Assembly (NCBI GenBank): GCA_019116885.1
Contig: DXAU01000030.1
Location: 62,001-126,000, forward strand
Length of the DNA stretch: 64,000 nucleotides
Reading direction: 5' to 3'
From: Candidatus Mediterraneibacter pullistercoris
GTDB lineage: Bacteria > Bacillota > Clostridia > Lachnospirales > Lachnospiraceae
Position numbers and translations under genes: made by a program. The notes under the pieces are model-generated. The model saw only the letters and a program-made list of their open reading frames with translations, made no database searches and was not told where the DNA came from. Position 1 is the first letter of the stretch. Every line of letters starts with the position of its first letter. Shown piece by piece: positions 1-64,000 of the stretch.

Positions 1-720
1 CTTCGCCTGCTCCCAGTATTCTTTCAGATTTTTGCTGGCCCGCGGCGGCTTGAGTTCATCCACATGACTGTACGCGTTTTCAATGGATTTATACTCCTGT
101 ATGATCTTCGTCGCCGTCTTCTCACCCACGCCCGGAACACCGGGGATATTATCCGACGCATCTCCCATCAGCGCTTTTACATCTATGAATTCCGTCGGTG
201 TGACGCCGTAACGCGCCTCTACATCCGATGCAAAATAATCCTCTACCTCCGTCTTCCCCTGCTTTGTCTTGGGGATACGTATTTTCACATGATCTGTTGC
301 AAGCTGGAGCGTATCTCTGTCGCCGGAGATGATAGAGACATCCATCCCTTTCTCCTCACAGATCCGGGAGATCGTCCCCAGGAGATCATCTGCTTCCAGC
401 CCTTCCTGCTCGATGACTTCGATATCCATCGCCCTGAGAACATCCTTAATAACCGGCACCTGCTCTCTGAGTTCCTCTGCCATGGGCTTGCGTGTGCCTT
501 TATAATCTGCGAACATCTTATGCCGGAACGTGGGCGCATGTACGTCAAATGTCACGGTCAGATATTCCGGCTGTTCCTCATCTAACATCTTAAACATGAT
601 ATTAAGGAAACCATAGACTGCATTTGTGTGCAGTCCTTCCGAATTTGTCAGATCAGGAACCCCGTAGAACGCCCTGTTCAAAATACTGTGTCCGTCTATC
701 AAAACGATTTTTTCTCTCAT
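1..720 (-). CDS. polA: DNA polymerase I, N-terminal 5'-3' exonuclease part (partial, runs off left edge)
   Basis: The first 240 residues of a family A DNA polymerase, which removes RNA primers and fills gaps in replication and repair. Visible 5'-nuclease motifs are LIDGHS at the start (D9), EADD at about 109-112, SGDRD at 132-136 and GDASDNIPG at 187-195, followed by the helix-hairpin-helix region GVGEKTATK. The frame is open to the window edge, so the 3' part (inactive or active 3'-5' exonuclease, polymerase) is not seen. The ATG is preceded by GGAGG at a normal distance, and a TATACT box lies upstream on the same strand (756-761). It is divergent from the HAD gene at 838. Confidence 0.95.
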   Translation of the reverse strand, partial: MREKIVLIDGHSILNRAFYGVPDLTNSEGLHTNAVYGFLNIMFKMLDEEQPEYLTVTFDVHAPTFRHKMFADYKGTRKPMAEELREQVPVIKDVLRAMDIEVIEQEGLEADDLLGTISRICEEKGMDVSIISGDRDTLQLATDHVKIRIPKTKQGKTEVEDYFASDVEARYGVTPTEFIDVKALMGDASDNIPGVPGVGEKTATKIIQEYKSIENAYSHVDELKPPRASKNLKEYWEQAK

Positions 721-837
721 CATCATCCTCCATCCGCGCTAACCGCCATTACTCAAGTATACACTAAAAACCCTCTTTTTTAAAGGCTGTTTTTGTGTTA
801 TCATGAAAGACATACTGAGCAAAGGAGAACCTGTATT

Positions 838-1458
838 ATGGACAGTATTATTTTCGACGTCGACGGCACAATCTGGGATTCTGCCAGATCTGTGGCCGAC
901 TCCTGGAATAAAGCGATCAAAGAAAACTCCGACCTTAATCTCACCCTCGAACCCGGCTCTTTGAGCAGGCTGTTCGGAAAGACAATGACCGAGATTGCGG
1001 ACGCTCTCTTCCCCTCTCTTACCACTGCCGGGCGCATGGAACTGCTGAAAGTCTGCTTTGAGACTGAAAACAGATATCTGGAAGACCACCCCGGGCGCCT
1101 CTACGAAGGTGTCGCAGAGACGATGAGAGAACTCTCCAAAAGATATCCTCTCTATATCGTGAGCAACTGCCAGTGCGGATATATCGAGGTCATGCTCAGA
1201 ACAACCGGGCTGGAACCATATATCAGGGACCACCTCTGTTTTGGAGAGACACAGGTATGCAAAGGGGAGACGCTGCGGATGCTCATTGAGAGAAACGCTC
1301 TGAAAGATCCCGTCTATGTAGGAGATACACAAGGGGATGCGGATTCGTGCAGACACGCTGGAATCCCTTTTATCTTTGCCGAATACGGATTCGGAGACGT
1401 GCCCGGGGCAAAGATCCGCATACAGAAATTCTCTGATCTTAAAGACATCGCACTGTAA
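838..1458 (+). CDS. HAD-family phosphatase (phosphoglycolate phosphatase / beta-phosphoglucomutase-like)
   Basis: A 206-residue haloacid dehalogenase-type hydrolase, predicted to remove phosphate from a small metabolite; the substrate cannot be told from sequence. Motif I is DVDGT (nucleophile D7, D9), motif II is the SN of IVSNCQ, and motif IV is YVGDTQGD. An alpha-helical cap lies between motifs I and II. I chose ATG 838, which has AAAGGAG upstream, over an in-frame ATG 15 codons earlier with no ribosome-binding site. Monocistronic, divergent from polA. It is one of three HAD phosphatases in the window (see 11500 and 45487). Confidence 0.85.
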   Translation: MDSIIFDVDGTIWDSARSVADSWNKAIKENSDLNLTLEPGSLSRLFGKTMTEIADALFPSLTTAGRMELLKVCFETENRYLEDHPGRLYEGVAETMRELSKRYPLYIVSNCQCGYIEVMLRTTGLEPYIRDHLCFGETQVCKGETLRMLIERNALKDPVYVGDTQGDADSCRHAGIPFIFAEYGFGDVPGAKIRIQKFSDLKDIAL

Positions 1459-1500
1459 TCCCGCCAGCAAAGAACAGAGCAGAAAATATCAGATATACGC

Positions 1501-1553
1501 TTGACATAGTTTCATATATTAAGTATATTAGTAATGTCTAAAATACTTAATAT
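1501..1553 (+). promoter_or_regulatory. Sigma-A promoter with a 38-bp palindromic operator
   Basis: A consensus promoter TTGACA (1501-1506), 17-bp spacer, TATATT (1524-1529) drives the ferredoxin/NapH-like/ArsR operon. A perfect 11-bp inverted repeat, ATATTAAGTAT at 1516-1526 and its complement at 1543-1553, covers the -10 box and start site. Inner TTAG/CTAA arms (1528-1531, 1538-1541) share the same dyad centre. The size and placement fit autoregulation by the ArsR-type repressor encoded as third gene of the operon (inference). Confidence 0.75.
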
Positions 1554-1566
1554 TGGAGGATGTGTC

Positions 1567-1773
1567 ATGAAAACATCTCGCAAAATTGCCGCTATCGGCA
1601 AAGAATGTGTGGCCTGCGGCAGCTGTCTTCACGTATGCCCGAAAGAAGCTATCCAGATCGCATGGGGTATTTCCGCCTGTGTGGATCAGGCAAAATGCGT
1701 CGGCTGCGGAAAATGTGCAAAAGTCTGTCCCGCAGCAGTGATTAACATAGTAGAAAGGAGTGCTGCTCTGTGA
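1567..1773 (+). CDS. Small 2x[4Fe-4S] ferredoxin-type protein
   Basis: A 68-residue protein made almost wholly of two CxxCxxCxxxCP cluster-binding motifs (C14, C17, C20, C24 and C44, C47, C50, C54), plus one extra cysteine at 38. It is a bacterial-type dicluster ferredoxin and should carry low-potential electrons in the cytoplasm. ATG 1567 has TTGGAGGATG just upstream; an earlier in-frame ATG at 1534 lies inside the palindrome and lacks a site. The stop codon overlaps the GTG start of the next gene (GTGA), so the two are translationally coupled. The likely partner is the NapH-like membrane protein encoded next. Confidence 0.9.
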   Translation: MKTSRKIAAIGKECVACGSCLHVCPKEAIQIAWGISACVDQAKCVGCGKCAKVCPAAVINIVERSAAL

Positions 1774-2402
1774 AAAAAAAGAAATGGTCGGATTACCTCT
1801 GGATTGTTGAACTGTGCTATCTGTTTTTAGGACTATTTAATATCCTGTTCGCTTGGCTGGGGATGCTGTTTTTCTGTATTCCTCTTTTACTGGCCATATT
1901 TGGCGGCAGCAAGCTCTACTGCAACCGCTACTGTGGGCGCGGGCAGCTTTTCGGTATTCTGGGAGAAAAACTGAAATTGTCAAGGAACGTACCGCCGCCT
2001 GAATTTTTGCGCAGTCTGTGGTTTCGGTACGGATTTCTGACCTTCTTTATGATTATGTTCGGTTTAATGCTGTTCAGCACTTACAAGGTATTTACAGGCG
2101 CGCCCCTCTCGCAGACCGTAACCCTTTTATGGGTGTTCAGACTTCCTTGGCAGTGGGCGGACATAAGTTTTGTATCCCCGTGGATTGGTCAGTTCGCTTT
2201 CGGATTTTTCGGAGTTATGCTTACTTCTACCGTCCTGGGACTGGTGACTATGGTATTGTTCCGTCCCCGTTCGTGGTGCGTGTACTGTCCGATGGGAACA
2301 ATGACACAGGGAATCTGCAGACTAAGGAATGGAAAGAAGGCAAAAGAATATGGAAAAACAGGCAAAGAAGATCGCAGAGCTGCTGAAGATGCTGGCCAAT
2401 GA
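1770..2402 (+). CDS. NapH/CcoG-like membrane protein with iron-sulfur cysteine motifs
   Basis: A 210-residue integral membrane protein with about four hydrophobic segments (roughly 12-45, 88-106, 138-165). Two cysteine motifs on the cytoplasmic side, CNRYC (51-55) and WCVYCPMG (C170, C173), match the polyferredoxin-like membrane subunits related to NapH, NosR and CcoG. These pass electrons between quinones and ferredoxins. The start is GTG, overlapping the ferredoxin stop, with AAAGGAG upstream. The basic tail overlaps the following regulator gene. The exact redox partner is unknown; coupling to the ferredoxin is inferred from overlap. Confidence 0.75.
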   Translation: MKKKKWSDYLWIVELCYLFLGLFNILFAWLGMLFFCIPLLLAIFGGSKLYCNRYCGRGQLFGILGEKLKLSRNVPPPEFLRSLWFRYGFLTFFMIMFGLMLFSTYKVFTGAPLSQTVTLLWVFRLPWQWADISFVSPWIGQFAFGFFGVMLTSTVLGLVTMVLFRPRSWCVYCPMGTMTQGICRLRNGKKAKEYGKTGKEDRRAAEDAGQ

Positions 2403-2652
2403 GCACCGGCTGCTGATTTTGTGCGCACTGCTTAAGGAAAGGCGCACCGTAGGGGAGATTCATCAATACACCCCGAACATTACGGCTTCCGCCCTGTCAC
2501 AGCACCTGAGCCAGATGAAAATGGCAGGCATCCTTTCTTCTGAAAAACTGGGAATGAATGTGTTTTACTGGATTCAGGACGAACGTGTGATTGCCCTGAT
2601 CGAGGCCATCAAAAAAGAATATTGTCAGGACGAAGAACATCCGACGGCATAA
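2350..2652 (+). CDS. ArsR/SmtB-family transcriptional repressor
   Basis: A 100-residue winged-helix regulator. The recognition helix region is TASALSQHLSQMKMAG (about 45-60), with the wing at SEKLGMNVFYW. The CVC arsenic/metal motif typical of ArsR is absent; only C25 and C92 are present, so the signal may be redox, thiol or none of the classical metals. I chose ATG 2350 (GAAGG with 8-nt spacing) over ATG 2329, which has AGGA touching the start codon. It overlaps the end of the membrane-protein gene and is last in the operon. It probably binds the palindrome at 1516-1553. Confidence 0.85.
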   Translation: MEKQAKKIAELLKMLANEHRLLILCALLKERRTVGEIHQYTPNITASALSQHLSQMKMAGILSSEKLGMNVFYWIQDERVIALIEAIKKEYCQDEEHPTA

Positions 2653-2667
2653 AAGCTGCAGCAAAAC

Positions 2668-2692
2668 GGGGTGACAGACTTTCTGTCACCCC
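2668..2692 (-). terminator. Intrinsic terminator after tRNA-Leu (possibly bidirectional)
   Basis: An 11-bp perfect stem (GGGGTGACAGA and its complement) with a 3-nt loop. On the minus strand it is followed by GTTTTGC, fitting termination of the tRNA-Leu transcript. In the other direction it lies 16 nt past the arsR stop but has only a weak A/T tail. Confidence 0.7.
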
Positions 2693-2699
2693 ATTATAA

Positions 2700-2781
2700 T
2701 GCCGATGGCCGGACTCGAACCGGCACGGATCGCTCCGCTTGATTTTGAGTCAAGTGCGTCTGCCAATTCCGCCACATCGGC
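2700..2781 (-). tRNA. tRNA-Leu (anticodon CAA)
   Basis: The minus strand folds into a complete class II tRNA. The acceptor stem is GCCGATG paired with CATCGGC, the D arm contains GGC..AATTGGC, the anticodon stem CTTGA/TCAAG carries loop CTCAAAA with anticodon CAA (reads UUG), there is a long variable arm (CGGAGCGATCCG), and the T arm is CCGG-TTCGAGT-CCGG. Discriminator base 73 is A, as expected for leucine. CCA is not encoded, so it must be added by nucleotidyltransferase. It is a single tRNA with its own promoter. Confidence 0.97.
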
Positions 2782-2786
2782 CTGTC

Positions 2787-2848
2787 CACGTTCTCCATAA
2801 TCTGACGGAGAACGTGTAAATTATATCATTAAAAAATATACTGTGCAA
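2787..2848 (-). promoter_or_regulatory. tRNA-Leu promoter and leader palindrome
   Basis: Reading leftwards: -35 TTGCAC (2843-2848), 17-bp spacer, -10 TATAAT (2820-2825). A perfect 9-bp inverted repeat, CACGTTCTC at 2787-2795 and GAGAACGTG at 2808-2816, overlaps the expected start site and lies just ahead of the tRNA 5' end at 2781. It could form a leader hairpin that directs 5' processing, or act as a DNA operator. Confidence 0.7.
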
Positions 2849-2851
2849 CAA

Positions 2852-4138
2852 CTATTTTTTATCTGCTCCTGTAAGTTTCTTCCCAATATCAAAGCAGTCA
2901 AATGTGGCGAAATAGTCTGCCGGAGTCTCCGCTCTTCTGATGAGCTGTACCTTTCCATCCTCTTTGAGGAGAAGTTCTGCAGACTTAAGTTTGCCGTTGT
3001 AGTTATACCCCATGGAAAATCCGTGCGCTCCGGCGTCATGGATCACAAGATAATCCCCTCTCTCAATCTTCGGAAGCATCCGGTCAACAGCAAATTTATC
3101 ATTGTTCTCGCACAGGGAACCTGTCACGTCATACTTGCAGACGCACGGCGCGTCTTCTTTCCCAAGCACTGTAATGTGATGGTAAGCGCCGTACATTGCC
3201 GGACGCATCAGATTTACAGCGCAGGCGTCAACGCCGATATAATCCTTGTACGTATTCTTCTCGTGGATCGCCTTTGTCACAAGACATCCGTACGGTCCCA
3301 TCATGTAGCGTCCCAGCTCTGTATAGATTGCCACATCTCCCATTCCTGCCGGAACAAGTACTTCCTCATATACTCTGCGCACGCCCTCTCCGATGACACG
3401 GATGTCGTTGGGTTCCTGATCCGGCCGGTACGGTATGCCGATGCCGCCTGACAGATTGATGAAACTGATGTGGACGCCTGCCTCCTTCGCAAGTCTTACC
3501 GCCTGCTCAAACAGCACTTTTGCAAGCATAGGATAGTAGTCGTTTGTCACTGTATTGCTGGCAAGAAATGCATGGATGCCAAACTCCTTTGCCCCCTTGC
3601 TCTTGAGTGTCTGAAACGCCTCAAGGATCTGCTCCGAAGTCATGCCGTATTTTGCGTCGCCCGGATTGTCCATGATATCGTTGCTGATCTTAAACAGTCC
3701 GCCGGGATTATAACGGCAGCTTATTTTCTCCGGAATATGGCCGATCGCTTTCTCGAGGAATTCAATATGCGTGATATCGTCAAGATTAATAATTGCCCCG
3801 AGCTTGTCCGCATAGATAAAATCCTCTGCCGGAGTATCGTTTGATGAGAACATGATATCCTCTCCGCAGATGCCAAGCGCCTCAGAGAGCATAAGTTCTG
3901 TGTAGGAGGAACAGTCGCAGCCGCAGCCGTACTCCTTCAAGATATCTATCAGAAACGGATTCGGCGTTGCTTTGACTGCGAAATATTCTTTATATCCCGG
4001 ATTCCACGCAAACGCCTCTTTTAATGCTTTCGCATTCTCACGGATGCCTCTCTCATCATAGAGATGGAAAGGCGTCGGATATGTCTTTGCGATCTCTTCT
4101 ATCTGTTCTTTTGTCACAAATGGTTTCTTCTTTATCAT
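2852..4138 (-). CDS. lysA: Diaminopimelate decarboxylase
   Basis: A 428-residue fold-type III PLP enzyme that decarboxylates meso-diaminopimelate to L-lysine, the last step of lysine synthesis. The PLP lysine is K56 in YFAVKATPN. Phosphate-binding GGIG lies at 231-234, E274 in YTELGR and H189 in GIHAF are conserved positions, and the cross-subunit catalytic cysteine is C343. The usual CESGD motif reads CENND here, marking a divergent branch of the family. The length is normal. It starts 17 bp after pyk and is probably co-transcribed with it. A decarboxylase for a related substrate cannot be fully excluded. Confidence 0.85.
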   Translation of the reverse strand: MIKKKPFVTKEQIEEIAKTYPTPFHLYDERGIRENAKALKEAFAWNPGYKEYFAVKATPNPFLIDILKEYGCGCDCSSYTELMLSEALGICGEDIMFSSNDTPAEDFIYADKLGAIINLDDITHIEFLEKAIGHIPEKISCRYNPGGLFKISNDIMDNPGDAKYGMTSEQILEAFQTLKSKGAKEFGIHAFLASNTVTNDYYPMLAKVLFEQAVRLAKEAGVHISFINLSGGIGIPYRPDQEPNDIRVIGEGVRRVYEEVLVPAGMGDVAIYTELGRYMMGPYGCLVTKAIHEKNTYKDYIGVDACAVNLMRPAMYGAYHHITVLGKEDAPCVCKYDVTGSLCENNDKFAVDRMLPKIERGDYLVIHDAGAHGFSMGYNYNGKLKSAELLLKEDGKVQLIRRAETPADYFATFDCFDIGKKLTGADKK

Positions 4139-4155
4139 CTGTCTTGTCTCCTCAT

Positions 4156-5592
4156 CTATTCCACAGTCGCAATGCGCATCATATTGCTTGTTGTCGTGTG
4201 CTCCTGGCTGATATTCTGGGACGGGATGCCCGCTGTGAGCACAACTACGTCACCGGGTTCAATGTACTGCTTCACGCTGGCAAGCTCTATTGCGCCATTG
4301 CAGATATCATCTGTTGTCTTAAACTGCATCGATTTCAGAGGACGTACTCCCCAGTAGATGGACATTCTTCTGAGTGTGCGCTCATTCGGCGTGATGCCGA
4401 GTATGTCCTGCTTCGGGCGCAGATTCGAGACAACTCTTGTCGTGGCTCCTGATACCGACGGCGTGATGATACATTTTGCATCCAGGTTCGCTGCAGCGAG
4501 CACAGAAGAATACCCGATTGCGCTGGACAGTCCGCTCTTCAGATGCTCTCCCGCTTTATTGAGCATCATCTCATAGTCCAGATGCTGCTCCGTGTTTTCG
4601 ATGATGTGCACCATCATCTGAAGCGCCTCGAGCGGGTATTTCCCCTGCGCAGTCTCTCCGGAGAGCATGACTGCGTCTGTGCCGTCATATACCGCATTTG
4701 CCACATCTGTCACTTCCGCCCTTGTCGGACGCGGGTTGCGGATCATGGAATCCAGCATCTGTGTTGCCGTGATGACTGTCTTAAAGTTGCTGTTGCATTT
4801 CTGGATCATCATCTTCTGCAGATAGGGGACTTCCTCTGCGGGAATCTCGACACCCAGGTCTCCTCTTGCCACCATTATGCCGTCTGCCGCCCGGATAATC
4901 TCATCAATATTGCGCAGCCCCTCTGCATTTTCTATCTTCGCGATGATCGGAATATAGGGTGCATTCAGGTCCTTTAAAAAGGCTCTGATCTCGAGCACAC
5001 ATTCGGCGTTTCTTACAAACGATGCTGCGATAAAGTCAATTCCCTGCTCCACACCAAACCTGATATCATCTTTGTCTTTCTCTGTGATTGCCGGAAGACG
5101 CACCGCCACATTCGGTACGTTTACGCCTTTCTTCTCACCGAGTTCACCGCCGTTTACTACCTCGCAGACAATGTCTTTCTCTGTTTTTCTGACGACCCTC
5201 AGCCCAATGAGCCCGTCATCAATCAGGATCGTGCTGCCCCGGTCCACATCCTCCGGAAGTCCGGCATAGGTAATCGATACTTTTGTTTCATCCCCTTCGA
5301 CCTCATCCGTCGTAAGGGTAAAGGAAGCGCCGTTCTCCAGTATAACTTTCTTACCGCCTTTGAGCATGCCGGTCCGGATCTCAGGCCCTTTCGTATCCAG
5401 AAGGATCGCCGTATTTGCGTTCAGTTCTTCCCTGAGCTGCTTGAGAAGATCCATCCGCCCTTTCTGCTCCTCGTGATCCCCGTGTGAGAAATTAAACCGG
5501 GCCACATCCATCCCGTTCTGAATCAAAGCTTTCATAAGCTCTCTGTCATTTGTATTTGGTCCCATTGTACATACTACTTTTGTCTTTTTCAT
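4156..5592 (-). CDS. pyk: Pyruvate kinase
   Basis: A 478-residue glycolytic enzyme that converts phosphoenolpyruvate and ADP to pyruvate and ATP. Motifs are CTMGPNT at the N-terminus, ARFNFSHG (about 31-38), the lysine-containing IIAKIENAEG signature (about 215), ARGDLGVEIP (metal and substrate binding) and SGETAQGKYP. The C-terminal allosteric domain is present. The extra PEP-utiliser domain found in Bacillus pyruvate kinase is absent, so the length is that of the short clostridial and proteobacterial form. It lies upstream of lysA with a 17-bp gap, away from the other glycolytic genes at 12.8-17.9 kb. Confidence 0.97.
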   Translation of the reverse strand: MKKTKVVCTMGPNTNDRELMKALIQNGMDVARFNFSHGDHEEQKGRMDLLKQLREELNANTAILLDTKGPEIRTGMLKGGKKVILENGASFTLTTDEVEGDETKVSITYAGLPEDVDRGSTILIDDGLIGLRVVRKTEKDIVCEVVNGGELGEKKGVNVPNVAVRLPAITEKDKDDIRFGVEQGIDFIAASFVRNAECVLEIRAFLKDLNAPYIPIIAKIENAEGLRNIDEIIRAADGIMVARGDLGVEIPAEEVPYLQKMMIQKCNSNFKTVITATQMLDSMIRNPRPTRAEVTDVANAVYDGTDAVMLSGETAQGKYPLEALQMMVHIIENTEQHLDYEMMLNKAGEHLKSGLSSAIGYSSVLAAANLDAKCIITPSVSGATTRVVSNLRPKQDILGITPNERTLRRMSIYWGVRPLKSMQFKTTDDICNGAIELASVKQYIEPGDVVVLTAGIPSQNISQEHTTTSNMMRIATVE

Positions 5593-5668
5593 ATATATAC
5601 TCTCCTTTTTATGTTATACCCAGAGCCTCCCCTGACACATCAGGAAAAGAATCCACGCGCCAGCCGCA

Positions 5669-6514
5669 CTATTTCACGTGTTCATGCGTGAACAGATGAT
5701 CCTGGCAGTACTCATAGTTTCCCCTGCATTTTGAACAGAAACGGAACTCCAGACATGGATCATCCAGTTCGGTCCTGCCGCACACTGCGCAGCGGTGCTT
5801 CGCCCCGTTTGAATACTTCATATGGGGAGCTGACTGACGCCTGAATTTAGCTTTTCTCGCCTGCTCCCTGGGGCCGAACCGCTTCATATTGCGGCTGGAC
5901 AGGAAAAATATGACAAAGTTCAAAAGTGATGCGCCGATCGCCACACGAACCCCAATACCGCCGCTGAAAAAATAATACGCCGCCATTGCCGCATAGACGA
6001 GCGCCATCCATTTCATCTTGACCGGAAGGATAAAATACAGCAGCACTTCCATGTCCGGATAGATCACCGAAAAAGCCAGGAATATGGACATCGTAATATA
6101 GTTTGTGCTGATCAGGCCAACAGAAGACAATGGGATCTCGATCCCGTATCTGAAATAGAAAAACACGTACAGTCCAAACACTGCAAGCACAGTGAACAGA
6201 AGTCCGGAAAAGATGTACACATTGTACCGGAAACTTCCCCACGTCCTCTCCAGAGCTGTTCCAAGGGAATAATATAACAGCACGAGAAATGCCAGTGAGA
6301 TGATGTTCGTTGTCGGCGGGATGAGAACCCATGATATGATACGCCATACCTGGCCTCTTAAAATCAGGTACGGCTCAAGTGTCAGATATCCGAGCATCTC
6401 AGGCATGAGATACATGACGCCGAATCCAATTACATAGCCGATCAGCAGATATATCGTAAGATTTGGAATTGCAAAGCGTCCTAACTTCCTCTCTAATTTA
6501 TCAAGCCAGTTCAA
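5669..6514 (-). CDS. Rhomboid-fold membrane protein with C-terminal zinc ribbon, catalytic motif missing
   Basis: A 281-residue protein with about six hydrophobic segments between residues 15 and 205, then a basic cytoplasmic tail. The tail ends in a zinc-ribbon-like region with CxxC (CAVC), CxxC (CSKC) and a C/H pair (CQDHLFTHEH). The membrane part has the length and pattern of the rhomboid superfamily (WRIISW, GTALERTWGS), but I find neither a GxSG serine motif nor the partner histidine, so it should not be a protease. A non-catalytic pseudo-rhomboid role is inferred. It is 76 bp upstream of pyk and has its own promoter. Confidence 0.6.
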   Translation of the reverse strand: MNWLDKLERKLGRFAIPNLTIYLLIGYVIGFGVMYLMPEMLGYLTLEPYLILRGQVWRIISWVLIPPTTNIISLAFLVLLYYSLGTALERTWGSFRYNVYIFSGLLFTVLAVFGLYVFFYFRYGIEIPLSSVGLISTNYITMSIFLAFSVIYPDMEVLLYFILPVKMKWMALVYAAMAAYYFFSGGIGVRVAIGASLLNFVIFFLSSRNMKRFGPREQARKAKFRRQSAPHMKYSNGAKHRCAVCGRTELDDPCLEFRFCSKCRGNYEYCQDHLFTHEHVK

Positions 6515-6581
6515 GTATGATCTCTCCTCACTTTCAGAATATATTTGTAAATCCTGTAGTTTCTCTGTTTAATCCTATACA

Positions 6582-6616
6582 ATTGTACATTCCGTCTTAC
6601 TGTTTGTCAAACAGTA
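6582..6616 (-). promoter_or_regulatory. Promoter of the rhomboid-fold gene with palindromic operator over the -35 box
   Basis: Reading leftwards: -35 TTGACA (6605-6610), 17-bp spacer, -10 TACAAT (6582-6587). The -35 box is at the centre of a perfect 19-bp palindrome, TACTGTTTG-T-CAAACAGTA (6598-6616), the kind of site bound by TetR- or MarR-type dimers. No such regulator gene is adjacent. Confidence 0.7.
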
Positions 6617-6704
6617 GTTACCCTTTTTATGACTTTCACATGATCTTTATATAATTTATCCATAAGCGCAGGAATTATTTTGAAAACACTCATAATAATA
6701 ACAA

Positions 6705-6733
6705 TTGTCTTTTTTATAATTCTGTCGTATAAT
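6705..6733 (+). promoter_or_regulatory. Sigma-A promoter of the activase gene
   Basis: TTGTCT (6705-6710), 17-bp spacer, TATAAT (6728-6733), giving a leader of roughly 75 nt before the ATG at 6817. Confidence 0.65.
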
Positions 6734-6816
6734 GTATATTGCTGCGAAATACAGATATGCATTTAATAGGAAATAACACATATAATTGTTTCATACAAAA
6801 GATTGGAGATCACACA

Positions 6817-9800
6817 ATGAATCTGAAAGAATTACATACTCTCGGAATCGATATCGGTTCCACTACAGTTAAAATTGCGATTCTGGATGAAGAAAACGAG
6901 GTACTCTTCTCCGACTACGAACGCCACTATGCAAACATCCAGGAGACGCTGTCCGATCTTCTCGGGCGCGCCCTCTACAGGCTTGGCGCCATCCATGTCT
7001 CCCCGGTTATTACCGGGAGCGGCGGGCTCACGCTCGCAAAGAACCTGGGAGTTCCTTTTGTCCAGGAAGTCATCGCTGTGTCCACGGCTCTTCAGGATTA
7101 TGCTCCGCAGACAGACGTTGCCATTGAACTTGGCGGAGAAGACGCCAAGATCATCTATTTCGAGGGCGGAAACGTCGAACAACGAATGAACGGCGTCTGT
7201 GCCGGCGGTACCGGTTCGTTTATCGACCAGATGGCATCTCTTCTCCAGACGGACGCGTCCGGTCTGAATGAATATGCCAAAAATTACAAGGCGCTCTATT
7301 CCATTGCTGCGCGCTGCGGTGTGTTTGCCAAATCGGATATCCAGCCCCTCATTAACGACGGGGCGTCGAAAGAAGATCTGGCCGCTTCGATCTTTCAGGC
7401 CGTAGTAAACCAGACAATCAGCGGACTTGCCTGCGGAAAGCCGATTCGGGGACATGTGGCGTTTTTAGGAGGACCGCTTCACTTCCTCCCTGAACTGCGC
7501 GCTGCATTTATCCGCACGCTGAAGCTGGACGATGAGCATATCATAGCCCCGAATCATTCTCATCTCTTTGCTGCTATCGGTTCTGCCCTGAACTCGAAGA
7601 AAGACACTCCTGTCGCTTTAAGAGAGCTTCAGAACCGGCTGGCTAAAAAAGTGAAGATGGAGATCGAGGTCGACCGGCTGGAACCATTGTTTTCCACTAA
7701 TGCAGAATATGAGGAATTCACCGCCCGCCACGCGAAACACCAGGTGCCGGTAAAAGATCTGTCTGCATACCGCGGCAAAGCGTTCCTCGGCATAGATGCA
7801 GGCTCCACCACGACAAAAGCCGCTCTCGTCGGCGAGGACGGAACTCTGCTTTATTCTTTCTATCATAACAATGAGGGAGATCCCCTGGGAACGACGATCT
7901 CTGCAATCAAAGACATTTACAGCCAGCTTCCGGAAGGAGTCGAGATCGTCCACTCCTGCTCCACCGGTTACGGGGAGGCGCTTATCAAAGCCGCCCTCAT
8001 GCTGGACGAAGGTGAAGTAGAGACGGTTGCCCACTACTACGCGGCAGCATTCTTTGAGCCTGACGTGGACTGTATCCTGGACATCGGAGGACAGGATATG
8101 AAGTGCATTAAAATCAAGAACCAGACCGTTGACAGCGTACAGCTCAACGAAGCCTGTTCCTCCGGATGCGGTTCTTTCATCGAGACATTTGCAAAGTCTC
8201 TGAATTATTCTGTGGAAGACTTTGCGCACGAAGCTCTCTATGCGCAGAATCCGATTGATCTTGGAACCCGATGCACGGTATTTATGAACTCCAAAGTAAA
8301 ACAGGCGCAGAAAGAAGGCGCGTCTGTCGCCGACATTTCCGCCGGACTGGCATACTCTGTCATCAAGAACGCGCTCTTTAAGGTCATCAAAGTATCCAGC
8401 GCATCTGAACTTGGAAACCATAGCGTCGTGCAGGGCGGTACGTTCTACAACAATGCGGTTCTGAGGAGCTTTGAAAAGATTGCCGGCTGTGAAGCGATCC
8501 GTCCGGACATTGCAGGCATCATGGGGGCGTTTGGAGCCGCCCTGATCGCCCGTGAGAGATATACAGACTGCGAGGGCACTACCATGCTCTCCATCGATGA
8601 TATCAAGTCCATGGAATATTCCACAACAATGACAAAATGCCGCAAATGTACAAATACCTGCCGCCTGACGATCAACCACTTCAGCGGCGGACGTAAATTC
8701 ATCACAGGAAACCGCTGTGAACGGGGGCTCGGTAAAGAAAAAACAGAGAATACCATGCCGAACCTGTTCGAGTATAAGCTGCACCGCTACTTTGACTATG
8801 AACCGCTCTCCAAAGACGATGCAAAACGCGGTGAAATCGGTATCCCCCGGGTTCTGAACATGTACGAGAACTATCCGTTCTGGTTTACGTTTTTCACAAA
8901 ACTTGGCTTCCGGGTTGTACTCTCCCCCGCTTCCACAAGGAATATCTATGAGCTTGGAATCGAGTCCATCCCGAGTGAGTCCGAGTGTTATCCGGCAAAA
9001 CTCGCCCACGGACATGTGCAGTGGCTGATCAACAAAGGGATCCGGCATATCTTCTATCCGTCCGTTCCTTACGAGCGCAACGAATTTGAAGATGCCAACA
9101 ACCACTACAACTGCCCGATCGTAACTTCCTATCCGGAGAACATTAAGAACAACATGGACACGATCGTAAACGGAGACGTTGATTTTATCCATCCGTTCCT
9201 CTCATTCCAGAGCGAGGAGACACTCTCCTACCGCCTGATCGATGAGCTTGGGGAAAAATTTTCCCTGAGTGAGAGCGAGATCAGATCCGCCGTTCATGAG
9301 GCGTGGACAGAGCTTGCTGCATGCCGTCAGGATATGTGCAGGAAAGGTGAGGAGACGATCAAATTCTTAAACGAGACCGGGAACCGCGGCATCGTGCTTG
9401 CCGGGCGCCCGTATCACGTCGATCCGGAGGTGAACCACGGCCTGCCCGAGATGATCACTTCCTACAACATTGCCGTGCTGACAGAGGACTCTGTCTCCCA
9501 CCTGCATCAGGTGGAGCGTCCGCTCAATGTCATGGACCAGTGGATGTACCACTCCCGTCTGTACGCAGCGGCCAACTATGTGAAAACAACCGAGAATCTG
9601 GATCTGATCCAGCTCAACTCTTTTGGGTGCGGACTGGACGCCGTGACCACTGACGAAGTGGCAGATATCCTGACCGGTTCCGATAAGATCTATACCACAC
9701 TGAAAATCGACGAGGTCAACAACCTCGGCGCAGCCCGCATCCGTGTGCGCTCCCTGCTTGCCGCTATCCGCGTTCGTGAGCAGAAAGAAGCCGGGCGCAC

Positions 9801-11061
9801 GATCCGCCCGGCTGCCATCGAGAAAGTACCGTTTACAAAAGAGATGCGCAAGACCCATACGATCCTCTGCCCGCAGATGTCTCCGATCCACTTTGAGCTT
9901 CTGGAGCCTGCTTTCAAGGCTGCCGGATACAAGATCGAGGTGCTCCCGAATGACAACCGGCAGGCAGTGGACATGGGACTCAAATACGTAAACAACGACG
10001 CCTGCTATCCGTCCCTTATCGTCGTCGGACAGATCATGGAGGCGATCCTCTCCGGCAGTTACGACACAGATCATCTGGCAGTCATCATCAGCCAGACTGG
10101 TGGCGGATGCCGTGCCTCCAACTACATCGGCTTCATCCGCCGTGCGCTGAAAAAAGCCGGATACGGACATATTCCTGTCATCTCGATCAACTTAAGCGGA
10201 CTGGAGGCAAACCCGGGATTCAAAATCACGCTGCCTTTGGCTGTGCGCCTTGCATACGCGGCTGTGTTCGGCGATATTTTTATGAAATGTGTCTACCGGA
10301 TGCGCCCGTACGAAGCTGTGCCCGGAACAACAGACGCAGTTCACCGTAAATGGGTAACGGTCGTTCAGAAATTCGTATCCGAAGGATATCCGTCACGCAG
10401 AAAATTCAAAAAACTCTGCCGTGATATCATCAACGACTTTGACAATATCGAAATACTCGATATCAAGAAACCGCGTGTGGGCGTAGTCGGAGAAATCCTT
10501 GTGAAATTCCTGCCGGCTGCAAACAATCATCTGGTAGAGCTGCTGGAGGCTGAGGGCGCCGAGGCAGTCGTTCCGGATCTCATCGACTTTATGCAGTACT
10601 GCTTCTACAATCAGAACTTCAAGGTGTCCCATCTTGGATTCAAGAAGACAAAAGCACTTGTCGGAAATCTGGGAATTGCGGCTGTAGAGTGGCTCCGTGC
10701 TCCGGCGTCAAAGGCATTTGCCGCCAGCAAGCATTTTGATCCGCCTGCACACATCGAGGATCTGGCAAAAATGGCCTCCGAGATTGTGTCCATCGGCAAC
10801 CAGACCGGAGAGGGGTGGTTCCTGACCGGAGAGATGCTGGAACTTATTCACAGCGGCGCCGGCAATATTGTGTGTACACAGCCCTTTGCCTGCCTGCCAA
10901 ACCACGTTGTAGGAAAAGGCGTCATAAAAGAGCTGCGAAGGCTCCATCCAGAGTCCAACGTTGTTGCCATTGACTTTGATCCGGGTGCAAGCGAAGTAAA
11001 CCAGCTCAACAGGATTAAGCTGATGCTGTCAACAGCATTTAAAAATCTCGAAAAGAACTAA
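6817..11061 (+). CDS. Giant 2-hydroxyacyl-CoA dehydratase-type activase (two ASKHA domains + DUF2229 + HgdB-like part)
   Basis: A 1414-residue fusion. It has two BcrAD/BadFG ATPase domains (about 5-260 and 322-590), each starting with a phosphate-binding motif (DIGSTT at 12-17, DAGSTTTK at 327-334). Each also carries the cysteine pair that in HgdC holds a subunit-bridging [4Fe-4S] cluster: C128/C167 and C447/C486, with an extra C451. A four-cysteine patch follows (C608, C611, C615, C634), then a CoA-activase/DUF2229 region and a C-terminal part like COG3581/HgdB. Such proteins use ATP to deliver low-potential electrons, but the substrate of this long form is unknown. ATG 6817 has TTGGAG upstream; an ATG 26 codons earlier has none. 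It is monocistronic with a strong terminator. Confidence 0.85.
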
Positions 11062-11063
11062 AC

Positions 11064-11097
11064 AAATCCCCTGCCGCTTTTACCCGGCAGGGGATTT
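11064..11097. terminator. Bidirectional intrinsic terminator
   Basis: A 13-bp perfect stem (AAATCCCCTGCCG and its complement at 11085-11097) with an 8-nt loop. A-rich and T-rich flanks let it serve both the activase gene and the convergent small membrane protein gene. Confidence 0.85.
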
Positions 11098-11111
11098 TCA
11101 TTAAAAATCTC

Positions 11112-11462
11112 TCAGTCTCTGATTCTGTATAGGAAGAAACAGCCGCCAAACAATCCGAGTATGAGTCCCGCATATCCGCCTGCGCATATCAGATCGGCCA
11201 GTGCTGTGACGACACCCGTTCCTGTATACATGCATACAATGAGTCCGGCCAGTACTCCCGCCAGCGTCCACCCGATAATCATGACCGGGAGAAAGACTGA
11301 CACTGCGTGGCTGTCATCCATATATTTTGTAACAAAATTCCATAATCCTCTGTACATTTTTTCATCCCCTGTCTGCACGATGCATACATCTGACGCATCA
11401 TTTTTGAAGAGCACCTTCATCTCCGTTACGTCCTTATTGTAAACAGTGAATGTAAAAAACAT
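11112..11462 (-). CDS. Small two-TM membrane protein of unknown function
   Basis: Up to 116 residues. An N-terminal soluble part is followed by two hydrophobic segments (about 57-79 and 86-112) rich in glycine and alanine, ending in a short basic tail. I do not recognise the family. The start is uncertain: ATG 11462 has only a weak upstream site, and ATG 11420 (14 codons later) has GGAG almost touching it. It is convergent with the activase gene and 37 bp downstream of the HAD phosphatase gene, with which it may be co-transcribed. Confidence 0.5.
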   Translation of the reverse strand: MFFTFTVYNKDVTEMKVLFKNDASDVCIVQTGDEKMYRGLWNFVTKYMDDSHAVSVFLPVMIIGWTLAGVLAGLIVCMYTGTGVVTALADLICAGGYAGLILGLFGGCFFLYRIRD

Positions 11463-11499
11463 ACCCGATATTTTGCAAATTTCTCGTTAAATAGTATCT

Positions 11500-12150
11500 T
11501 CAGAATAGTCCTGTGATATCCGATGGAAGCGCCGCTGTTTCTTCTGCGCCTGCTGCAGTCAGTTCCTCTTTGCTCCCATATCCATACAGGACTCCGATAC
11601 TGTGAATCCCCGACTTTTTTGCTCCCAGGATATCATGACGGCGGTCTCCGATCATCACTGCATTTTCTCTTTCACTCTCTGGAATACCGCACGCTTTCAG
11701 CACATGTTCGATCACTTCATGTTTGGCCGTTCTCGTCCCGTCCATGCAGGCGCCGCCGATAAATTCAAAGTATCTGCCAAACCCGAAATGTTCTGCTATC
11801 CTTATGGCATATTTCTCCGGCTTCGACGTTGCCATCAGTATCCTGATGCCCGATCTTTTCAGATTTTCCAGCATTTCCATCACGCCGTCGTAAACGCGGT
11901 TCTCGAATATCCCCTTATCGCCATAGTACTGCCGGTACAGCGAAACCATTTCCTCGCCCTCTTTAGCTGTAAGGCCGAAAACACACTGGAACTGTTCCTT
12001 AAGCGGCGGTCCGATGAATGATCTGAGCACTTCTTCAGACGGTTGTCTGATCCCCTTTTTCTCCAGCGCATAACGGATTGAATTCAGGATTCCCGGCGCC
12101 GAGTCAGTGATCGTCCCGTCAAGATCAAAAATTGCAGTTGTGTACTTCAT
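11500..12150 (-). CDS. HAD-family phosphatase, phosphoglycolate phosphatase-like
   Basis: A 216-residue HAD hydrolase. Motif I is FDLDGTITDS (nucleophile D9, D11), motif II lies near MATSK, with a lysine before EHFGFG, and motif IV is VMIGDRRHD. A helical cap runs from about 15 to 80, as in Gph/PpaX proteins, which dephosphorylate 2-phosphoglycolate or related small phosphates. It follows greA by 29 bp on the same strand and is probably in its operon. The substrate is not determinable from sequence. Confidence 0.85.
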   Translation of the reverse strand: MKYTTAIFDLDGTITDSAPGILNSIRYALEKKGIRQPSEEVLRSFIGPPLKEQFQCVFGLTAKEGEEMVSLYRQYYGDKGIFENRVYDGVMEMLENLKRSGIRILMATSKPEKYAIRIAEHFGFGRYFEFIGGACMDGTRTAKHEVIEHVLKACGIPESERENAVMIGDRRHDILGAKKSGIHSIGVLYGYGSKEELTAAGAEETAALPSDITGLF

Positions 12151-12179
12151 CGCTTATTTCCCTTTCATTAAGAAGAATC

Positions 12180-12683
12180 CTAAAAACTTCTTATCTGGTC
12201 CCCTTCTTCACTCTTAGTCTTGATTACCCTGCGTATCACAATATAATATCCGTAATTCTCATTGACTTTCACATAAACCCTGTCACCTTCTTTGCGGCCA
12301 AGGAGGGCTTTTCCCAGGGGCGACTCGATACTGACCAGACCGTTGAGAGAGCTTCCTCTCACCGATGTGACGATCCGGTAGGTCTCCACTTCATCGTCGT
12401 CTTCACAGTAGATCTCCACAGTGTTATTCAGCCCTACTTCGTCCGCTTTTGAGTGGTCTTCTACAATGACAGCCGTCTTTAACATTCTCTCGAGATAGCG
12501 GATGCGGCTCTCATTACGGTTTTTTTCTTTTTTTGCAGCATGATATTCAAAATTTTCACTTAGATCTCCATGTGAACGGGCTTCTTTCACAGCTTCAATG
12601 AGTTCTTTGCGCTCAACGAGCTTACGGTGCTCGATTTCTGCCTCGATCTTTTTGACATCACTTTTTGTAAGTTTCTCACGCAT
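12180..12683 (-). CDS. greA: Transcript cleavage factor GreA
   Basis: A 167-residue Gre factor. The N-terminal coiled-coil carries the acidic tip motif GDLSENFEYHAAKKEK, which stimulates RNA polymerase to cleave backtracked transcripts. The C-terminal FKBP-like domain includes SPLGKALLGRKEGD. ATG 12683 has AAAGGAG with 8-nt spacing; a GTG three codons earlier is too close to that site. The HAD phosphatase follows by 29 bp. Length is close to the family norm (about 158), with a short C-terminal extension. Confidence 0.93.
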   Translation of the reverse strand: MREKLTKSDVKKIEAEIEHRKLVERKELIEAVKEARSHGDLSENFEYHAAKKEKNRNESRIRYLERMLKTAVIVEDHSKADEVGLNNTVEIYCEDDDEVETYRIVTSVRGSSLNGLVSIESPLGKALLGRKEGDRVYVKVNENYGYYIVIRRVIKTKSEEGDQIRSF

Positions 12684-12737
12684 TTTCTGCACTCCTTTTT
12701 TCCGGTCTGTTCTCCCGCCAATATTATGCCCCGATAT

Positions 12738-12781
12738 ACAGACAGAGGCGCGGCCCTTTTTCGCACCGTGCCTCCGTCTGT
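12738..12781. terminator. Long hairpin between gpmI and greA
   Basis: A 16-bp stem (12738-12753 with 12766-12781) with one wobble and one mismatch, downstream of gpmI. The T-tail (CTTTTC) lies on the plus-strand side, so its strength as a terminator of gpmI on the minus strand is unsure. It may instead be an RNA processing or stability element. Confidence 0.5.
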
Positions 12782-12817
12782 CTTTTCACATGCCGTTATC
12801 TGTCCGATCGGCTTATT

Positions 12818-14356
12818 TTACTTTACGAGCAGAGATTTTCCTGTCATCTCTTTAGGCTGCTCCATGCCCATCATCTCAATGAGCGTCGGAGCAATATCTG
12901 CAAGGCATCCGCCTTCTCTTAATTTGTAAGCCGGATCTGCATTTACGAGGATGAACGGAACCTGATTTGTCGTATGAGCTGTGAAAGGCTCACCCGTTTC
13001 TTCGTCGATAAGCTGTTCTGCATTTCCGTGGTCTGCGCAGATGAACATCTGTCCGTCCACCTCTTTGACGGCGTCAACTGCTTTTCCGACACACTCGTCA
13101 ACTGCCTCGATCGCTTTGATCGCAGCAGATTCTACCCCGGTGTGTCCTACCATATCCGGATTTGCAAAGTTGATGATGATGACGTCATATTTGCCTGACC
13201 GGATCGCCTCGCACAATTTATCGGACACTTCATATGCGCTCATCTCCGGTTTCAGGTCGTATGTCGCAACTTTCGGGGATTTCACAAGAATACGGTCCTC
13301 GCCCTGGTTTGGCTCCTCAACGCCGCCGTTAAAAAAGAATGTCACGTGAGCGTACTTCTCTGTCTCGGCGATGCGGGCCTGTTTCAATCCGTTTGCCGCA
13401 AGGAACTCTCCGAATGTATTCGTGATCTCTTCTTTCACGAACGCCACCAGCTTATTCGGGATTGTGACATCGTATTCTGTGAAGCATACATATGTCGTCT
13501 TTACTCTCTCGCCTCTGTCAAATCCTGTGAAATCATCATCACAGAATGTTCTCGTGATCTCTCTTGCGCGGTCCGGACGGAAATTAAAGAAAATAATGGA
13601 GTCTCCGTCTTTCACTGTTGCTGTCGGAGCGCCGTCCTTCATGATTACCATCGGTTCAACGAACTCGTCGGTCTTCTCATTGTCATAGGATGCCTGGATT
13701 CCCTCTGCTGCAGAGGAAGCCTCGACGCCCTCGCCTTTTACAAGCGCCCTGTACGCTCTCTCCACACGGTCCCAGCGGTTATCCCGGTCCATGGCATAGT
13801 AACGTCCTGTCACTGTTGCAACTTCGCCTGCGCCAATCTCTTTCATCTTTGCTTCCAGCTCTTCTACATACTCTTTTCCTGACGCCGGCGGTGTGTCACG
13901 ACCGTCCAGGAAGCAGTGTACATAGACTTTCTCGATCCCCTGTCTCTTTGCCAGCTCAAGGAGGCCGTAGATATGTGTATTGTGGCTGTGTACGCCGCCG
14001 TCAGATACGAGTCCCATCATATGGAGAGCGGAATCGTTCTTCTTTACATTCTCACATGCTGCCACCAGCGCTTTATTTTCAAAGAAATCTCCATCCTGGA
14101 TCGCCTTTGTGATCTTTGTAAGATCCTGGTAGACGATGCGTCCTGCGCCCATGTTCAGATGGCCCACCTCAGAATTTCCCATCTGTCCGTCCGGGAGCCC
14201 TACTGCCATTCCGCTTGCATTTCCTCTCACAAACGGGCACTCAGCCATCAGTCTGTCCATGACCGGAGTATTCCCTTCAGCGACAGCATTGCCGTGTCTG
14301 TCATCTCTTAATCCATATCCGTCTAATATCATCAATACGGTTGGTCTTTTGCTCAT
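12818..14356 (-). CDS. gpmI: 2,3-bisphosphoglycerate-independent phosphoglycerate mutase
   Basis: A 512-residue metalloenzyme that interconverts 3- and 2-phosphoglycerate in lower glycolysis. The N-terminal LMILDGYG supplies metal-binding aspartate, [14 protein letters not shown] contains the catalytic serine, DGRDTPP is the phosphatase-domain substrate loop, and [11 protein letters not shown] and CADHGNAE complete the alkaline phosphatase-superfamily site. ATG 14356 has AAAGGAG at 8 nt; an ATG two codons earlier is too close to it. It is last in the gap-pgk-tpiA-gpmI cluster but has its own promoter. Confidence 0.97.
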
Positions 14357-14404
14357 TTCCATATCTCCTTTATTCTGTACATTTGGGGCCTTGTCCCGTT
14401 GATT

Positions 14405-14433
14405 ATTGTACCCGTTTTCCCGGGATTTTTCAA
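14405..14433 (-). promoter_or_regulatory. Sigma-A promoter of gpmI
   Basis: Reading leftwards: -35 TTGAAA (14428-14433), 17-bp spacer, -10 TACAAT (14405-14410). The spacer contains CCCGGG. This gives gpmI a promoter independent of the genes upstream. Confidence 0.75.
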
Positions 14434-14517
14434 GATGCTAATATGCAGGACGGATCCTGTCCTCTCTCATACCTGCCCTTTTGTCAGGTATCTTCCTGAC
14501 GGATGTTATTACGAAAA

Positions 14518-14555
14518 GGCAGCTCATCTTGCAAATCATTACAAGACAAACCGCC
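14518..14555 (-). terminator. Intrinsic terminator after tpiA
   Basis: A 14-bp stem containing four G-U wobbles when read as minus-strand RNA (14542-14555 with 14518-14531), a 10-nt loop, then TTTT. It separates the gap-pgk-tpiA transcript from gpmI. Confidence 0.65.
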
Positions 14556-14610
14556 TTTTACACGATATCCGGTCTTCTGATCACATGATATCCGACAAAA
14601 TCTCAACTGC

Positions 14611-15360
14611 TTATTTGTAGTTTACGATCTTTCCGAAGTCAGCTTTCAGAGAAGCTCCGCCCACAAGACCTCCGTCGATGTCAGCCTGTGCGAACAGCTC
14701 TGCCGCATTTCCTGCATTTACAGATCCGCCGTACTGGATACGGATTGCTTCTGCCGTCGCCTCGTCGTACACTTCAGCAACACACTCACGGATGCCCTTG
14801 CATACTTCCTCAGCCTGCTCTGTTGTAGCTGTCTTGCCTGTTCCGATCGCCCAGATCGGCTCGTAAGCGATGACCATTGTCTTAGCCTGGTCAGCCGTTA
14901 CGTTCTGAAGACCAACTTTCACCTGCTGACGGATGAAGTCCATTGTCACGCCCTGTTCTCTCTGCTCCAGAGTCTCGCCGCAGCACATGATCGGTGTGAT
15001 GCCGTGCTCAAGAGCTTTGAGGACTTTCTTATTCACATCCTCGTTCGTCTCTCCGAAGTAATCTCTTCTCTCAGAGTGTCCAAGAACTACGTATTTCACG
15101 CCTGCGTCTACAAGCATAGCCGGAGAGATCTCTCCTGTGTAGGCCCCGCTCTCCTCGAAGTACATATTCTCAGCTCCAACCTGGATATTTGTTCCCTTTA
15201 CCGCCTCAACAACCGGAACGATATCGATAGCCGGTACGCAGAATACTACGTCAACTTCTTCATTTGCTACTAACGGTTTCAGTTCTTCTACAAGAGCAAC
15301 TGCCTCGCTCGGAGTTTTGTTCATTTTCCAGTTGCCTGCAATAATTTTCTTTCTTGCCAT
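14611..15360 (-). CDS. tpiA: Triosephosphate isomerase
   Basis: A 249-residue TIM-barrel enzyme that interconverts dihydroxyacetone phosphate and glyceraldehyde 3-phosphate. Catalytic residues are visible in AGNWKMN (lysine), VLGHSERR (histidine) and the [12 protein letters not shown] signature (glutamate plus flexible loop). The phosphate-binding YGGSV is near the end. ATG 15360 begins the conserved [12 protein letters not shown], with AAGGAG upstream. It follows pgk after a 149-bp spacer that contains an unusual sequence element. Confidence 0.97.
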
Positions 15361-15379
15361 TTTATTCTTTCTCCTTGAA

Positions 15380-15509
15380 ATCATTTCCCCCACCCGCGAT
15401 GGGAAAGGGGATATTCGCCTTACTAGGCTCGACAATACCTCGCCAAGTGCGCCGAACTAAGTAAACGCTAAGCTCAGCCTGCGCCCTTGGCTTGGCTTCA
15501 CTAAGCTTT
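15380..15509 (-). repeat. Structured spacer element between pgk and tpiA
   Basis: The pgk-tpiA spacer carries several copies of CTTAG or CTAG-type words in close array and an 11-bp imperfect inverted repeat (GCCAAGTGCGC, about 15443-15453, against GCGCCCTTGGC, about 15482-15492). Base use is unlike the AT-rich spacers nearby. It reads like one copy of a dispersed intergenic repeat or an mRNA processing/stability element; the window holds only one copy. No reading frame is apparent. Confidence 0.35.
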
Positions 15510-16709
15510 TTACTTATCGTTTGCTGCTGCTACGCCCGGCAGTTCCTTTCCTTCGAGGAACTCAAGGGAAGCACCGCCGCCTGTTGAGATGTGTGTCATC
15601 TTGTCGCCGTAACCGAGCTGGTTTACTGCTGCTGCGGAATCACCGCCGCCGATGATCGTCACTGCGTCTGTGTTTGCAAGAGCTTCTGCAACTGTCTTTG
15701 TTCCGTCTGCGAACTTCGGCATCTCGAAGCATCCCATCGGTCCGTTCCATACGACTGTCTTAGCTGATTTTACAGCCTCTGCATACATTTTTGCAGTCTC
15801 AGGTCCGATGTCAAGACCCATCCATCCGTCCGGGATCTCATTCTGTGCAACTACTTTTGTGTCTGCATCGTTGGAGAAAGCGTCTGCTGCAACAGCGTCA
15901 ACCGGAAGAAGAAGTTTCACGCCTTTCTCCTCTGCTTTCTTAATCATATCAAGTGAATACTGAAGATAATCTTCCTCAAGAAGAGAGTTTCCTACATTTC
16001 CGCCCTGGGCTTTTGTGAATGTATAGCACATTCCGCCGCCTATGATCAGAGTGTCAACTTTCTCAAGCAGGTTGTTGATTACAGAGATCTTGCTGGACAC
16101 CTTGGATCCGCCGAGGATCGCCACGAACGGTCTCTCCGGGTTCTCTACTGCATTTCCGAGGAAATCGATCTCTTTCTGCATCAGGTATCCCACAACTGCT
16201 GTGTCAACGTACTGTGTAACGCCTACGTTTGAGCAGTGAGCTCTGTGAGCTGTACCAAATGCATCGTTTACAAATACGTCGCATAGAGATGCAAGCTCTT
16301 TGGAGAACGCTTCGCCGTTCTTTGTCTCTTCTGCTCTGTAACGTGTGTTCTCAAGAAGCACAACATCTCCGTCGTTCATAGCCTCTACAGCCGCCTTTGC
16401 GTTCGGTCCTACAACTTCCGGATCAGCCGCGAATTTTACTTCCTGTCCGAGCAGCTCGGAAAGTCTTACCGCAACCGGTGCAAGAGAAAGCTCCGGCTTC
16501 GGCTCTCCCTTCGGTTTTCCGAGGTGTGAGCAGAGGATTACTTTTCCTCCGTCAGCGATCAGTTTCTTGATCGTCGGAAGCGCTGCCACGATACGGTTCT
16601 CGTCTGTGATTTTTCCGTCCTGAAGCGGTACGTTAAAATCACATCTTACAAGGACTCTTTTGCCCTTTACATTGATATCATCTACTGATTTTTTGTTAAG
16701 TGCTGCCAT
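15510..16709 (-). CDS. pgk: Phosphoglycerate kinase
   Basis: A 399-residue two-domain kinase that transfers phosphate from 1,3-bisphosphoglycerate to ADP. The N-domain shows [12 protein letters not shown] (substrate-binding) and HLGKPKGEP; the C-domain shows the nucleotide-binding [11 protein letters not shown] and the GGGDSAAAV loop near the end. ATG 16709 begins [11 protein letters not shown] with AGGAGG upstream; the longer frame has no support. It lies between gap and tpiA. A hairpin with a T-run sits in the gap-pgk spacer and could tune how much gap transcript reaches pgk. Confidence 0.97.
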
Positions 16710-16786
16710 TTTATATAGCCTCCTGCATAATTTACTGCACGGCTGCATCCGGATCTCACTCCGATCTGTACAGCCGCTCAAAAACA

Positions 16787-16815
16787 GGGTCCGGTCCTAC
16801 AACAAGACCGGACCC
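16787..16815 (-). terminator. Terminator-like hairpin between gap and pgk
   Basis: On the minus strand a perfect 10-bp stem (GGGTCCGGTC and its complement) with a 9-nt loop is followed by TGTTTTTG. It lies 59 bp after the gap stop and 77 bp before the pgk start, so it probably ends part of the gap transcripts. Confidence 0.65.
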
Positions 16816-16874
16816 CATTGTGAGTCAATGATTCAGAATAGTCCTGAGCGCTTGTCCTCACTGTTCAGAATGGA

Positions 16875-17894
16875 TTAAGCCTCAAGCAGTTTTCCGAAGT
16901 ATTTGATTGTTCTTACCATCTGGCTTGTGTAAGAGTTCTCGTTGTCATACCATGAAACAACCTGAACCTCTGTGTTTCCATCGCCTGTCGGCAGAGCCAT
17001 TGTCTGTGTAGCATCGAACAGAGAACCATATGTCATACCAACAATATCGCTGGATACGATCTCGTCTGTGTTATAGCCGTAGGACTCGTTAGCTGCTGCT
17101 TTCATAGCTGCGTTGATCTGATCAATTGTAACTTCTCCCTCTACAACTGCTGTCAGAATTGTTGTAGAACCTGTCGGAGTCGGAACACGCTGCGCAGATC
17201 CGATCAGTTTTCCGTTCAGTTCCGGAATAACAAGACCGATAGCTTTAGCTGCACCTGTGCTGTTCGGCACGATATTTACAGCCGCTGCACGTGATCTTCT
17301 CAGATCGCCTTTTCTCTGCGGTCCGTCAAGTGTCATCTGATCGCCTGTGTAAGCGTGGATTGTGCACATGATACCGGATTTGATCGGTGCAAGGTCGTTA
17401 AGAGCCTTAGCCATCGGAGCCAGGCAGTTTGTTGTACAGGATGCTGCAGAAATGATATTGTCATCCTTTGTAAGTGACTCATGGTTTACGTTGTAAACGA
17501 TTGTCGGGAGATCATTGCCTGCCGGAGCGGAAATAACGACTTTCTTAGCGCCTGCATTGATGTGGGCCTGAGCTTTCTCTTTCTTTGTATAGAAGCCTGT
17601 ACACTCGAGAACTACGTCAACGCCGATCTTGCCCCACGGAAGATTGTTAGCGTCAGCCTCTGCGTAGATTTTGATCTCTTTTCCATCTACAGTGATTGAA
17701 TCCTCTCCTGCCTCAACTTTATCAGCAAGTGCATATTTTCCCTGTGTTGAGTCATATTTCAGTAAGTGAGCCAGCATTGTCGGAGATGTAAGGTCGTTGA
17801 TTGCCACGATCTCAAATCCTTCTGCCCCAAACATCTGTCTGAAAGCGAGACGCCCGATACGTCCAAATCCATTAATCGCTACTTTTACTGCCAT
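16875..17894 (-). CDS. gap: Glyceraldehyde-3-phosphate dehydrogenase
   Basis: A 339-residue NAD-dependent dehydrogenase of glycolysis. The Rossmann fingerprint is INGFGRIGR near the start and the catalytic cysteine lies in [13 protein letters not shown]. The coenzyme region has INDL (D about 33), consistent with NAD preference. The substrate-binding SNTxAA loop reads [11 protein letters not shown]. It is the first gene of gap-pgk-tpiA, with a strong promoter and a long leader hairpin. An AGGAGG ribosome-binding site precedes the ATG. Confidence 0.98.
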
Positions 17895-17954
17895 GTTAAT
17901 TCCTCCTAAAAGTTTAAAAAATATTTGATATTTGACTGTAAGCCAGTCATGGCA

Positions 17955-18031
17955 ATGAATCCTTACAAGTTCAAGATTGTTAAGGATTCATCAACTAGAA
18001 TAATTGTACTAAAACAAAAACAAAAATTCAA
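17955..18031 (-). promoter_or_regulatory. gap promoter and leader stem-loop
   Basis: Reading leftwards: -35 TTGAAT (18026-18031), 17-bp T-rich spacer, -10 TACAAT (18003-18008). Only a few bases past the expected start site lies a perfect 11-bp inverted repeat, ATGAATCCTTA (17955-17965) with its complement (17981-17991). It extends by three more pairs past a bulge. It may be an operator or a 5' stem-loop that protects a highly expressed mRNA. Confidence 0.75.
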
Positions 18032-18082
18032 GTCCTAAATACATTTTTATGGCTATAATTGCCGCTTCATGTCCTGACGGGG

Positions 18083-18919
18083 TCAGGGAATCGGCAGGAA
18101 AACCGGTCTTCTCCTGTCAAATTCTGTATAGTACCGGAAGCCGCAGGACTTAAGGATGTCCCCCGCTTTCTCAAAAGCATACGCGGTATGTTCCGGCTGG
18201 TGCGCGTCAGCGCCTACCGTCACGATCTCACCGCCCAGTTCCCGGTAACGTCTGAGCACTTCCGGATGCGGATTCGTAAATCCCAGACCGTATTTTATGC
18301 CCGCCATATTCATTTCAAGCCCTTTGCCCGCCGAAACCAGCATCTTCAGAATCTCGTCAATCTCATCGGCAAACTCCCTGTAGGAATACTCTTGGGCCTG
18401 GCATCTGCCGTAACGGACCACATAGTCGAGATGTCCCAGCACATCAAAAGAGGAGATATTCTCCAGACATCTGATGGTCTCCCGGAAAGCTTCCCTGTAG
18501 ACTTCTGCATCCGTCCGCCCTTCAAAGATCGTCCCGTAATACGGGTCCATTCCATGGATGAGATGGAGGGAACCGATCACGAAATCAAAGGGATATTTCC
18601 CTGCAAGTTCCCCGCATGTTTTTCCAAGATGGGGCTGCAGGCCGAGCTCCACTCCGATCCTCACATCGAGTTTTCCGCTGTATTCCTCTCTGAGGGCTGT
18701 CAGCTCAGAAAAATATCTTTCCAGATCAAACAGGAAAGGCGCATCCCCAAGTTCTTCATCCGGCGGATAATCCACATCCAGATGATCTGTAATGCAGACA
18801 GTCTTCAGGCCTCTTTCCACAGATGCGTCGAGCATCGTTCTGACCGAGACACTGCTGTCTGTGGAAAATTCTGTGTGCATATGAAAATCACTCTGTATCA
18901 TCGAGTTGTCCAGTCTCAC
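18083..18919 (-). CDS. PHP-family phosphatase, histidinol-phosphatase-like (HisJ/HisK)
   Basis: A 278-residue protein with PHP-domain metal motifs: DFHMHTEFS (H13, H15 region), ITDHLD, the central EL motif in VGVELGL and the late GADAHQPE. This matches the HisJ type that dephosphorylates histidinol phosphate, but other small phosphates are possible and no other his gene is in the window. The start is a GTG overlapping the mnmA stop (GTGA). It is preceded by GGAGGAGGG at 8 nt, which decides the start over an ATG six codons later. It is the last gene of the isc-mnmA operon. Confidence 0.8.
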   Translation of the reverse strand: MRLDNSMIQSDFHMHTEFSTDSSVSVRTMLDASVERGLKTVCITDHLDVDYPPDEELGDAPFLFDLERYFSELTALREEYSGKLDVRIGVELGLQPHLGKTCGELAGKYPFDFVIGSLHLIHGMDPYYGTIFEGRTDAEVYREAFRETIRCLENISSFDVLGHLDYVVRYGRCQAQEYSYREFADEIDEILKMLVSAGKGLEMNMAGIKYGLGFTNPHPEVLRRYRELGGEIVTVGADAHQPEHTAYAFEKAGDILKSCGFRYYTEFDRRRPVFLPIP

Positions 18920-19986
18920 AGGATCGTCCCTCCTCCGAGCACATGTTCGCCTTCATAGAGCACGAGCGCCTGTCCCGGCGTCACCGCGCGCTGCGGCTCT
19001 TCAAACCGGCAGGTCACTTCGTCCTCTCCTGTCTTCTCCACTGTACACCAGGCGCCTTTGTGATTGTAGCGTATCTTGGCAAAGACGCGCTTTGGCTCTG
19101 TCAGGTCTTCAACAGACATGAAATTAACCCTGTCCGCTTTCACTGTCTGTGTCAGAGATTCTTCATATGTGCCGATAACCACCTCATTCGTCCGGGGGCG
19201 GATCTCAAGAACAAACGCAGGATATCCGAGCGCAAGGCCAAGCCCTTTCCTCTGGCCGACCGTATAGTGTATGATCCCTTTGTGCCGCCCGAGTATCTCT
19301 CCGGACGGCGTCACAAAATTACCGGCAGGGATCTCCTGCTCTGTGTTCTCACGTATGAAAGCCGCATAGTCTCCATCCGGCACGAAACAGATATCCTGGC
19401 TGTCAGGCTTGTCCGCCACAAGAAGCCCTGCCTTCTCAGCCACAGCACGGATCTCCTCTTTCGTGTATGCCCCGACAGGCATAAGAGTGTGTGCAAGCTG
19501 GTCCTGCGTCAGATTATAAAGAGCATACGTCTGGTCTTTTGACAGCGCAGCCGAACGGCGGACCGCATATCTGCCGTTGTCCAGCCTGTCGATCCTTGCA
19601 TAATGCCCTGTTGCAATATAGTCTGCCCCGATGGCCATGCTCCGGGAAAGAAGCGCTTCCCACTTGACATAGCGGTTGCACGCAATACAGGGATTCGGCG
19701 TCCTCCCACTGAGATATTCAGACATAAAGTAGTCGATCACGGACTCCCTGAACTCCCGTCTGAAGTTCATGACATAATAAGGGATCCCGATGGAAGACGC
19801 CACTCTCCTGGCATCTTCCACGGCGCTCAGACCGCAGCAGCCGCCATTCTCCTCAATAGAACAGGCGTCTTCTTTCTGCCAGATCTGCATCGTGACCCCG
19901 ATCACCTCATATCCCTGCTCTTTCAGAAGATACGCTGCCACGGAAGAGTCCACTCCGCCCGACATACCTACGACTACTCTGCTCAT
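18916..19986 (-). CDS. mnmA: tRNA-specific 2-thiouridylase
   Basis: A 356-residue enzyme that activates U34 of tRNA-Lys/Glu/Gln with ATP and inserts sulfur delivered from a cysteine desulfurase. The PP-loop is GMSGGVDSS (7-15). The catalytic cysteine pair is in PNPCIACN (about 100) and in DSQDICFVPDGD. The central GRHKGIIHYTVGQRKGLG and the C-terminal beta-barrel are conserved. The ATG overlaps the nifU stop by 1 nt, so it is coupled to the sulfur-donating nifS-nifU genes upstream. This order is common in clostridia and gives MnmA its sulfur source. Confidence 0.96.
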   Translation of the reverse strand: MSRVVVGMSGGVDSSVAAYLLKEQGYEVIGVTMQIWQKEDACSIEENGGCCGLSAVEDARRVASSIGIPYYVMNFRREFRESVIDYFMSEYLSGRTPNPCIACNRYVKWEALLSRSMAIGADYIATGHYARIDRLDNGRYAVRRSAALSKDQTYALYNLTQDQLAHTLMPVGAYTKEEIRAVAEKAGLLVADKPDSQDICFVPDGDYAAFIRENTEQEIPAGNFVTPSGEILGRHKGIIHYTVGQRKGLGLALGYPAFVLEIRPRTNEVVIGTYEESLTQTVKADRVNFMSVEDLTEPKRVFAKIRYNHKGAWCTVEKTGEDEVTCRFEEPQRAVTPGQALVLYEGEHVLGGGTIL

Positions 19987-20429
19987 CAGTACTCCTCTTC
20001 TTCCTCTTCCTCATCTTCATGGATGTCTGACTTTGGTTTCTCAAGGCCTTCGATCTTAATGCCGTTCTTCTCCGCATAATCCCACAGAGCCGCGTGGATT
20101 GCCTCCTCTGCCAGGAGGGAACAGTGGACTTTCACAGGCGGAAGTCCGTCCAGCGCCTCCATAACCGCTTTATTTGTCACCTGCATCGCTTCTCTGATAT
20201 TCTTTCCTTTTACGAGTTCTGTCGCCATGCTGCTCGTTGCCACGGCTGCTCCGCATCCGAATGTCTTGAACTTCACATCACGGATGATCTGGTTTTCATC
20301 GATATCGAGATAGATCCTCATAATATCCCCGCACTTTGCATTGCCCACCGTACCAACGCCGCTGGCATTCTCGATCTCACCTACGTTTCTCGGATGTTCA
20401 AAATGATCCATTACTTTCTCTGTATACAT
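19986..20429 (-). CDS. nifU: Iron-sulfur cluster scaffold protein (IscU/NifU N-domain type)
   Basis: A 147-residue scaffold on which Fe-S clusters are built from iron and sulfur delivered by the cysteine desulfurase. The three cluster cysteines and the aspartate are in place: C33 and D35 in AKCGD, C59 in FGCGAA, C103 in VHCSLLAEEA. The protein ends in a run of about eight acidic residues and a tyrosine, an unusual tail absent from E. coli IscU. It sits between nifS and mnmA in one operon. Confidence 0.95.
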   Translation of the reverse strand: MYTEKVMDHFEHPRNVGEIENASGVGTVGNAKCGDIMRIYLDIDENQIIRDVKFKTFGCGAAVATSSMATELVKGKNIREAMQVTNKAVMEALDGLPPVKVHCSLLAEEAIHAALWDYAEKNGIKIEGLEKPKSDIHEDEEEEEEEY

Positions 20430-20466
20430 AATATTGTCCCTCCTGTTATTTCTGCTATATTCCGGC

Positions 20467-21648
20467 TTATGCCTGCTTTTTTACAAAGTCTTCATAGAGC
20501 GGTGACATCTCCCTGATCTCCTGTACAATAACTTTCAGGTTGTCGATGACATAATCCGCGTCTTCCTTTGTCGTCTCCTCACTCAGCGTGATACGCAGAG
20601 ATCCGTGTGCAATTTCATGGGGCAGTCCGATCGCAAGAAGTACATGCGACGGATCCAGCGAACCGGAAGTACACGCCGAACCGCTGGATGCGCAGATCCC
20701 TTTCAGATCCAGCTTGATCAGCATGCTCTCACCCTCGATAAAACGGAAACTGAAGTTCAGATTGTTCGGAAGCCGGTGTTTACGGTCTCCGTTCAGCCTG
20801 CAGTGCGGGATCTCCTTTTCGATCCGCCCGATCATATAATCCCTCAATTCTGTTTCATAGTCCATACGCTCTTTCATGGAAGCTGCGGCCAGTTCCACCG
20901 CTTTCCCAAGTCCCACGATGCCCGGCACATTCTCTGTGCCGGCACGGCGTTTTCTCTCTTGAGCGCCGCCGTGGATAAAGGAGCGTATCTTAACGCCTTT
21001 CCTGATATAGAGAAAACCAATGCCCTTTGGGCCGTTCAGTTTATGTCCGCTGGCGCTGAGCATATCTATGCCGCACTCATCCACATTGATCGGGACATGG
21101 GCAAACGCCTGCACTGCATCTGTATGGAAGAGGACTTTGTGCTCACGGGCAATCCGTCCGATCTCAGCGATCGGCTCCAGTGTACCGATCTCATTGTTTG
21201 CGTACATAATAGAAATGAGTATTGTATCAGGGCGGATGGCAGCCTCCACTGCCGCCGGATCGATCAGTCCGTTTTCATCCACATCGAGATACGTCACTTC
21301 GTATCCTCTTTTTTCCAGATACTCGCATGTATGCAGTATGGCATGATGCTCGATCTTGCTCGTTATGATATGTTTCCCCTTTGCGGCATACGCCTCCGCC
21401 GCAGCGACCAGGGCCCAGTTATCCGCTTCTGTTCCACCTGCCGTAAAATAGATCTCATTTGCTTTTGCTCCGAGAACGTCTGCGATAATCTCCCTCTGTC
21501 TTGTGATAACCTCTTTATTTTCCGCTGCAAATCCGTATACGCTGGACGGATTTCCATAATGCTCTGTAAAATACGGCAGCATCGCGCTGACAACTTCAGA
21601 GGATGTCTTCGTAGTAGCTGCATTATCCAGATAGATCAGTTTTTTCAT
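20467..21648 (-). CDS. nifS: Cysteine desulfurase
   Basis: A 393-residue PLP enzyme that takes sulfur from L-cysteine for Fe-S clusters and tRNA thiolation. H101 stacks on PLP, K203 in SGHKLNGPKG binds PLP and the mobile catalytic cysteine is C326 in SSGSAC. ATG 21648 has AGGAGG at 7 nt; the longer frame overlapping iscR is not supported. It lies 68 bp after iscR and 37 bp before nifU. It is closest to the NifS/IscS group I desulfurases used by Firmicutes for general assembly. Confidence 0.96.
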   Translation of the reverse strand: MKKLIYLDNAATTKTSSEVVSAMLPYFTEHYGNPSSVYGFAAENKEVITRQREIIADVLGAKANEIYFTAGGTEADNWALVAAAEAYAAKGKHIITSKIEHHAILHTCEYLEKRGYEVTYLDVDENGLIDPAAVEAAIRPDTILISIMYANNEIGTLEPIAEIGRIAREHKVLFHTDAVQAFAHVPINVDECGIDMLSASGHKLNGPKGIGFLYIRKGVKIRSFIHGGAQERKRRAGTENVPGIVGLGKAVELAAASMKERMDYETELRDYMIGRIEKEIPHCRLNGDRKHRLPNNLNFSFRFIEGESMLIKLDLKGICASSGSACTSGSLDPSHVLLAIGLPHEIAHGSLRITLSEETTKEDADYVIDNLKVIVQEIREMSPLYEDFVKKQA

Positions 21649-21716
21649 AACCCTGCCTCCTATTCTTATCTTACGAATTATCTTTTGTTCCTTATAGGAT
21701 CTCTTATACCTTTTTC

Positions 21717-22172
21717 TCAGTTCCTGCATAACCTCTGTCCGGTCTCCGGACAGTTCTTCCGCCTGCTCTCATCAACGAGCTGGTCCAGGCCGATCTCATC
21801 TACCGTCTTATTGATGCTCTCATTGATTCTCTGCCAGACGTATTTTGTCACACAGTTGTCTGACACCTGGCAGCCGCCGCCCGGATCAAGCCCCGCACAG
21901 TCCACAGGTTCCAGGCTTCCTTCAAGAGCCCGCAGGACGTCCCCGACCGAAATTTCTTTTATATCTTTTGCAAGGACATAGCCGCCGCCCGCGCCCCGCA
22001 CGCTGCTCACAAGCCCGGCTTTCTTCAGCATAGACATTAACTGCTCCAGATAACGTTCCGAAATATCCTGTCGTGCTGAGATGCTCGTGATCGAGACCGG
22101 GGCATCGCCGCTGTACTGTGCAAGGTCAATCAGTGCGCGCAGGCCATATCTTCCTTTCGTAGACAGTTTCAC
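21717..22172 (-). CDS. iscR: Rrf2-family iron-sulfur regulator
   Basis: A 151-residue winged-helix regulator, first gene of the iscR-nifS-nifU-mnmA operon and probably its cluster-sensing autoregulator. KLSTKGRYGLRALIDLA is the family start, DISERYLEQL the recognition region and GAGGGY the wing. Cluster cysteines are C92, C101 and C107. Two further cysteines (C141, C149) sit in the tail. The likely start is GTG at 22172 with AGGAAGG upstream; an ATG 17 codons earlier has only a weak site and would add an atypical N-terminus. Confidence 0.9.
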   Translation of the reverse strand: MKLSTKGRYGLRALIDLAQYSGDAPVSITSISARQDISERYLEQLMSMLKKAGLVSSVRGAGGGYVLAKDIKEISVGDVLRALEGSLEPVDCAGLDPGGGCQVSDNCVTKYVWQRINESINKTVDEIGLDQLVDESRRKNCPETGQRLCRN

Positions 22173-22221
22173 CTTCTCACCTTCCTGTACTGTATTGGTC
22201 TGTGATAATTCCTGGTGTTTC

Positions 22222-22286
22222 ATTCCCTATCTTTTTACTAGGAATTACTACTGTAGAATAATATCACTACTCACAGGTTCTGTCAA
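22222..22286 (-). promoter_or_regulatory. isc operon promoter and leader inverted repeat
   Basis: Reading leftwards: -35 TTGACA (22281-22286), 17-bp spacer, -10 TATTAT (22258-22263). An imperfect inverted repeat, ATTCCCTA (22222-22229) against TAGGAAT (22239-22245), lies just after the expected start. GTAGTGA/GTAGTA words cover the -10 area. These are the candidate sites for IscR autoregulation. Confidence 0.65.
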
Positions 22287-22361
22287 GCAGTCATCTGACA
22301 TATGCTGTAAAAAGTCTGCTGTTACTGAAAGCGGCAGGAACTTCTCCCTGAGGTGACTCGT

Positions 22362-23678
22362 ATGTCAGCAAAGCATAAACTGTTCCAGGGCGCTGTGATC
22401 CTCACAGCCGCCGGATTCATAAGCCGTATCATGGGATTCTTTTTCCGCATCTTTCTAAGCCATGCTTTCGGCGAGGAAAACGTTGGCCTCTATCAGCTTA
22501 TCTTCCCTGTATACACTCTCTGTCTTGCAGTCGGCACATCCGGCATCCAGACAGCAGTATCGCGCATTACCGCAGAGAAAGTCTCTCTCGGAAAAACAGG
22601 TGAGGCAAAGACCGTGCTCTCCATCGCTCTTTGCCTCACTCTTATCATCTCATTTATCGAAATCCTTCTCATTCAGGGGAACGCTTCTTTCATCGCGGCC
22701 TCCTTTCTGGGGGATGTACGGTGCGCTGATCTGCTCATCATCATTTCCTACGCCCTTCCATGCGCTGCAGTCCACAGCTGCATCAGCGGATACAGTCTCG
22801 GCCTGCAGGATACAAAACTGCCCGCCATAAGCCAGCTGATCGAACAGGTGCTCCGTATTCTGTTCGTCCTCCTGCTCTTTTTCTTCCTGCAGGATGCAGG
22901 CAGGACTCCTTCCGTTCAGATCGCTGCCGCAGGGATCGTAGCGGGAGAGACTGCCTCAGCCGTCTTTTCTGTACAGATGCTCTCCCGCCGCCGCAGGCCC
23001 GGCAGTTTCCCCCGCCTGGGCAGGATATCGGAAAGCCTGCGCCTGCTGCTGGGACAGTCGCTTCCTCTGACCGCGAACAGAACCATCGTCACCCTGCTGC
23101 AGAGCATAGAGGCCGCCTCGATCCCTGCCTGCCTGAAACTTTACGGCATGGATGCTTCTGAAGCCGTAAGTCTCTACGGCGTCCTCACAGGAATGGCGCT
23201 CCCCTGCATCCTCTTTCCTTCTGCCATCACCAATTCTGTAGGAACCGTCCTGATGCCTGCTGTCAGCGCCACAAGTGTTTCCGGCAGCCGCAGAGCGCTG
23301 CTTCAGCTGCTTAAGAAAGCGGTCGGAAGCTGCTTCATCCTTGGACTGTCCTGTTGTCTTTTCTTTCTTATTTTCGGAGATCTGATCGGAACAATGCTGT
23401 TCCACAGTGAATCCGCCGGCAGATTTATCCTGACGCTGGCATGGATCTGTCCGTTTTTGTACACGAACACCGCACTTTTGAGCGCTATCAACGGATATGG
23501 GAAGACAACGTCCACATTTCTCATCAACACATGCGGCCTTGCTGTCAGGATCGCAGGTGTCTTCCTGGCGATTCCCTGTTTCGGGATACAGGGATATCTT
23601 TGGGGGCTGCTCTTAAGCCAGCTCATAGTATCGGTTCTGGCCTTAGCCGTTCTCATCTCCCATGCGCTTAAAGCGTAG
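22362..23678 (+). CDS. SpoVB-like polysaccharide/lipid flippase (MurJ/MVF superfamily)
   Basis: A 438-residue multi-pass membrane protein with about 12-14 hydrophobic segments. The N-terminus, GAVILTAAGFISRIMGFFFRIFLS, fits the SpoVB/oligosaccharide flippase family. SpoVB takes part in spore cortex synthesis and is related to lipid II flippases. ATG 22362 has GAGGTGA upstream, better than the GTG at 22353. It is divergent from iscR and its last 11 bp overlap the end of the convergent SpoIIM-like gene. Whether it acts in sporulation or in vegetative envelope synthesis cannot be read from sequence. Confidence 0.75.
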   Translation: MSAKHKLFQGAVILTAAGFISRIMGFFFRIFLSHAFGEENVGLYQLIFPVYTLCLAVGTSGIQTAVSRITAEKVSLGKTGEAKTVLSIALCLTLIISFIEILLIQGNASFIAASFLGDVRCADLLIIISYALPCAAVHSCISGYSLGLQDTKLPAISQLIEQVLRILFVLLLFFFLQDAGRTPSVQIAAAGIVAGETASAVFSVQMLSRRRRPGSFPRLGRISESLRLLLGQSLPLTANRTIVTLLQSIEAASIPACLKLYGMDASEAVSLYGVLTGMALPCILFPSAITNSVGTVLMPAVSATSVSGSRRALLQLLKKAVGSCFILGLSCCLFFLIFGDLIGTMLFHSESAGRFILTLAWICPFLYTNTALLSAINGYGKTTSTFLINTCGLAVRIAGVFLAIPCFGIQGYLWGLLLSQLIVSVLALAVLISHALKA

Positions 23679-24207
23679 AGAGAAATGCTTTTACTATGAC
23701 CGGGTTTACATACGCTTCCATAATCAGCCCTACAGACATTGAAAGCACGATGAAGACCGTCTTCTGTCTGTTCCACCGGTTCTGCGGGGCTTCATAGCAG
23801 TACCAGAGCAGGATCAGATACGCAGGTATATAGAACAGAAACTGAGGAAAAAGCGCTGTAATGCACAAAAGGCTCCCTTTGATCCCAAGTCCTGCCGCTG
23901 CCGAGGAGATCAGTATTCCGCCCGACAGGCCCGTCCAAAGCAGGAACAGGACGGCGGATATTTTTCGTACTTTTGTAAACGAGAGCGCTGCGAGCACGAG
24001 GAGCGGCAGCACTCTCAGGCGCAGAAGGTAAAAGATATATTCCCTTACGTCAATCTTCATGTTCACAAACTGCTCCAGGAAATAGTCGCTGAATATTCCC
24101 GGTTCTGCCACATACTTTTTCGCGATAAAATTGACATAAATGATCCCGAGGAAAAACCCCGGCATAAAAAAAGCAAGGAACTGTTTCCTCGTATGAAATA
24201 TCTTCAT
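23668..24207 (-). CDS. SpoIIM-like membrane protein
   Basis: A 179-residue protein with about five hydrophobic segments. It contains a glycine-rich stretch (GLSGGILISSAAAGLG) and a following PQFLFYIPAYLILL segment like those of SpoIIM. SpoIIM works with SpoIID and SpoIIP in septal peptidoglycan remodelling during engulfment. The neighbouring nudF-like gene on the same strand matches the gene order seen near spoIIM in bacilli, which supports the call. ATG 24207 has AAGGAGG at 6 nt. Family assignment is by pattern only, so confidence is moderate. Confidence 0.55.
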   Translation of the reverse strand: MKIFHTRKQFLAFFMPGFFLGIIYVNFIAKKYVAEPGIFSDYFLEQFVNMKIDVREYIFYLLRLRVLPLLVLAALSFTKVRKISAVLFLLWTGLSGGILISSAAAGLGIKGSLLCITALFPQFLFYIPAYLILLWYCYEAPQNRWNRQKTVFIVLSMSVGLIMEAYVNPVIVKAFLSTL

Positions 24208-24307
24208 GCTGCCTCCTTATCTGTCCTGGACGGACGCCGCAGATGTGAATATGTGACATGTCAGATATTTCATTATATGCCGGGGTACTGTGATTATTCT
24301 CTCCGTT

Positions 24308-24847
24308 TTATCTGTTGTATTTTACAGCATACGCCATCAGTGACGCCACCGTCTTCGCATCTTCGATCTCGCCGCTGAAGATTTTCTCCTTCAGCTCTTC
24401 CAGCGTGTATGCCTGCAGGTCGATGAACTCGTCCTCGTCGAGATGCTGTTTCGACGGGATCAGATCCTTTGCCACATACACCTCGATCCTCTCATTGCAG
24501 AAAGCAACTGTCGTGCGCAGAGTGATGAGCCACTCCATCGTATCGCTCCTGTAGCCAGTCTCCTCTTCGAGTTCCCGGGAAGCGCACTCGATCCCCGGCT
24601 CTTTCTCATCGTCCAGCGCTCCGGCCGGTATTTCCAGCGTATACCGGTCCAGCGCATTGCGGTACTGGCGGACCATCAATATCCTGCCATCGTCTGTCAC
24701 AGGCACTACCGCAGCCGCTCCCTTATGTTTGATAAAATCCCACACAACCGTGCGGTCCCCGTCAATCTCCATCGTATCCTGATAGAAATCAATGATCTTC
24801 CCTCTGAATTTCAGCTCTCTGTTGAGACGTTTGATATGTTCGCTCAT
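24308..24847 (-). CDS. nudF: ADP-ribose pyrophosphatase (Nudix)
   Basis: A 179-residue Nudix hydrolase that splits ADP-ribose to AMP and ribose 5-phosphate. The Nudix box is complete: G of GALDDE, then RELEEETGY. ATG 24847 has AGGAGG upstream; the longer frame has no ribosome-binding site. It lies between rny (upstream) and the SpoIIM-like gene (100 bp downstream). It is probably a housekeeping enzyme. Confidence 0.9.
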   Translation of the reverse strand: MSEHIKRLNRELKFRGKIIDFYQDTMEIDGDRTVVWDFIKHKGAAAVVPVTDDGRILMVRQYRNALDRYTLEIPAGALDDEKEPGIECASRELEEETGYRSDTMEWLITLRTTVAFCNERIEVYVAKDLIPSKQHLDEDEFIDLQAYTLEELKEKIFSGEIEDAKTVASLMAYAVKYNR

Positions 24848-24980
24848 ATTCTTCCTCCTGATCTTTCCTGTTTTATCATACATAGCGCCGATCATCACCA
24901 GAAGCGCCAAAAGGCACATTCCGGGACTGTAAACAGCCGCCAGGATCCCGGCAAGCCCGGACTTTGGCCCGCTGCCTTCG

Positions 24981-25012
24981 AAAAAAGAAAGCCCTCGTCT
25001 TTCGACAAGGGC
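24981..25012 (-). terminator. Intrinsic terminator after rny
   Basis: On the minus strand GCCCTTGTC-GAAA-GACGAGGGC (one wobble) is followed by TTTCTTTTTT, a textbook terminator 29 bp past the rny stop. Confidence 0.9.
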
Positions 25013-25041
25013 CGGTCTTTCATCTGCTGTTATGTTCCAGG

Positions 25042-26595
25042 TTATTTTGCATAATCTGTTGCCCGTGACTCACGGATCACATTTACCTTGATCTGTCCGG
25101 GATATTCCAGCTCGAATTCGATCTGTTTTGCGATATCCCTCGCCAAAAGCACCATATCATCATCAGATACCTGCTCCGGAACTACCATAACACGAATCTC
25201 TCTTCCTGCCTGAATGGCATAAGATTTTTCCACACCTTTGAACTGGCCGGTAATATCTTCTAACTGTTTCAATCTGTTTGTATATGTTTCGATCGTCTCG
25301 CGTCTCGCTCCAGGCCTTGCAGCCGATATTGTATCAGCAGCCTGAACCACGCAGGCGACCAGAGTCTGAGGCTCCACATCGCCATGATGTGACTCCACTG
25401 CATTAATCACAGTGGCAGACTCTTTATATTTTCTGCAGAGATCCACACCTATCTGGATGTGTGAACCTTCTACATCGTGATCGATAGATTTTCCTATATC
25501 ATGGAGAAGTCCGGCGCGTTTTGCCATCCTTACATCGATCCCGATCTCTCCTGCGAGCAGCCCTGCGAGCTGTGCGACTTCGATGGAATGTTTCAGCGCG
25601 TTCTGTCCGTAACTTGTCCTGAACTTCATACGGCCGAGAAGTCTGATCAGTTCCGGGTGGATGCCGGGCACTCCGACTTCGAGCGCTGCAGCCTCTCCTT
25701 CCTCCCGTATCATTGTGTCGACTTCTTTCTGCGCTTTCTCCACCATCTCTTCAATTCTGGCGGGATGGATACGTCCGTCCACGATAAGTCTTTCAAGGGC
25801 TATCCTTGCCACTTCGCGGCGTATCGGATCAAATCCTGATAACACGACCGCTTCCGGCGTATCATCAATGATGAGTTCCACTCCTGTGAGCGTCTCCAGC
25901 GTGCGGATGTTTCTTCCCTCACGCCCGATGATGCGTCCTTTCATCTCATCACTCGGAAGCTGTACGACGGAGATCGTCGTCTCTGCAACATGATCGGCTG
26001 CACAGCGCTGGATGGCGTTGACAACATACTCTTTCGCTTTCTTGTCCGCCTCCTCTTTCGCCTGTGTTTCAAGCTCTCTGATCATTTTTGCAGTGTCATG
26101 TTTTACATCTTCTTCAACAGTTTTCAACAGATATTCTTTTGCCTGTTCAGAGGTAAGTCCTGAGATTCGTTCCAGTTCCTGCACACGTTTCTGACTCAGT
26201 TCTTCTGCCCTGGCTTCACGCTGGCGAAGTTGTTCTTCCTTTGACGAAAGTCTGCTCTCCCGATGTTCCAGGACATCGGAGCGCTTGTCAACCGCTTCTT
26301 CCTTTGCAAGCACCCGCTTCTCGTAGCGCTGCAGTTCAGCTCTTCTTTCCTTTGTCTCTTTCTCAAGATCATTTTTTGTCTTGATAGACTCTTCTTTCAC
26401 TTCCAAAAGAGCTTCCTTTTTCGTTGTCTCTGCGGTCTTCACAGCTTCGTCGATGATCTCTCTTGCTTTTTTCTCTGCGTTGCCGATCTTGCTCTCGGCA
26501 TTCTTTTTCAGATTAGAGACTGTTGCAAAGTGAGATATGATCCCAACTATCAACGCGAGGGCCACGGCAATGACGATACATAAGCCTAAATTCAT
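25042..26595 (-). CDS. rny: Ribonuclease Y
   Basis: A 517-residue membrane-anchored endoribonuclease that starts mRNA decay in Firmicutes. Order of parts: one N-terminal membrane helix (about 3-24), a long charged coiled coil (about 28-190), a KH domain with [10 protein letters not shown] (about 210), and an HD domain with HSIEVAQ and LLHDIGK. The C-terminal region is intact and the length is typical. The ribosome-binding site AAGGAGG lies 12 nt before the ATG and overlaps a short palindrome (AGGAG-gtg-CTCCT), so it could be masked in the mRNA. Confidence 0.96.
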
Positions 26596-26655
26596 TGCAC
26601 AGGAGCACCTCCTTATTCAATTTTCATTGTACATATTCATAAATACAACAGTTAA

Positions 26656-26684
26656 ATTTTATACTGTTTTCACAACAATGTCAA
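26656..26684 (-). promoter_or_regulatory. rny promoter overlapping the recX stop
   Basis: Reading leftwards: -35 TTGACA (26679-26684), 17-bp spacer, -10 TAAAAT (26656-26661). The -35 box contains the recX stop codon, so rny is separately transcribed even though recX ends only 85 bp upstream. Confidence 0.75.
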
Positions 26685-27295
26685 GCGTCGTCCTCACAAT
26701 TTTGTATCACTTGACGGATCAGGTCATAGCGAAACCCTTTCCGCGCCAGATATCCGTATATTTTCTGCCGTTCCCGGTCCTGAGAACACGAGGGATCAAA
26801 CCGCTTTTTGCGCAGGAGTTTCCGTATCGCCTCCGCTTCTTCTCTCTCATCATAACAGACTTCCAGCGCTCTGTCGGCCGCTTCTTCGGATACCCCTTTC
26901 TTAAGAAGCGCCGCCCGGATCTCCTGTCTGCTCTTTGTCCCCTGACGGCTTTGGACAAAATTCTCTGCGAATCTGGTGTCATCCAGATATCCGAAAGAGC
27001 GTACATACTCTATCGCCTCCTCTGCAATATCGGGCGGGCAGAATCCCTGCAGCAGTTTTTCCCTGAGTGAAGCTTCCGTCCGGTCCATATCTGCCAGCAG
27101 ATGCAGGGCGCGCAGCTTCGCCCTCTTTAAGAGCACTTCTGAACGGATCTTCTCCGTGACATCTTCCGACAGCTCTGCCCCCTCGCAGATCCCAAAGCGG
27201 GAAAGTTCCCCTTTGTACAGGACAAAGGAAAACTTTCCGTCTAAATACACTTTATATTTTGTCTTTGTACACGGTCTTAGTTCTGTGACCGTCAT
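26681..27295 (-). CDS. recX: Regulatory protein RecX
   Basis: A 204-residue helical-repeat protein that binds RecA filaments and limits their activity. Conserved features are YKVYLDG near the start, the [13 protein letters not shown] segment, [18 protein letters not shown] and a C-terminal [15 protein letters not shown] repeat. It overlaps the recA stop by 4 nt, so it is co-transcribed and translationally coupled with recA and shares its SOS control. Confidence 0.93.
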
Positions 27296-28404
27296 GCTTT
27301 ATTCCCGCCTTTCAATGCAAGACTGCCGTCGGCATCCGTTTTCTTTTCTCCGGTTTTTTTGTCCGTACTCTTCTTCTCCGCCTCTTTGGAGTCCTCTTCC
27401 TCTTCGCCGGTAAGATGATAATGTGCGCGCACTTTCTGATCCAGTTCTTCCATCAATTCCGGATGGTTTGCGAGATATGCTTTCGCATTTTCCCTGCCCT
27501 GACCGATCTTCTCTCCTTCATAAGCATACCAGGCGCCGCTCTTTTTTATCAGGTCGATTCCTGCTGCAAGATCAAGGATATCGCCCTCTCTTGATATCCC
27601 TTTCCCAAACATGATGTCAAACTCCGCCTCTTTAAACGGAGGTGCGATCTTATTTTTCACAATCTTGATGCGCGTGCGGTTTCCGACCATCTCTCCGCTC
27701 TGCTTAAGCGTCTCGATCCTTCTCACATCCATGCGCACAGAAGCGTAGAATTTGAGCGCGCGTCCGCCTGTTGTCGTCTCCGGATTCCCGAACATGACAC
27801 CGACTTTTTCACGGAGCTGGTTGATAAAGATCACGACACAGTTGGATTTGCTGATCACAGGCGTAAGTTTTCTCAGAGCCTGGGACATCAGTCTCGCCTG
27901 GAGCCCCACATGGCTGTCCCCCATGTCTCCCTCGATCTCCTGTTTCGGTACCAGCGCCGCCACCGAGTCAATGACAATAATGTCAATCGCCCCGGAACGC
28001 ACCATCGTCTCCGCTATCTCAAGCGCCTGGTCACCGCTGTCCGGCTGTGATATGTAGAGTTCATCGATATCGACTCCGATATTCTTCGCATACACCGGAT
28101 CCATCGCATGCTCGGCATCGATAAATCCCGCGATCCCGCCTCTCTTCTGCACTTCCGCAATCATGTGGAGCGCCACGGTCGTCTTACCGCTCGACTCCGG
28201 ACCATAGATCTCAATAACGCGTCCTTTCGGCACTCCGCCAAGTCCGAGCGCCAGATCAAGACTCAGGCATCCTGTCGGCACAGTCTCCACGGAAACATGC
28301 GCACTGGAATCTCCCAGTTTCATCACGGTTCCTTTTCCGAAATCTTTCTCTAATTTTGCGATAGCCGCATCCAACGCTTTTTTCTTTTCATCATTTCCTG
28401 CCAT
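27292..28404 (-). CDS. recA: Recombinase RecA
   Basis: A 370-residue strand-exchange ATPase that also triggers LexA self-cleavage. The Walker A motif is GPESSGKTT (68-76), Walker B is [10 protein letters not shown], and the [20 protein letters not shown] loop L2 region and [14 protein letters not shown] signature are present. The C-terminal tail is rich in lysine and acidic residues and longer than in many species. Upstream are a strong promoter and an SOS box; recX follows with a 4-nt overlap. Confidence 0.98.
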
Positions 28405-28429
28405 AAGATAGATTCTCCTTTACTCGCAC

Positions 28430-28483
28430 CGAACAGTTGTTCGTGTCTGCTACTATAGTATTATACCTCTTGTAAAATGTCAA
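28430..28483 (-). promoter_or_regulatory. recA promoter with LexA (SOS) box
   Basis: Reading leftwards: -35 TTGACA (28478-28483), 17-bp spacer, -10 TACTAT (28455-28460). A perfect palindrome CGAACAACTGTTCG (minus-strand sense, 28430-28443) lies just past the expected start. It fits the Gram-positive LexA/DinR consensus CGAAC-N4-GTTCG. Confidence 0.9.
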
Positions 28484-28785
28484 CAACATTTTAGCTTTTC
28501 TATTATATATTTTTACATGTACATTAAAACGGACTTATCATTGGTCTGACAGTTATTTTTATAATCCGGAAAGTTTCCCCATACAGGGCAGAATGAAAAT
28601 GAGACGCCGCAGGGCAGTGAAAATACGCCGGCAGGAAACCGGGCCTGTATCCGTACAGACAAGATAACACCGGAAACAGAAAAAAGCAATGAAATGCAAG
28701 AGATGATTGCATTTTTACAGATGGAGGGACTGAACTGCCGCTAGTTTCCGCAGCAGTTCAGCCGGCCTCCGGAAGACAGAATGTC
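28484..28785. other. Gene-free stretch between recA and the nucleoside transporter
   Basis: Beyond the recA promoter this stretch has no convincing gene. A plus-strand frame stays open for 59 codons (28565-28744), with a polar, protein-like composition, but it lacks a start codon with a ribosome-binding site except for a late ATG at 28694. It may be a decayed gene remnant. A 9-bp inverted repeat (28730-28738 with 28753-28761) lies downstream of the permease gene and may end its operon, although it has no T-run. Confidence 0.4.
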
Positions 28786-29778
28786 CTAACGCTCCTCGCG
28801 GAAGTAGTTCAGCCCGCAGCTCTTTGGCTGAGCGTGCTCTTTGCTCTGCCGCATACTCGTTACGACCAGCACGATGATCGTAGCCACGTACGGCAGCATA
28901 TCATAGATCTGGGCCGGAAGGCCGGGAATATTGACATACATGCGCATGATCGTAAGCCCTCCGAATATAAGGGCAACGAGCATGCCGCGCGCCGGACTCC
29001 AGGTCGCGAAGATTACAAGGGCAACTGCAAGCCAGCCATAACCGCTGACGCAGTCGTGCACCCACACTCCGGAAGTCGTCACCATGCTCATGTACATGCC
29101 GCCGATCCCGCAGATCCCTCCGCCGATCACAGTCGCAAGGTACTTGTACCGGGCAATGTTGATGCCCGCTGCATCCGCTGTCGCCGGGTCTTCTCCTACC
29201 GCCCGCAGGTTAAGGCCCACCCTGGACCTGGCGAAGAACCATGCCATAACGACCGCCGCAGCGACTGCAAAATAGACGAGCCAGTTATATTGAAAAAGCA
29301 GAGGGCCGAGCACAGGGATATCCGACAGGACGGGGATATCAAGACCTGAGAACGCTTTCTTTGTCACATCTGTCACAGCCACATATCCGCCTGCCTGCTG
29401 CCCGATATATTCGCCGAAAAAGTTGCCGAAGCCCGTTCCGAAGATCGTAAGGGTAAGCCCGGTCACATTCTGGTTCGCGCGAAGCGTGATCGTAAGGAAA
29501 CTGTAGATGAGCGCACCCCCGGCCCCCGCGATAAAGGACGCTGCAAGCGCAATGACCGCTGAGAGGAAACCGTTTGGCTCTCCGCCCCGGGCGAGCACTG
29601 CCTGCTCATAATAATAAGAGCCTGCAAGCCCGGTAATGGCGCCCATGAACATCATACCCTCCACTCCAAGGTTTAAGTTGCCCGCTTTCTCTGTCAGAAT
29701 CTCGCCAAGGGCTCCCAGCAGGAGGGGCGTCCCCGCCAGAACTGCCGCGATAAACAATCCGTTCAATGTACTAAGCAT
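28786..29778 (-). CDS. Nucleoside ABC transporter permease (NupQ/YufQ type)
   Basis: A 330-residue inner-membrane permease of the PnrA/BMP-associated family (BPD_transp_2), which imports purine and pyrimidine nucleosides. It has about 8-9 hydrophobic segments and the conserved GALGEILTEKAGNLNLGVEGMM start and ALAxN-type LTIFGTGFGNF region. It is last in the operon bmp-ATPase-permease-permease, overlapping the previous permease by 8 bp. Substrate is inferred from the family. Confidence 0.88.
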   Translation of the reverse strand: MLSTLNGLFIAAVLAGTPLLLGALGEILTEKAGNLNLGVEGMMFMGAITGLAGSYYYEQAVLARGGEPNGFLSAVIALAASFIAGAGGALIYSFLTITLRANQNVTGLTLTIFGTGFGNFFGEYIGQQAGGYVAVTDVTKKAFSGLDIPVLSDIPVLGPLLFQYNWLVYFAVAAAVVMAWFFARSRVGLNLRAVGEDPATADAAGINIARYKYLATVIGGGICGIGGMYMSMVTTSGVWVHDCVSGYGWLAVALVIFATWSPARGMLVALIFGGLTIMRMYVNIPGLPAQIYDMLPYVATIIVLVVTSMRQSKEHAQPKSCGLNYFREER

Positions 29779-30868
29779 GATGCTCCTCCTTTCCTCTTCT
29801 TATCAGCCGGTATGAGATAAAGAACTCACATCCCAGCATAAAAAACAAGATGATGCCAATCAGAAGATCCGACGCAGACGCCGGGATCTTAAACTGTGTC
29901 TGTATGGCGTTGGAACCGCGTTCCAGCATGGCGATAAACACAGATACGATGAGCATGCCGAAAGGATTCATCTTCGCAAGCCACGCCACTGTGATAGCAG
30001 TGAACCCTACTCCGCCTGCCGTTCCTTCCGTGATGGTATAATCTGCTCCTGCAAACTGGAGCATGCCGACAAGACCGCACAGCGCTCCCGAGATGAACAT
30101 TGTCCGCTTGAACACGCGCCCCACACTGATGCCGGCATACTTTGCCGTATTGTTACTCTCTCCCACGACTGCGATCTCATAGCCCTGCTTCGTCTTATTG
30201 AAATAAAAGTAAGACACCACTACGAGGATCAGTGCGAGTATCCATCCCCAGTGTACGCCGAACACTTTCGTCAGTCTTGCCCCCGGAACGAGCATGTCGA
30301 TCTTGGGGAAACTGCTGCCCTCAGCTTTCCACGGACCATTCATCAGATATTTAATGAATGCCAGAGCTATATAGTTGAGCATCAGAGTGAACAGCGTCTC
30401 ATTCGTCCCCCATTTTGCCTTGCACACTGCCGGGAGGAGGCCGTAGAGACCGCCTGCCACGATAGCTGCCAGCATCATGAGCAGCACCAGCGGGAGCTTC
30501 GGAAAGATATGTGCCGTAAACAGCCCGAAAGCTCCGGCTGCTACTGCCCCGGCCAGTATCTGTCCCTCTCCGCCGATATTCCAGAATTTCATCTTAAAGG
30601 CAAATGAAATGCCGATCGCTGTGATAAGGAGCGGTACAGCGATCTTGACCGTCTCATGGATGACTGTACTGGAGCCCCAGGCTCCTTTTACCATGGATAT
30701 GTAGACGGAAACAGGGTTGTGTCCGAGCATCAGAATCACGATCCCGCCTGTGATCAGAGAGAGGATAAATGCAACAGCCCGTATCCCCCATGCTTTCTGC
30801 TGGGACAGCGCATCTCTTTTTACCATCCTGATAAGAGGCTCTTTTGCCTGTGTAGTATGTGAGCTCAT
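29771..30868 (-). CDS. Nucleoside ABC transporter permease (NupP/YufP type)
   Basis: A 365-residue permease, partner of the previous gene. It has an N-terminal cytoplasmic segment, then about nine hydrophobic segments with the family signature GEGQILAGA and TLMLNYIA. The ATG overlaps the ATPase stop (ATGA), with GGAGG at 8 nt located inside the end of the ATPase gene. The two different permeases are expected to form a heterodimer under the fused ATPase. Confidence 0.88.
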   Translation of the reverse strand: MSSHTTQAKEPLIRMVKRDALSQQKAWGIRAVAFILSLITGGIVILMLGHNPVSVYISMVKGAWGSSTVIHETVKIAVPLLITAIGISFAFKMKFWNIGGEGQILAGAVAAGAFGLFTAHIFPKLPLVLLMMLAAIVAGGLYGLLPAVCKAKWGTNETLFTLMLNYIALAFIKYLMNGPWKAEGSSFPKIDMLVPGARLTKVFGVHWGWILALILVVVSYFYFNKTKQGYEIAVVGESNNTAKYAGISVGRVFKRTMFISGALCGLVGMLQFAGADYTITEGTAGGVGFTAITVAWLAKMNPFGMLIVSVFIAMLERGSNAIQTQFKIPASASDLLIGIILFFMLGCEFFISYRLIRRGKEEHHA

Positions 30869-32436
30869 GCTGTCACCTCCTCATTTTCACTGCCCGGCTC
30901 TCCTTTGCCCGCATGGATCATCATCAGGCCTATGTCTTCTTTCGTCACTCTCCGGGGATCGACGATCCCGCTTACCTTTCCACCGCACATCACCATAATC
31001 CGGTCAGAAAGCTGCATCAGCACGTCAAGATCCTCCCCGATAAAGATGACCGCAACTCCTTTTTTCTTCTGTTCATTGAGAAGGTCATAGATCCGGTAAG
31101 AAGAATTGATGTCAAGTCCTCTGACCGGATAAGCGACAATCAGGACAGACGGCTGGCAGGCAATCTCACGTCCGAGCAGTACTTTCTGCACATTTCCGCC
31201 GGAGAGCCTTCCGACCGGAGTGTCGACTCCCGGTGTCACGATCTCCAGGTCTCCTATCAGCTTTTGGGCCAGTTCCCTCGGCGTCTTCCGGTCTACAAAG
31301 AGCCCTTTTTTTGATTTATAGCTGCGGAGCATGACATTGTCCGTCATGTCCATTCCAGCCACAAGCCCCATGCCGAGACGGTCCTCAGGCACGAACGCCA
31401 TCGAGATTCCTTTCCTGGAGATTTCATCCGGCTTGAGCCCCAGGATGCGCTCCTGGACCTTAATGCCTTCACGTTCTGCCGAATACAGCACAGAACCTCC
31501 GATAGACGGGCACAGCCCTGCAATCGTCTCGCACAGTTCTTTCTGTCCGCTCCCTGCGATCCCGGCCACTCCAAGTATCTCGCCGCCATAAGCTTCAAAG
31601 GACACGTTGTCCAGAGCCTTCACCCCGTCACCGTTTAGACAGGTCAGATCGATCACCTGCAGCCGCTTCTCTCCGCGCTTTACATCCGGCCTTTCGATCT
31701 CCAGGCTGACCGGACGTCCCACCATCATCTCGGTGAGCTGTGCCTGGTCCGTCTTATCCGTATCGACAGCCCCGATGGATTCGCCTTTTCTCAGAATCGC
31801 CACACGGTCCGAGATGGCAAGCACTTCATTTAGTTTATGGGTAATGATGATGATTGATTTCCCGTCCTTTTTCATATTTCTGAGCACTGCAAACAGTTTG
31901 TCCGTCTCCTGCGGCGTCAGTACGGCTGTCGGTTCATCCAGGATCAGGATGTCAGCCCCTTTGTATAGAACTTTGAGGATCTCTACTGTCTGTTTCTCAG
32001 ATACAGACATGTTGTATACTTTCTTGGAAGGATCCAGCTCAAAGCCGTAACGCTCTGCAAGCTCTGCCACTCTCCTGTTTATCTCTTTCCGGTTCACGAC
32101 TGCCTTTCCTTCCAGGCCCAGTACGATATTCTCCGCCGCGGTCAGGACGTCAACAAGTTTAAAATGCTGATGGATCATCCCGATGCCCAGAGCAAACGAA
32201 TCTTTCGGAGACCGTATCGTAACTTCCTTTCCTTTTACGTATATCTCGCCGCGGTCCGGAAAATAGATCCCTGACAGCATATTCATCAGGGTGGTCTTCC
32301 CGCTGCCGTTCTCGCCCAGGAGGGCCAGTATCTCCCCCGTCCTCAGTTCCAGATCAACGTCTTTGTTGGCCGTGACTTTTCCGAAGGTCTTTGTCACATG
32401 ATGCATTTTCACCGCATTTCCCGCTGTCTCTGCCAA
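30865..32436 (-). CDS. Nucleoside ABC transporter ATP-binding protein (two ABC domains)
   Basis: A 523-residue tandem ATPase. Domain 1 has Walker A GENGSGKTT, the variant signature VSEKQTVEI, and Walker B ILILDEPTAVLTP. Domain 2 has a degenerate Walker A (GIAGSGQKE), signature LSGGNVQKVLLGRE, and a Walker B region reading VLIVAYPVRGLD, where the usual EPTRGLD has changed. This asymmetry is typical of the RbsA/YufO class. The start codon is TTG, with AAGGAG at 9 nt. It follows the BMP lipoprotein gene after a stem-loop spacer. Confidence 0.9.
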   Translation of the reverse strand: MAETAGNAVKMHHVTKTFGKVTANKDVDLELRTGEILALLGENGSGKTTLMNMLSGIYFPDRGEIYVKGKEVTIRSPKDSFALGIGMIHQHFKLVDVLTAAENIVLGLEGKAVVNRKEINRRVAELAERYGFELDPSKKVYNMSVSEKQTVEILKVLYKGADILILDEPTAVLTPQETDKLFAVLRNMKKDGKSIIIITHKLNEVLAISDRVAILRKGESIGAVDTDKTDQAQLTEMMVGRPVSLEIERPDVKRGEKRLQVIDLTCLNGDGVKALDNVSFEAYGGEILGVAGIAGSGQKELCETIAGLCPSIGGSVLYSAEREGIKVQERILGLKPDEISRKGISMAFVPEDRLGMGLVAGMDMTDNVMLRSYKSKKGLFVDRKTPRELAQKLIGDLEIVTPGVDTPVGRLSGGNVQKVLLGREIACQPSVLIVAYPVRGLDINSSYRIYDLLNEQKKKGVAVIFIGEDLDVLMQLSDRIMVMCGGKVSGIVDPRRVTKEDIGLMMIHAGKGEPGSENEEVTA

Positions 32437-32540
32437 TTTCCCACACTCCTTTTCTCTATGTATCTCAGTATCCCGCAGTCATCTTTCGTCCCGGCAGGAC
32501 AAAAGCAGAAGTATTCTCCTGTATATGAACCGGAATACAG

Positions 32541-32566
32541 ACAAAGCCGTCCGAAGACGGCTCTGT
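32541..32566 (-). other. Stem-loop with UUCG loop between bmp and the ATPase gene
   Basis: On the minus strand an 11-bp stem (one wobble) closed by a UUCG tetraloop lies 34 bp after the bmp stop. No T-run follows, so it is more likely an mRNA stabiliser that keeps binding-protein mRNA abundant than a full terminator. Confidence 0.6.
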
Positions 32567-32599
32567 TCCTGTAACTATTTGAATCTGTGTCTGTCTCTC

Positions 32600-33772
32600 T
32601 TACTCAACTACATTACAGCCTTCAATGATATACTGCCAGGACGGCGCGGAAGACTCTTCCTGCTCATGGAAATATTCCCCTTCCGGAACTTCATACTCTT
32701 CTCCTTCCGGGCTTACCCCTGAGAGAGGTCCGTCAAATACGTGGAGTTCCCCGGAGATCAGCTTCTCCCGTGCCTCATCGATGGCTTCCTGAGTGCCCTC
32801 AGCCGCGATGTCTGTATTCAGCGGAGACAGATAGACGGCCTCGTCCGCAAGGCCTCTGCACCAGTCTGCAGGAATCGTCTCTCCGTCAATCACAGCCTGA
32901 ACAGCCTCTGTTACATAGATTCCCCAGTCGATACGAGGTGAGATCAGGGACGCTTCCGGAGCGGCCTCGATCATGTCGTTGTTATATCCTACCTGCCATA
33001 CGCCGTTCTCCTCTGCCGTAGTAGCAGGAGCTGTTGAATCGGAGTGCTGGGAGATCACGTCGCATCCGCGGTCAATGAGCGCTTTTGCCACCTGGGATTC
33101 CACCGTAGGATCATTCCAGGAGTTCGTGTACATGATGTCCATGGTAACGTCAGGGTTCACACTCTTTGCGCCCAGATAAAACGCTGTGTAGCCGCTGATG
33201 ACTTCGGCAAACGGAAACGCTGCCACATAACCGAGCTTGTTCGACTCTGTTTTAAGGCCTGCCGCGATGCCTGCCAGATAGCGTCCTTCATAGATGGAAG
33301 CGAAATAGTTGTGGAAGTTGTCAAGTCCTGAATCTGCCGCCTGATGTCCTGTCGCATGACAGAACTGGATATCCGGATACTCCGCCGCCACTTCTTTTAC
33401 ATAATCTTCAAAACCAAAACTTGTGGCAAATATGATATTGCATCCGGCGTCCACAAGTTCTCTGAGAGCCGTATCACACTCCGCGCCTTCCGGCACGTTA
33501 TATTTGTTCACGATCTGGTCGTCGCTCAGGCCAAGAGCCTCCTGCATCTCCTGTGTTCCCAGATCATGGTTGTATGTGTACCCCATATCGCTTGGATCTG
33601 ACACGTGTACGAATCCTACCTTGATCTCATCTGCCGGAATCCCCTCAGATGATGCGGAAGAAGAGCCTCCCTCTTCACTGCCTCCAGTTTCCGCCGCCGG
33701 AGCTCCGCACCCCGCAATCAGGGTGACTGCCATAGCTGCGCACAAGAATACGCTGATGATCTTCTTTTTCAT
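32600..33772 (-). CDS. BMP-family nucleoside-binding lipoprotein
   Basis: A 390-residue lipoprotein: signal peptide with lipobox LIAGC (lipidated cysteine about residue 22), a Ser/Gly/Glu-rich linker, then a PnrA/basic membrane protein domain beginning IKVGFVHVSDPSDMG. It captures nucleosides outside the cell for the permeases encoded downstream. ATG 33772 has AGGAGG at 6 nt; the longer frame is not supported. It is first in its operon and likely most expressed. The C-terminal region EEYEVPEGEYFHEQEES is extended and acidic. Confidence 0.92.
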   Translation of the reverse strand: MKKKIISVFLCAAMAVTLIAGCGAPAAETGGSEEGGSSSASSEGIPADEIKVGFVHVSDPSDMGYTYNHDLGTQEMQEALGLSDDQIVNKYNVPEGAECDTALRELVDAGCNIIFATSFGFEDYVKEVAAEYPDIQFCHATGHQAADSGLDNFHNYFASIYEGRYLAGIAAGLKTESNKLGYVAAFPFAEVISGYTAFYLGAKSVNPDVTMDIMYTNSWNDPTVESQVAKALIDRGCDVISQHSDSTAPATTAEENGVWQVGYNNDMIEAAPEASLISPRIDWGIYVTEAVQAVIDGETIPADWCRGLADEAVYLSPLNTDIAAEGTQEAIDEAREKLISGELHVFDGPLSGVSPEGEEYEVPEGEYFHEQEESSAPSWQYIIEGCNVVE

Positions 33773-33892
33773 ATTTTTCCTCCTTTTTCTGCCTCTGTCC
33801 GGACATCTGTCCGGATCTCTGCCTGGTCCGTTATAAAAAATGCTATCCCCATGCAAGAAAATGTGTTCTTCCAGATGGACAGCTCCAAATGT

Positions 33893-33921
33893 ATTTTACT
33901 ATTTGGTCAAATAGAAGTCAA
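33893..33921 (-). promoter_or_regulatory. Promoter of the nucleoside transporter operon with a palindrome in the spacer
   Basis: Reading leftwards: -35 TTGACT (33916-33921), 17-bp spacer, -10 TAAAAT (33893-33898). A perfect palindrome CTATTTG-AC-CAAATAG (33899-33914) fills the spacer, an ideal repressor position. A second palindrome (TCCGGACA, 33798-33815) lies in the leader. The regulator is not in the window. Confidence 0.75.
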
Positions 33922-33956
33922 CATAGAAAAACAGCATAAAAAAACAGCATGAAAAA

Positions 33957-33975
33957 GGGGATCTATTCGATCCCC
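33957..33975 (-). terminator. Terminator overlapping the copA/copZ stop
   Basis: On the minus strand GGGGATC-GAATA-GATCCCC is followed by TTTTT and, a little further, a T7 run. The stop codon TAG lies at the edge of the loop. Confidence 0.75.
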
Positions 33976-34172
33976 AGTACCTTGTAGTCCTGATCTTCAA
34001 CTGCTTTTGTGAGCACATCGTCCCCTACTTCACTGTTCAGCGTGACCACCGCTGTTCCCGATTCGTGGCTTACCTCTGCCCCGCCGACTCCTGAAACCGC
34101 TTCGAGCGCCTTTTTCACCCGCGCCTCACAGTGTCCGCACATCATTCCCTCGATCTTCATTGTTTTTGTCAT
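33963..34172 (-). CDS. copZ: Copper chaperone CopZ nested in frame at the 3' end of copA
   Basis: Within the copA frame, ATG 34172 has a perfect AAGGAGG (34181-34187) at 8 nt and begins a complete 69-residue heavy-metal-associated domain with the copper-binding GMMCGHC (C12, C15). Translation from this internal start would yield a stand-alone CopZ-type chaperone. The same bases are also read through as the C-terminal domain of CopA. The internal start is a prediction from the ribosome-binding site; stand-alone CopZ is standard in related csoR-copA-copZ operons. Confidence 0.7.
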
Positions 34173-36503
34173 TGTTGTTTCCTCCTTTTTCTTTCTGACT
34201 CTTACTTTTTTATCCCTGCGGGCATCATACATTTTGAACCAGTTAAGTCTCAGCGCATTGCCCACCACGCACACGCTCGAAAGACTCATCGCCGCCGCTC
34301 CGAACATCGGATTCAACTGCCATCCGAACAGAGGAATCCACACTCCGGCCGCCAGCGGGATGCCGATCACATTGTAGAAAAATGCCCAGAAGAGATTTTC
34401 ATGGATATTCCTCAGCGCAGCCCTGCTTAAACGAATCGCGGCGGGAACGTCGCTTAGCCTGCTCTTCATAAGGACAACGTCTGCCGCATCAATGGCAATG
34501 TCTGTACCCGCTCCTATGGCAATGCCTGTATCAGCTCTTGTAAGGGCGGGAGCGTCATTTATGCCGTCCCCTACCATGGCGACTCTGCCTTTCTTCTTCA
34601 GAGCGCGTATTACGCTCTCTTTCCCGTCGGGCAGGACTCCTGCGATGACTTCGTCAACGCCTGCCTGGACTCCGATCGCTTTCGCCGTGCGCTCATTATC
34701 GCCTGTGATCATTACAACATGGATGCCCATATCCTGAAGTTCTTTTACTGCCTGCGGGCTGTCTTCCTTGATCACATCCGCAACTGCGATAATGCCGATG
34801 AGCGTTCCTTCCCGGCTGAAAAACAGCGGTGTCTTGCCTTCTTCTGCCAGTTTTTGCGCCGTTTTCTCTGTCTCTGTCGATATCTCCGTGTTCTGCCGTA
34901 TAAACTTCAGATTGCCTCCGCAGACAAGAGCGCCTGAGAGCATGCCCGAAAGACCGTTTCCCGGTACGGCGCGGAAATCTTCTGCTTCCTCTTCATATGA
35001 GATGCCGGATTCCTCCGCCTTTACAAGAATTGCGCGGGAAAGCGGATGCTCACTCTTTTTCTCCAGAGCGCAGGCATATGAGAGAAGTTCTTCTTCTGTC
35101 ACTCCATCCGCAGGTATCATGTCCGTTACTCTCGGCTCGCCGCTTGTGATCGTCCCGGTCTTATCCAGAGCAACGATCTGTGTCTTTCCTGTCTCTTCAA
35201 GAGAGACTGCTGTTTTAAACATGATCCCGTTCTTCGCGCCCATTCCGTTGCCTACCATGATTGCCACCGGTGTGGCAAGCCCGAGCGCACACGGACAGCT
35301 TATTACGAGTACGGAAATTCCCCTCGCAAGAGCAAATCCAATCGTCTGGCCTGCAATAAGCCATACACTCATAGTCACAACAGCGATGGCAATCACTGCC
35401 GGGACAAAGACGCCGGACACCCTGTCCGCAACTTTGGCAATGGGAGCCTTTGTGGCCGCCGCATCACTGACCATCTGGATGATCTGGGAGAGCGTCGTGT
35501 CCTCTCCCACCCGGGAAGCTTCACACCGCAGGAACCCTGACTGGTTCAAAGTAGCTGCCGAGACCAGATCTCCCGCATGCTTATCCACCGGTATGCTCTC
35601 TCCGGTGAGCGCTGATTCATTGACTGCACTGCAGCCCTCAAGCACGATCCCGTCCACCGGGATATTCTCTCCGGGTCTTACAACGAACACATCTCCTTTT
35701 CTCACCTGTTCGATGGAAACCTCAGTCTCAACGCCATTCCTCACGACTACTGCCGTTTTCGGGGCCAGTTTCATCAGGCTCTTGAGAGCGTCTGTCGTGC
35801 GCCCTTTGGATCTCGCCTCAAGCATCTTTCCAACTGTAATCAGCGTCAGAATCATGGCCGCCGACTCAAAGTAAAACTCATGCATGTAGGACATGACGCC
35901 GGCCATATCGCCCCTCATCTGCGCATCTGTCATGGCAAAAAGGGCGTAAATACTGTATCCGTATGACGCGCCTGCCCCCAGAGCCACAAGCGTATCCATA
36001 TTGGGCGCCCTGTGGATCAGGCCTTTGAATCCACTGATAAAAAACTTCTGGTTGACCACCATGACTGCTGTTGTGAGAAGGAGCTGGATAATTCCCATCG
36101 CTACGTGGTTTCCTGCAAGGAACGATGGCACCGGCCAGTCCCACATCATATGACCCATGGAAAAATACATCAGCGGGATGAGAAAACATAATGATGCGAT
36201 AAGACGGCGCTTCATCTTCGGCGTCTCCCTGTCTTTCAGAGAATCAGCCGCCTCTTCCGCGGATGCTCCGGTCTTCCCCCGGGTGCGCTCACCCGGGCGG
36301 TCTGCTCCTTTTTCCGAAGCGCCGTATCCCGCCTGCTCCACAGCCGCAATAATATCGCCCGGGGACGCCGTCCCCTCCACGCCCATAGAGTTTGTCAGAA
36401 GACTGACAGAGCACGAGGTGACTCCCGGAACTTTGGAAACGGCTTTTTCAACACTGGCGCTGCAGGCCGCGCAGCTCATACCTGTTACGTTATACTGTTC
36501 CAT
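33963..36503 (-). CDS. copA: Copper-exporting P1B-type ATPase with N- and C-terminal HMA domains
   Basis: An 846-residue Cu(+) efflux pump. The N-terminal HMA domain has GMSCAAC (C11, C14). Eight membrane helices follow, with TGES in the actuator, [12 protein letters not shown] (ion-binding CPC), DKTGTITSG (phosphorylated aspartate), EHPLS and [10 protein letters not shown]. After the last helix there is a basic linker (KKKEETT) and a second HMA domain (778-846, C789, C792). This is unusual, since P1B ATPases normally carry HMA domains only at the N-terminus. The linker codons are the ribosome-binding site of the nested copZ, suggesting loss of the original copA stop. It follows csoR by 17 bp. 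Confidence 0.95.
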
Positions 36504-36520
36504 ATAAAACCTCCCAAAAC

Positions 36521-36856
36521 CTATTTCATTAATTTCTGGAGAACAAGGACAAGTTCATCTACAAGATCATCTTTGCCCTCCCGGATGTCCTCTGCCACAC
36601 AGGTGCGGATATGCTCTGCCAGCAGCACTTTATTAAAACTGTTGAGAGCTGCATTGACCGCAGATACCTGTATCAGAATATCCGGACAGTAGACATCGTT
36701 TTCCACCATCCGCCTTATTCCCCTTACCTGGCCCTCAATACGGCTCAGCCTGTTCAGCATATCACGGCGCTCTTTTTCAGTGCGTTCTTTCATCTTGTGG
36801 CTGCATGCAGGACAGGCTTTGTTCAGTTCTTCTGTATCGTTATTTCTGATATCCAT
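36521..36856 (-). CDS. csoR: Copper-sensing repressor CsoR
   Basis: A 111-residue all-helical DUF156 repressor. The Cu(+) site residues are C57, H82 and C86 (VYCPD, EHIRTC). An extra CPAC motif (C15, C18) sits in the N-terminal arm. It represses its own operon until copper binds. ATG 36856 has AAGGAG at 8 nt; an ATG two codons earlier is too close. It is first gene of csoR-copA(-copZ), with two GTACCCC-like operators upstream. Related FrmR/RcnR proteins lack this exact residue set. Confidence 0.92.
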
Positions 36857-36875
36857 AACCATTCTCCTTGCTTTT

Positions 36876-36933
36876 AAACCCCGGTGGGGTATCTGTATGA
36901 TGAGATTATATACCCTGCCCGGGTATAATGCAA
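36876..36933 (-). promoter_or_regulatory. csoR-copA promoter with two CsoR-type operators
   Basis: Reading leftwards: -35 TTGCAT (36928-36933), 17-bp spacer, -10 TATAAT (36905-36910). The inverted repeat TATACCC-N5-GGGTATA (36909-36927) fills the spacer, and a second G/C-rich site, ACCCC-N3-GGGGT (36878-36890), lies between promoter and start codon. Both fit the G-tract operators bound by CsoR. Confidence 0.8.
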
Positions 36934-36961
36934 GCAGAATTTTAAATTTTCATATTATTTT

Positions 36962-37309
36962 TTAAAGTTTTTCTTCCCACTCCTTTTCTCTGAAACCTAC
37001 CAGCACTGTTTCTCCGTCTGTGAGAATCGGGCGTTTTACAAGCATGCCGTCAGTAGAAAGAAGCCGGAACTGCTCCGCTTCGCTCATCTCCGGGAGCCGG
37101 TCTTTTAATTTCATCTCTTTATACAGATTGCCGCTTGTATTGAAAAATCTTTTCAGGGGAAGGCCGCTCTTCCTCTGCCACTCTCTGAGTTCCTCTTCTG
37201 TCGGATGATCTGTCCTGATGTCTCTGGCCTCGTAATCCTTTCCTTTTTCATCGAGCCATTTCTGCGCCTTTTTGCACGTGCTGCATTTCGGATAACATAC
37301 AAATAGCAT
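36962..37309 (-). CDS. ArsC/Spx-family thioredoxin-fold protein
   Basis: A 115-residue protein with the N-terminal redox motif CSTCKKAQ (C9, C12) and the family segments RDIRTDHPTEEEL, FNTSGNLYKEMKLKD and MLVKRPI. This is the ArsC/YffB/Spx group. True arsenate reductases have a single active cysteine with downstream arginines, and Spx binds RNA polymerase; the CxxC and conserved RP motif do not settle which applies. No ars genes are adjacent. It lies head-to-head with the flavodiiron protein gene, which may point to a stress role. Confidence 0.8.
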   Translation of the reverse strand: MLFVCYPKCSTCKKAQKWLDEKGKDYEARDIRTDHPTEEELREWQRKSGLPLKRFFNTSGNLYKEMKLKDRLPEMSEAEQFRLLSTDGMLVKRPILTDGETVLVGFREKEWEEKL

Positions 37310-37400
37310 AATTTTTCTTCCTTTCTCTCTTTAAAATATCTGTTTCTAAGCTTACAATAAATAATAATAACAGTTCTTTGTATGAAAATAAATACGTATA

Positions 37401-37428
37401 TTGCGAATTTCTTGGATTGTGATAGAAT
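37401..37428 (+). promoter_or_regulatory. Promoter of the flavodiiron protein gene
   Basis: TTGCGA (37401-37406), 16-bp spacer, TAGAAT (37423-37428), then a leader of about 55 nt to ATG 37490. Confidence 0.55.
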
Positions 37429-37489
37429 AGAGGCGTTGAGATTTGTTCATTTGTGTTTTTATTATTCACCATACAAGGAGGAAACTTAC

Positions 37490-38692
37490 ATGCACTGTTT
37501 CAGAAAAGTAACAGAAGATCTGTACTGGGTGGGAGGCAGCGACCGCCGCATCGAACTGTTCGAGAATATCTTCCCCCTCTCTGACGGAGTATCCTACAAC
37601 TCCTATCTTCTCCTTGATGAGAAGACAGTTCTTTTTGACTCTGCGGACTACGCCATTGGACGGCAGTTCCTTGAAAATATTCAGGCAGTCCTGGGCGGAA
37701 GGGATCTTGATTATCTCATCGTAAACCACATGGAACCGGATCACTGTGCCATGATCGATGAACTGGCGCTGCGGTATCCGGACATGAAGATCATCGGAAA
37801 TATCAAGACTTTTCCAATGATAGACCAGTTCTTTGACTTTGATCTCGAAGGCAAAAAGATCATTGTAAAAGAGGGGGATACTTTCTGCACCGGCAGACAT
37901 ACGCTGCATTTCGTGATGGCGCCGATGGTACACTGGCCGGAAGCCATGATGACTTATGATGAAGCCGACAAGATACTTTTCAGCGCGGATGCTTTCGGTA
38001 CTTTCAAAGCTCTCAACGGCAGCATCTTTAATGATGAAATTGATTTTGACAGAGACTGGCTTGACGAGGCGCGCCGCTACTACACAAACATCGTCGGAAA
38101 ATACGGCATGCAGGTTCAGAGCGTACTCAAAAAGGCTTCTGGTCTCGACATCCGGATGATCTGCCCTCTCCACGGTCCGATCTGGAGAACAGATCTTGAC
38201 TATATCATCGAAAAGTATGATAAATGGAGCAGATATGAACCGGAAGTAAAAGGAGTCATGATCGCTTACGCTTCCATGTACGGCAACACAGAGAATATGG
38301 CGGATATCCTCGCGGTAAAACTTGCTGAGAAGGGGGTAAAAGATATCCGCATGCACAACATTTCCAAAACCCATGTGTCCGAGCTGATCGCAGACAGCTT
38401 CAAGTACAGCCATATCGTACTTGCAGCGCCCACATACAACAACGGCATCTATCCTCTGATGGACAACTATCTCGAAGATATGCAGGCGCTTGCTCTTAAA
38501 AACCGCACAATAGCAGTCCTCGGAAACGGGAGCTGGGCTCCGCAGAGCACGAAACTTATCAGCACCAGGATCAGCGGTATGAAAGATATGTCGCTGATGG
38601 TGGCGAATGTGACAATCAAGTCTTCTGTGAAAACTGCACAGCTGGAAGAATTAGAATCTCTTAGCAGACAAATTGCAGAAGAAGTGTTATAA
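37490..38692 (+). CDS. Flavodiiron protein (FprA-type O2/NO reductase)
   Basis: A 400-residue class A flavodiiron protein. The N-terminal metallo-beta-lactamase-like domain holds the diiron ligands: H80, E82, D84 and H85 in NHMEPDH, the histidine in PMVHWPE, and further residues in FSADAFG and CPLHGP. The C-terminal flavodoxin domain (from about 260) begins AYASMYGNTENMA and binds FMN. It reduces oxygen to water, or NO to N2O, protecting anaerobes. ATG 37490 has AAGGAGG at 7 nt. No rubredoxin is fused or adjacent, so its electron donor is unknown. It is followed closely by a cytidylate-kinase-like gene. Confidence 0.95.
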   Translation: MHCFRKVTEDLYWVGGSDRRIELFENIFPLSDGVSYNSYLLLDEKTVLFDSADYAIGRQFLENIQAVLGGRDLDYLIVNHMEPDHCAMIDELALRYPDMKIIGNIKTFPMIDQFFDFDLEGKKIIVKEGDTFCTGRHTLHFVMAPMVHWPEAMMTYDEADKILFSADAFGTFKALNGSIFNDEIDFDRDWLDEARRYYTNIVGKYGMQVQSVLKKASGLDIRMICPLHGPIWRTDLDYIIEKYDKWSRYEPEVKGVMIAYASMYGNTENMADILAVKLAEKGVKDIRMHNISKTHVSELIADSFKYSHIVLAAPTYNNGIYPLMDNYLEDMQALALKNRTIAVLGNGSWAPQSTKLISTRISGMKDMSLMVANVTIKSSVKTAQLEELESLSRQIAEEVL

Positions 38693-38732
38693 TATTAGTC
38701 ATCACATTTCTAATTACAAAGGAGGAGTTCTT

Positions 38733-39218
38733 ATGAAATTAGTAATCACCATGAGCCGCCGTTTCGGAACCGGTGCAAGTGTCATCGCAAAAGAACTTTC
38801 CGAACAGCTCAATATTCCTGTATATGACAAGGCATATATCGAGCAGAAACTTCATTCACACATGTATGAGAATGAAGCTGAGGCAATCCGTAAGCTCGCC
38901 GATAAGCCTTGCATTATCCTCGGACGCTGTGCCTCTGATATCCTGAAGGACCGGCTGAATGTGCTCAATATCTTTGTATGCGCAGACAAAGAAGACCGTA
39001 TCCACCGGATCATGGATAAGGAGAGTCTGTCTTATGAGGAAGCAAAGGAGAAAGTGGAAACAACTGATGAAGAAAGAGCTTCTTACTATTATGAACATAC
39101 TGGAAAGACCTGGGGAGATGTGAATGATTACCACATGATTCTTGACACTTCCGAACTGGGCGTGGAAAACTGTGCTGATATTTTGATGCACTATTTTGAA
39201 AAGCTCGAATATATCTGA
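38733..39218 (+). CDS. Cytidylate kinase-like protein, short form
   Basis: A 161-residue P-loop-like protein of the cytidylate-kinase-like family. It begins VITMSRRFGTGASVIAKELSEQLNIPVYD, a variant of the kinase start in which the classical GxxGxGKS reads RRFGTGAS. ILGRCASDIL and the LID-like segment DRIHRIMDKESLSYEEA follow. It is shorter than typical members (about 200). ATG 38733 has GGAGGAG. It lies 40 bp after the flavodiiron gene and is probably co-transcribed. The substrate is unknown; true CMP kinase activity is doubtful. Confidence 0.75.
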   Translation: MKLVITMSRRFGTGASVIAKELSEQLNIPVYDKAYIEQKLHSHMYENEAEAIRKLADKPCIILGRCASDILKDRLNVLNIFVCADKEDRIHRIMDKESLSYEEAKEKVETTDEERASYYYEHTGKTWGDVNDYHMILDTSELGVENCADILMHYFEKLEYI

Positions 39219-39293
39219 TTCCTGACGTATATACAGCAAAAAAACAGTGGTCATATGGGCAGCACACATAAAACAGCATAACAATGTTTTCAG

Positions 39294-39323
39294 GAAACGG
39301 CGTGGCTTCGGCTATGCCGTTTC
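39294..39323 (+). terminator. Probable terminator after the flavodiiron/kinase-like genes
   Basis: An 8-bp stem (GAAACGGC with GCCGTTTC) enclosing an inner GGC/GCT-type helix with a TTCG-like loop, followed by TCCGTTTTG. It lies 75 bp after the stop. Confidence 0.55.
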
Positions 39324-39443
39324 TCCGTTTTGCACATTATTAGAAAAGGCAGATGCCCTGTTTCAGTTGGTTGTTGATACTCCCACTGTTTTATGAGCAG
39401 CTGCCCTGCGGCCGCGGTATTCTATTTACACAGGCTGATCCGT

Positions 39444-40508
39444 CTATTCTGACGCAGTATCCTCTCCGGACTCTTCTGTCTCGGAAGTTATGACAGTGAC
39501 TCCTGTATCTTCAAAGTCAACTTTCCCCCATACTTTCTCGTCAACTTCAATTTCTGTATCCTCGCGCCACTGCGCAAGCAGTGAATCATACTGCTCCTGA
39601 CGGCGTTCCTCCACGATATTCGTCTTCTCCTGATCCGTAGCCTCACGGTCCAGAAGGCTGGTAAGCTGCGCCACATAGATGCCGCCGTCCGTCTCGATCA
39701 GATCAGTCACCTCGCCTTCCGTCTCAAAAGCATCGACTGCCGCGATCACTTCCTCGTTCGGCCCGGTGCTCTCGGAGTCAAAGGTTACGTCATAAGCTGT
39801 CTGTCCGAGTTCCTCTGCAACTGCAGTTATGTCTTCCCCTGCCGCCACTCTGTCGGCAAGCGTCTGCGCATCCTCTTTCAGAGCCGTCTTTTCTTCATCT
39901 GTAAGCTCTGTAACAGCTCCGGAATCATCGGTGGATGTGTAAGAGAAATACACATACTGCATTGCTTTCTGCGCCGCTTCCTCGTCTGATACTTCCTCGT
40001 CGACTCCCTCTTTCATCTTGCTGTCCATCTTTGACTGAATGGTAACAAGCTCGAGATATTTCTCGATATCTTTTCTGTACCCTGACACGGTTTCTTTTGC
40101 TTCGGCCGAATTGTCCTCGTCAAACTGTTTTGCCGCCTCTGCTATCGCGTCTTTCTCATCTTCTGAGAGTGTTACTTCATACTCGGACGCATGCTGGGAG
40201 ATAAGATACAGATCCTGGAGCACTTCCATGGCGCTGTCTTTCACAGAATCCTCATACGTCTGATCTTCACTTGACGGCTGAGTCCACATCGCCTCGCCTG
40301 TGGTTCCCATCATGTCCGCATAGTAAGTCTCGTACTGTCCCTGCATCATCCTTGCATAGAAATTGGCAACACCCAGGGGAATGTCCTCTCCGCCTACCGT
40401 GGCAACAACTGCATCTGTATCGATCGAACTGCTGCAGCCCATGACAGTAATCGCACTGAACACACCTGCGGCTGTCAGTACTGCGGCTCTTTTTCCAAAA
40501 CGTATCAT
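39444..40508 (-). CDS. PrsA/SurA-like lipoprotein foldase, parvulin domain divergent
   Basis: A 354-residue lipoprotein: signal peptide with lipobox VMGC (lipid cysteine about 25), a helical SurA-type N-terminal part (about 30-190) that is very acidic, then a degraded parvulin-like region (about 190-300, with YVYFSYTSTDD and GGIYVAQLTSLLDRE) and a charged C-terminal helix. It probably helps fold exported proteins. Several parvulin active-site residues are not recognisable, so it may be chaperone-only. It follows mfd in the order pth-mfd-prsA, common in clostridia. Confidence 0.75.
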   Translation of the reverse strand: MIRFGKRAAVLTAAGVFSAITVMGCSSSIDTDAVVATVGGEDIPLGVANFYARMMQGQYETYYADMMGTTGEAMWTQPSSEDQTYEDSVKDSAMEVLQDLYLISQHASEYEVTLSEDEKDAIAEAAKQFDEDNSAEAKETVSGYRKDIEKYLELVTIQSKMDSKMKEGVDEEVSDEEAAQKAMQYVYFSYTSTDDSGAVTELTDEEKTALKEDAQTLADRVAAGEDITAVAEELGQTAYDVTFDSESTGPNEEVIAAVDAFETEGEVTDLIETDGGIYVAQLTSLLDREATDQEKTNIVEERRQEQYDSLLAQWREDTEIEVDEKVWGKVDFEDTGVTVITSETEESGEDTASE

Positions 40509-40621
40509 AAATGGCCTCCTCTTTACCGGGCGCGAAAATATCATAATAATGCCGGCGCCCGCATACACTGATTCATTATAGCGTTTTTTATAAGAAGTAA
40601 CAAGTAGGAATCACAAAGAAA

Positions 40622-43600
40622 TCACGAAATGGCAAGCCCTCTGATATCCTCCAGTATTCTCCTCACGGTTTCCAGTATATCCCCGCTGCCTTCCTTGCCG
40701 CTTTTTCCTTTTTTCTGATACAGGAAATAGGGCGGCTCTTCTGTCCGGAATATGAGATTCTTCCTGTAAGTCTCAAGGAGAGCCGGTATTTTCCGTGGAT
40801 CGATCTTCGCCCTCTCGTACATTGTAAAGCGGATATCCGCGCCTTTTTGCTCCACTGCCGTCACGTAAGCCATGTGCGCAAGGCTTTTCAGGGCTGCGAT
40901 ATTAAGAAGCTGCTGGACTTTCTTCGGAATGTCTCCGAAACGGTCGATAAGTTCTTCTGTCATATCGTCAAGTTCCTCTTCATTTTCAATCGCTGCAATG
41001 CGTCTGTAGATATCCAGTTTCTGGTATTCATTCTTAATGTAGGAATCCGGGATGTACGCATCGATATCCAGATCAATAGCTGTTGTAAAGCTCTCCTCTT
41101 CAGATCCGCCTTTCAACTGGCGGACCGCCTCATTTAACATCTTGCAGTAGAGGTCGTATCCCACTGCCTCCATATGACCGCTCTGCGCCTCACCGAGCAG
41201 ATTTCCCGCTCCCCGGATCTCCAGGTCGCGCATGGCGATCTTGATGCCGGAACCAAGATCTGTAAACTCGCGGATCGCAGCCAGTCTCTTCTCCGCCACT
41301 TCTTTTAAAAGCTTATCCCTTCGGTAGAGAAGGAACGCATATGCCATACGGCTGGAGCGTCCCACGCGCCCTCTGAGCTGATAGAGCTGGGAGAGTCCGA
41401 AACGGTCTGCATCCTGTATAATCATCGTATTTGCATTGGGGATATCCAGCCCGGTTTCTATGATCGTTGTAGATACAAGAACGTCGATATCGCCGTTGAT
41501 AAAATCATACATGATATCCTCTAACTGGCGCTCCCTCATCTGGCCATGTGCAAATGAAATGTTTGCCTCGGGAAGGAGCCTCTGCAGGCGCCCCGCCACA
41601 TCCGCAATGTCATTGACGCGGTTATATACGTAATAGACCTGTCCCCCGCGGGAGAGTTCTCTCTCAATGGCCTCCCTCACCATCTCGTCATTGTACTCCA
41701 TGACATAAGTCTGGATCGGCATGCGGTCCTGAGGAGCCTCCTCGAGTACACTCATATCCCTGATCCCGATCAGGCTCATATGGAGCGTCCGGGGAATCGG
41801 TGTGGCGGTCAGCGTGAGAACGTCCACATTTTCTTTCAGTTTCTTGATCTTCTCTTTATGAGTAACGCCAAAACGCTGCTCCTCATCGATGATAAGAAGG
41901 CCAAGGTCTTTATATCCCACATCCTTTGACAGGACCCGGTGCGTTCCGATCACGATATCGACCAGACCTTTTTTCAGATCTTCCACCGTCTTCTTCTGCT
42001 GGTACGAAGACCGGAAACGGCACAGGAGATCGATGCGCACAGGAAAATCTTTGAGACGCTGGACAAAAGTATTGTAATGCTGCTGTGCCAGTATCGTTGT
42101 GGGCACCAGGTACACCACCTGTTTCCCCTCCTGAACCGCCTTGAATGCGGCGCGGATCGCAACTTCCGTCTTTCCGTATCCCACGTCGCCGCAGACGAGA
42201 CGATCCATGATTTTCGTACTCTCCATGTCATGTTTCGTATCTTCGATTGCCTGGAGCTGGTCTTCTGTCTCCTCAAAAGGAAACATCTCTTCAAATTCTT
42301 TCTGCCAGACAGTGTCCGGGCCATACACGAACCCTTCGGCCTGCTGCCTCGCGGCATACAGTTCCACAAGGTCTTCGGCGATCTCTCTGACCGCTTTTTT
42401 TACCTGTGTTTTCGTCTTTGTCCACTGTACGGTTCCTAATTTGTTGAGTTTTGGCTTTCTCGCATCCGCACCGGCATATTTCTGGATGAGATCCATCTGC
42501 GCCACAGGAATATAGAGTACGCCGCCGTCCGCGTAGGATATCTTCATATAATCCTTGACGATTTTCTCAACTTCTATCTTCTCGATGCCCTCATAGATGC
42601 CGATGCCGTGATTCTCATGGACGACATAATCCCCGGGCTTGAGTTCGGCAAAATCCTGGATCTTCTGGCCTTCGTATCTTCTGCGCCGTTTCTTCTTTTT
42701 CTTTCTGCCAAAGATATCCGACTCAGAGATGACCACGAATTTCAACATCGGATACTCGTACCCCTCCGCCACGCTTCCGTATGCGACCATGATCTCTCCG
42801 GGTTTTACTTCACGCTCCATGTCGTCACTGTAGAAACTGCTCAGGTCATAGTCTCTGAGATCCTCGGCCAGCCGCTTTGCTCTCGTGCGCGACCCTGAGA
42901 GGAGCACGGCACGGTATCCGTTCCTCTTGAGCCTTTTCAGGTCCCGTGTCAGAAGTTCAAAACTGTTATTATAGGGATTGACCCCCTTGGTCTGTATGCT
43001 GTACACACTGCGCACTTTGAAAAGTCCGCATTTCGTTTCAAGCGTCGTAAGTGCAATCCCGTGATATCCGTTCATCCGTGCGATGATGTCTTTTGTCTCA
43101 TATACCGTAAGAGAAGTCTCCTCCCCTTCGATCCCGGATTCCAGCCGGTTCTCCCTGCTGTGAAAATATTCCTGCTCCACTGTTTCCGCCATTTCCTGGA
43201 GTCTTAAAGGTTCATCCAGAAGCAGAAGGCTCTTCTCTTTCGGAAAATAAGACAGAAAAGAAACCGTCTCCATCCCCTCGCTCCAGTTTTCAGATGCAGG
43301 ATAGATCGTGACTTGATTTAAGTTCTCGATCGATCTCTGACTCTCTGCATCAAAGCTTCGGAGAGAGTCGATCTCATCCCCCCACAGCTCGATCCTGACC
43401 GGAAGCTCCTCTGTAAGGGGGAAAACATCCATGATCCCGCCCCGCACTGCAAACTGTCCCGGTCCCTCGATCTGATCCGCACGTTCATATCCCATGCCTG
43501 TCAGCCGGGATTCGAGTTCAGTCAGATCAACCGTATCCCCGCTCTCCAGAGTGATCCTTTGTCTTTTAAGTTCCGACGGCTGTGCAAGCCCGTCCAGAAA

Positions 43601-43972
43601 TGCGTCCATCGTAGTGATCACCGTGACATCCCCCGGCCCTTCTTTTTCTATCAGGGCACGGAGCACTGCCATCCGGCTGTCTGTGAGCAGCCTTCCCTTG
43701 ATATCCGCGTAATAAAAGAGCAGATCCCGGGCAGGATACAGATATACGTCCTCTGTAAAGATCCGGTATTCTTCATATGCCTTTTTCGCCTTTTCCTCAC
43801 TGGAAAAAGCGATGACTCTGTACTCGAAGCCATCGCCAAGTGCATACATCAGATGGGTTTTCTGTGAATTTACACAGCCCGCAATCTGTATCATGCCGCT
43901 TTCTTTTTTTCTGTCTTTTCGTATCTCCTGATAGTCCGCCAGTTCAGCCAGCGGAGCCAGTAATGCCTGCAT
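40622..43972 (-). CDS. mfd: Transcription-repair coupling factor Mfd
   Basis: A 1116-residue SF2 translocase that dislodges stalled RNA polymerase at DNA damage and recruits UvrA. The N-terminal UvrB-like part is followed by the RNA polymerase-interacting domain (about 480-545, with PGDYVVHENHGIGIYEG). Helicase motifs are GDVGYGKTEVAIRAA (Walker A), DEEQRFG (motif II), TLTATPIPRTLHMSL and IIETGLDIPNANTMI, then QLRGRVGR. The C-terminal TRCF domain is present. Length is near normal. It lies between pth (upstream) and the prsA-like gene. Confidence 0.97.
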   Translation of the reverse strand: MQALLAPLAELADYQEIRKDRKKESGMIQIAGCVNSQKTHLMYALGDGFEYRVIAFSSEEKAKKAYEEYRIFTEDVYLYPARDLLFYYADIKGRLLTDSRMAVLRALIEKEGPGDVTVITTMDAFLDGLAQPSELKRQRITLESGDTVDLTELESRLTGMGYERADQIEGPGQFAVRGGIMDVFPLTEELPVRIELWGDEIDSLRSFDAESQRSIENLNQVTIYPASENWSEGMETVSFLSYFPKEKSLLLLDEPLRLQEMAETVEQEYFHSRENRLESGIEGEETSLTVYETKDIIARMNGYHGIALTTLETKCGLFKVRSVYSIQTKGVNPYNNSFELLTRDLKRLKRNGYRAVLLSGSRTRAKRLAEDLRDYDLSSFYSDDMEREVKPGEIMVAYGSVAEGYEYPMLKFVVISESDIFGRKKKKKRRRRYEGQKIQDFAELKPGDYVVHENHGIGIYEGIEKIEVEKIVKDYMKISYADGGVLYIPVAQMDLIQKYAGADARKPKLNKLGTVQWTKTKTQVKKAVREIAEDLVELYAARQQAEGFVYGPDTVWQKEFEEMFPFEETEDQLQAIEDTKHDMESTKIMDRLVCGDVGYGKTEVAIRAAFKAVQEGKQVVYLVPTTILAQQHYNTFVQRLKDFPVRIDLLCRFRSSYQQKKTVEDLKKGLVDIVIGTHRVLSKDVGYKDLGLLIIDEEQRFGVTHKEKIKKLKENVDVLTLTATPIPRTLHMSLIGIRDMSVLEEAPQDRMPIQTYVMEYNDEMVREAIERELSRGGQVYYVYNRVNDIADVAGRLQRLLPEANISFAHGQMRERQLEDIMYDFINGDIDVLVSTTIIETGLDIPNANTMIIQDADRFGLSQLYQLRGRVGRSSRMAYAFLLYRRDKLLKEVAEKRLAAIREFTDLGSGIKIAMRDLEIRGAGNLLGEAQSGHMEAVGYDLYCKMLNEAVRQLKGGSEEESFTTAIDLDIDAYIPDSYIKNEYQKLDIYRRIAAIENEEELDDMTEELIDRFGDIPKKVQQLLNIAALKSLAHMAYVTAVEQKGADIRFTMYERAKIDPRKIPALLETYRKNLIFRTEEPPYFLYQKKGKSGKEGSGDILETVRRILEDIRGLAIS

Positions 43973-44007
43973 GTCTTTCCCCTCTTTGCTGCTCTGTATG
44001 AATCGAT

Positions 44008-44589
44008 CTATGAATCTTCTTTCTTTTTCCTGTTGTACTCGCTCATGGCCTCCCCAATCTGCCCTGACAGGATCATTCCCGCCGCGCTTACGGCATTGTC
44101 GTATCCGGCGTCCATCAGTTCCTTCTCCGCCCTGGAAAAATGCCCGAGCACATAGTCTGCCAGGTCATACTTTGATGGCTTCTCGCCCACTCCCACACGT
44201 ATCCTCGGGAATACCTGAGTCCCGAGACAGGCAATGATATTTTTGATGCCGTTATGTCCGCCTGCGCTCCCTTTTTCCCGTATTCTGAGCTGGCCGACAG
44301 CAAGGTTGATATCATCATAGATAACGAGCAGTTCGTGTTCCGCATCAATCTTATAATAGTCTGCAAGACTTCTGATGCTCTCCCCGCTTAAGTTCATATA
44401 AGTCTGAGGTTTCGCAAGGATCACTTTCTGTCCCTCTATGATTCCCTTTCCGATATAAGCTCTGTGCTTTTTTACATCTACCGGTATATTGTATTTATCA
44501 GCCAGCCTGTCTATTACATCAAATCCGACATTGTGCCGCGTACCCTCATACTGCCTGTCCGGATTCCCAAGTCCTGCTATCACAAACAT
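44008..44589 (-). CDS. pth: Peptidyl-tRNA hydrolase
   Basis: A 193-residue enzyme that frees tRNAs from abortive peptidyl-tRNAs. Conserved motifs are AGLGNPDRQYEGTRHNVGF with catalytic H20, KPQTYMNLSGES (N in the active site), DDINLAVGQLRIREKGSAGGHNGIK and RIRVGVGEKP. It is the first gene of pth-mfd-prsA, 35 bp before mfd. Length is normal. Confidence 0.96.
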   Translation of the reverse strand: MFVIAGLGNPDRQYEGTRHNVGFDVIDRLADKYNIPVDVKKHRAYIGKGIIEGQKVILAKPQTYMNLSGESIRSLADYYKIDAEHELLVIYDDINLAVGQLRIREKGSAGGHNGIKNIIACLGTQVFPRIRVGVGEKPSKYDLADYVLGHFSRAEKELMDAGYDNAVSAAGMILSGQIGEAMSEYNRKKKEDS

Positions 44590-44755
44590 GTCCTTTTTCC
44601 TTTCTTTCTGCCGCTGTCTTTACCGCAAAGCTATTTTACAGTATCAACAGCAGTTTGTCACGCATAAACCCGTGAATATTTTCCCTTTTTTGGTCATACA
44701 CTTATAAAAAAGCAGACCGCCGTGAAAGCGGCAGCCGAAATCGGGAGGTAACTCT

Positions 44756-45190
44756 ATGGGTTCCAGAACTAAAATTGTTGTCCTTCACATGAAAGAGATC
44801 ATATATACAGCTATCTTTGCAGCGCTCGGGATCATCCTGATTGTCCTGCTTGTCATCATGTTCCGGCCTGACGGAGATGACGGCAAAGCGGATACCGGCA
44901 GGCAGTATACCCCCGGCATCTATACTTCTGCCCTCACTCTGAACAACACGAACCTTGAAGTTGAAGTCTCCGTTGACGAAACACATATCAATTCCATACG
45001 TTTTTCCAATCTGGACGAGACAGTAACGACTATGTATCCGCTCATCCAGCCTGCCATAGAAGATATCGCAGAACAGATCTACGAGACGCAGTCGTTAGAC
45101 GAGGTCACATTGTCGGACGATACGCCCTATACCTCTCAGATCATACTGGACGCCATCCGGGATGCCGTTGAAAAAGCCGCAGTTGAGTAA
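44756..45190 (+). CDS. Membrane-anchored protein with FMN-binding-domain-like fold
   Basis: A 144-residue protein with one N-terminal membrane helix (about 14-36) and a 100-residue outside domain. The pattern of that domain (PGIYTSALTLNNTNLEVEVSVDETHINSIRF, then a late TPYTSQIILDAIRDAVEKA; each is quoted only as far as needed) resembles the FMN_bind domain. The usual SGAT flavinylation motif reads SDDTPYTS. Thus it may bind or once bound FMN, or be a structural relic. ATG 44756 has GGGAGGT. It is divergent from pth and single, with its stop inside the terminator stem. Confidence 0.5.
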   Translation: MGSRTKIVVLHMKEIIYTAIFAALGIILIVLLVIMFRPDGDDGKADTGRQYTPGIYTSALTLNNTNLEVEVSVDETHINSIRFSNLDETVTTMYPLIQPAIEDIAEQIYETQSLDEVTLSDDTPYTSQIILDAIRDAVEKAAVE

Positions 45191-45201
45191 ACTGCGGCTT
45201 T
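45173..45201 (+). terminator. Strong intrinsic terminator
   Basis: A 12-bp perfect stem AAAGCCGCAGTT with its complement at 45190-45201 and a 5-nt loop, followed by TTTGAATCGCTTTT. The upstream gene's TAA stop (45188-45190) is in the loop. It could also act on the convergent gene. Confidence 0.9.
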
Positions 45202-45230
45202 TGAATCGCTTTTCGTGTCACTTCACCTGT

Positions 45231-45494
45231 CTATCCCTCTACGATCAGATAAGTCCCGTCAGGAAGTTCAAACACCTCGGAAGCTTCCGCCAGTTCCTCC
45301 GGCGTCAGCCCGTCTACATCCACGCCTTCCTCTTCAAAATACGCCCGTACTTCTTCAATCGAATCAACAACAACTGCCATGCAGTCCTCAAGAAAAGCTT
45401 CCGCCTCCTCAAGTGTTTCTGCCACAGGTTCATCAAACAGTTTCTCCTGGTCTTGTAGAAATGTCTTCAGGCACTCTTCGCTGTATTCAAACAT
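45231..45494 (-). CDS. Small acidic conserved-type protein of unknown function
   Basis: An 87-residue strongly acidic protein (many Glu/Asp, few Lys/Arg) with predicted helices and a terminal beta segment (FELPDGTYLIVEG). It has one cysteine near each end of the first half. I cannot assign a function. It overlaps the end of the HAD phosphatase gene by 8 bp and is translationally coupled to it, suggesting a related role. Confidence 0.65.
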   Translation of the reverse strand: MFEYSEECLKTFLQDQEKLFDEPVAETLEEAEAFLEDCMAVVVDSIEEVRAYFEEEGVDVDGLTPEELAEASEVFELPDGTYLIVEG

Positions 45495-46161
45495 TGTTCA
45501 TCCCCCTGTTCCTGACGATCTCAAGGATCTCTTCTGTATTGTCTGCGATCTTCACAGCTCCCGCCGCTGCAAGAGTCTCGCGGTCCCTGAATCCCCATGA
45601 TACAAGGATGGTATCCATGCGGGCTCCTTTGCCTGTCGCGGCATCCACCTCGGAATCTCCAACATAGAGTGTTTCGGACGGCTCTGCTCCAAAATGCTCC
45701 GCCATGGAAAGGAGCGCTGCGGGATCTGGTTTCCTCGGTACACCCTCTTTTTGTCCCTGTACAAGATCAAACATATCCCGGCCGAAGATTTCGCTGACCA
45801 CATACACGGTCTGTTTATCCGGCTTATTTGAGAGAACTCCCAGCTTCACGCCAAGGCTTTTCAGCTCTGCCAGCATCTGCAGGATTCCTCTGTATGGTCT
45901 CACCTGATAGGTACAGTTCTCATCGAAGATACGCTGATAAGCGGCAAACGCCTCGTCAAACCGTGACAGTTTTTCATCCCCCGAAGCCTTCAGCGCTTTC
46001 TCTATGAGAACTTTCGCCCCGTTGCCCACAAATTCTCTGCACTGCTCTTTTGTGATCGGAGAAAGCCCGACTTCTTTCATCGTTTCGCCCACAGAATAGT
46101 TCAGAGATTCCAGTGTGTCTGTCAATGTTCCATCCAGGTCAAATATGCACGCTTTGTACAT
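45487..46161 (-). CDS. HAD-family phosphatase, Gph/PpaX-like
   Basis: A 224-residue HAD hydrolase with motif I FDLDGTLTDT, motif II VLSNKP, a lysine in VPRKPDP and motif IV LYVGDSEVD. This is the phosphoglycolate phosphatase/pyrophosphatase PpaX group. The cap covers about residues 15-85. I prefer ATG 46161 (GGAAG at 5 nt) over ATG 46173, which touches its possible site. It is co-transcribed with the small acidic gene. It is a paralogue of the proteins at 838 and 11500. Confidence 0.88.
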   Translation of the reverse strand: MYKACIFDLDGTLTDTLESLNYSVGETMKEVGLSPITKEQCREFVGNGAKVLIEKALKASGDEKLSRFDEAFAAYQRIFDENCTYQVRPYRGILQMLAELKSLGVKLGVLSNKPDKQTVYVVSEIFGRDMFDLVQGQKEGVPRKPDPAALLSMAEHFGAEPSETLYVGDSEVDAATGKGARMDTILVSWGFRDRETLAAAGAVKIADNTEEILEIVRNRGMNNV

Positions 46162-46258
46162 GACTTCTTCCATCCTCTCTCATATGGTCTTTCTATATGA
46201 TAGTATGAAGCCGCGGAAATTTCAATTCTTTTTCTCCCATTCCTGTAAAACTCTCTTT

Positions 46259-47041
46259 TTATTCCCCGAGAAGGTATCTGCGCATGGTCTTCAGGGCATT
46301 TTTCTCCAGACGGCTGACCTGTGCCTGGGAGATATCGATCTGCTCCGCCACTTCCATCTGCGTTTTTCCCTCGAAGAAACGCAGTGTAATAATATAGCGC
46401 TCCCTTTCATTGAGCCGCTCCATGGCCGCTTCCAGTGACAGTTCCTCCACCCAGTTCTCTTCTCTGTTCTTCTTATCGCTCACCTGGTCCATGACATAGA
46501 GCGTGTCCCCGCCGTCGCTGTACACCGGTTCCTGAAGACTCATCGGACTCTGGATCGCATCCAGCGCGTACACGACGTCTTCCTTTGATATCCCGATCTC
46601 ATCTGCGATCTCCTGCACTGTAGGCTCTTTCATGTGCTGTCTGATATATCCCTCTTTTGCGTAGATCGCTTTGTACGCCGTATCCCTTAAAGATCTGCTT
46701 ACCCGTATCGGACTGTTGTCCCTCAGATAGCGCCGTATCTCTCCTATAATCATGGGAACAGCATAGGTGGAGAATTTCACCAGTCTGGAAGGATCGAAAT
46801 GATCCACTGCTTTCATGAGACCGACACAGCCGATCTGAAAAAGATCGTCTGCATTTTCACTGCTTCCTTCAAACCGCTTGATCACGCTTAAGACAAGTCT
46901 TAAATTTCCTTTGATATATTTCTCTCTGGCTTCTTCATCTCCGGCTTTGATCCTATCAAACAGCTCCTCCTTCTCTTCCTCTTTTAAGAGCGGGAGCTTT
47001 GATGTATTTACTCCGCACAGTTCTACTTTGTTCACCATCAT
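46259..47041 (-). CDS. sigG: Sporulation sigma factor G (forespore)
   Basis: A 260-residue sigma-70 family factor closely matching sigma-G. The N-terminal NKVELCGVNTSKLPLL is the family hallmark. Region 2 has GNLRLVLSVIKRF, DDLFQIGCVGLMKAVDHFD and KFSTYAVPMIIGEIRRYLRD; region 4 has GKTQMEVAEQIDISQAQVSRLEK. It directs late forespore genes after engulfment. A gene for sigma-E is not in this window. It supports the idea that the organism forms spores or descends from one that did. Confidence 0.95.
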   Translation of the reverse strand: MMVNKVELCGVNTSKLPLLKEEEKEELFDRIKAGDEEAREKYIKGNLRLVLSVIKRFEGSSENADDLFQIGCVGLMKAVDHFDPSRLVKFSTYAVPMIIGEIRRYLRDNSPIRVSRSLRDTAYKAIYAKEGYIRQHMKEPTVQEIADEIGISKEDVVYALDAIQSPMSLQEPVYSDGGDTLYVMDQVSDKKNREENWVEELSLEAAMERLNERERYIITLRFFEGKTQMEVAEQIDISQAQVSRLEKNALKTMRRYLLGE

Positions 47042-47156
47042 ATCGCAAGAATCCTCCTAAGCATTTTCTATTTAGAATGATTCTCACTCAGACTCAAAGA
47101 TATTCCGGATGCCGGAAAATTTTATAAACTTTTAGCCCTTGACAGAGAAAGCTCAA

Positions 47157-47176
47157 GGCGGTACCTAAGTACCGCC
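47157..47176 (-). terminator. Hairpin between the beta-CASP gene and sigG
   Basis: A perfect 8-bp stem GGCGGTAC with a 4-nt loop, with additional AAAGC/GCTTT pairing outside a bulge. It lies 8 bp after the beta-CASP gene stop. On the minus strand the following sequence is TTGAGCTTTCTC, a weak tail, so read-through into sigG is possible. Confidence 0.6.
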
Positions 47177-47183
47177 CACGCTT

Positions 47184-48788
47184 TTATTCGTCCCACTTAT
47201 CTGCCAGATTATTGATCTGACTCTCAAATTTCGCCTTGTCTTTGTTGGACAGCCCTTCGTTCCTGTAGATCACATCGAGCAGCCGTCTTCCAGCGGCAGC
47301 GAGACGTTCAAATGCAGTATCTGCTTTTCTCTGAGCCGCTTTCTTTCCTTTGACTGGTATTCTGACTCCCTCGTTTATGATCTCGTTCGTCAAAAGGTCA
47401 ACCTCACAGCAGGGATAAGGAGCCAATGAGCTGCAGCCGAACTTTTCCCGTATCGTTTCCGCGAATTTGTCTGTTACCTCGTCCTCGCCGTGGACGACAA
47501 ACACTCTCTCAAGAGGTGTCCTGAATCCCTGTATCCACTTCAGGAGTCCGTTCATATCCGCATGTCCGCTCACTCCATGGAGACTTTCAATCCTTGCATG
47601 TACCTCGATGGGCTCGCCGAAAAGCCGGACGTCTTTCTCTCCCTCCAGAAGTCTGCGGCCCAGTGTCCCGTTCGCCTGATATCCGACAAAGAGGATCGTA
47701 CACTCCGGCCGCCAGAGATTGTGTTTGAGATGATGCCGGATACGTCCCGCATCACACATGCCCGAGGCGGATATAATGACTTTCGGCTTTTCGATGAAAT
47801 TGATCATCTTTGAATCATCGCTCGTTGTCGACGTGTGGAGTCCCGGAAAAACAAGGGGATTTACCCCTGAATTGACAAGGCTCATCGCCTCTTCGTCAAA
47901 GCAGTCTTTCATATTCAGCGTAAACACTTTCGTCGCTTCGATGGCCAGAGGACTGTCCAGATACACGTCAAAATCCTCATACCCGGGCAGAAGGTTTTTC
48001 TCCTTGATCTCGCGGATAAAGTAGAGCATCTCCTGTGTCCGCCCGACTGCAAACGAGGGAATCACCACGTTTCCTCCGCGGTCAAACGTCTCTTTTAAGA
48101 TGCGGGTGAACTCCCCGATATAGTCTGGTTTTTCCGCTGTGTGTATCCGGTCGCCGTATGTAGATTCCACAACTACATAGTCTGCCGATGCAGTGTAAGT
48201 CGGATCTTTGATGATGGGCTGGTCCAGATTGCCCACATCCCCGGAAAAGACGATCTTTTTCGTTACTTCCTGCTCAGTCGCCCAGACTTCGATGCTCGCC
48301 GAGCCAAGCAGGTGGCCTACGTCTGTAAAACGGATCTGTATACCGTCACAGATTGTAATCCTCTCCCCATACTGGCACGGAACAAGCAGACTGATCGCGT
48401 CCAGAGCATCCTGCATCACATAGACAGGCTCATATTCCGGCTTTCCCGCTCTTTTCCCTTTCCTGTTGCGCCACTCTGCCTCAAACTCCTGGATATGCGC
48501 GCTGTCGCGCAGCATGATATTGCACAGGTCTGCTGTAGCAAATGTGGTAAAAATCTGTCCCTTAAACCCATTTTTGGCGAGCTTTGGAAGCATTCCGGAA
48601 TGGTCGATATGCGCATGTGTGAGGAGTACATAGTCAACGTCAGTCTCCGGGATCGGGAGCCCCGGATTCTCATACAGATCCGGCCCCTGTTCCATTCCGC
48701 AGTCTATCAGGATATTTTTCCCTGCAGCCTGGAGGAGATGGCAGCTTCCGGTGACTTCGTGTGCTGCTCCGATAAATGTCAGTTTCAT
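47184..48788 (-). CDS. Beta-CASP metallo-beta-lactamase RNA-processing nuclease
   Basis: A 534-residue protein with the MBL metal motif THAHIDHSG (about 57-65), GDVGN and the beta-CASP motifs GMCDAGRIRHHL and LHGVSGHAD, ending with VFVVHGEDE and a charged helical C-terminus. It is the CPSF-73/YSH1-like bacterial branch, expected to cut RNA with two zinc ions, and is not the RNase J1/J2 branch. Partners are unknown. It lies upstream of sigG with a hairpin between. Confidence 0.88.
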   Translation of the reverse strand: MKLTFIGAAHEVTGSCHLLQAAGKNILIDCGMEQGPDLYENPGLPIPETDVDYVLLTHAHIDHSGMLPKLAKNGFKGQIFTTFATADLCNIMLRDSAHIQEFEAEWRNRKGKRAGKPEYEPVYVMQDALDAISLLVPCQYGERITICDGIQIRFTDVGHLLGSASIEVWATEQEVTKKIVFSGDVGNLDQPIIKDPTYTASADYVVVESTYGDRIHTAEKPDYIGEFTRILKETFDRGGNVVIPSFAVGRTQEMLYFIREIKEKNLLPGYEDFDVYLDSPLAIEATKVFTLNMKDCFDEEAMSLVNSGVNPLVFPGLHTSTTSDDSKMINFIEKPKVIISASGMCDAGRIRHHLKHNLWRPECTILFVGYQANGTLGRRLLEGEKDVRLFGEPIEVHARIESLHGVSGHADMNGLLKWIQGFRTPLERVFVVHGEDEVTDKFAETIREKFGCSSLAPYPCCEVDLLTNEIINEGVRIPVKGKKAAQRKADTAFERLAAAGRRLLDVIYRNEGLSNKDKAKFESQINNLADKWDE

Positions 48789-48867
48789 AGTCTCACCAGC
48801 CTTTTCGTTATTCTTGTTTCCTATATTGTATCATCTGACAGACTAAAATGTATCCTTTTTTGCAATT

Positions 48868-49482
48868 TTATTTATAATATATCACGCTTTCTCTTATGAT
48901 GCGGGCTTTCCCGTCCTCTACCGCCGTCATAGTAACGGCACAGTTGGGCGGCACCTTATATTTCCAGAAGTGTTCCACCGACAGTTCTCCCTTGATGCGG
49001 TTCAGGAGCGCTGTCATCGCCGCACCGTGCGTGGAGACCAGGATATTCTTATCCTGCAGATCATTCCTCCGGCATAGTTCTGTAAGAAATTCTCCCGTAC
49101 GGCTGTAAAGTTCCGGAATCGTCTCTGCATCTGCCGGCGGCACGTAAGATGCCGGTTCTGTAAAGAAAAGCTGAACTGCCCGGCTCTTCGGATCGCTGTC
49201 ATCGCCGCTGCTGACTCCCTCGTACGCTCCGAAGCCAATCTCCCGGATGCGTTCTTCATCATACAGTGGGATCTCCCTGCTGCCAAGTATGATCCGCGCT
49301 GTCTCTCTGGCACGCTTCAGGGGACTCGTAAAGCAGAGGTCCAGCTTGATCTCTCTCATCTTTTCCGCAGTCTCCGCCGCCAGATGACGGCCCCGTTCAT
49401 TGAGCGGGATGTCTGTATGCCCCTGTACTCTGCGCATTCGGTTCCATTCTGTCTCGCCGTGCCGGATGATATATAGCATCAT
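48868..49482 (-). CDS. Histidine phosphatase family protein (GpmB/CobC-like)
   Basis: A 204-residue phosphatase with the RHGETEWN catalytic motif (H9) near the start, FTSPLKRARETA with the second arginine, E in RIREIGFGAYEG and the late histidine in VSTHGAAM. Typical substrates are small phosphorylated metabolites such as phosphoglycerates, alpha-ribazole phosphate or fructose bisphosphate; none can be assigned. ATG 49482 has AAGGAGA about 10 nt upstream. It is divergent from luxS. Confidence 0.88.
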   Translation of the reverse strand: MMLYIIRHGETEWNRMRRVQGHTDIPLNERGRHLAAETAEKMREIKLDLCFTSPLKRARETARIILGSREIPLYDEERIREIGFGAYEGVSSGDDSDPKSRAVQLFFTEPASYVPPADAETIPELYSRTGEFLTELCRRNDLQDKNILVSTHGAAMTALLNRIKGELSVEHFWKYKVPPNCAVTMTAVEDGKARIIRESVIYYK

Positions 49483-49506
49483 TAAGATCGTCTCTCCTTT
49501 TCACAT

Positions 49507-49581
49507 GTACTGTTTTTGGGTACTGTCTGTACTGCTTTTTCGGTATACTTGCTTGTTTTTTGTGATGCAACAGACTATAAT
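49507..49581 (+). promoter_or_regulatory. luxS promoter region with three GTACTG direct repeats
   Basis: TTGTTT (49553-49558), 17-bp spacer and TATAAT (49576-49581) form a plausible promoter 30 bp before ATG 49617. Upstream lie three direct copies of GTACTG (49507-49512, 49520-49525, 49529-49534), spaced 13 and 9 bp, which could be activator sites. Confidence 0.6.
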
Positions 49582-49616
49582 TAGGAAAATGACCAAGAAA
49601 AAGGAAGGGTGTTACT

Positions 49617-50096
49617 ATGAAAAAAATCGCAAGTTTTACTGTTGACCATATCCGTCTCATACCTGGCATCTATGTGTCGAGAAAGGATACCGTAAACGGC
49701 TCCGTCATCACGACTTTTGACATCAGAATGACGAGCCCCAACGATGAGCCCGTCATGAATACGGCAGAAGTCCACACAATCGAGCATCTCGGCGCGACAT
49801 TTCTGCGCAATCACGAGAAATATCAGGATCAGGTGATCTACTTCGGCCCTATGGGATGCCGTACCGGATTCTACCTCCTGCTTGCCGGAGACTATTCTTC
49901 AGAGGATATCGTTCCTCTGATGAGAGAAATGTTCTCTTTCATCGCCGCTTTTGAGGGTGAAGTTCCGGGAGCTTCTGCAAAAGACTGCGGAAACTTCCTG
50001 GATATGAATCTTCCGATGGCAAGATATGTGGCGCGCAGATATCTTGCGGAAGTCCTGACAGATATCCAGGACAGCCAGCTCTACTACCCGGAATAA
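49617..50096 (+). CDS. luxS: S-ribosylhomocysteine lyase
   Basis: A 159-residue metalloenzyme that cleaves S-ribosylhomocysteine to homocysteine and DPD, the precursor of autoinducer-2. Metal ligands H53, H57 (HTIEH) and C124 (DCGNF) and the catalytic E56 and C81 (GPMGCRTGFY) are all present. Length is normal. No pfs (nucleosidase) gene is next to it. It is convergent with, and overlaps by 13 bp, the DUF5662 gene. Confidence 0.97.
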   Translation: MKKIASFTVDHIRLIPGIYVSRKDTVNGSVITTFDIRMTSPNDEPVMNTAEVHTIEHLGATFLRNHEKYQDQVIYFGPMGCRTGFYLLLAGDYSSEDIVPLMREMFSFIAAFEGEVPGASAKDCGNFLDMNLPMARYVARRYLAEVLTDIQDSQLYYPE

Positions 50097-50656
50097 CGTC
50101 TGCGGATAGCCGGAAGCGCCCTGCGTCTGCGCCTTAAGACTTTCTGCCTGATATACTGGTACGTCTTCTCTTCCCCATGGGCAGCAAGTATCCCAAGCAG
50201 ACGCTCAAGGAGCGCCCGGGTCTCCGGGTGCATCAGATCTCCCGCATTCCCGCTCATGTAATATTCCAGCGGATCACTGTCTTTATATTGTTCACCTCTG
50301 TATACCTTGCTCGCTGCAACTCTGTCCAGGAACATCTCTACCACATAGCGGACCGGCATCTTCATGCCTGTCAGCACGTGTTTTCCCTCAAGGCTGTAAT
50401 CGATCCAGTATTCGTAATGGTGCCTGTTCCTTCCCTTGTGGTGGAGCCAGGCTGAGGAGTATCCTTTGTCCTCGCGTTCTGCATTGTTCGGGCTCCTCGT
50501 TCCCTGGTAATATCTGCATCCGACCAAAAACTCAGAGGGGCTGTATTTTGACAGATCATGGAGGAGTCCCTGGCAGTAGAGGCCTACCCGGAAACATTCC
50601 TGCATGACAATTATCTTATGCTTTGTAATCGTTATAAAATGCTGCACTGCTTTCAT
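50084..50656 (-). CDS. DUF5662-type HD-like protein
   Basis: A 190-residue protein with metal-binding-looking motifs KHK near the start, LLHDLSKYSPSEF and LHHKGRNRHHYEYW, and an arginine-rich tail. The HD/HH pattern suggests a metal-dependent hydrolase-like fold (DUF5662), function unknown. The ATG overlaps the stop of the GH13-like gene (ATGA), with AGGAAA upstream, so it is coupled to it. The longer frame into the GH13 gene is unsupported. Confidence 0.75.
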   Translation of the reverse strand: MKAVQHFITITKHKIIVMQECFRVGLYCQGLLHDLSKYSPSEFLVGCRYYQGTRSPNNAEREDKGYSSAWLHHKGRNRHHYEYWIDYSLEGKHVLTGMKMPVRYVVEMFLDRVAASKVYRGEQYKDSDPLEYYMSGNAGDLMHPETRALLERLLGILAAHGEEKTYQYIRQKVLRRRRRALPAIRRRYSG

Positions 50657-52428
50657 GACTTTTCCTGTTCTCTGCCTTTTTCCATGGATTTTTTCGTCTT
50701 TGGGCGTCTCTTTGTCTTCTTTTTCTCTTTCACGCTCACCAGCACAGTAATACTGCGCTCTGCCACTTTGATCCTTTTCTGATCCGGCAGTTCGACCGGA
50801 TGATCCGGCAGCCTGTCTGCCGCATCTGAGAGCAGACACCATCTCTTGTCTTTTCCCGGAGACGGAAGCGCATATTCGTGGGGCAGCCAGTGCATGTTAT
50901 AGGCAATATAGCACTCGATGCCTCCTGCTTCCGCGCCCGAGTACAGTACGCCGAGCTGGCGGCTTGAAACTTCTGATTTGACCTGCCATGCGTTTTCCCC
51001 GTGGTACGATACATCCGGAACGCCGCACGCAGTGCGGTCCAGTCCCTTTAATTCCTCTGCCCTGTGAAGGCATGGATGGGCCTTTCTAAACGCGATAACA
51101 GCTCTGACATAGCAAAAGAGCGAATCATCTGTTTTGAGTCTGGTCCAGTCCACCCAGCCGGTCTCATTATCCTGGCAGTATACATTGTTATTCCCTTTCT
51201 GACTGTTGTAGAACTCATCTCCTGAGAGCAGGCAGGGTGTGCCCTGTGCGCTGAGCAGGAGCAGGAACGCATTTCTCACCTGGCTTTTGCGAAGCTCTGT
51301 CACTGTCTTTTTCCTGCTCGGCCCCTCTGCCCCACAGTTCCAGCTGTAATTGTAATCCGGACCGTCCGTGTTGCCCTCTCCGTTTGCTTCGTTATGCTTA
51401 CTGTCATATGATACAAGATCCCACATCGTAAAACCTGTGTGAGTCGTGATATAGTTGCACTTTCCATCCGCCGCAGAATTATGCTTAAGCGCCTGGATCA
51501 CGTCGTTTACCATGTTCTCATCGCCTTTGAGGAAACGCCGCATCACATTCTGGAATGTATCATCTTTCTGCATAAGTTTGATGTCTTTGAGGAAAGGATC
51601 ATTCTTAAGCATATCCCACGGCACGAAATATGGGTTGACCACGAAACCATCCACATGGTATTCCAGCATATAGGATCTGAGACACTCCAGCGCTGTCTGG
51701 GCAGGAATCCCCTCAGCAAACGGCATCTCGAGCACGACCTCGATTCCTTCGCGATGGCATGCTTTTATCATGTCTTTCAACTCTCTCACAGCCGACCCGC
51801 CCGCGGCATAAGCCTCTTTCGGAGCGAAGTAATATGCCGGTCCGTATCCCCAGTAATTGATCTTGGTCTTTGCACATTCATCAAACTCATAGATTGGCAT
51901 GCACTGGATCTGATTGATCCCTAAATCTTTCAGATAAGGCAGTTTCTCTATCACTCCCTGATAAGTACCTTTATGCCGCACTTTCGAGGAGGTGTGTCTG
52001 GTAAATCCCCGCACATGGAGGCTGTAGGCGATCACCTCGTTCCAGGGCAGATGGAGACGTCTGTCTCCTTCCCAGTCATATTCTGCGGATACCAGTTTTC
52101 CGCGCACCTGGTGAGGATTATCCTGATACCGCTTTCCAAAAATCTTTTTTCCTGAGATCTCCCGCACATAAGGATCGACGTATACCTTTCCGTCGATCAG
52201 ATAATTATATTCATACTTTTCAGCATCTATGCCATCTATCCTGACAAACCGGACCTCTCCGATCCCCTCATCCTCCGGCATCTCAAAGCTGCGTTCAGAT
52301 TCCTTTTCCCCCTCCCTGTAGAGAAGCAGCTCACACTTCTTCCCCGAGGGCACCTGCAGGGCAAAATTTACTCCTGTTCCTTCAACGACCGCGCCAAAGG
52401 GCTGCGGTCTTCCTTTTGTCTTCTTCAT
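50653..52428 (-). CDS. GlgX/isoamylase-like GH13 protein with lost catalytic residues
   Basis: A 591-residue homologue of glycogen-debranching enzymes: N-terminal CBM48-like domain (about 10-90), then a TIM barrel including VIAYSLHVRGFT and the late SGDEFYNSQKGNNNVYCQDNE. The GH13 catalytic regions are altered. Region I (231-240) reads VVLEMPFAEG where DVVYNHT is usual, region II (260-265) reads DGFVVN with no aspartate nucleophile, the region III EPW segment is missing, and region IV reads TTHTGFT (D to T). It is therefore probably not a hydrolase but a glycan-binding or regulatory protein. The C-terminus is Lys/Arg-rich. Confidence 0.8.
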   Translation of the reverse strand: MKKTKGRPQPFGAVVEGTGVNFALQVPSGKKCELLLYREGEKESERSFEMPEDEGIGEVRFVRIDGIDAEKYEYNYLIDGKVYVDPYVREISGKKIFGKRYQDNPHQVRGKLVSAEYDWEGDRRLHLPWNEVIAYSLHVRGFTRHTSSKVRHKGTYQGVIEKLPYLKDLGINQIQCMPIYEFDECAKTKINYWGYGPAYYFAPKEAYAAGGSAVRELKDMIKACHREGIEVVLEMPFAEGIPAQTALECLRSYMLEYHVDGFVVNPYFVPWDMLKNDPFLKDIKLMQKDDTFQNVMRRFLKGDENMVNDVIQALKHNSAADGKCNYITTHTGFTMWDLVSYDSKHNEANGEGNTDGPDYNYSWNCGAEGPSRKKTVTELRKSQVRNAFLLLLSAQGTPCLLSGDEFYNSQKGNNNVYCQDNETGWVDWTRLKTDDSLFCYVRAVIAFRKAHPCLHRAEELKGLDRTACGVPDVSYHGENAWQVKSEVSSRQLGVLYSGAEAGGIECYIAYNMHWLPHEYALPSPGKDKRWCLLSDAADRLPDHPVELPDQKRIKVAERSITVLVSVKEKKKTKRRPKTKKSMEKGREQEKS

Positions 52429-52443
52429 TTTTGCGTTCCTTTC

Positions 52444-53442
52444 TCACTGCCAGCCGTCTGTTCCATACATGTTCACATTGTCCCGGTTGATAATAAAGGT
52501 CTCAACAAAGGTCTCTGTTTCATACATGCTTCCTGCCAGCAGCGCCGACATTGTCTGCACCGCAGTCTTGCCCATGGTAATCGGTGACAGAGCGCCCACT
52601 CCCGTCATAGGCGATCCCGGATCTGCCAGAGCACTCTTTACATCCGGAGAGCCGCCCACACTGTACACAAGAATATCATCTCTTCCCGCTGTTTCCAGCG
52701 ATGTGAGCACTTCCACTGCTAAGCGGTCATTTCCGCACATAATGGCGTCTATGTCTCTCCCCTCTGCCAGAAGCGACGTCAGCTCTCCCTGTATGAAGCT
52801 GTCGTCTCTTTTTGTGTCGATCCGTTCCACGATCTCAAACCCGGCATCGGCGATTGTCTCTTCAAATCCTGTAATCCTCTCGTTTATCGAACTTATCTCC
52901 GAACATTCTACGATCACAAGGCTGCCGCCGTTCGGTCTGTTAGCCATCAGATCCTCGCCGCAGACTTTCCCCGCATTATAGTTGTCCGAACCGATAAATG
53001 CATCTGCCTGGCTTGGCGGGGCCACCCTGACTTCAAGATTTACGACCGGTATGTCCGCCTCCCGGAGCGCTTCAAGAGCCGGGGTGATGCTGTCCGGGTC
53101 TACCGGACTCAGGAACACAGCTTCCACACCCTCATCTATCATCTCCTGTATCTGGGATACCTGCAGGTCCGCGTCTGCCCCGGCGTCTCTGACAAGGATT
53201 CTGTCCCCCTGTTCCTGAAGCGATGTCGCCACCGACTCTTTGAGCACCTCATAAAACGGATCTTTCATGTACGGGCAGCTGAAACCAAAAAGCCTGTCCG
53301 TCTCCACCGTCTCTGCCACGCCCTCCCCGGGCTCTTCGACAACGGCATTGTCCTCGGGCGTCCCTACATTCTGTTTACACCCTGAAACAAACAGGACTGC
53401 AAGCGCTGTCAGTATGACAAGAAAACACTTCTTTTTTGTCAT
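52444..53442 (-). CDS. Orphan sugar-type substrate-binding lipoprotein
   Basis: A 332-residue lipoprotein: signal peptide with lipobox VSGC (cysteine about 22) and a type I periplasmic-binding-protein fold (FGFSCPYMKDPFYE, DAGADADLQVSQIQEMIDEGVEAVF (in parts), IMCGNDRLAVEVL). This is the RbsB/LacI-type family for sugars, inositols or autoinducer-2. No ABC ATPase or permease is near, so it may feed another transporter or a sensor. ATG 53442 has AGAGGA upstream. It is followed after 15 bp by the GH13-like gene and probably shares its transcript. Confidence 0.85.
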   Translation of the reverse strand: MTKKKCFLVILTALAVLFVSGCKQNVGTPEDNAVVEEPGEGVAETVETDRLFGFSCPYMKDPFYEVLKESVATSLQEQGDRILVRDAGADADLQVSQIQEMIDEGVEAVFLSPVDPDSITPALEALREADIPVVNLEVRVAPPSQADAFIGSDNYNAGKVCGEDLMANRPNGGSLVIVECSEISSINERITGFEETIADAGFEIVERIDTKRDDSFIQGELTSLLAEGRDIDAIMCGNDRLAVEVLTSLETAGRDDILVYSVGGSPDVKSALADPGSPMTGVGALSPITMGKTAVQTMSALLAGSMYETETFVETFIINRDNVNMYGTDGWQ

Positions 53443-53491
53443 TTTATTATGTCCTCTCAAGCTTGTATCTAGTGATATACTCTCGCTTTTT

Positions 53492-53519
53492 ATTCTACCC
53501 TGTTTCGGTGGAATGTCAA
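53492..53519 (-). promoter_or_regulatory. Promoter of the binding-lipoprotein/GH13-like operon
   Basis: Reading leftwards: -35 TTGACA (53514-53519), 16-bp spacer, -10 TAGAAT (53492-53497), 50 bp before ATG 53442. Confidence 0.7.
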
Positions 53520-53617
53520 TAGACTGACGGAGATCTTGCTTTTTCCGGCTCTTTCTGATACCATCATGATACACGAAGCCACAGGGCGCTGAAGATCACA
53601 TATAAAGGAGAAAGAGT

Positions 53618-53929
53618 ATGAATGAAAATGAATCCCTGACAGTAACACTGACACTGGACAACGACGAAGAACTCGAGTGCGGCGTGCTCACGATATTTGA
53701 GACAGACGGGCGCCAGTACATCGCCCTTCTCCCTCTGGCAGAAGGAGAAGAAGACGCAGACGGCCAGATCTATCTCTACCGCCTCACAGACAATGGGGAG
53801 GGGGAGGAACCCGGGCTGGAGAACATCTTGGATGACCAGGAGTTCGAGCGGGTTTCAGAAGTCTTTAGTGAGTGGATGGACGAGCAGGACTTTGGGGATA
53901 TTGATCTCGACGAACTGGAGGAGGGATAG
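53618..53929 (+). CDS. DUF1292 acidic protein
   Basis: A 103-residue very acidic protein with the DUF1292 pattern: VTLTLDNDEELECGVLTIF, then YIALLPL and IYLYRL, and a DLDELEEG end. This family is widespread in Firmicutes, often next to yrzL/ruvX-type genes, and has no known function. The ATG has AAAGGAG. It ends 7 bp before the convergent helicase stop. Confidence 0.9.
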   Translation: MNENESLTVTLTLDNDEELECGVLTIFETDGRQYIALLPLAEGEEDADGQIYLYRLTDNGEGEEPGLENILDDQEFERVSEVFSEWMDEQDFGDIDLDELEEG

Positions 53930-53936
53930 GATGGCA

Positions 53937-55769
53937 TCACGCATCCTCCAGCAGTTCGTCCACAAAGCGGGAAGGAGACACCTCTTTCCCGTTTTTTGTT
54001 TTCACATAACAAATCTTCAGGAGTTCCTGCGCCCTTGTCATCCCCACATAAAAAAGCCGCCGCTCCTCTTCAACTTCAGCTTCTGTCCGCGCCTTTTTAT
54101 ACGGCATCTGTCCCTCATTCGCTCCGATCAGGAACACGGTATGGAACTCAAGCCCTTTTGCCGCGTGCAGAGTCATCAGCCGGACGCCTTCCCCGTTTTT
54201 ACTCTTCTCCCGCTCTTTTCTCTTCAACGCTTCCGTGTACTCGCCGATGTGGCGGAACCATTCTTCTGCACAGGTATACGGCCTGGAGGCTTCGGCAAGC
54301 TCTGCCAGGATGTCGTTCAGCTCTGAACGGTCCTCTCTGCTCCCGCAGGCATAATCCCTGAGAAAATCGTCATACCCGATCTTCTTTCTGATATACTGGA
54401 TTCCCGCGTAGGGGGCCATGCGCCCGAGCATCTTCAAGTCCCATTCAAACTGGTCGATCCTGTCCAGCATCCAGTCCTTGTCACAGTAAAATTTTTTTAT
54501 TTCTTCAAAAGACACCCCGCAGCCCGGCACACTGTCCCGCGCGATGTACCGTTTCGGACGGTTCATCACCCTGAGCATGTCCCTCCGGCTTCCCTCACCT
54601 GCCGCAAGGCGGAAATACGCCAGTATGTCTTTTGCAATAAAATGGTCGTAGATATTGGGGAGATGTTCCCTCATCTGAAATGGAATATGACGTTCGATCA
54701 GTTCTTCTGCTGTCGCCCTTGCATCTGTATGTACCCTGAATAATACCGCGATCCTCTCTGCGGCCACACCCTCATCCAGCAGCCTTTCAATCCCGGATAC
54801 CGTATACTGCGCTTCTTCGACGGGATCTTTCACTTCCTGCACGTGGAGGCAGTTCCCTTTCTCTCTGACGGCCTCCAGGTTCTTTGGAAACCGCCGCCCA
54901 TTGTGTCCGATCACTTTAAGGGAATTTGTAACAATGTTGCCGGATGAACGATAATTTCTTCCCAGCGTAATCTGTTCCGCCTGAGGATAATCTTTTAAAA
55001 ACCGGAACATGATCTCCGCATCTGCTCCCCGGAACCCGTAGATCGCCTGGTCGTCATCACCGACGACAAAAATATTATTCTCCGGCAGGGCCAGCATGCG
55101 TATCACATCATACTGTACGCGGTTGATATCCTGGAACTCATCAATAAGAATAAAACGGAACTTTTTCTGCCAGAGGGCCAGAAGATCCGGCCTGGATGTA
55201 AACAGCTCGCAGCATACAGAGAGCATGTCGTCAAAGTCTATCTTTCGCAGAGATTTTCTCCTCATCTCATATTCGCGGTATATCTCAGAAAAATTCCCGG
55301 ACGTGCATCTCGCGGATTCAAAATCATCGGGAGAGATCCGGCTGTTCTTCACCTTTCCGATCTCTGCTGCGATATCAGTCAGAAAATCTTCTTCATCAGT
55401 CCCGCCGATCTCCTTTCCTCTCATCACATCTCTTAAGATCTGGTACTTCTCCTCTTCCGAAAGGATATTCTGCTGCCCGATATGGTAAGCCCACTTCAGG
55501 ATTCCATAATAAATTCCGTGGAATGTTCCCGCTGTCACCGGCACGTCCTTCTTCCCCATCAGGGCGGACAGTCTTGACTTCATTTCAGCCGCTGCAAAGC
55601 GGGTGAATGTAACCACAAGGATCTCCTCAGGCTTTACGTCGCAGTTCTCTATCAGGTAACGGATGCGGCTCACGATCGTGAGCGTCTTTCCGGACCCTGG
55701 CCCCGCCAGAACCTGGCAGGGTCCGGTCTTAAAAGTTACTGCTGCTTTCTGTTCTTTATTGAACTCCAT
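53937..55769 (-). CDS. UvrD/PcrA-like superfamily I helicase
   Basis: A 610-residue 3'-5' DNA helicase, shorter than PcrA (about 740). Motifs: NKEQKAAV (Q motif), AGPGSGKT (Walker A), [16 protein letters not shown] (Ia), [11 protein letters not shown] (II), [14 protein letters not shown] (III), [10 protein letters not shown] (IV), [19 protein letters not shown] (V) and [10 protein letters not shown] (VI). Missing length is at the C-terminus and in insertion domains. The start overlaps the gltX stop by 14 bp, so it is co-transcribed with gltX. It may act in repair or transcription-replication conflict; an exact PcrA role is not certain. Confidence 0.9.
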
Positions 55770-57222
55770 GCAATTTCTCGATTCCCTTTCTTATCCTGGA
55801 GAGCGACTCTTCTTTTCCAAGCACTTCCATCAGCTCAGTCGCTCCGCCTGGCGTACTCTGTCTGCCGGACACAGCCGTGCGGAGCGGCCACATTACATAC
55901 CCGGTCTTATAGCCTTTCTCTCCTGCAAAGCCTTTTAGAAGTTCAAACAGTGCGTCGTTACTGTAGTCTTCCTGCTCCTCGAGAAGCGGCAGCACCTCTT
56001 CAAGGAGGGCCAGCCCTTTATATGGATCTGTCTTCATCTTTTTGTGACTGTAAAGTTCACAGTCATACTCCGGAAGTTCCTCGATAAAATCGATCTGGCC
56101 GCTGATATCCGAAAACGTCTCGATCCTTGTCTTAACAAGCACCGCGATCTTTTTCAGATCATAGTTCTTGGTGACTGTACTTTTGATGTACGGCTCTGCC
56201 ATCTCAAAGAAACGGTCAAAATCCATAGCTTTTAAATATTCACCGTTCATCCATCTGAGTTTGACCGTGTCGAACACAGCCGGAGATTTGCTCATATGAC
56301 GGTAGTCGAACTCTCTGACCAGCTCTTCGAGGGAGAAGATCTCCCTGTTATCGGACGGACACCACCCGAGAAGCGCCACATAGTTTACGACTGCTTCCGA
56401 GAGAAACCCTTCAGAGATAAGGTCTTCATAGGAGGAGTGTCCGCTCCTTTTGCTAAGTTTCTTATGGTTCTCATCCGTGATCAGCGGACAGTGGACGTAC
56501 ACCGGGATCTCCCAGCCGAACGCCCTGTAGAGACGGTCGTACTTCGGCGCAGAAGAAAGATACTCGTTTCCTCTTACCACATGTGTGATCCCCATAAGAT
56601 GGTCATCCACCACATTTGCGAAATTATAAGTCGGATATCCGTCTGATTTTATGAGAATCATATCGTCGAGCTCGCTGTTTGGGACAGTGATATCTCCGTA
56701 GATCTCATCATGGAATGTTGTCTCGCCCTCGTTCGGCACATTAAGGCGGATCACCCACGGTTTCCCCGCTGCGAGATTTGCTTCCACTTCTTCTCTGTCA
56801 AGTCCCAGACAGTGCTTGTCGTAGACTGCGATATCTGTCCCGTCCTCTGAGACAGAGGTTCTGAGCGACTCAAGCCTCTCCTTATCGCAGAAACAATAAT
56901 ACGCGTCTCCCTGCTCCACCAGTTGTTTAGCGTATTTCAGATAGATGCCTGACGCCTGCCGTTCGCTCTGAATATAGGGACCATATCCGCCATCCATGTC
57001 GGGTCCCTCATCGTGGGTAAGGCCTGTCTTTTCCAGGGTTCTGTAGATAATGTCCGTCGCTCCCTCCACGTAGCGCTCCTGATCTGTATCTTCGATGCGG
57101 AGGATAAAATCTCCTCCCTCATGCCTGGCAATCAGATAGGCATAGAGCGCCGTCCTCAGGTTTCCAACATGCATCTTTCCTGTCGGGCTTGGTGCAAATC
57201 TTGTTCTTACTTTGTTATTCAT
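55756..57222 (-). CDS. gltX: Glutamyl-tRNA synthetase
   Basis: A 488-residue class Ic aminoacyl-tRNA synthetase. The HIGH-type motif is [19 protein letters not shown] and the KMSKS-type motif is KLSKRSG. FTHFC-like zinc residues are not obvious. The anticodon-binding helical part is intact. In many Clostridia one GluRS charges both tRNA-Glu and tRNA-Gln, the latter then amidated. It starts 15 bp after the sirtuin-like gene and overlaps the helicase gene. Confidence 0.96.
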
Positions 57223-57237
57223 CTTCTCTCTCCAATT

Positions 57238-57990
57238 TCAGTCTTTATTTTCTTTCTCATATTCAGATACCATGCCGGCCAGAAACTCATCACTCCGGCC
57301 ATAAATTGCGATATCAGCTCTCTGATCAGAATAGTGCTCAGTGTCTGTCACCAGTATCAGCTCTGATCCTGCAAAATACTGAATCAGCTGGCTGCAAAGT
57401 GGGGAAGTAAGGCTCGCACCGAGCACAAGGAGCACATCCGCTTTCTCCACCTCTTCCGCTGCTCTTGTCATCACCGCGTTATCGATCATCTCGCCGAACA
57501 GACATACGTGAGGACGTATCGCCACAAGGCATTTCTCACAGAGTGGAACGCCTTTCGCATCTCTTACATATTCAACAGGATATGTCTGTCCGCAGGAAGG
57601 ACACACATTATCAAACACTGTACCTTTAATATTCAGGACATTCCTGCAGCCCGCCCGGTCTTCGAGTCCGGCAATACGCCGCGTGAGGATCGAATCGATA
57701 AGTCCGTAATCCTGTAGTGTTTTCAGCGCATGAAAACCTTTTCCCGGAGGGATCTCTATAGTTTTGAGGATGACTTCTTTGTAAAACCGGAAAAACAATT
57801 CCTTTCTTGCAGAATAAAACATACTGCTGAATATCTCCTCAAAAGAATACCCGTACTTTTCTTCAATCTCATAGGATTCTTTTCCATCTCGCAGGAGAGG
57901 ATACCCGCTTTCGGCCATCAAGCCTGTGCCGCTCAGGACGACAGTATACGTGCTGTCTCTTAAAATCTGGAGCATATTTTTTTCTTTCAT
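57238..57990 (-). CDS. Atypical sirtuin (Sir2) with substituted catalytic residues
   Basis: A 250-residue Sir2-fold protein. The NAD-binding start reads SGTGLMAESGYP in place of GAGISAESGIP. The TQNID motif reads TRRIA (103-107) and the catalytic HG reads KG (K122 replaces histidine). The zinc ribbon (C130, C133, C151, C154) and RPHVCLFGEM are kept. Deacetylase activity is therefore unlikely; NAD or ADP-ribose binding could remain. It has a strong promoter and is first in an operon with gltX and the helicase. Related atypical sirtuins keep the histidine, so this one is more degenerate. Confidence 0.75.
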   Translation of the reverse strand: MKEKNMLQILRDSTYTVVLSGTGLMAESGYPLLRDGKESYEIEEKYGYSFEEIFSSMFYSARKELFFRFYKEVILKTIEIPPGKGFHALKTLQDYGLIDSILTRRIAGLEDRAGCRNVLNIKGTVFDNVCPSCGQTYPVEYVRDAKGVPLCEKCLVAIRPHVCLFGEMIDNAVMTRAAEEVEKADVLLVLGASLTSPLCSQLIQYFAGSELILVTDTEHYSDQRADIAIYGRSDEFLAGMVSEYEKENKD

Positions 57991-58051
57991 GAAGTTCCCT
58001 CCTCTCCTCTGCTGGTATTACTTGCAGATCATGTCTATCTAATATAAAAAT

Positions 58052-58080
58052 ATTATAAAACAAATCAGGGGAATCTTCAA
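58052..58080 (-). promoter_or_regulatory. Promoter of the sirtuin-gltX-helicase operon
   Basis: Reading leftwards: -35 TTGAAG (58075-58080), 17-bp spacer, -10 TATAAT (58052-58057), followed by a leader of about 55 nt and a very strong GAGGAGAGGAGGG site. Confidence 0.75.
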
Positions 58081-58102
58081 CAAACAACTCTTTCCGCTCT
58101 GT

Positions 58103-59260
58103 TCAACGTCTGTTTACGAGTTCGATCTCTGCAGGGAGATCTCCAATATCCGTAAGCGTACATGCTGATATGTCCAGTCCTGTAAGTTTTGAGCCTGTAA
58201 ATGAGCCTGCCGCAAGCCTTTCCACATGAGACGGAACTTTATACACGCCTGTTCTGCCCAAAGGAAACGCAAGAATACAGGTACCATTTTCTGAAAACAG
58301 GATTCCCTCCTCCGTATAAAACGAACCAGAACTCTCTGATTCAAACCACTCCATATCTGTAAATCCGGTAAAAGCGCCTTCACCAATCGTAGTAATATTT
58401 CCGGGAATATAGATTTCTCTCACACCCGGGAGCGGCTGGGCAAAAGCTCCCTCTGCGATCCCCGTACATCCTTCGGAGGGCAATGTTATAAAACCATTTG
58501 TCACGACTGCTGACGGATCGTCTATCCCGCAGATGATGCCTGATTCATTGATGAGGAATCCATTAGAAACCCCGGGTTCCCCGCCATTTTCAGGCTGCAG
58601 GGGTTCCGACGGAACAGTCGGTTCTTCGGCTGGTTCTGCCGGAACAGTTGGTTCTGCCGGAACAGTTGGTTCTACCGGAACATTCGGTTCTTCATCCCTC
58701 TCCGGTGTTTCCTGAATTGTATCTGCCGGGTTATCCTGAATGATGTCTGAAATGATCCCGGATGTTATACCTTCTCCTTTGCCCTCAGTCCCGTTCGTCC
58801 CGGTATCTGGCATCATCTTTGCAGTATGCTCCTTTTCCACTCTTTCTGCTATCTTTTCTTTCAGCATCCCTGCAGTCTGTATCTGTCCCGGCGGTTCTTT
58901 CAAGACATCAAGAGATAACGGCGGAATTTCCACTGTTTCATCTGCAGACTCCGCCACGGCAGGTACAAATCTTTCCTTCATAAAGTCCGGATCAGCCCCC
59001 GCCAGAAGCGCTGCGCTTAGCGGAATCTCTGTCAAAGAATCCGAAAATCCGAACGACGCTTCATTCCATGTAGTTTCAGGATCAGCAGAACTTTCCGCCT
59101 CCATCAGCCCTGCATCCTGGCTGCTCCAAGATACAGGCTGTTCACTCATCACCCACACCGCTGCCGTGCTGGTTATAAGGAGCACAAACAGAGTACTTAT
59201 GACTCTGTATATGCATTTTGCCATCCGCCTGTCTGCATAAAGTACCACACACCATTCCAT
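58103..59260 (-). CDS. Secreted or membrane-anchored leucine-rich-repeat (BspA-like) protein
   Basis: A 385-residue protein. One N-terminal hydrophobic helix (about 17-38) serves as signal or anchor, followed by a low-complexity Ser/Glu/Pro region and a hexapeptide repeat of the type EPTVPA (about 192-217). The end is a BspA-like LRR_5 domain (IYIPGNITTIGEGAF, SHVERLAAGSFTG). Such proteins are displayed on the cell surface and may bind host or microbial proteins; this is not certain. ATG 59260 has GGGAG upstream. The C-terminus lacks an LPXTG or a second membrane helix. Confidence 0.75.
   Translation of the reverse strand: MEWCVVLYADRRMAKCIYRVISTLFVLLITSTAAVWVMSEQPVSWSSQDAGLMEAESSADPETTWNEASFGFSDSLTEIPLSAALLAGADPDFMKERFVPAVAESADETVEIPPLSLDVLKEPPGQIQTAGMLKEKIAERVEKEHTAKMMPDTGTNGTEGKGEGITSGIISDIIQDNPADTIQETPERDEEPNVPVEPTVPAEPTVPAEPAEEPTVPSEPLQPENGGEPGVSNGFLINESGIICGIDDPSAVVTNGFITLPSEGCTGIAEGAFAQPLPGVREIYIPGNITTIGEGAFTGFTDMEWFESESSGSFYTEEGILFSENGTCILAFPLGRTGVYKVPSHVERLAAGSFTGSKLTGLDISACTLTDIGDLPAEIELVNRR
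58603..58686. repeat. 18-bp tandem repeat within the LRR protein gene
   Basis: Four 18-bp units of the form GTTCTGCCGGAACAGTTG (plus strand; 58603-58620, 58633-58650, 58651-58668, 58669-58686) with one 12-bp partial unit between the first two. Two units are identical. They encode the Pro/Glu hexapeptides and could vary in number by slippage. Confidence 0.85.
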
Positions 59261-59342
59261 TTTTCTCCCGTCCTTTCATCACCACAACAGTCCGATGGAA
59301 ATTCCTTCCATTCGTCATATCATAAGATACGGTATCACAGAA

Positions 59343-59376
59343 AAAGGAATGTCGCAATCCCCCGCAACATTCCTTT
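59343..59376 (-). terminator. Intrinsic terminator after purB
   Basis: On the minus strand a 10-bp stem (AAAGGAATGT with ACATTCCTTT) around a GC-containing loop runs into TTTTTC, 49 bp after the purB stop. Confidence 0.85.
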
Positions 59377-59424
59377 GCGCTGTGCCTTTTCCGGCGGTTT
59401 GTACTCTTATTCCGGGAAGCTGGC

Positions 59425-60858
59425 TTAGACGTTAATCTCAGCAGACATTCCAAGAACTTCTTTGTTTTCTTCCAGGAGAGGATTGATCACATTTTTCAGA
59501 TATGCCTCCACCTGCTCCTTTGCTCGTCCAACATATTTCCCCGGGTTCATAGTCTTCTTAAGATCACCAAGGCTTAAGTTAAATGCCGGATCTGCCGCTA
59601 TGAGTTCGAGCAGATTATTATCCAGTCCTTTCTCTTTTACATTTTTCCCTGCTTCCATAGAAAGCTCGCGGATACGCTCATGCAGTTCCTGGCGGTCTCC
59701 GCCTGCCTTCACCGCATCCATCATGATATTCTCCGTCGCCATGAAGGGAAGTTCGGACATCAGACGTTTCTCTATAACTTTCGGATATACGACAAGTCCG
59801 TCGACCACGTTAAGGCACAGGTCAAGTATGCCGTCAACTGCTAGAAATCCTTCCGGCACGCTCAGCCTTTTGTTTGCCGAATCGTCAAGTGTTCGCTCAA
59901 ACCACTGGGCTGCGGATGTGACTGCCGGGTTCAGCGCGTCGATCATCACATAGCGCGACAGTGATGCGATTCTCTCGCTCCTCATCGGATTTCTCTTATA
60001 TGCCATGGCTGAAGAGCCGATCTGCGTCTTCTCGAAAGGCTCCTCGATCTCCTTTAAATGCTGGAGCAGGCGGATATCATTTGAAAACTTGTGCGCACTC
60101 GCCGCGATTCCTGCCAGAATGTTCAGGACACGCGTATCCACTTTTCTCGAATAGGTCTGTCCCGATACAGGGTAACATGCCTTGAATCCCATCTTTTGGG
60201 CGATCATTGGATCAATCTTGTCTATCTTCTCCTGGTCTCCGTCAAAAAGCTCGAGAAAACTTGCCTGAGTTCCTGTTGTCCCTTTGGAGCCAAGCAGTTT
60301 CAGGCTGCCGAGAACATAGTCAAGATCCTCAAGATCCATCTCAAACTCCTGCATCCACAGAGTTGCTCTCTTTCCCACAGTAGTAGGCTGTGCCGGCTGA
60401 AAATGCGTGAAAGCAAGTGTCGGCTGGCTTTTCTGCGCTTCCGCAAATTTTGCAAGTTCTGCGATCACATTGATAAGTTTCTTTCTCACCAGCTTAAGCG
60501 CTTCAGACATGATGATGATATCTGTATTGTCGCCCACATAACAGGAAGTCGCGCCAAGATGAATAATTCCCTTTGCTTTCGGGCACTGTACGCCGTAAGC
60601 ATAAACGTGTGACATAACGTCGTGGCGGACGGCTTTCTCCCTCTCTCTGGCCACATCATAATTGATGTCATCTGCGTGGGCTTTGAGTTCTTCGATCTGC
60701 TCGTCCGTAATTCCAAGTCCCAGCTCTTTCTCTGTCTCGGCCAGAGCGATCCAGAGCCTTCTCCATGTGCGGAACTTCTTGTCCGGTGAAAAGATGTACT
60801 GCATCTCTTTACTTGCATATCGCTCAGAAAGCGGGCTTACATAACGGTCATTTGACAT
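59425..60858 (-). CDS. purB: Adenylosuccinate lyase
   Basis: A 477-residue fumarase-superfamily enzyme acting twice in purine synthesis: SAICAR to AICAR and adenylosuccinate to AMP. The signature GSSAMAYKRNPMRSE (flexible catalytic loop with serine) is intact, and HLGATSCYVGDNTD carries the catalytic histidine region. ATG 60858 has AAAGGAG; a longer frame into purF is not supported. It follows purF after 74 bp. Confidence 0.96.
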   Translation of the reverse strand: MSNDRYVSPLSERYASKEMQYIFSPDKKFRTWRRLWIALAETEKELGLGITDEQIEELKAHADDINYDVAREREKAVRHDVMSHVYAYGVQCPKAKGIIHLGATSCYVGDNTDIIIMSEALKLVRKKLINVIAELAKFAEAQKSQPTLAFTHFQPAQPTTVGKRATLWMQEFEMDLEDLDYVLGSLKLLGSKGTTGTQASFLELFDGDQEKIDKIDPMIAQKMGFKACYPVSGQTYSRKVDTRVLNILAGIAASAHKFSNDIRLLQHLKEIEEPFEKTQIGSSAMAYKRNPMRSERIASLSRYVMIDALNPAVTSAAQWFERTLDDSANKRLSVPEGFLAVDGILDLCLNVVDGLVVYPKVIEKRLMSELPFMATENIMMDAVKAGGDRQELHERIRELSMEAGKNVKEKGLDNNLLELIAADPAFNLSLGDLKKTMNPGKYVGRAKEQVEAYLKNVINPLLEENKEVLGMSAEINV

Positions 60859-60932
60859 AATCCTATCTCCTTTATATTTTATTGATATTTCTGATAACCT
60901 CAGCTGTGAAACGGTTCCGGGCGCTAAGCACA

Positions 60933-62360
60933 TCACTCGAAAGCCCGGCTGATGTCTCTGTCCGGGACCTCCATCGGATAGTTCCCGGTGAAACAGGCGT
61001 CGCAGTATCGTAAATCTCCTACCATATCTCTGAGCTTTCCGATCTCCATATAGCCAAGGGAATCTGCTCCGATCATTTGCCGGATCTGCTCCGGAGTGTG
61101 GGAATGTGCGATAAGCTGGTCATTCGAGGGCACATCTGTCCCGAAATAGCAGGGATACAGAAACGGCGGCGAACTGATCCGCACATGCACTTCAGCGGCG
61201 CCTGCCCCTTTCAGCATTCTGATGATGTTCGCACAGGTTGTTCCTCTCACAATGGAATCATCCACCATGACAATCCGTTTTCCCCTTACTGCTTCCGGAA
61301 TCACGTTCAGTTTTATCTTAACACTGGATTCCCGGTCGCTCTGCTTTGGCTTAATGAACGTCCGCCCCACATAACTGTTCTTATGAAATGCCATGCCGCA
61401 GGGGATGCCTGAGTACTCCGAGTATCCCTTTGCCGCAACCAGACCGGAGTCCGGTACGCCGACAACCAGATCAGCCTCAGCCGGGTAGGACTGCGCCAGA
61501 GCCTTTCCCGCAAGTATCCTTGCATGGTACACACTCACACCATCGAGCATACTGTCGGTCCGGGCAAAATAAATATACTCAAAGATGCATCTCGCCTGTT
61601 TTTCCGCCGGCACTGCCATGCTCAGATCCGATGCGATCCCGTCTTTCGTGATTGTGACAATCTCGCCGGGCTGCACATCCCTCACAAACTCTGCGTCCAC
61701 CGCTGCAATCGCACAGCTCTCGGAAGCGAGAAAATACGTGCCGCCCCTTCTGCCGATACACAGCGGCCTGAGTCCGAACGGGTCACGTGCGCCGATCATT
61801 TTTCTTGGACTGCTCACAACGAGCGCATAGGCGCCTTTTATCTTATGCATGGCCCGTTTTACCGCCTCTTCGGCTGTCTTTGTATTAAGCCGCTCCCTCG
61901 CAACATGGTAGGCGATCACCTCAGAGTCTATCGTCGTCTGAAAAATGGCGCCGGTATATTCAAGTTCTCTCCTGAGTTCTACGGCGTTCACAAGATTTCC
62001 GTTGTGCGCGATCGCAAGCGTCCCTTTCACATAATTTATCACAAGAGGCTGCGCGTTCTCCACTCTTGTACCGCCTGCCGTAGAATACCTGACGTGTCCT
62101 ACGCCGAGATTGCCTCTCAGCTCAGACAGTGCCTCCTCGTCAAACACGTCGTTTACATGTCCGAGCCCTTTCTTAGAAAGGACCTTTCTCTTTCCGTTCG
62201 TGTCCGTCACTGCTATGCCGCAGCTCTCCTGCCCTCTGTGCTGCAGCGCGAACAGACCGTAATAGATGGACGAAGCCACATCATGCCCGTCCATATCATA
62301 TGCTCCAAAGACTCCACATTCCTCGCCAATGCCTGTGGAGACTCTGCTGTATTCTGACAT
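60933..62360 (-). CDS. purF: Amidophosphoribosyltransferase (glutamine PRPP amidotransferase)
   Basis: A 475-residue enzyme for the first committed purine step. A 14-residue propeptide precedes the nucleophile C15 (EECGVFGAY), as in the [4Fe-4S] Bacillus-type enzyme that is processed. The PRPP loop is VMVDDSIVRGTT and cluster cysteines occur in the C-terminal half (CGMAF, PCYFG, RYCDACFTG). The start has AAGGAG. It begins 44 bp after the amino-acid ABC ATPase gene without a visible terminator, so it may be read from that operon as well. Confidence 0.96.
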   Translation of the reverse strand: MSEYSRVSTGIGEECGVFGAYDMDGHDVASSIYYGLFALQHRGQESCGIAVTDTNGKRKVLSKKGLGHVNDVFDEEALSELRGNLGVGHVRYSTAGGTRVENAQPLVINYVKGTLAIAHNGNLVNAVELRRELEYTGAIFQTTIDSEVIAYHVARERLNTKTAEEAVKRAMHKIKGAYALVVSSPRKMIGARDPFGLRPLCIGRRGGTYFLASESCAIAAVDAEFVRDVQPGEIVTITKDGIASDLSMAVPAEKQARCIFEYIYFARTDSMLDGVSVYHARILAGKALAQSYPAEADLVVGVPDSGLVAAKGYSEYSGIPCGMAFHKNSYVGRTFIKPKQSDRESSVKIKLNVIPEAVRGKRIVMVDDSIVRGTTCANIIRMLKGAGAAEVHVRISSPPFLYPCYFGTDVPSNDQLIAHSHTPEQIRQMIGADSLGYMEIGKLRDMVGDLRYCDACFTGNYPMEVPDRDISRAFE

Positions 62361-62404
62361 AAATCCCGCTCCTTGCTGTTCTGCTCCCCGCCGCCCAAAG
62401 AGGA

Positions 62405-63190
62405 TCAGCCCTTTGTAAAGCGCGACAGGAACTGTCTCGTCCTTTCTTCTTTCGGGTTCCCGATTACTTCCCCTGGCGTGCCCTGTTCCAGTATGCAGCC
62501 GTCATCCATAAAGATAACCTGGTTCGACACATCCCGGGCGAACGCCATCTCATGGGTAACGATAATCATGGTTGTCTCCTGATCTGCAAGTCCCTGGATG
62601 ACTTTCAGCACTTCGCCTGTCAGTTCCGGATCAAGAGCCGACGTTGGTTCGTCAAAACAGAGGATATCCGGACGCAGGGCCAGCGCTCTGGCAATTGCCA
62701 CTCTCTGACACTGTCCGCCCGAAAGCTGGTGAGGATAATTATTCATCCTGTCCGAGAGCCCCATCTGATCCAGCAGCTCTTTTGCTTCCCGCTCAATCTG
62801 CTCGTTGATCTCTCTTTTCTTCGACTTGTAATCCGGACGTTCTTTCTCCAGAAGCTCTTTTGCAAGCATTACATTGTCAAGAGCCGTATACTGGGGGAAC
62901 AGATTGAACGACTGGAACACCAGTCCAAAATGAAGCCGTCTTCTCCGTATCTCCGACTCCTGGGTTGTCACAGGATCACCTGAGTCAAACAGCATCTGTC
63001 CATTTACGCGGATCACCCCGCTGTCCGGGCGCTCCAGAAAGTTCAGGCACCGCAGCAGAGTCGTCTTACCGCTTCCCGACGAACCGATAATGGAAAGTAC
63101 GTTTCCCTTTTCCAGCGAAAAACTGATATCTCCCAGCACCTCCGTACGGTCGAATTTTTTACTCAAGTGTTCTACTTCAAGAATCGCCAT
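62405..63190 (-). CDS. Polar amino-acid ABC transporter ATP-binding protein
   Basis: A 261-residue ABC ATPase of the GlnQ/HisP type: Walker A GSSGSGKTT (about 36-44), Q-loop VFQSFNLFPQ, signature LSGGQCQRVAIARAL, Walker B LCFDEPTSALDPE and H-loop VTHEM. There is an insertion of about 15 charged residues (ERPDYKSKKRE) before the signature helix. It follows the permease gene by 12 bp. Its substrate is probably a polar amino acid such as glutamine, inferred from family only. Confidence 0.94.
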   Translation of the reverse strand: MAILEVEHLSKKFDRTEVLGDISFSLEKGNVLSIIGSSGSGKTTLLRCLNFLERPDSGVIRVNGQMLFDSGDPVTTQESEIRRRRLHFGLVFQSFNLFPQYTALDNVMLAKELLEKERPDYKSKKREINEQIEREAKELLDQMGLSDRMNNYPHQLSGGQCQRVAIARALALRPDILCFDEPTSALDPELTGEVLKVIQGLADQETTMIIVTHEMAFARDVSNQVIFMDDGCILEQGTPGEVIGNPKEERTRQFLSRFTKG

Positions 63191-63202
63191 TCTCTATCCC
63201 TC

Positions 63203-63904
63203 CTACCTGAAATAATCCAGTTTCTTTTCAAGACGTCCCAAAAGGACAGTCAGGATTCCGCTGAAAATCAGATAGTAGACAGCGGTAAAGAACAGGGGCC
63301 AGATCGCGCCGGCAATTCCCTGGGAGCCCTTCAGGAAAGACTGGCCTGCCCAGATGATCTCCTGAAGCGCAATGATTCGTGCAAGCGAAGTGTCCTTTAC
63401 AAGAGTGATAATCTCATTAGACATGGGCGGCACGATGCGCTTTATCATCTGAAGCAGCGTGATCTTGAAGAAGATCTGTCTTCTCGTCATGCCAAGGACC
63501 AGACCTGCTTCCTCCTGTCCCCTTGGCACACCCTGGATACCGCCCCGGTAAATCTCTGAGAAATAGCAGGCATAGTTAAAGATAAAGGCAAAAGACGCAG
63601 CCATAAATCTGCCGCTCTCACTCCCGCCCCATATATTATTGCCAAGAACAATGCCCGGGAAATAAAAAATAATCAGAAGCTGGATCATCAGGGGAGTTCC
63701 CCTGATGATCCATACAATGATCTTTGTGAAATAACTCAATGGCCTGAACCGGGACATCGAACCAAACGATATGATCAGTCCAAGCGGTATTGCCCCGAGC
63801 AGCGTCACGAAAAACAGTTTCAGCGTCTGAAGAAACCCTGTATTCAGTGCCTGGAAAACAATAGGAAACTGCTCTGCAATCTCTGAAAAATTTATAAACT
63901 CCAT
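63203..63904 (-). CDS. Polar amino-acid ABC transporter permease
   Basis: A 233-residue membrane subunit (HisM/GlnP family) with about five hydrophobic segments. The family motif RGTPLMIQLLIIFY occurs near the first third, and the EAA loop EIYRGGIQGVPRGQEEAGLVLG interacts with the ATPase. It lies between the solute-binding protein gene (cut by the right edge) and the ATPase gene. Confidence 0.94.
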   Translation of the reverse strand: MEFINFSEIAEQFPIVFQALNTGFLQTLKLFFVTLLGAIPLGLIISFGSMSRFRPLSYFTKIIVWIIRGTPLMIQLLIIFYFPGIVLGNNIWGGSESGRFMAASFAFIFNYACYFSEIYRGGIQGVPRGQEEAGLVLGMTRRQIFFKITLLQMIKRIVPPMSNEIITLVKDTSLARIIALQEIIWAGQSFLKGSQGIAGAIWPLFFTAVYYLIFSGILTVLLGRLEKKLDYFR

Positions 63905-63928
63905 GTTGCAACCTCTGTATCTTTTTAT

Positions 63929-64000
63929 CTACTGTTCGATCAGCGCCGCCTGCACCCCGTAGGTCTCTGCATGCTCCTGCATCGTGCCGTCCTCGTAACA
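63929..64000 (-). CDS. Amino-acid-binding protein of the ABC transporter, C-terminal end only
   Basis: The last 23 codons of a frame that runs off the window, ending EDGTMQEHAETYG then VQAALIEQ and a TAG stop at 63929-63931. The DGT.xEIA-type tail is typical of polar amino-acid-binding lipoproteins. It lies 24 bp before the permease ATG, completing the operon order binding protein, permease, ATPase. Confidence 0.7.
   Translation of the reverse strand, partial: CYEDGTMQEHAETYGVQAALIEQ

Follow-up and report, generated by a model that had tools for sequence, protein, structure and literature searches.

Does the copper-pump gene of this locus encode one protein or two? In the window, a stretch of 64,000 nucleotides from Candidatus Mediterraneibacter pullistercoris, the copA frame runs without an internal stop through a second, C-terminal HMA domain, and a perfect Shine-Dalgarno motif followed by an in-frame ATG lies just ahead of that domain. 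We asked whether the frame is a plain fusion or also holds a nested copZ with its own start. The features on which the argument turns are listed below.

33963 to 36503, minus strand: copA with a fused C-terminal CopZ domain, 846 amino acids (open reading frame without internal stop; Pfam)
36324 to 36494, minus strand: N-terminal HMA domain, GMSCAAC (PF00403, 64.9 bits)
33996 to 34163, minus strand: C-terminal HMA domain (PF00403, 51.3 bits)
34173 to 34244, minus strand: linker from the end of the pump body (after NALRL) to the internal start (sequence; relatives compared)
34181 to 34187, minus strand: internal Shine-Dalgarno motif AAGGAGG, 8 nt before the internal ATG
34170 to 34172, minus strand: internal in-frame start codon ATG, Met778 of CopA
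33963 to 34172, minus strand: nested copZ, 69 amino acids, GMMCGHC, sharing its stop with copA
36510 to 36515, minus strand: GGGAGG, Shine-Dalgarno-like, before the main copA start (sequence)
36521 to 36862, minus strand: gene for a CsoR-type metal-sensing repressor, 17 nt upstream of copA (PF02583, E 6.7e-31)

The copA product combines a P-type ATPase body (Pfam E1-E2_ATPase and Hydrolase) with two HMA domains and a CPC motif, which we take to be the mark of P1B-1 copper ATPases, and among solved chains it comes nearest to copper ATPases, such as 3rfu and 3j09. Homology and the CsoR-type neighbor suggest that CopA transports Cu(I). The nested 69 residues, taken alone, match PF00403 with an E-value of 8.4e-14 (52 bits), and their matches among solved chains include the CopZ/HMA chains 6ff2 and 2qif; their length and GMxCxxC site are those of CopZ or Atx1-type proteins, HMA proteins of about 70 residues. 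The initial annotation had described a second HMA domain at the CopA C-terminus and, eight bases after AAGGAGG, an in-frame ATG opening a complete 69-residue CopZ; both readings hold, the first through the PF00403 match at 33996-34163 and the second in the sequence from 34187 to 33963, where the spacer between AAGGAGG (34187-34181) and the ATG reads AAACAACA. The minus-strand frames that follow copA (28786-33856) resemble, by eye, a nucleoside-type ABC transporter with a lipoprotein, an ATPase and two permeases, and a frame upstream of csoR on the same strand (36962-37309) resembles an ArsC/Spx-type protein, also by eye.

The comparison of copA 3' ends that the initial annotation had proposed returned the same arrangement throughout the genus. 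Among 58 genomes searched, the fusion and the site are present at every one of the 50 nonredundant loci whose 3' end could be read. Left out are G007, which looked unfused but in which copA is cut at a contig end, and G010, in which the frame changes; other genomes gave no close full-length match among the matches listed. The G010 gene is split over three reading frames, corresponding to a broken gene or to assembly errors. Since 50 of 50 readable nonredundant genus loci are fused and site-bearing, a sequencing or assembly error that removed a stop codon is ruled out.

Beyond the genus, we compared 300 nonredundant CopA loci drawn from genus, family, class and named contigs (kept from 328 after removal of those with identical last 1200 nt, no stop in the piece or too little pump match), of which 288 are fused to a C-terminal HMA domain and 12 are split. 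Of these 288 fused loci, which come from Lachnospiraceae and other Clostridia, 277 have a start codon with a Shine-Dalgarno motif. We called a locus start-bearing when a start codon stood in the right place and its Shine-Dalgarno pairing reached -6 kcal/mol or better; 276 were called by script and one, L081, by hand, its Shine-Dalgarno motif and ATG lying further upstream. One locus, L309, passes the energy cut without a recognizable motif. The samples comprised the 50 genus loci, the best 80 named loci and 128 family loci among the matches listed (397 genomes searched, 381 matching at 1e-100). All 232 loci of the family and named set are fused, a share that is biased upward because these loci are the top of rankings by similarity to the fused protein. 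The class sample was collected with the pump part alone as query (matches in 152 of 196 genomes, from which 70 top-scoring loci were read, 68 of them nonredundant), and 56 of its 68 loci are fused, 53 of them with the start. Outside the class, 92 of 119 genomes of the phylum gave matches, and we read the top 29 loci, two of them already among the class loci; 7 of the other 27 are fused and have a Shine-Dalgarno-like sequence ahead of an ATG, as judged by eye and weak in some.

These distributions revise one proposal of the initial annotation, that copA had lost its stop codon from an ancestral copA-copZ pair. As a strain-level event the loss is not upheld, the fused gene with its internal site being present in all 50 genus loci, and the site in most of the fused loci from other families. 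An ancestral pair separated by a stop is possible, as copZ lies just downstream, within the examined stretch, in 6 of the 12 split loci; a direction of change finds no support. Split loci are scattered among fused ones on the tree, which has long branches and no known root, and we therefore claim no direction between the two states.

The nucleotides of the site bear the mark of selection. In the start-bearing loci the linker varies in sequence and in length, from 9 to 79 residues (median 27). For the codon test we chose the Met in 277 loci solely from how far it lies from the metal site, without reference to the Shine-Dalgarno motif. Glu at codon -4 is encoded by GAG in 230 loci and GAA in 12, against 44:262 at seven other linker codons, and Lys at codon -5 by AAG in 147 and AAA in 15, against 119:394 at other linker codons. 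After thinning to representatives at 75% identity (110 clusters, of which 93 have such a Met), the sole correction for descent in the codon tests, GAG:GAA at codon -4 is 65:4 versus 16:83 elsewhere in the linker, and AAG:AAA at codon -5 is 41:12 versus 28:134. The third base of codon -5 is G in 197 of 224 loci and its first two bases vary, the forms being AAG, GAG, CAG, ATG, TTG, GCG, ACG, CCG, GTG and TCG; variable first two bases with a largely constant third are the reverse of what a constraint on the protein would give.

The motif has also moved relative to the frame. All three codon phases are represented (99, 20 and 1 of the 120 tree rows with a recognized motif), with at least 15 phase changes on a quick tree with many weak forks, and in some lineages the motif in another phase encodes other amino acids. 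The start codon lies 8 nt downstream in 202 of the 223 family-set loci with the motif. At L276, a single case, GTG replaces ATG, suggesting that what is kept is a start codon and not a methionine. Within the genus alignment of 50 loci, the window of highest synonymous conservation in all of copA comprises residues 772-779, and the 12 highest-ranking windows all fall within residues 768-784 and 8-18. The latter segment (36450-36482), second highest in synonymous conservation, lies near the main start and the first metal site. As judged from these comparisons, the internal site is no passive relic, its Shine-Dalgarno motif being conserved at the nucleotide level and the surrounding linker not.

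We also examined pairing with the 16S tail. For 225 relatives that have a Met in this region, we took the best Met codon among those lying 5-13 residues ahead of the metal site; pairing is -8 kcal/mol or better in 223 of them, compared with 8.4% of 6,522 other internal Met codons of those genes. Of 7 related genomes tested for the 16S tail, GGATCACCTCCTTTCT, 4 have it, and its pattern was not found in the draft genome of the window itself. AGGAGG-N5-10-ATG occurs 18 times in the window versus 5.2 expected from shuffles, and is thus a pattern typical of starts in this DNA. Synonymous shuffles of each gene are weak evidence taken singly (8.9% of the 225 genes reach p 0.05; the mean is -11.1 in the real genes and -8.1 after shuffling), because Lys/Glu-rich linkers often permit such a motif. 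A chance motif was considered and rejected on the position-specific GAG and AAG bias at codons -4 and -5. Across 276 loci the start region is weakly structured, averaging -1.0 kcal/mol where other windows of these genes average -11.1 kcal/mol, as is expected of an A-rich linker as well as of a ribosome entry site.

Eleven fused loci lack a usable start. A separate HMA frame lies just downstream of copA in 7 of these 11, versus 2 of 267 start-bearing loci in which at least 250 nt could be read downstream (ten with under 250 nt were left out of the table); the Fisher p is 5e-10 with kinship ignored. On the tree, the seven loci correspond to six changes, at least three of which are forced by well-supported branches. 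Only six independent pairs are available on supported branches, and in most pairings three agree, none opposes and three are equal, which is not significant. No downstream HMA gene is present at the start-less loci L136, L288, L290 and L310. The start-less L121 groups (support 93, not starred) with L117 and L126, two loci that possess the start as well as the downstream gene, as though the extra gene had preceded loss of the start. The downstream protein has a CGMC site in seven of the nine loci (L090, L117, L121, L126, L135, L138 and L163), most of these with a Lys-rich C-terminal extension; with this site and extension, the downstream proteins are not simple copies of the nested CopZ.

An HMA frame upstream of copA, seen at L288, was considered as a second route of replacement and set aside, as 12 start-bearing fused loci also have one (at least 300 nt of upstream DNA were available for 255 of the 300 loci). 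These small frames lie at L069, L079, L105, L106, L114, L115, L145, L222, L224, L242, L252 and L276, and several of the 12 are of the GMHCxxCK type.

In the draft genome of the window (92.4% complete), no other CopZ was recognized among the remaining HMA matches. These are a 160-residue frame with a Cys-rich part resembling FeoB-associated proteins, below the family cut-off, and a 72-residue frame just before another P-type ATPase. The 160-residue frame is on contig C27 of this genome (L002:1216-1698) and adjoins a frame that looks Fur-like by eye. Ten start-bearing genomes were checked and none has an HMA frame directly downstream of copA; several of them have unclassified HMA frames elsewhere, for instance one of 82 residues in G437.

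Taken with the conserved Shine-Dalgarno motif and start codon inside a longer frame, as expected of a gene with in-frame internal initiation, these data make it highly probable that copA yields two proteins, a CopA with a tethered CopZ and a free CopZ. Ribosomes starting at the copA ATG would produce the pump with its C-terminally tethered CopZ domain, and ribosomes binding the internal Shine-Dalgarno motif would start at Met778 and produce the free 69-residue chaperone. The free form could then deliver Cu(I) to the pump or to a sensor, and the tethered form would serve its own pump. Ribosome use of the site, the existence of both products, and their ratio and division of labor are what we infer from the comparisons; the initial annotation had likewise proposed one frame with two products by internal initiation, and the comparative support for that proposal is strong. 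We count against internal initiation that ribosomes already translating CopA might obstruct entry at this inner start.

Three other explanations have to be weighed. The one that fares best keeps the internal site and changes the messenger: free CopZ would be made from it mainly via a separate short transcript starting inside copA. Such a transcript would use the same conserved site. In its favor, Drees 2017, which with Meydan 2017 is associated with the E. coli copA frameshift, has 'differential transcript formation' in its title. A conserved promoter within copA should leave a second peak of synonymous conservation, and none marks one in the genus alignment, though a promoter in the A-rich linker is conceivable; we regard a short transcript as the main source of free CopZ as unlikely.

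Less likely still is a plain domain fusion with a single product, in which the linker would be a charged spacer and the Shine-Dalgarno motif and ATG a relic of an old gene pair or the work of chance. CopA proteins with a C-terminal metal-binding domain of the HMA type are known elsewhere, that of A. fulgidus reportedly among them, and we know of no internal start claimed there. Lys and Glu codons, moreover, can spell the motif by chance. Against this stand a GAG/AAG bias that is specific to position and confined to two codons, retention of the motif through changes of codon phase, the long divergence of the linker, and synonymous conservation that peaks at the site within the genus. We give almost no weight to the third explanation, that the Shine-Dalgarno motif is an elongation pause that aids folding of the last membrane helices or the HMA domain without initiation: the motif does come soon after the last membrane-spanning part, but pausing leaves unexplained the start codon 8 nt downstream, the GTG of L276 and the enrichment of separate HMA genes at start-less loci.

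Internal initiation thus being the favored reading for the window, its extension to relatives is probable, if less secure. In much of Clostridia and in some families outside it, copZ would be nested in copA behind a conserved internal start, so that one message supplies the chaperone in tethered and in free form; this nested gene would be the CopZ 'missing' from gut Clostridiales, and ribosomes crossing the site may set the ratio of the two forms. The ratio is here a matter of inference, and the sites outside the class were recognized by eye. Gut Clostridiales have been reported to be without CopZ, and the word 'fused' is absent from the main text of that report (PMC4938975). A nested copZ, if real, could explain the reported absence, and would represent a second two-product route for a copper-pump gene, mechanistically unlike the E. 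coli frameshift. The codon test could reveal other nested genes, and the nested start is directly testable in culturable commensals, carriers of the site including Mediterraneibacter massiliensis (L207) and [Ruminococcus] torques ATCC 27756 (L235). A weak literature search, covering titles and the starts of abstracts with subscription journals mostly outside it, returned no earlier report of internal initiation in copA and no paper joining internal translation initiation with a P-type ATPase.

One of the closest known systems is cas8b, from which Cas11b arises by internal in-frame initiation (PMC11899642). There, as proposed here, initiation at an internal in-frame Met additionally yields the C-terminal part of a protein by itself; the functions are unrelated, and the Cas11b product has been shown experimentally, whereas free CopZ is predicted from sequence. 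Also close are the separate copA and copZ genes, with csoR-copA-copZ and copZA operons named in PMC4938975. These encode the same proteins with a CsoR-type repressor nearby, and copZ follows copA in 6 of the 12 split relatives; the gene of the window differs in that no stop stands between the two and the pump carries a tethered copy. Finally, the initial annotation had pointed to the programmed frameshift in E. coli copA, in agreement with PMC10187127, in which E. coli copA produces a chaperone by programmed ribosomal frameshifting and the chaperone is elsewhere typically encoded by its own gene. E. coli copA and the gene of the window would be alike in drawing a second, chaperone-type product from one copper-pump gene, and would differ in how they do so: E. 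coli CopA(Z) reportedly comprises the N-terminal metal-binding domain and arises by a frameshift to a stop, whereas the copA of the window would release its C-terminal domain from an in-frame internal start.
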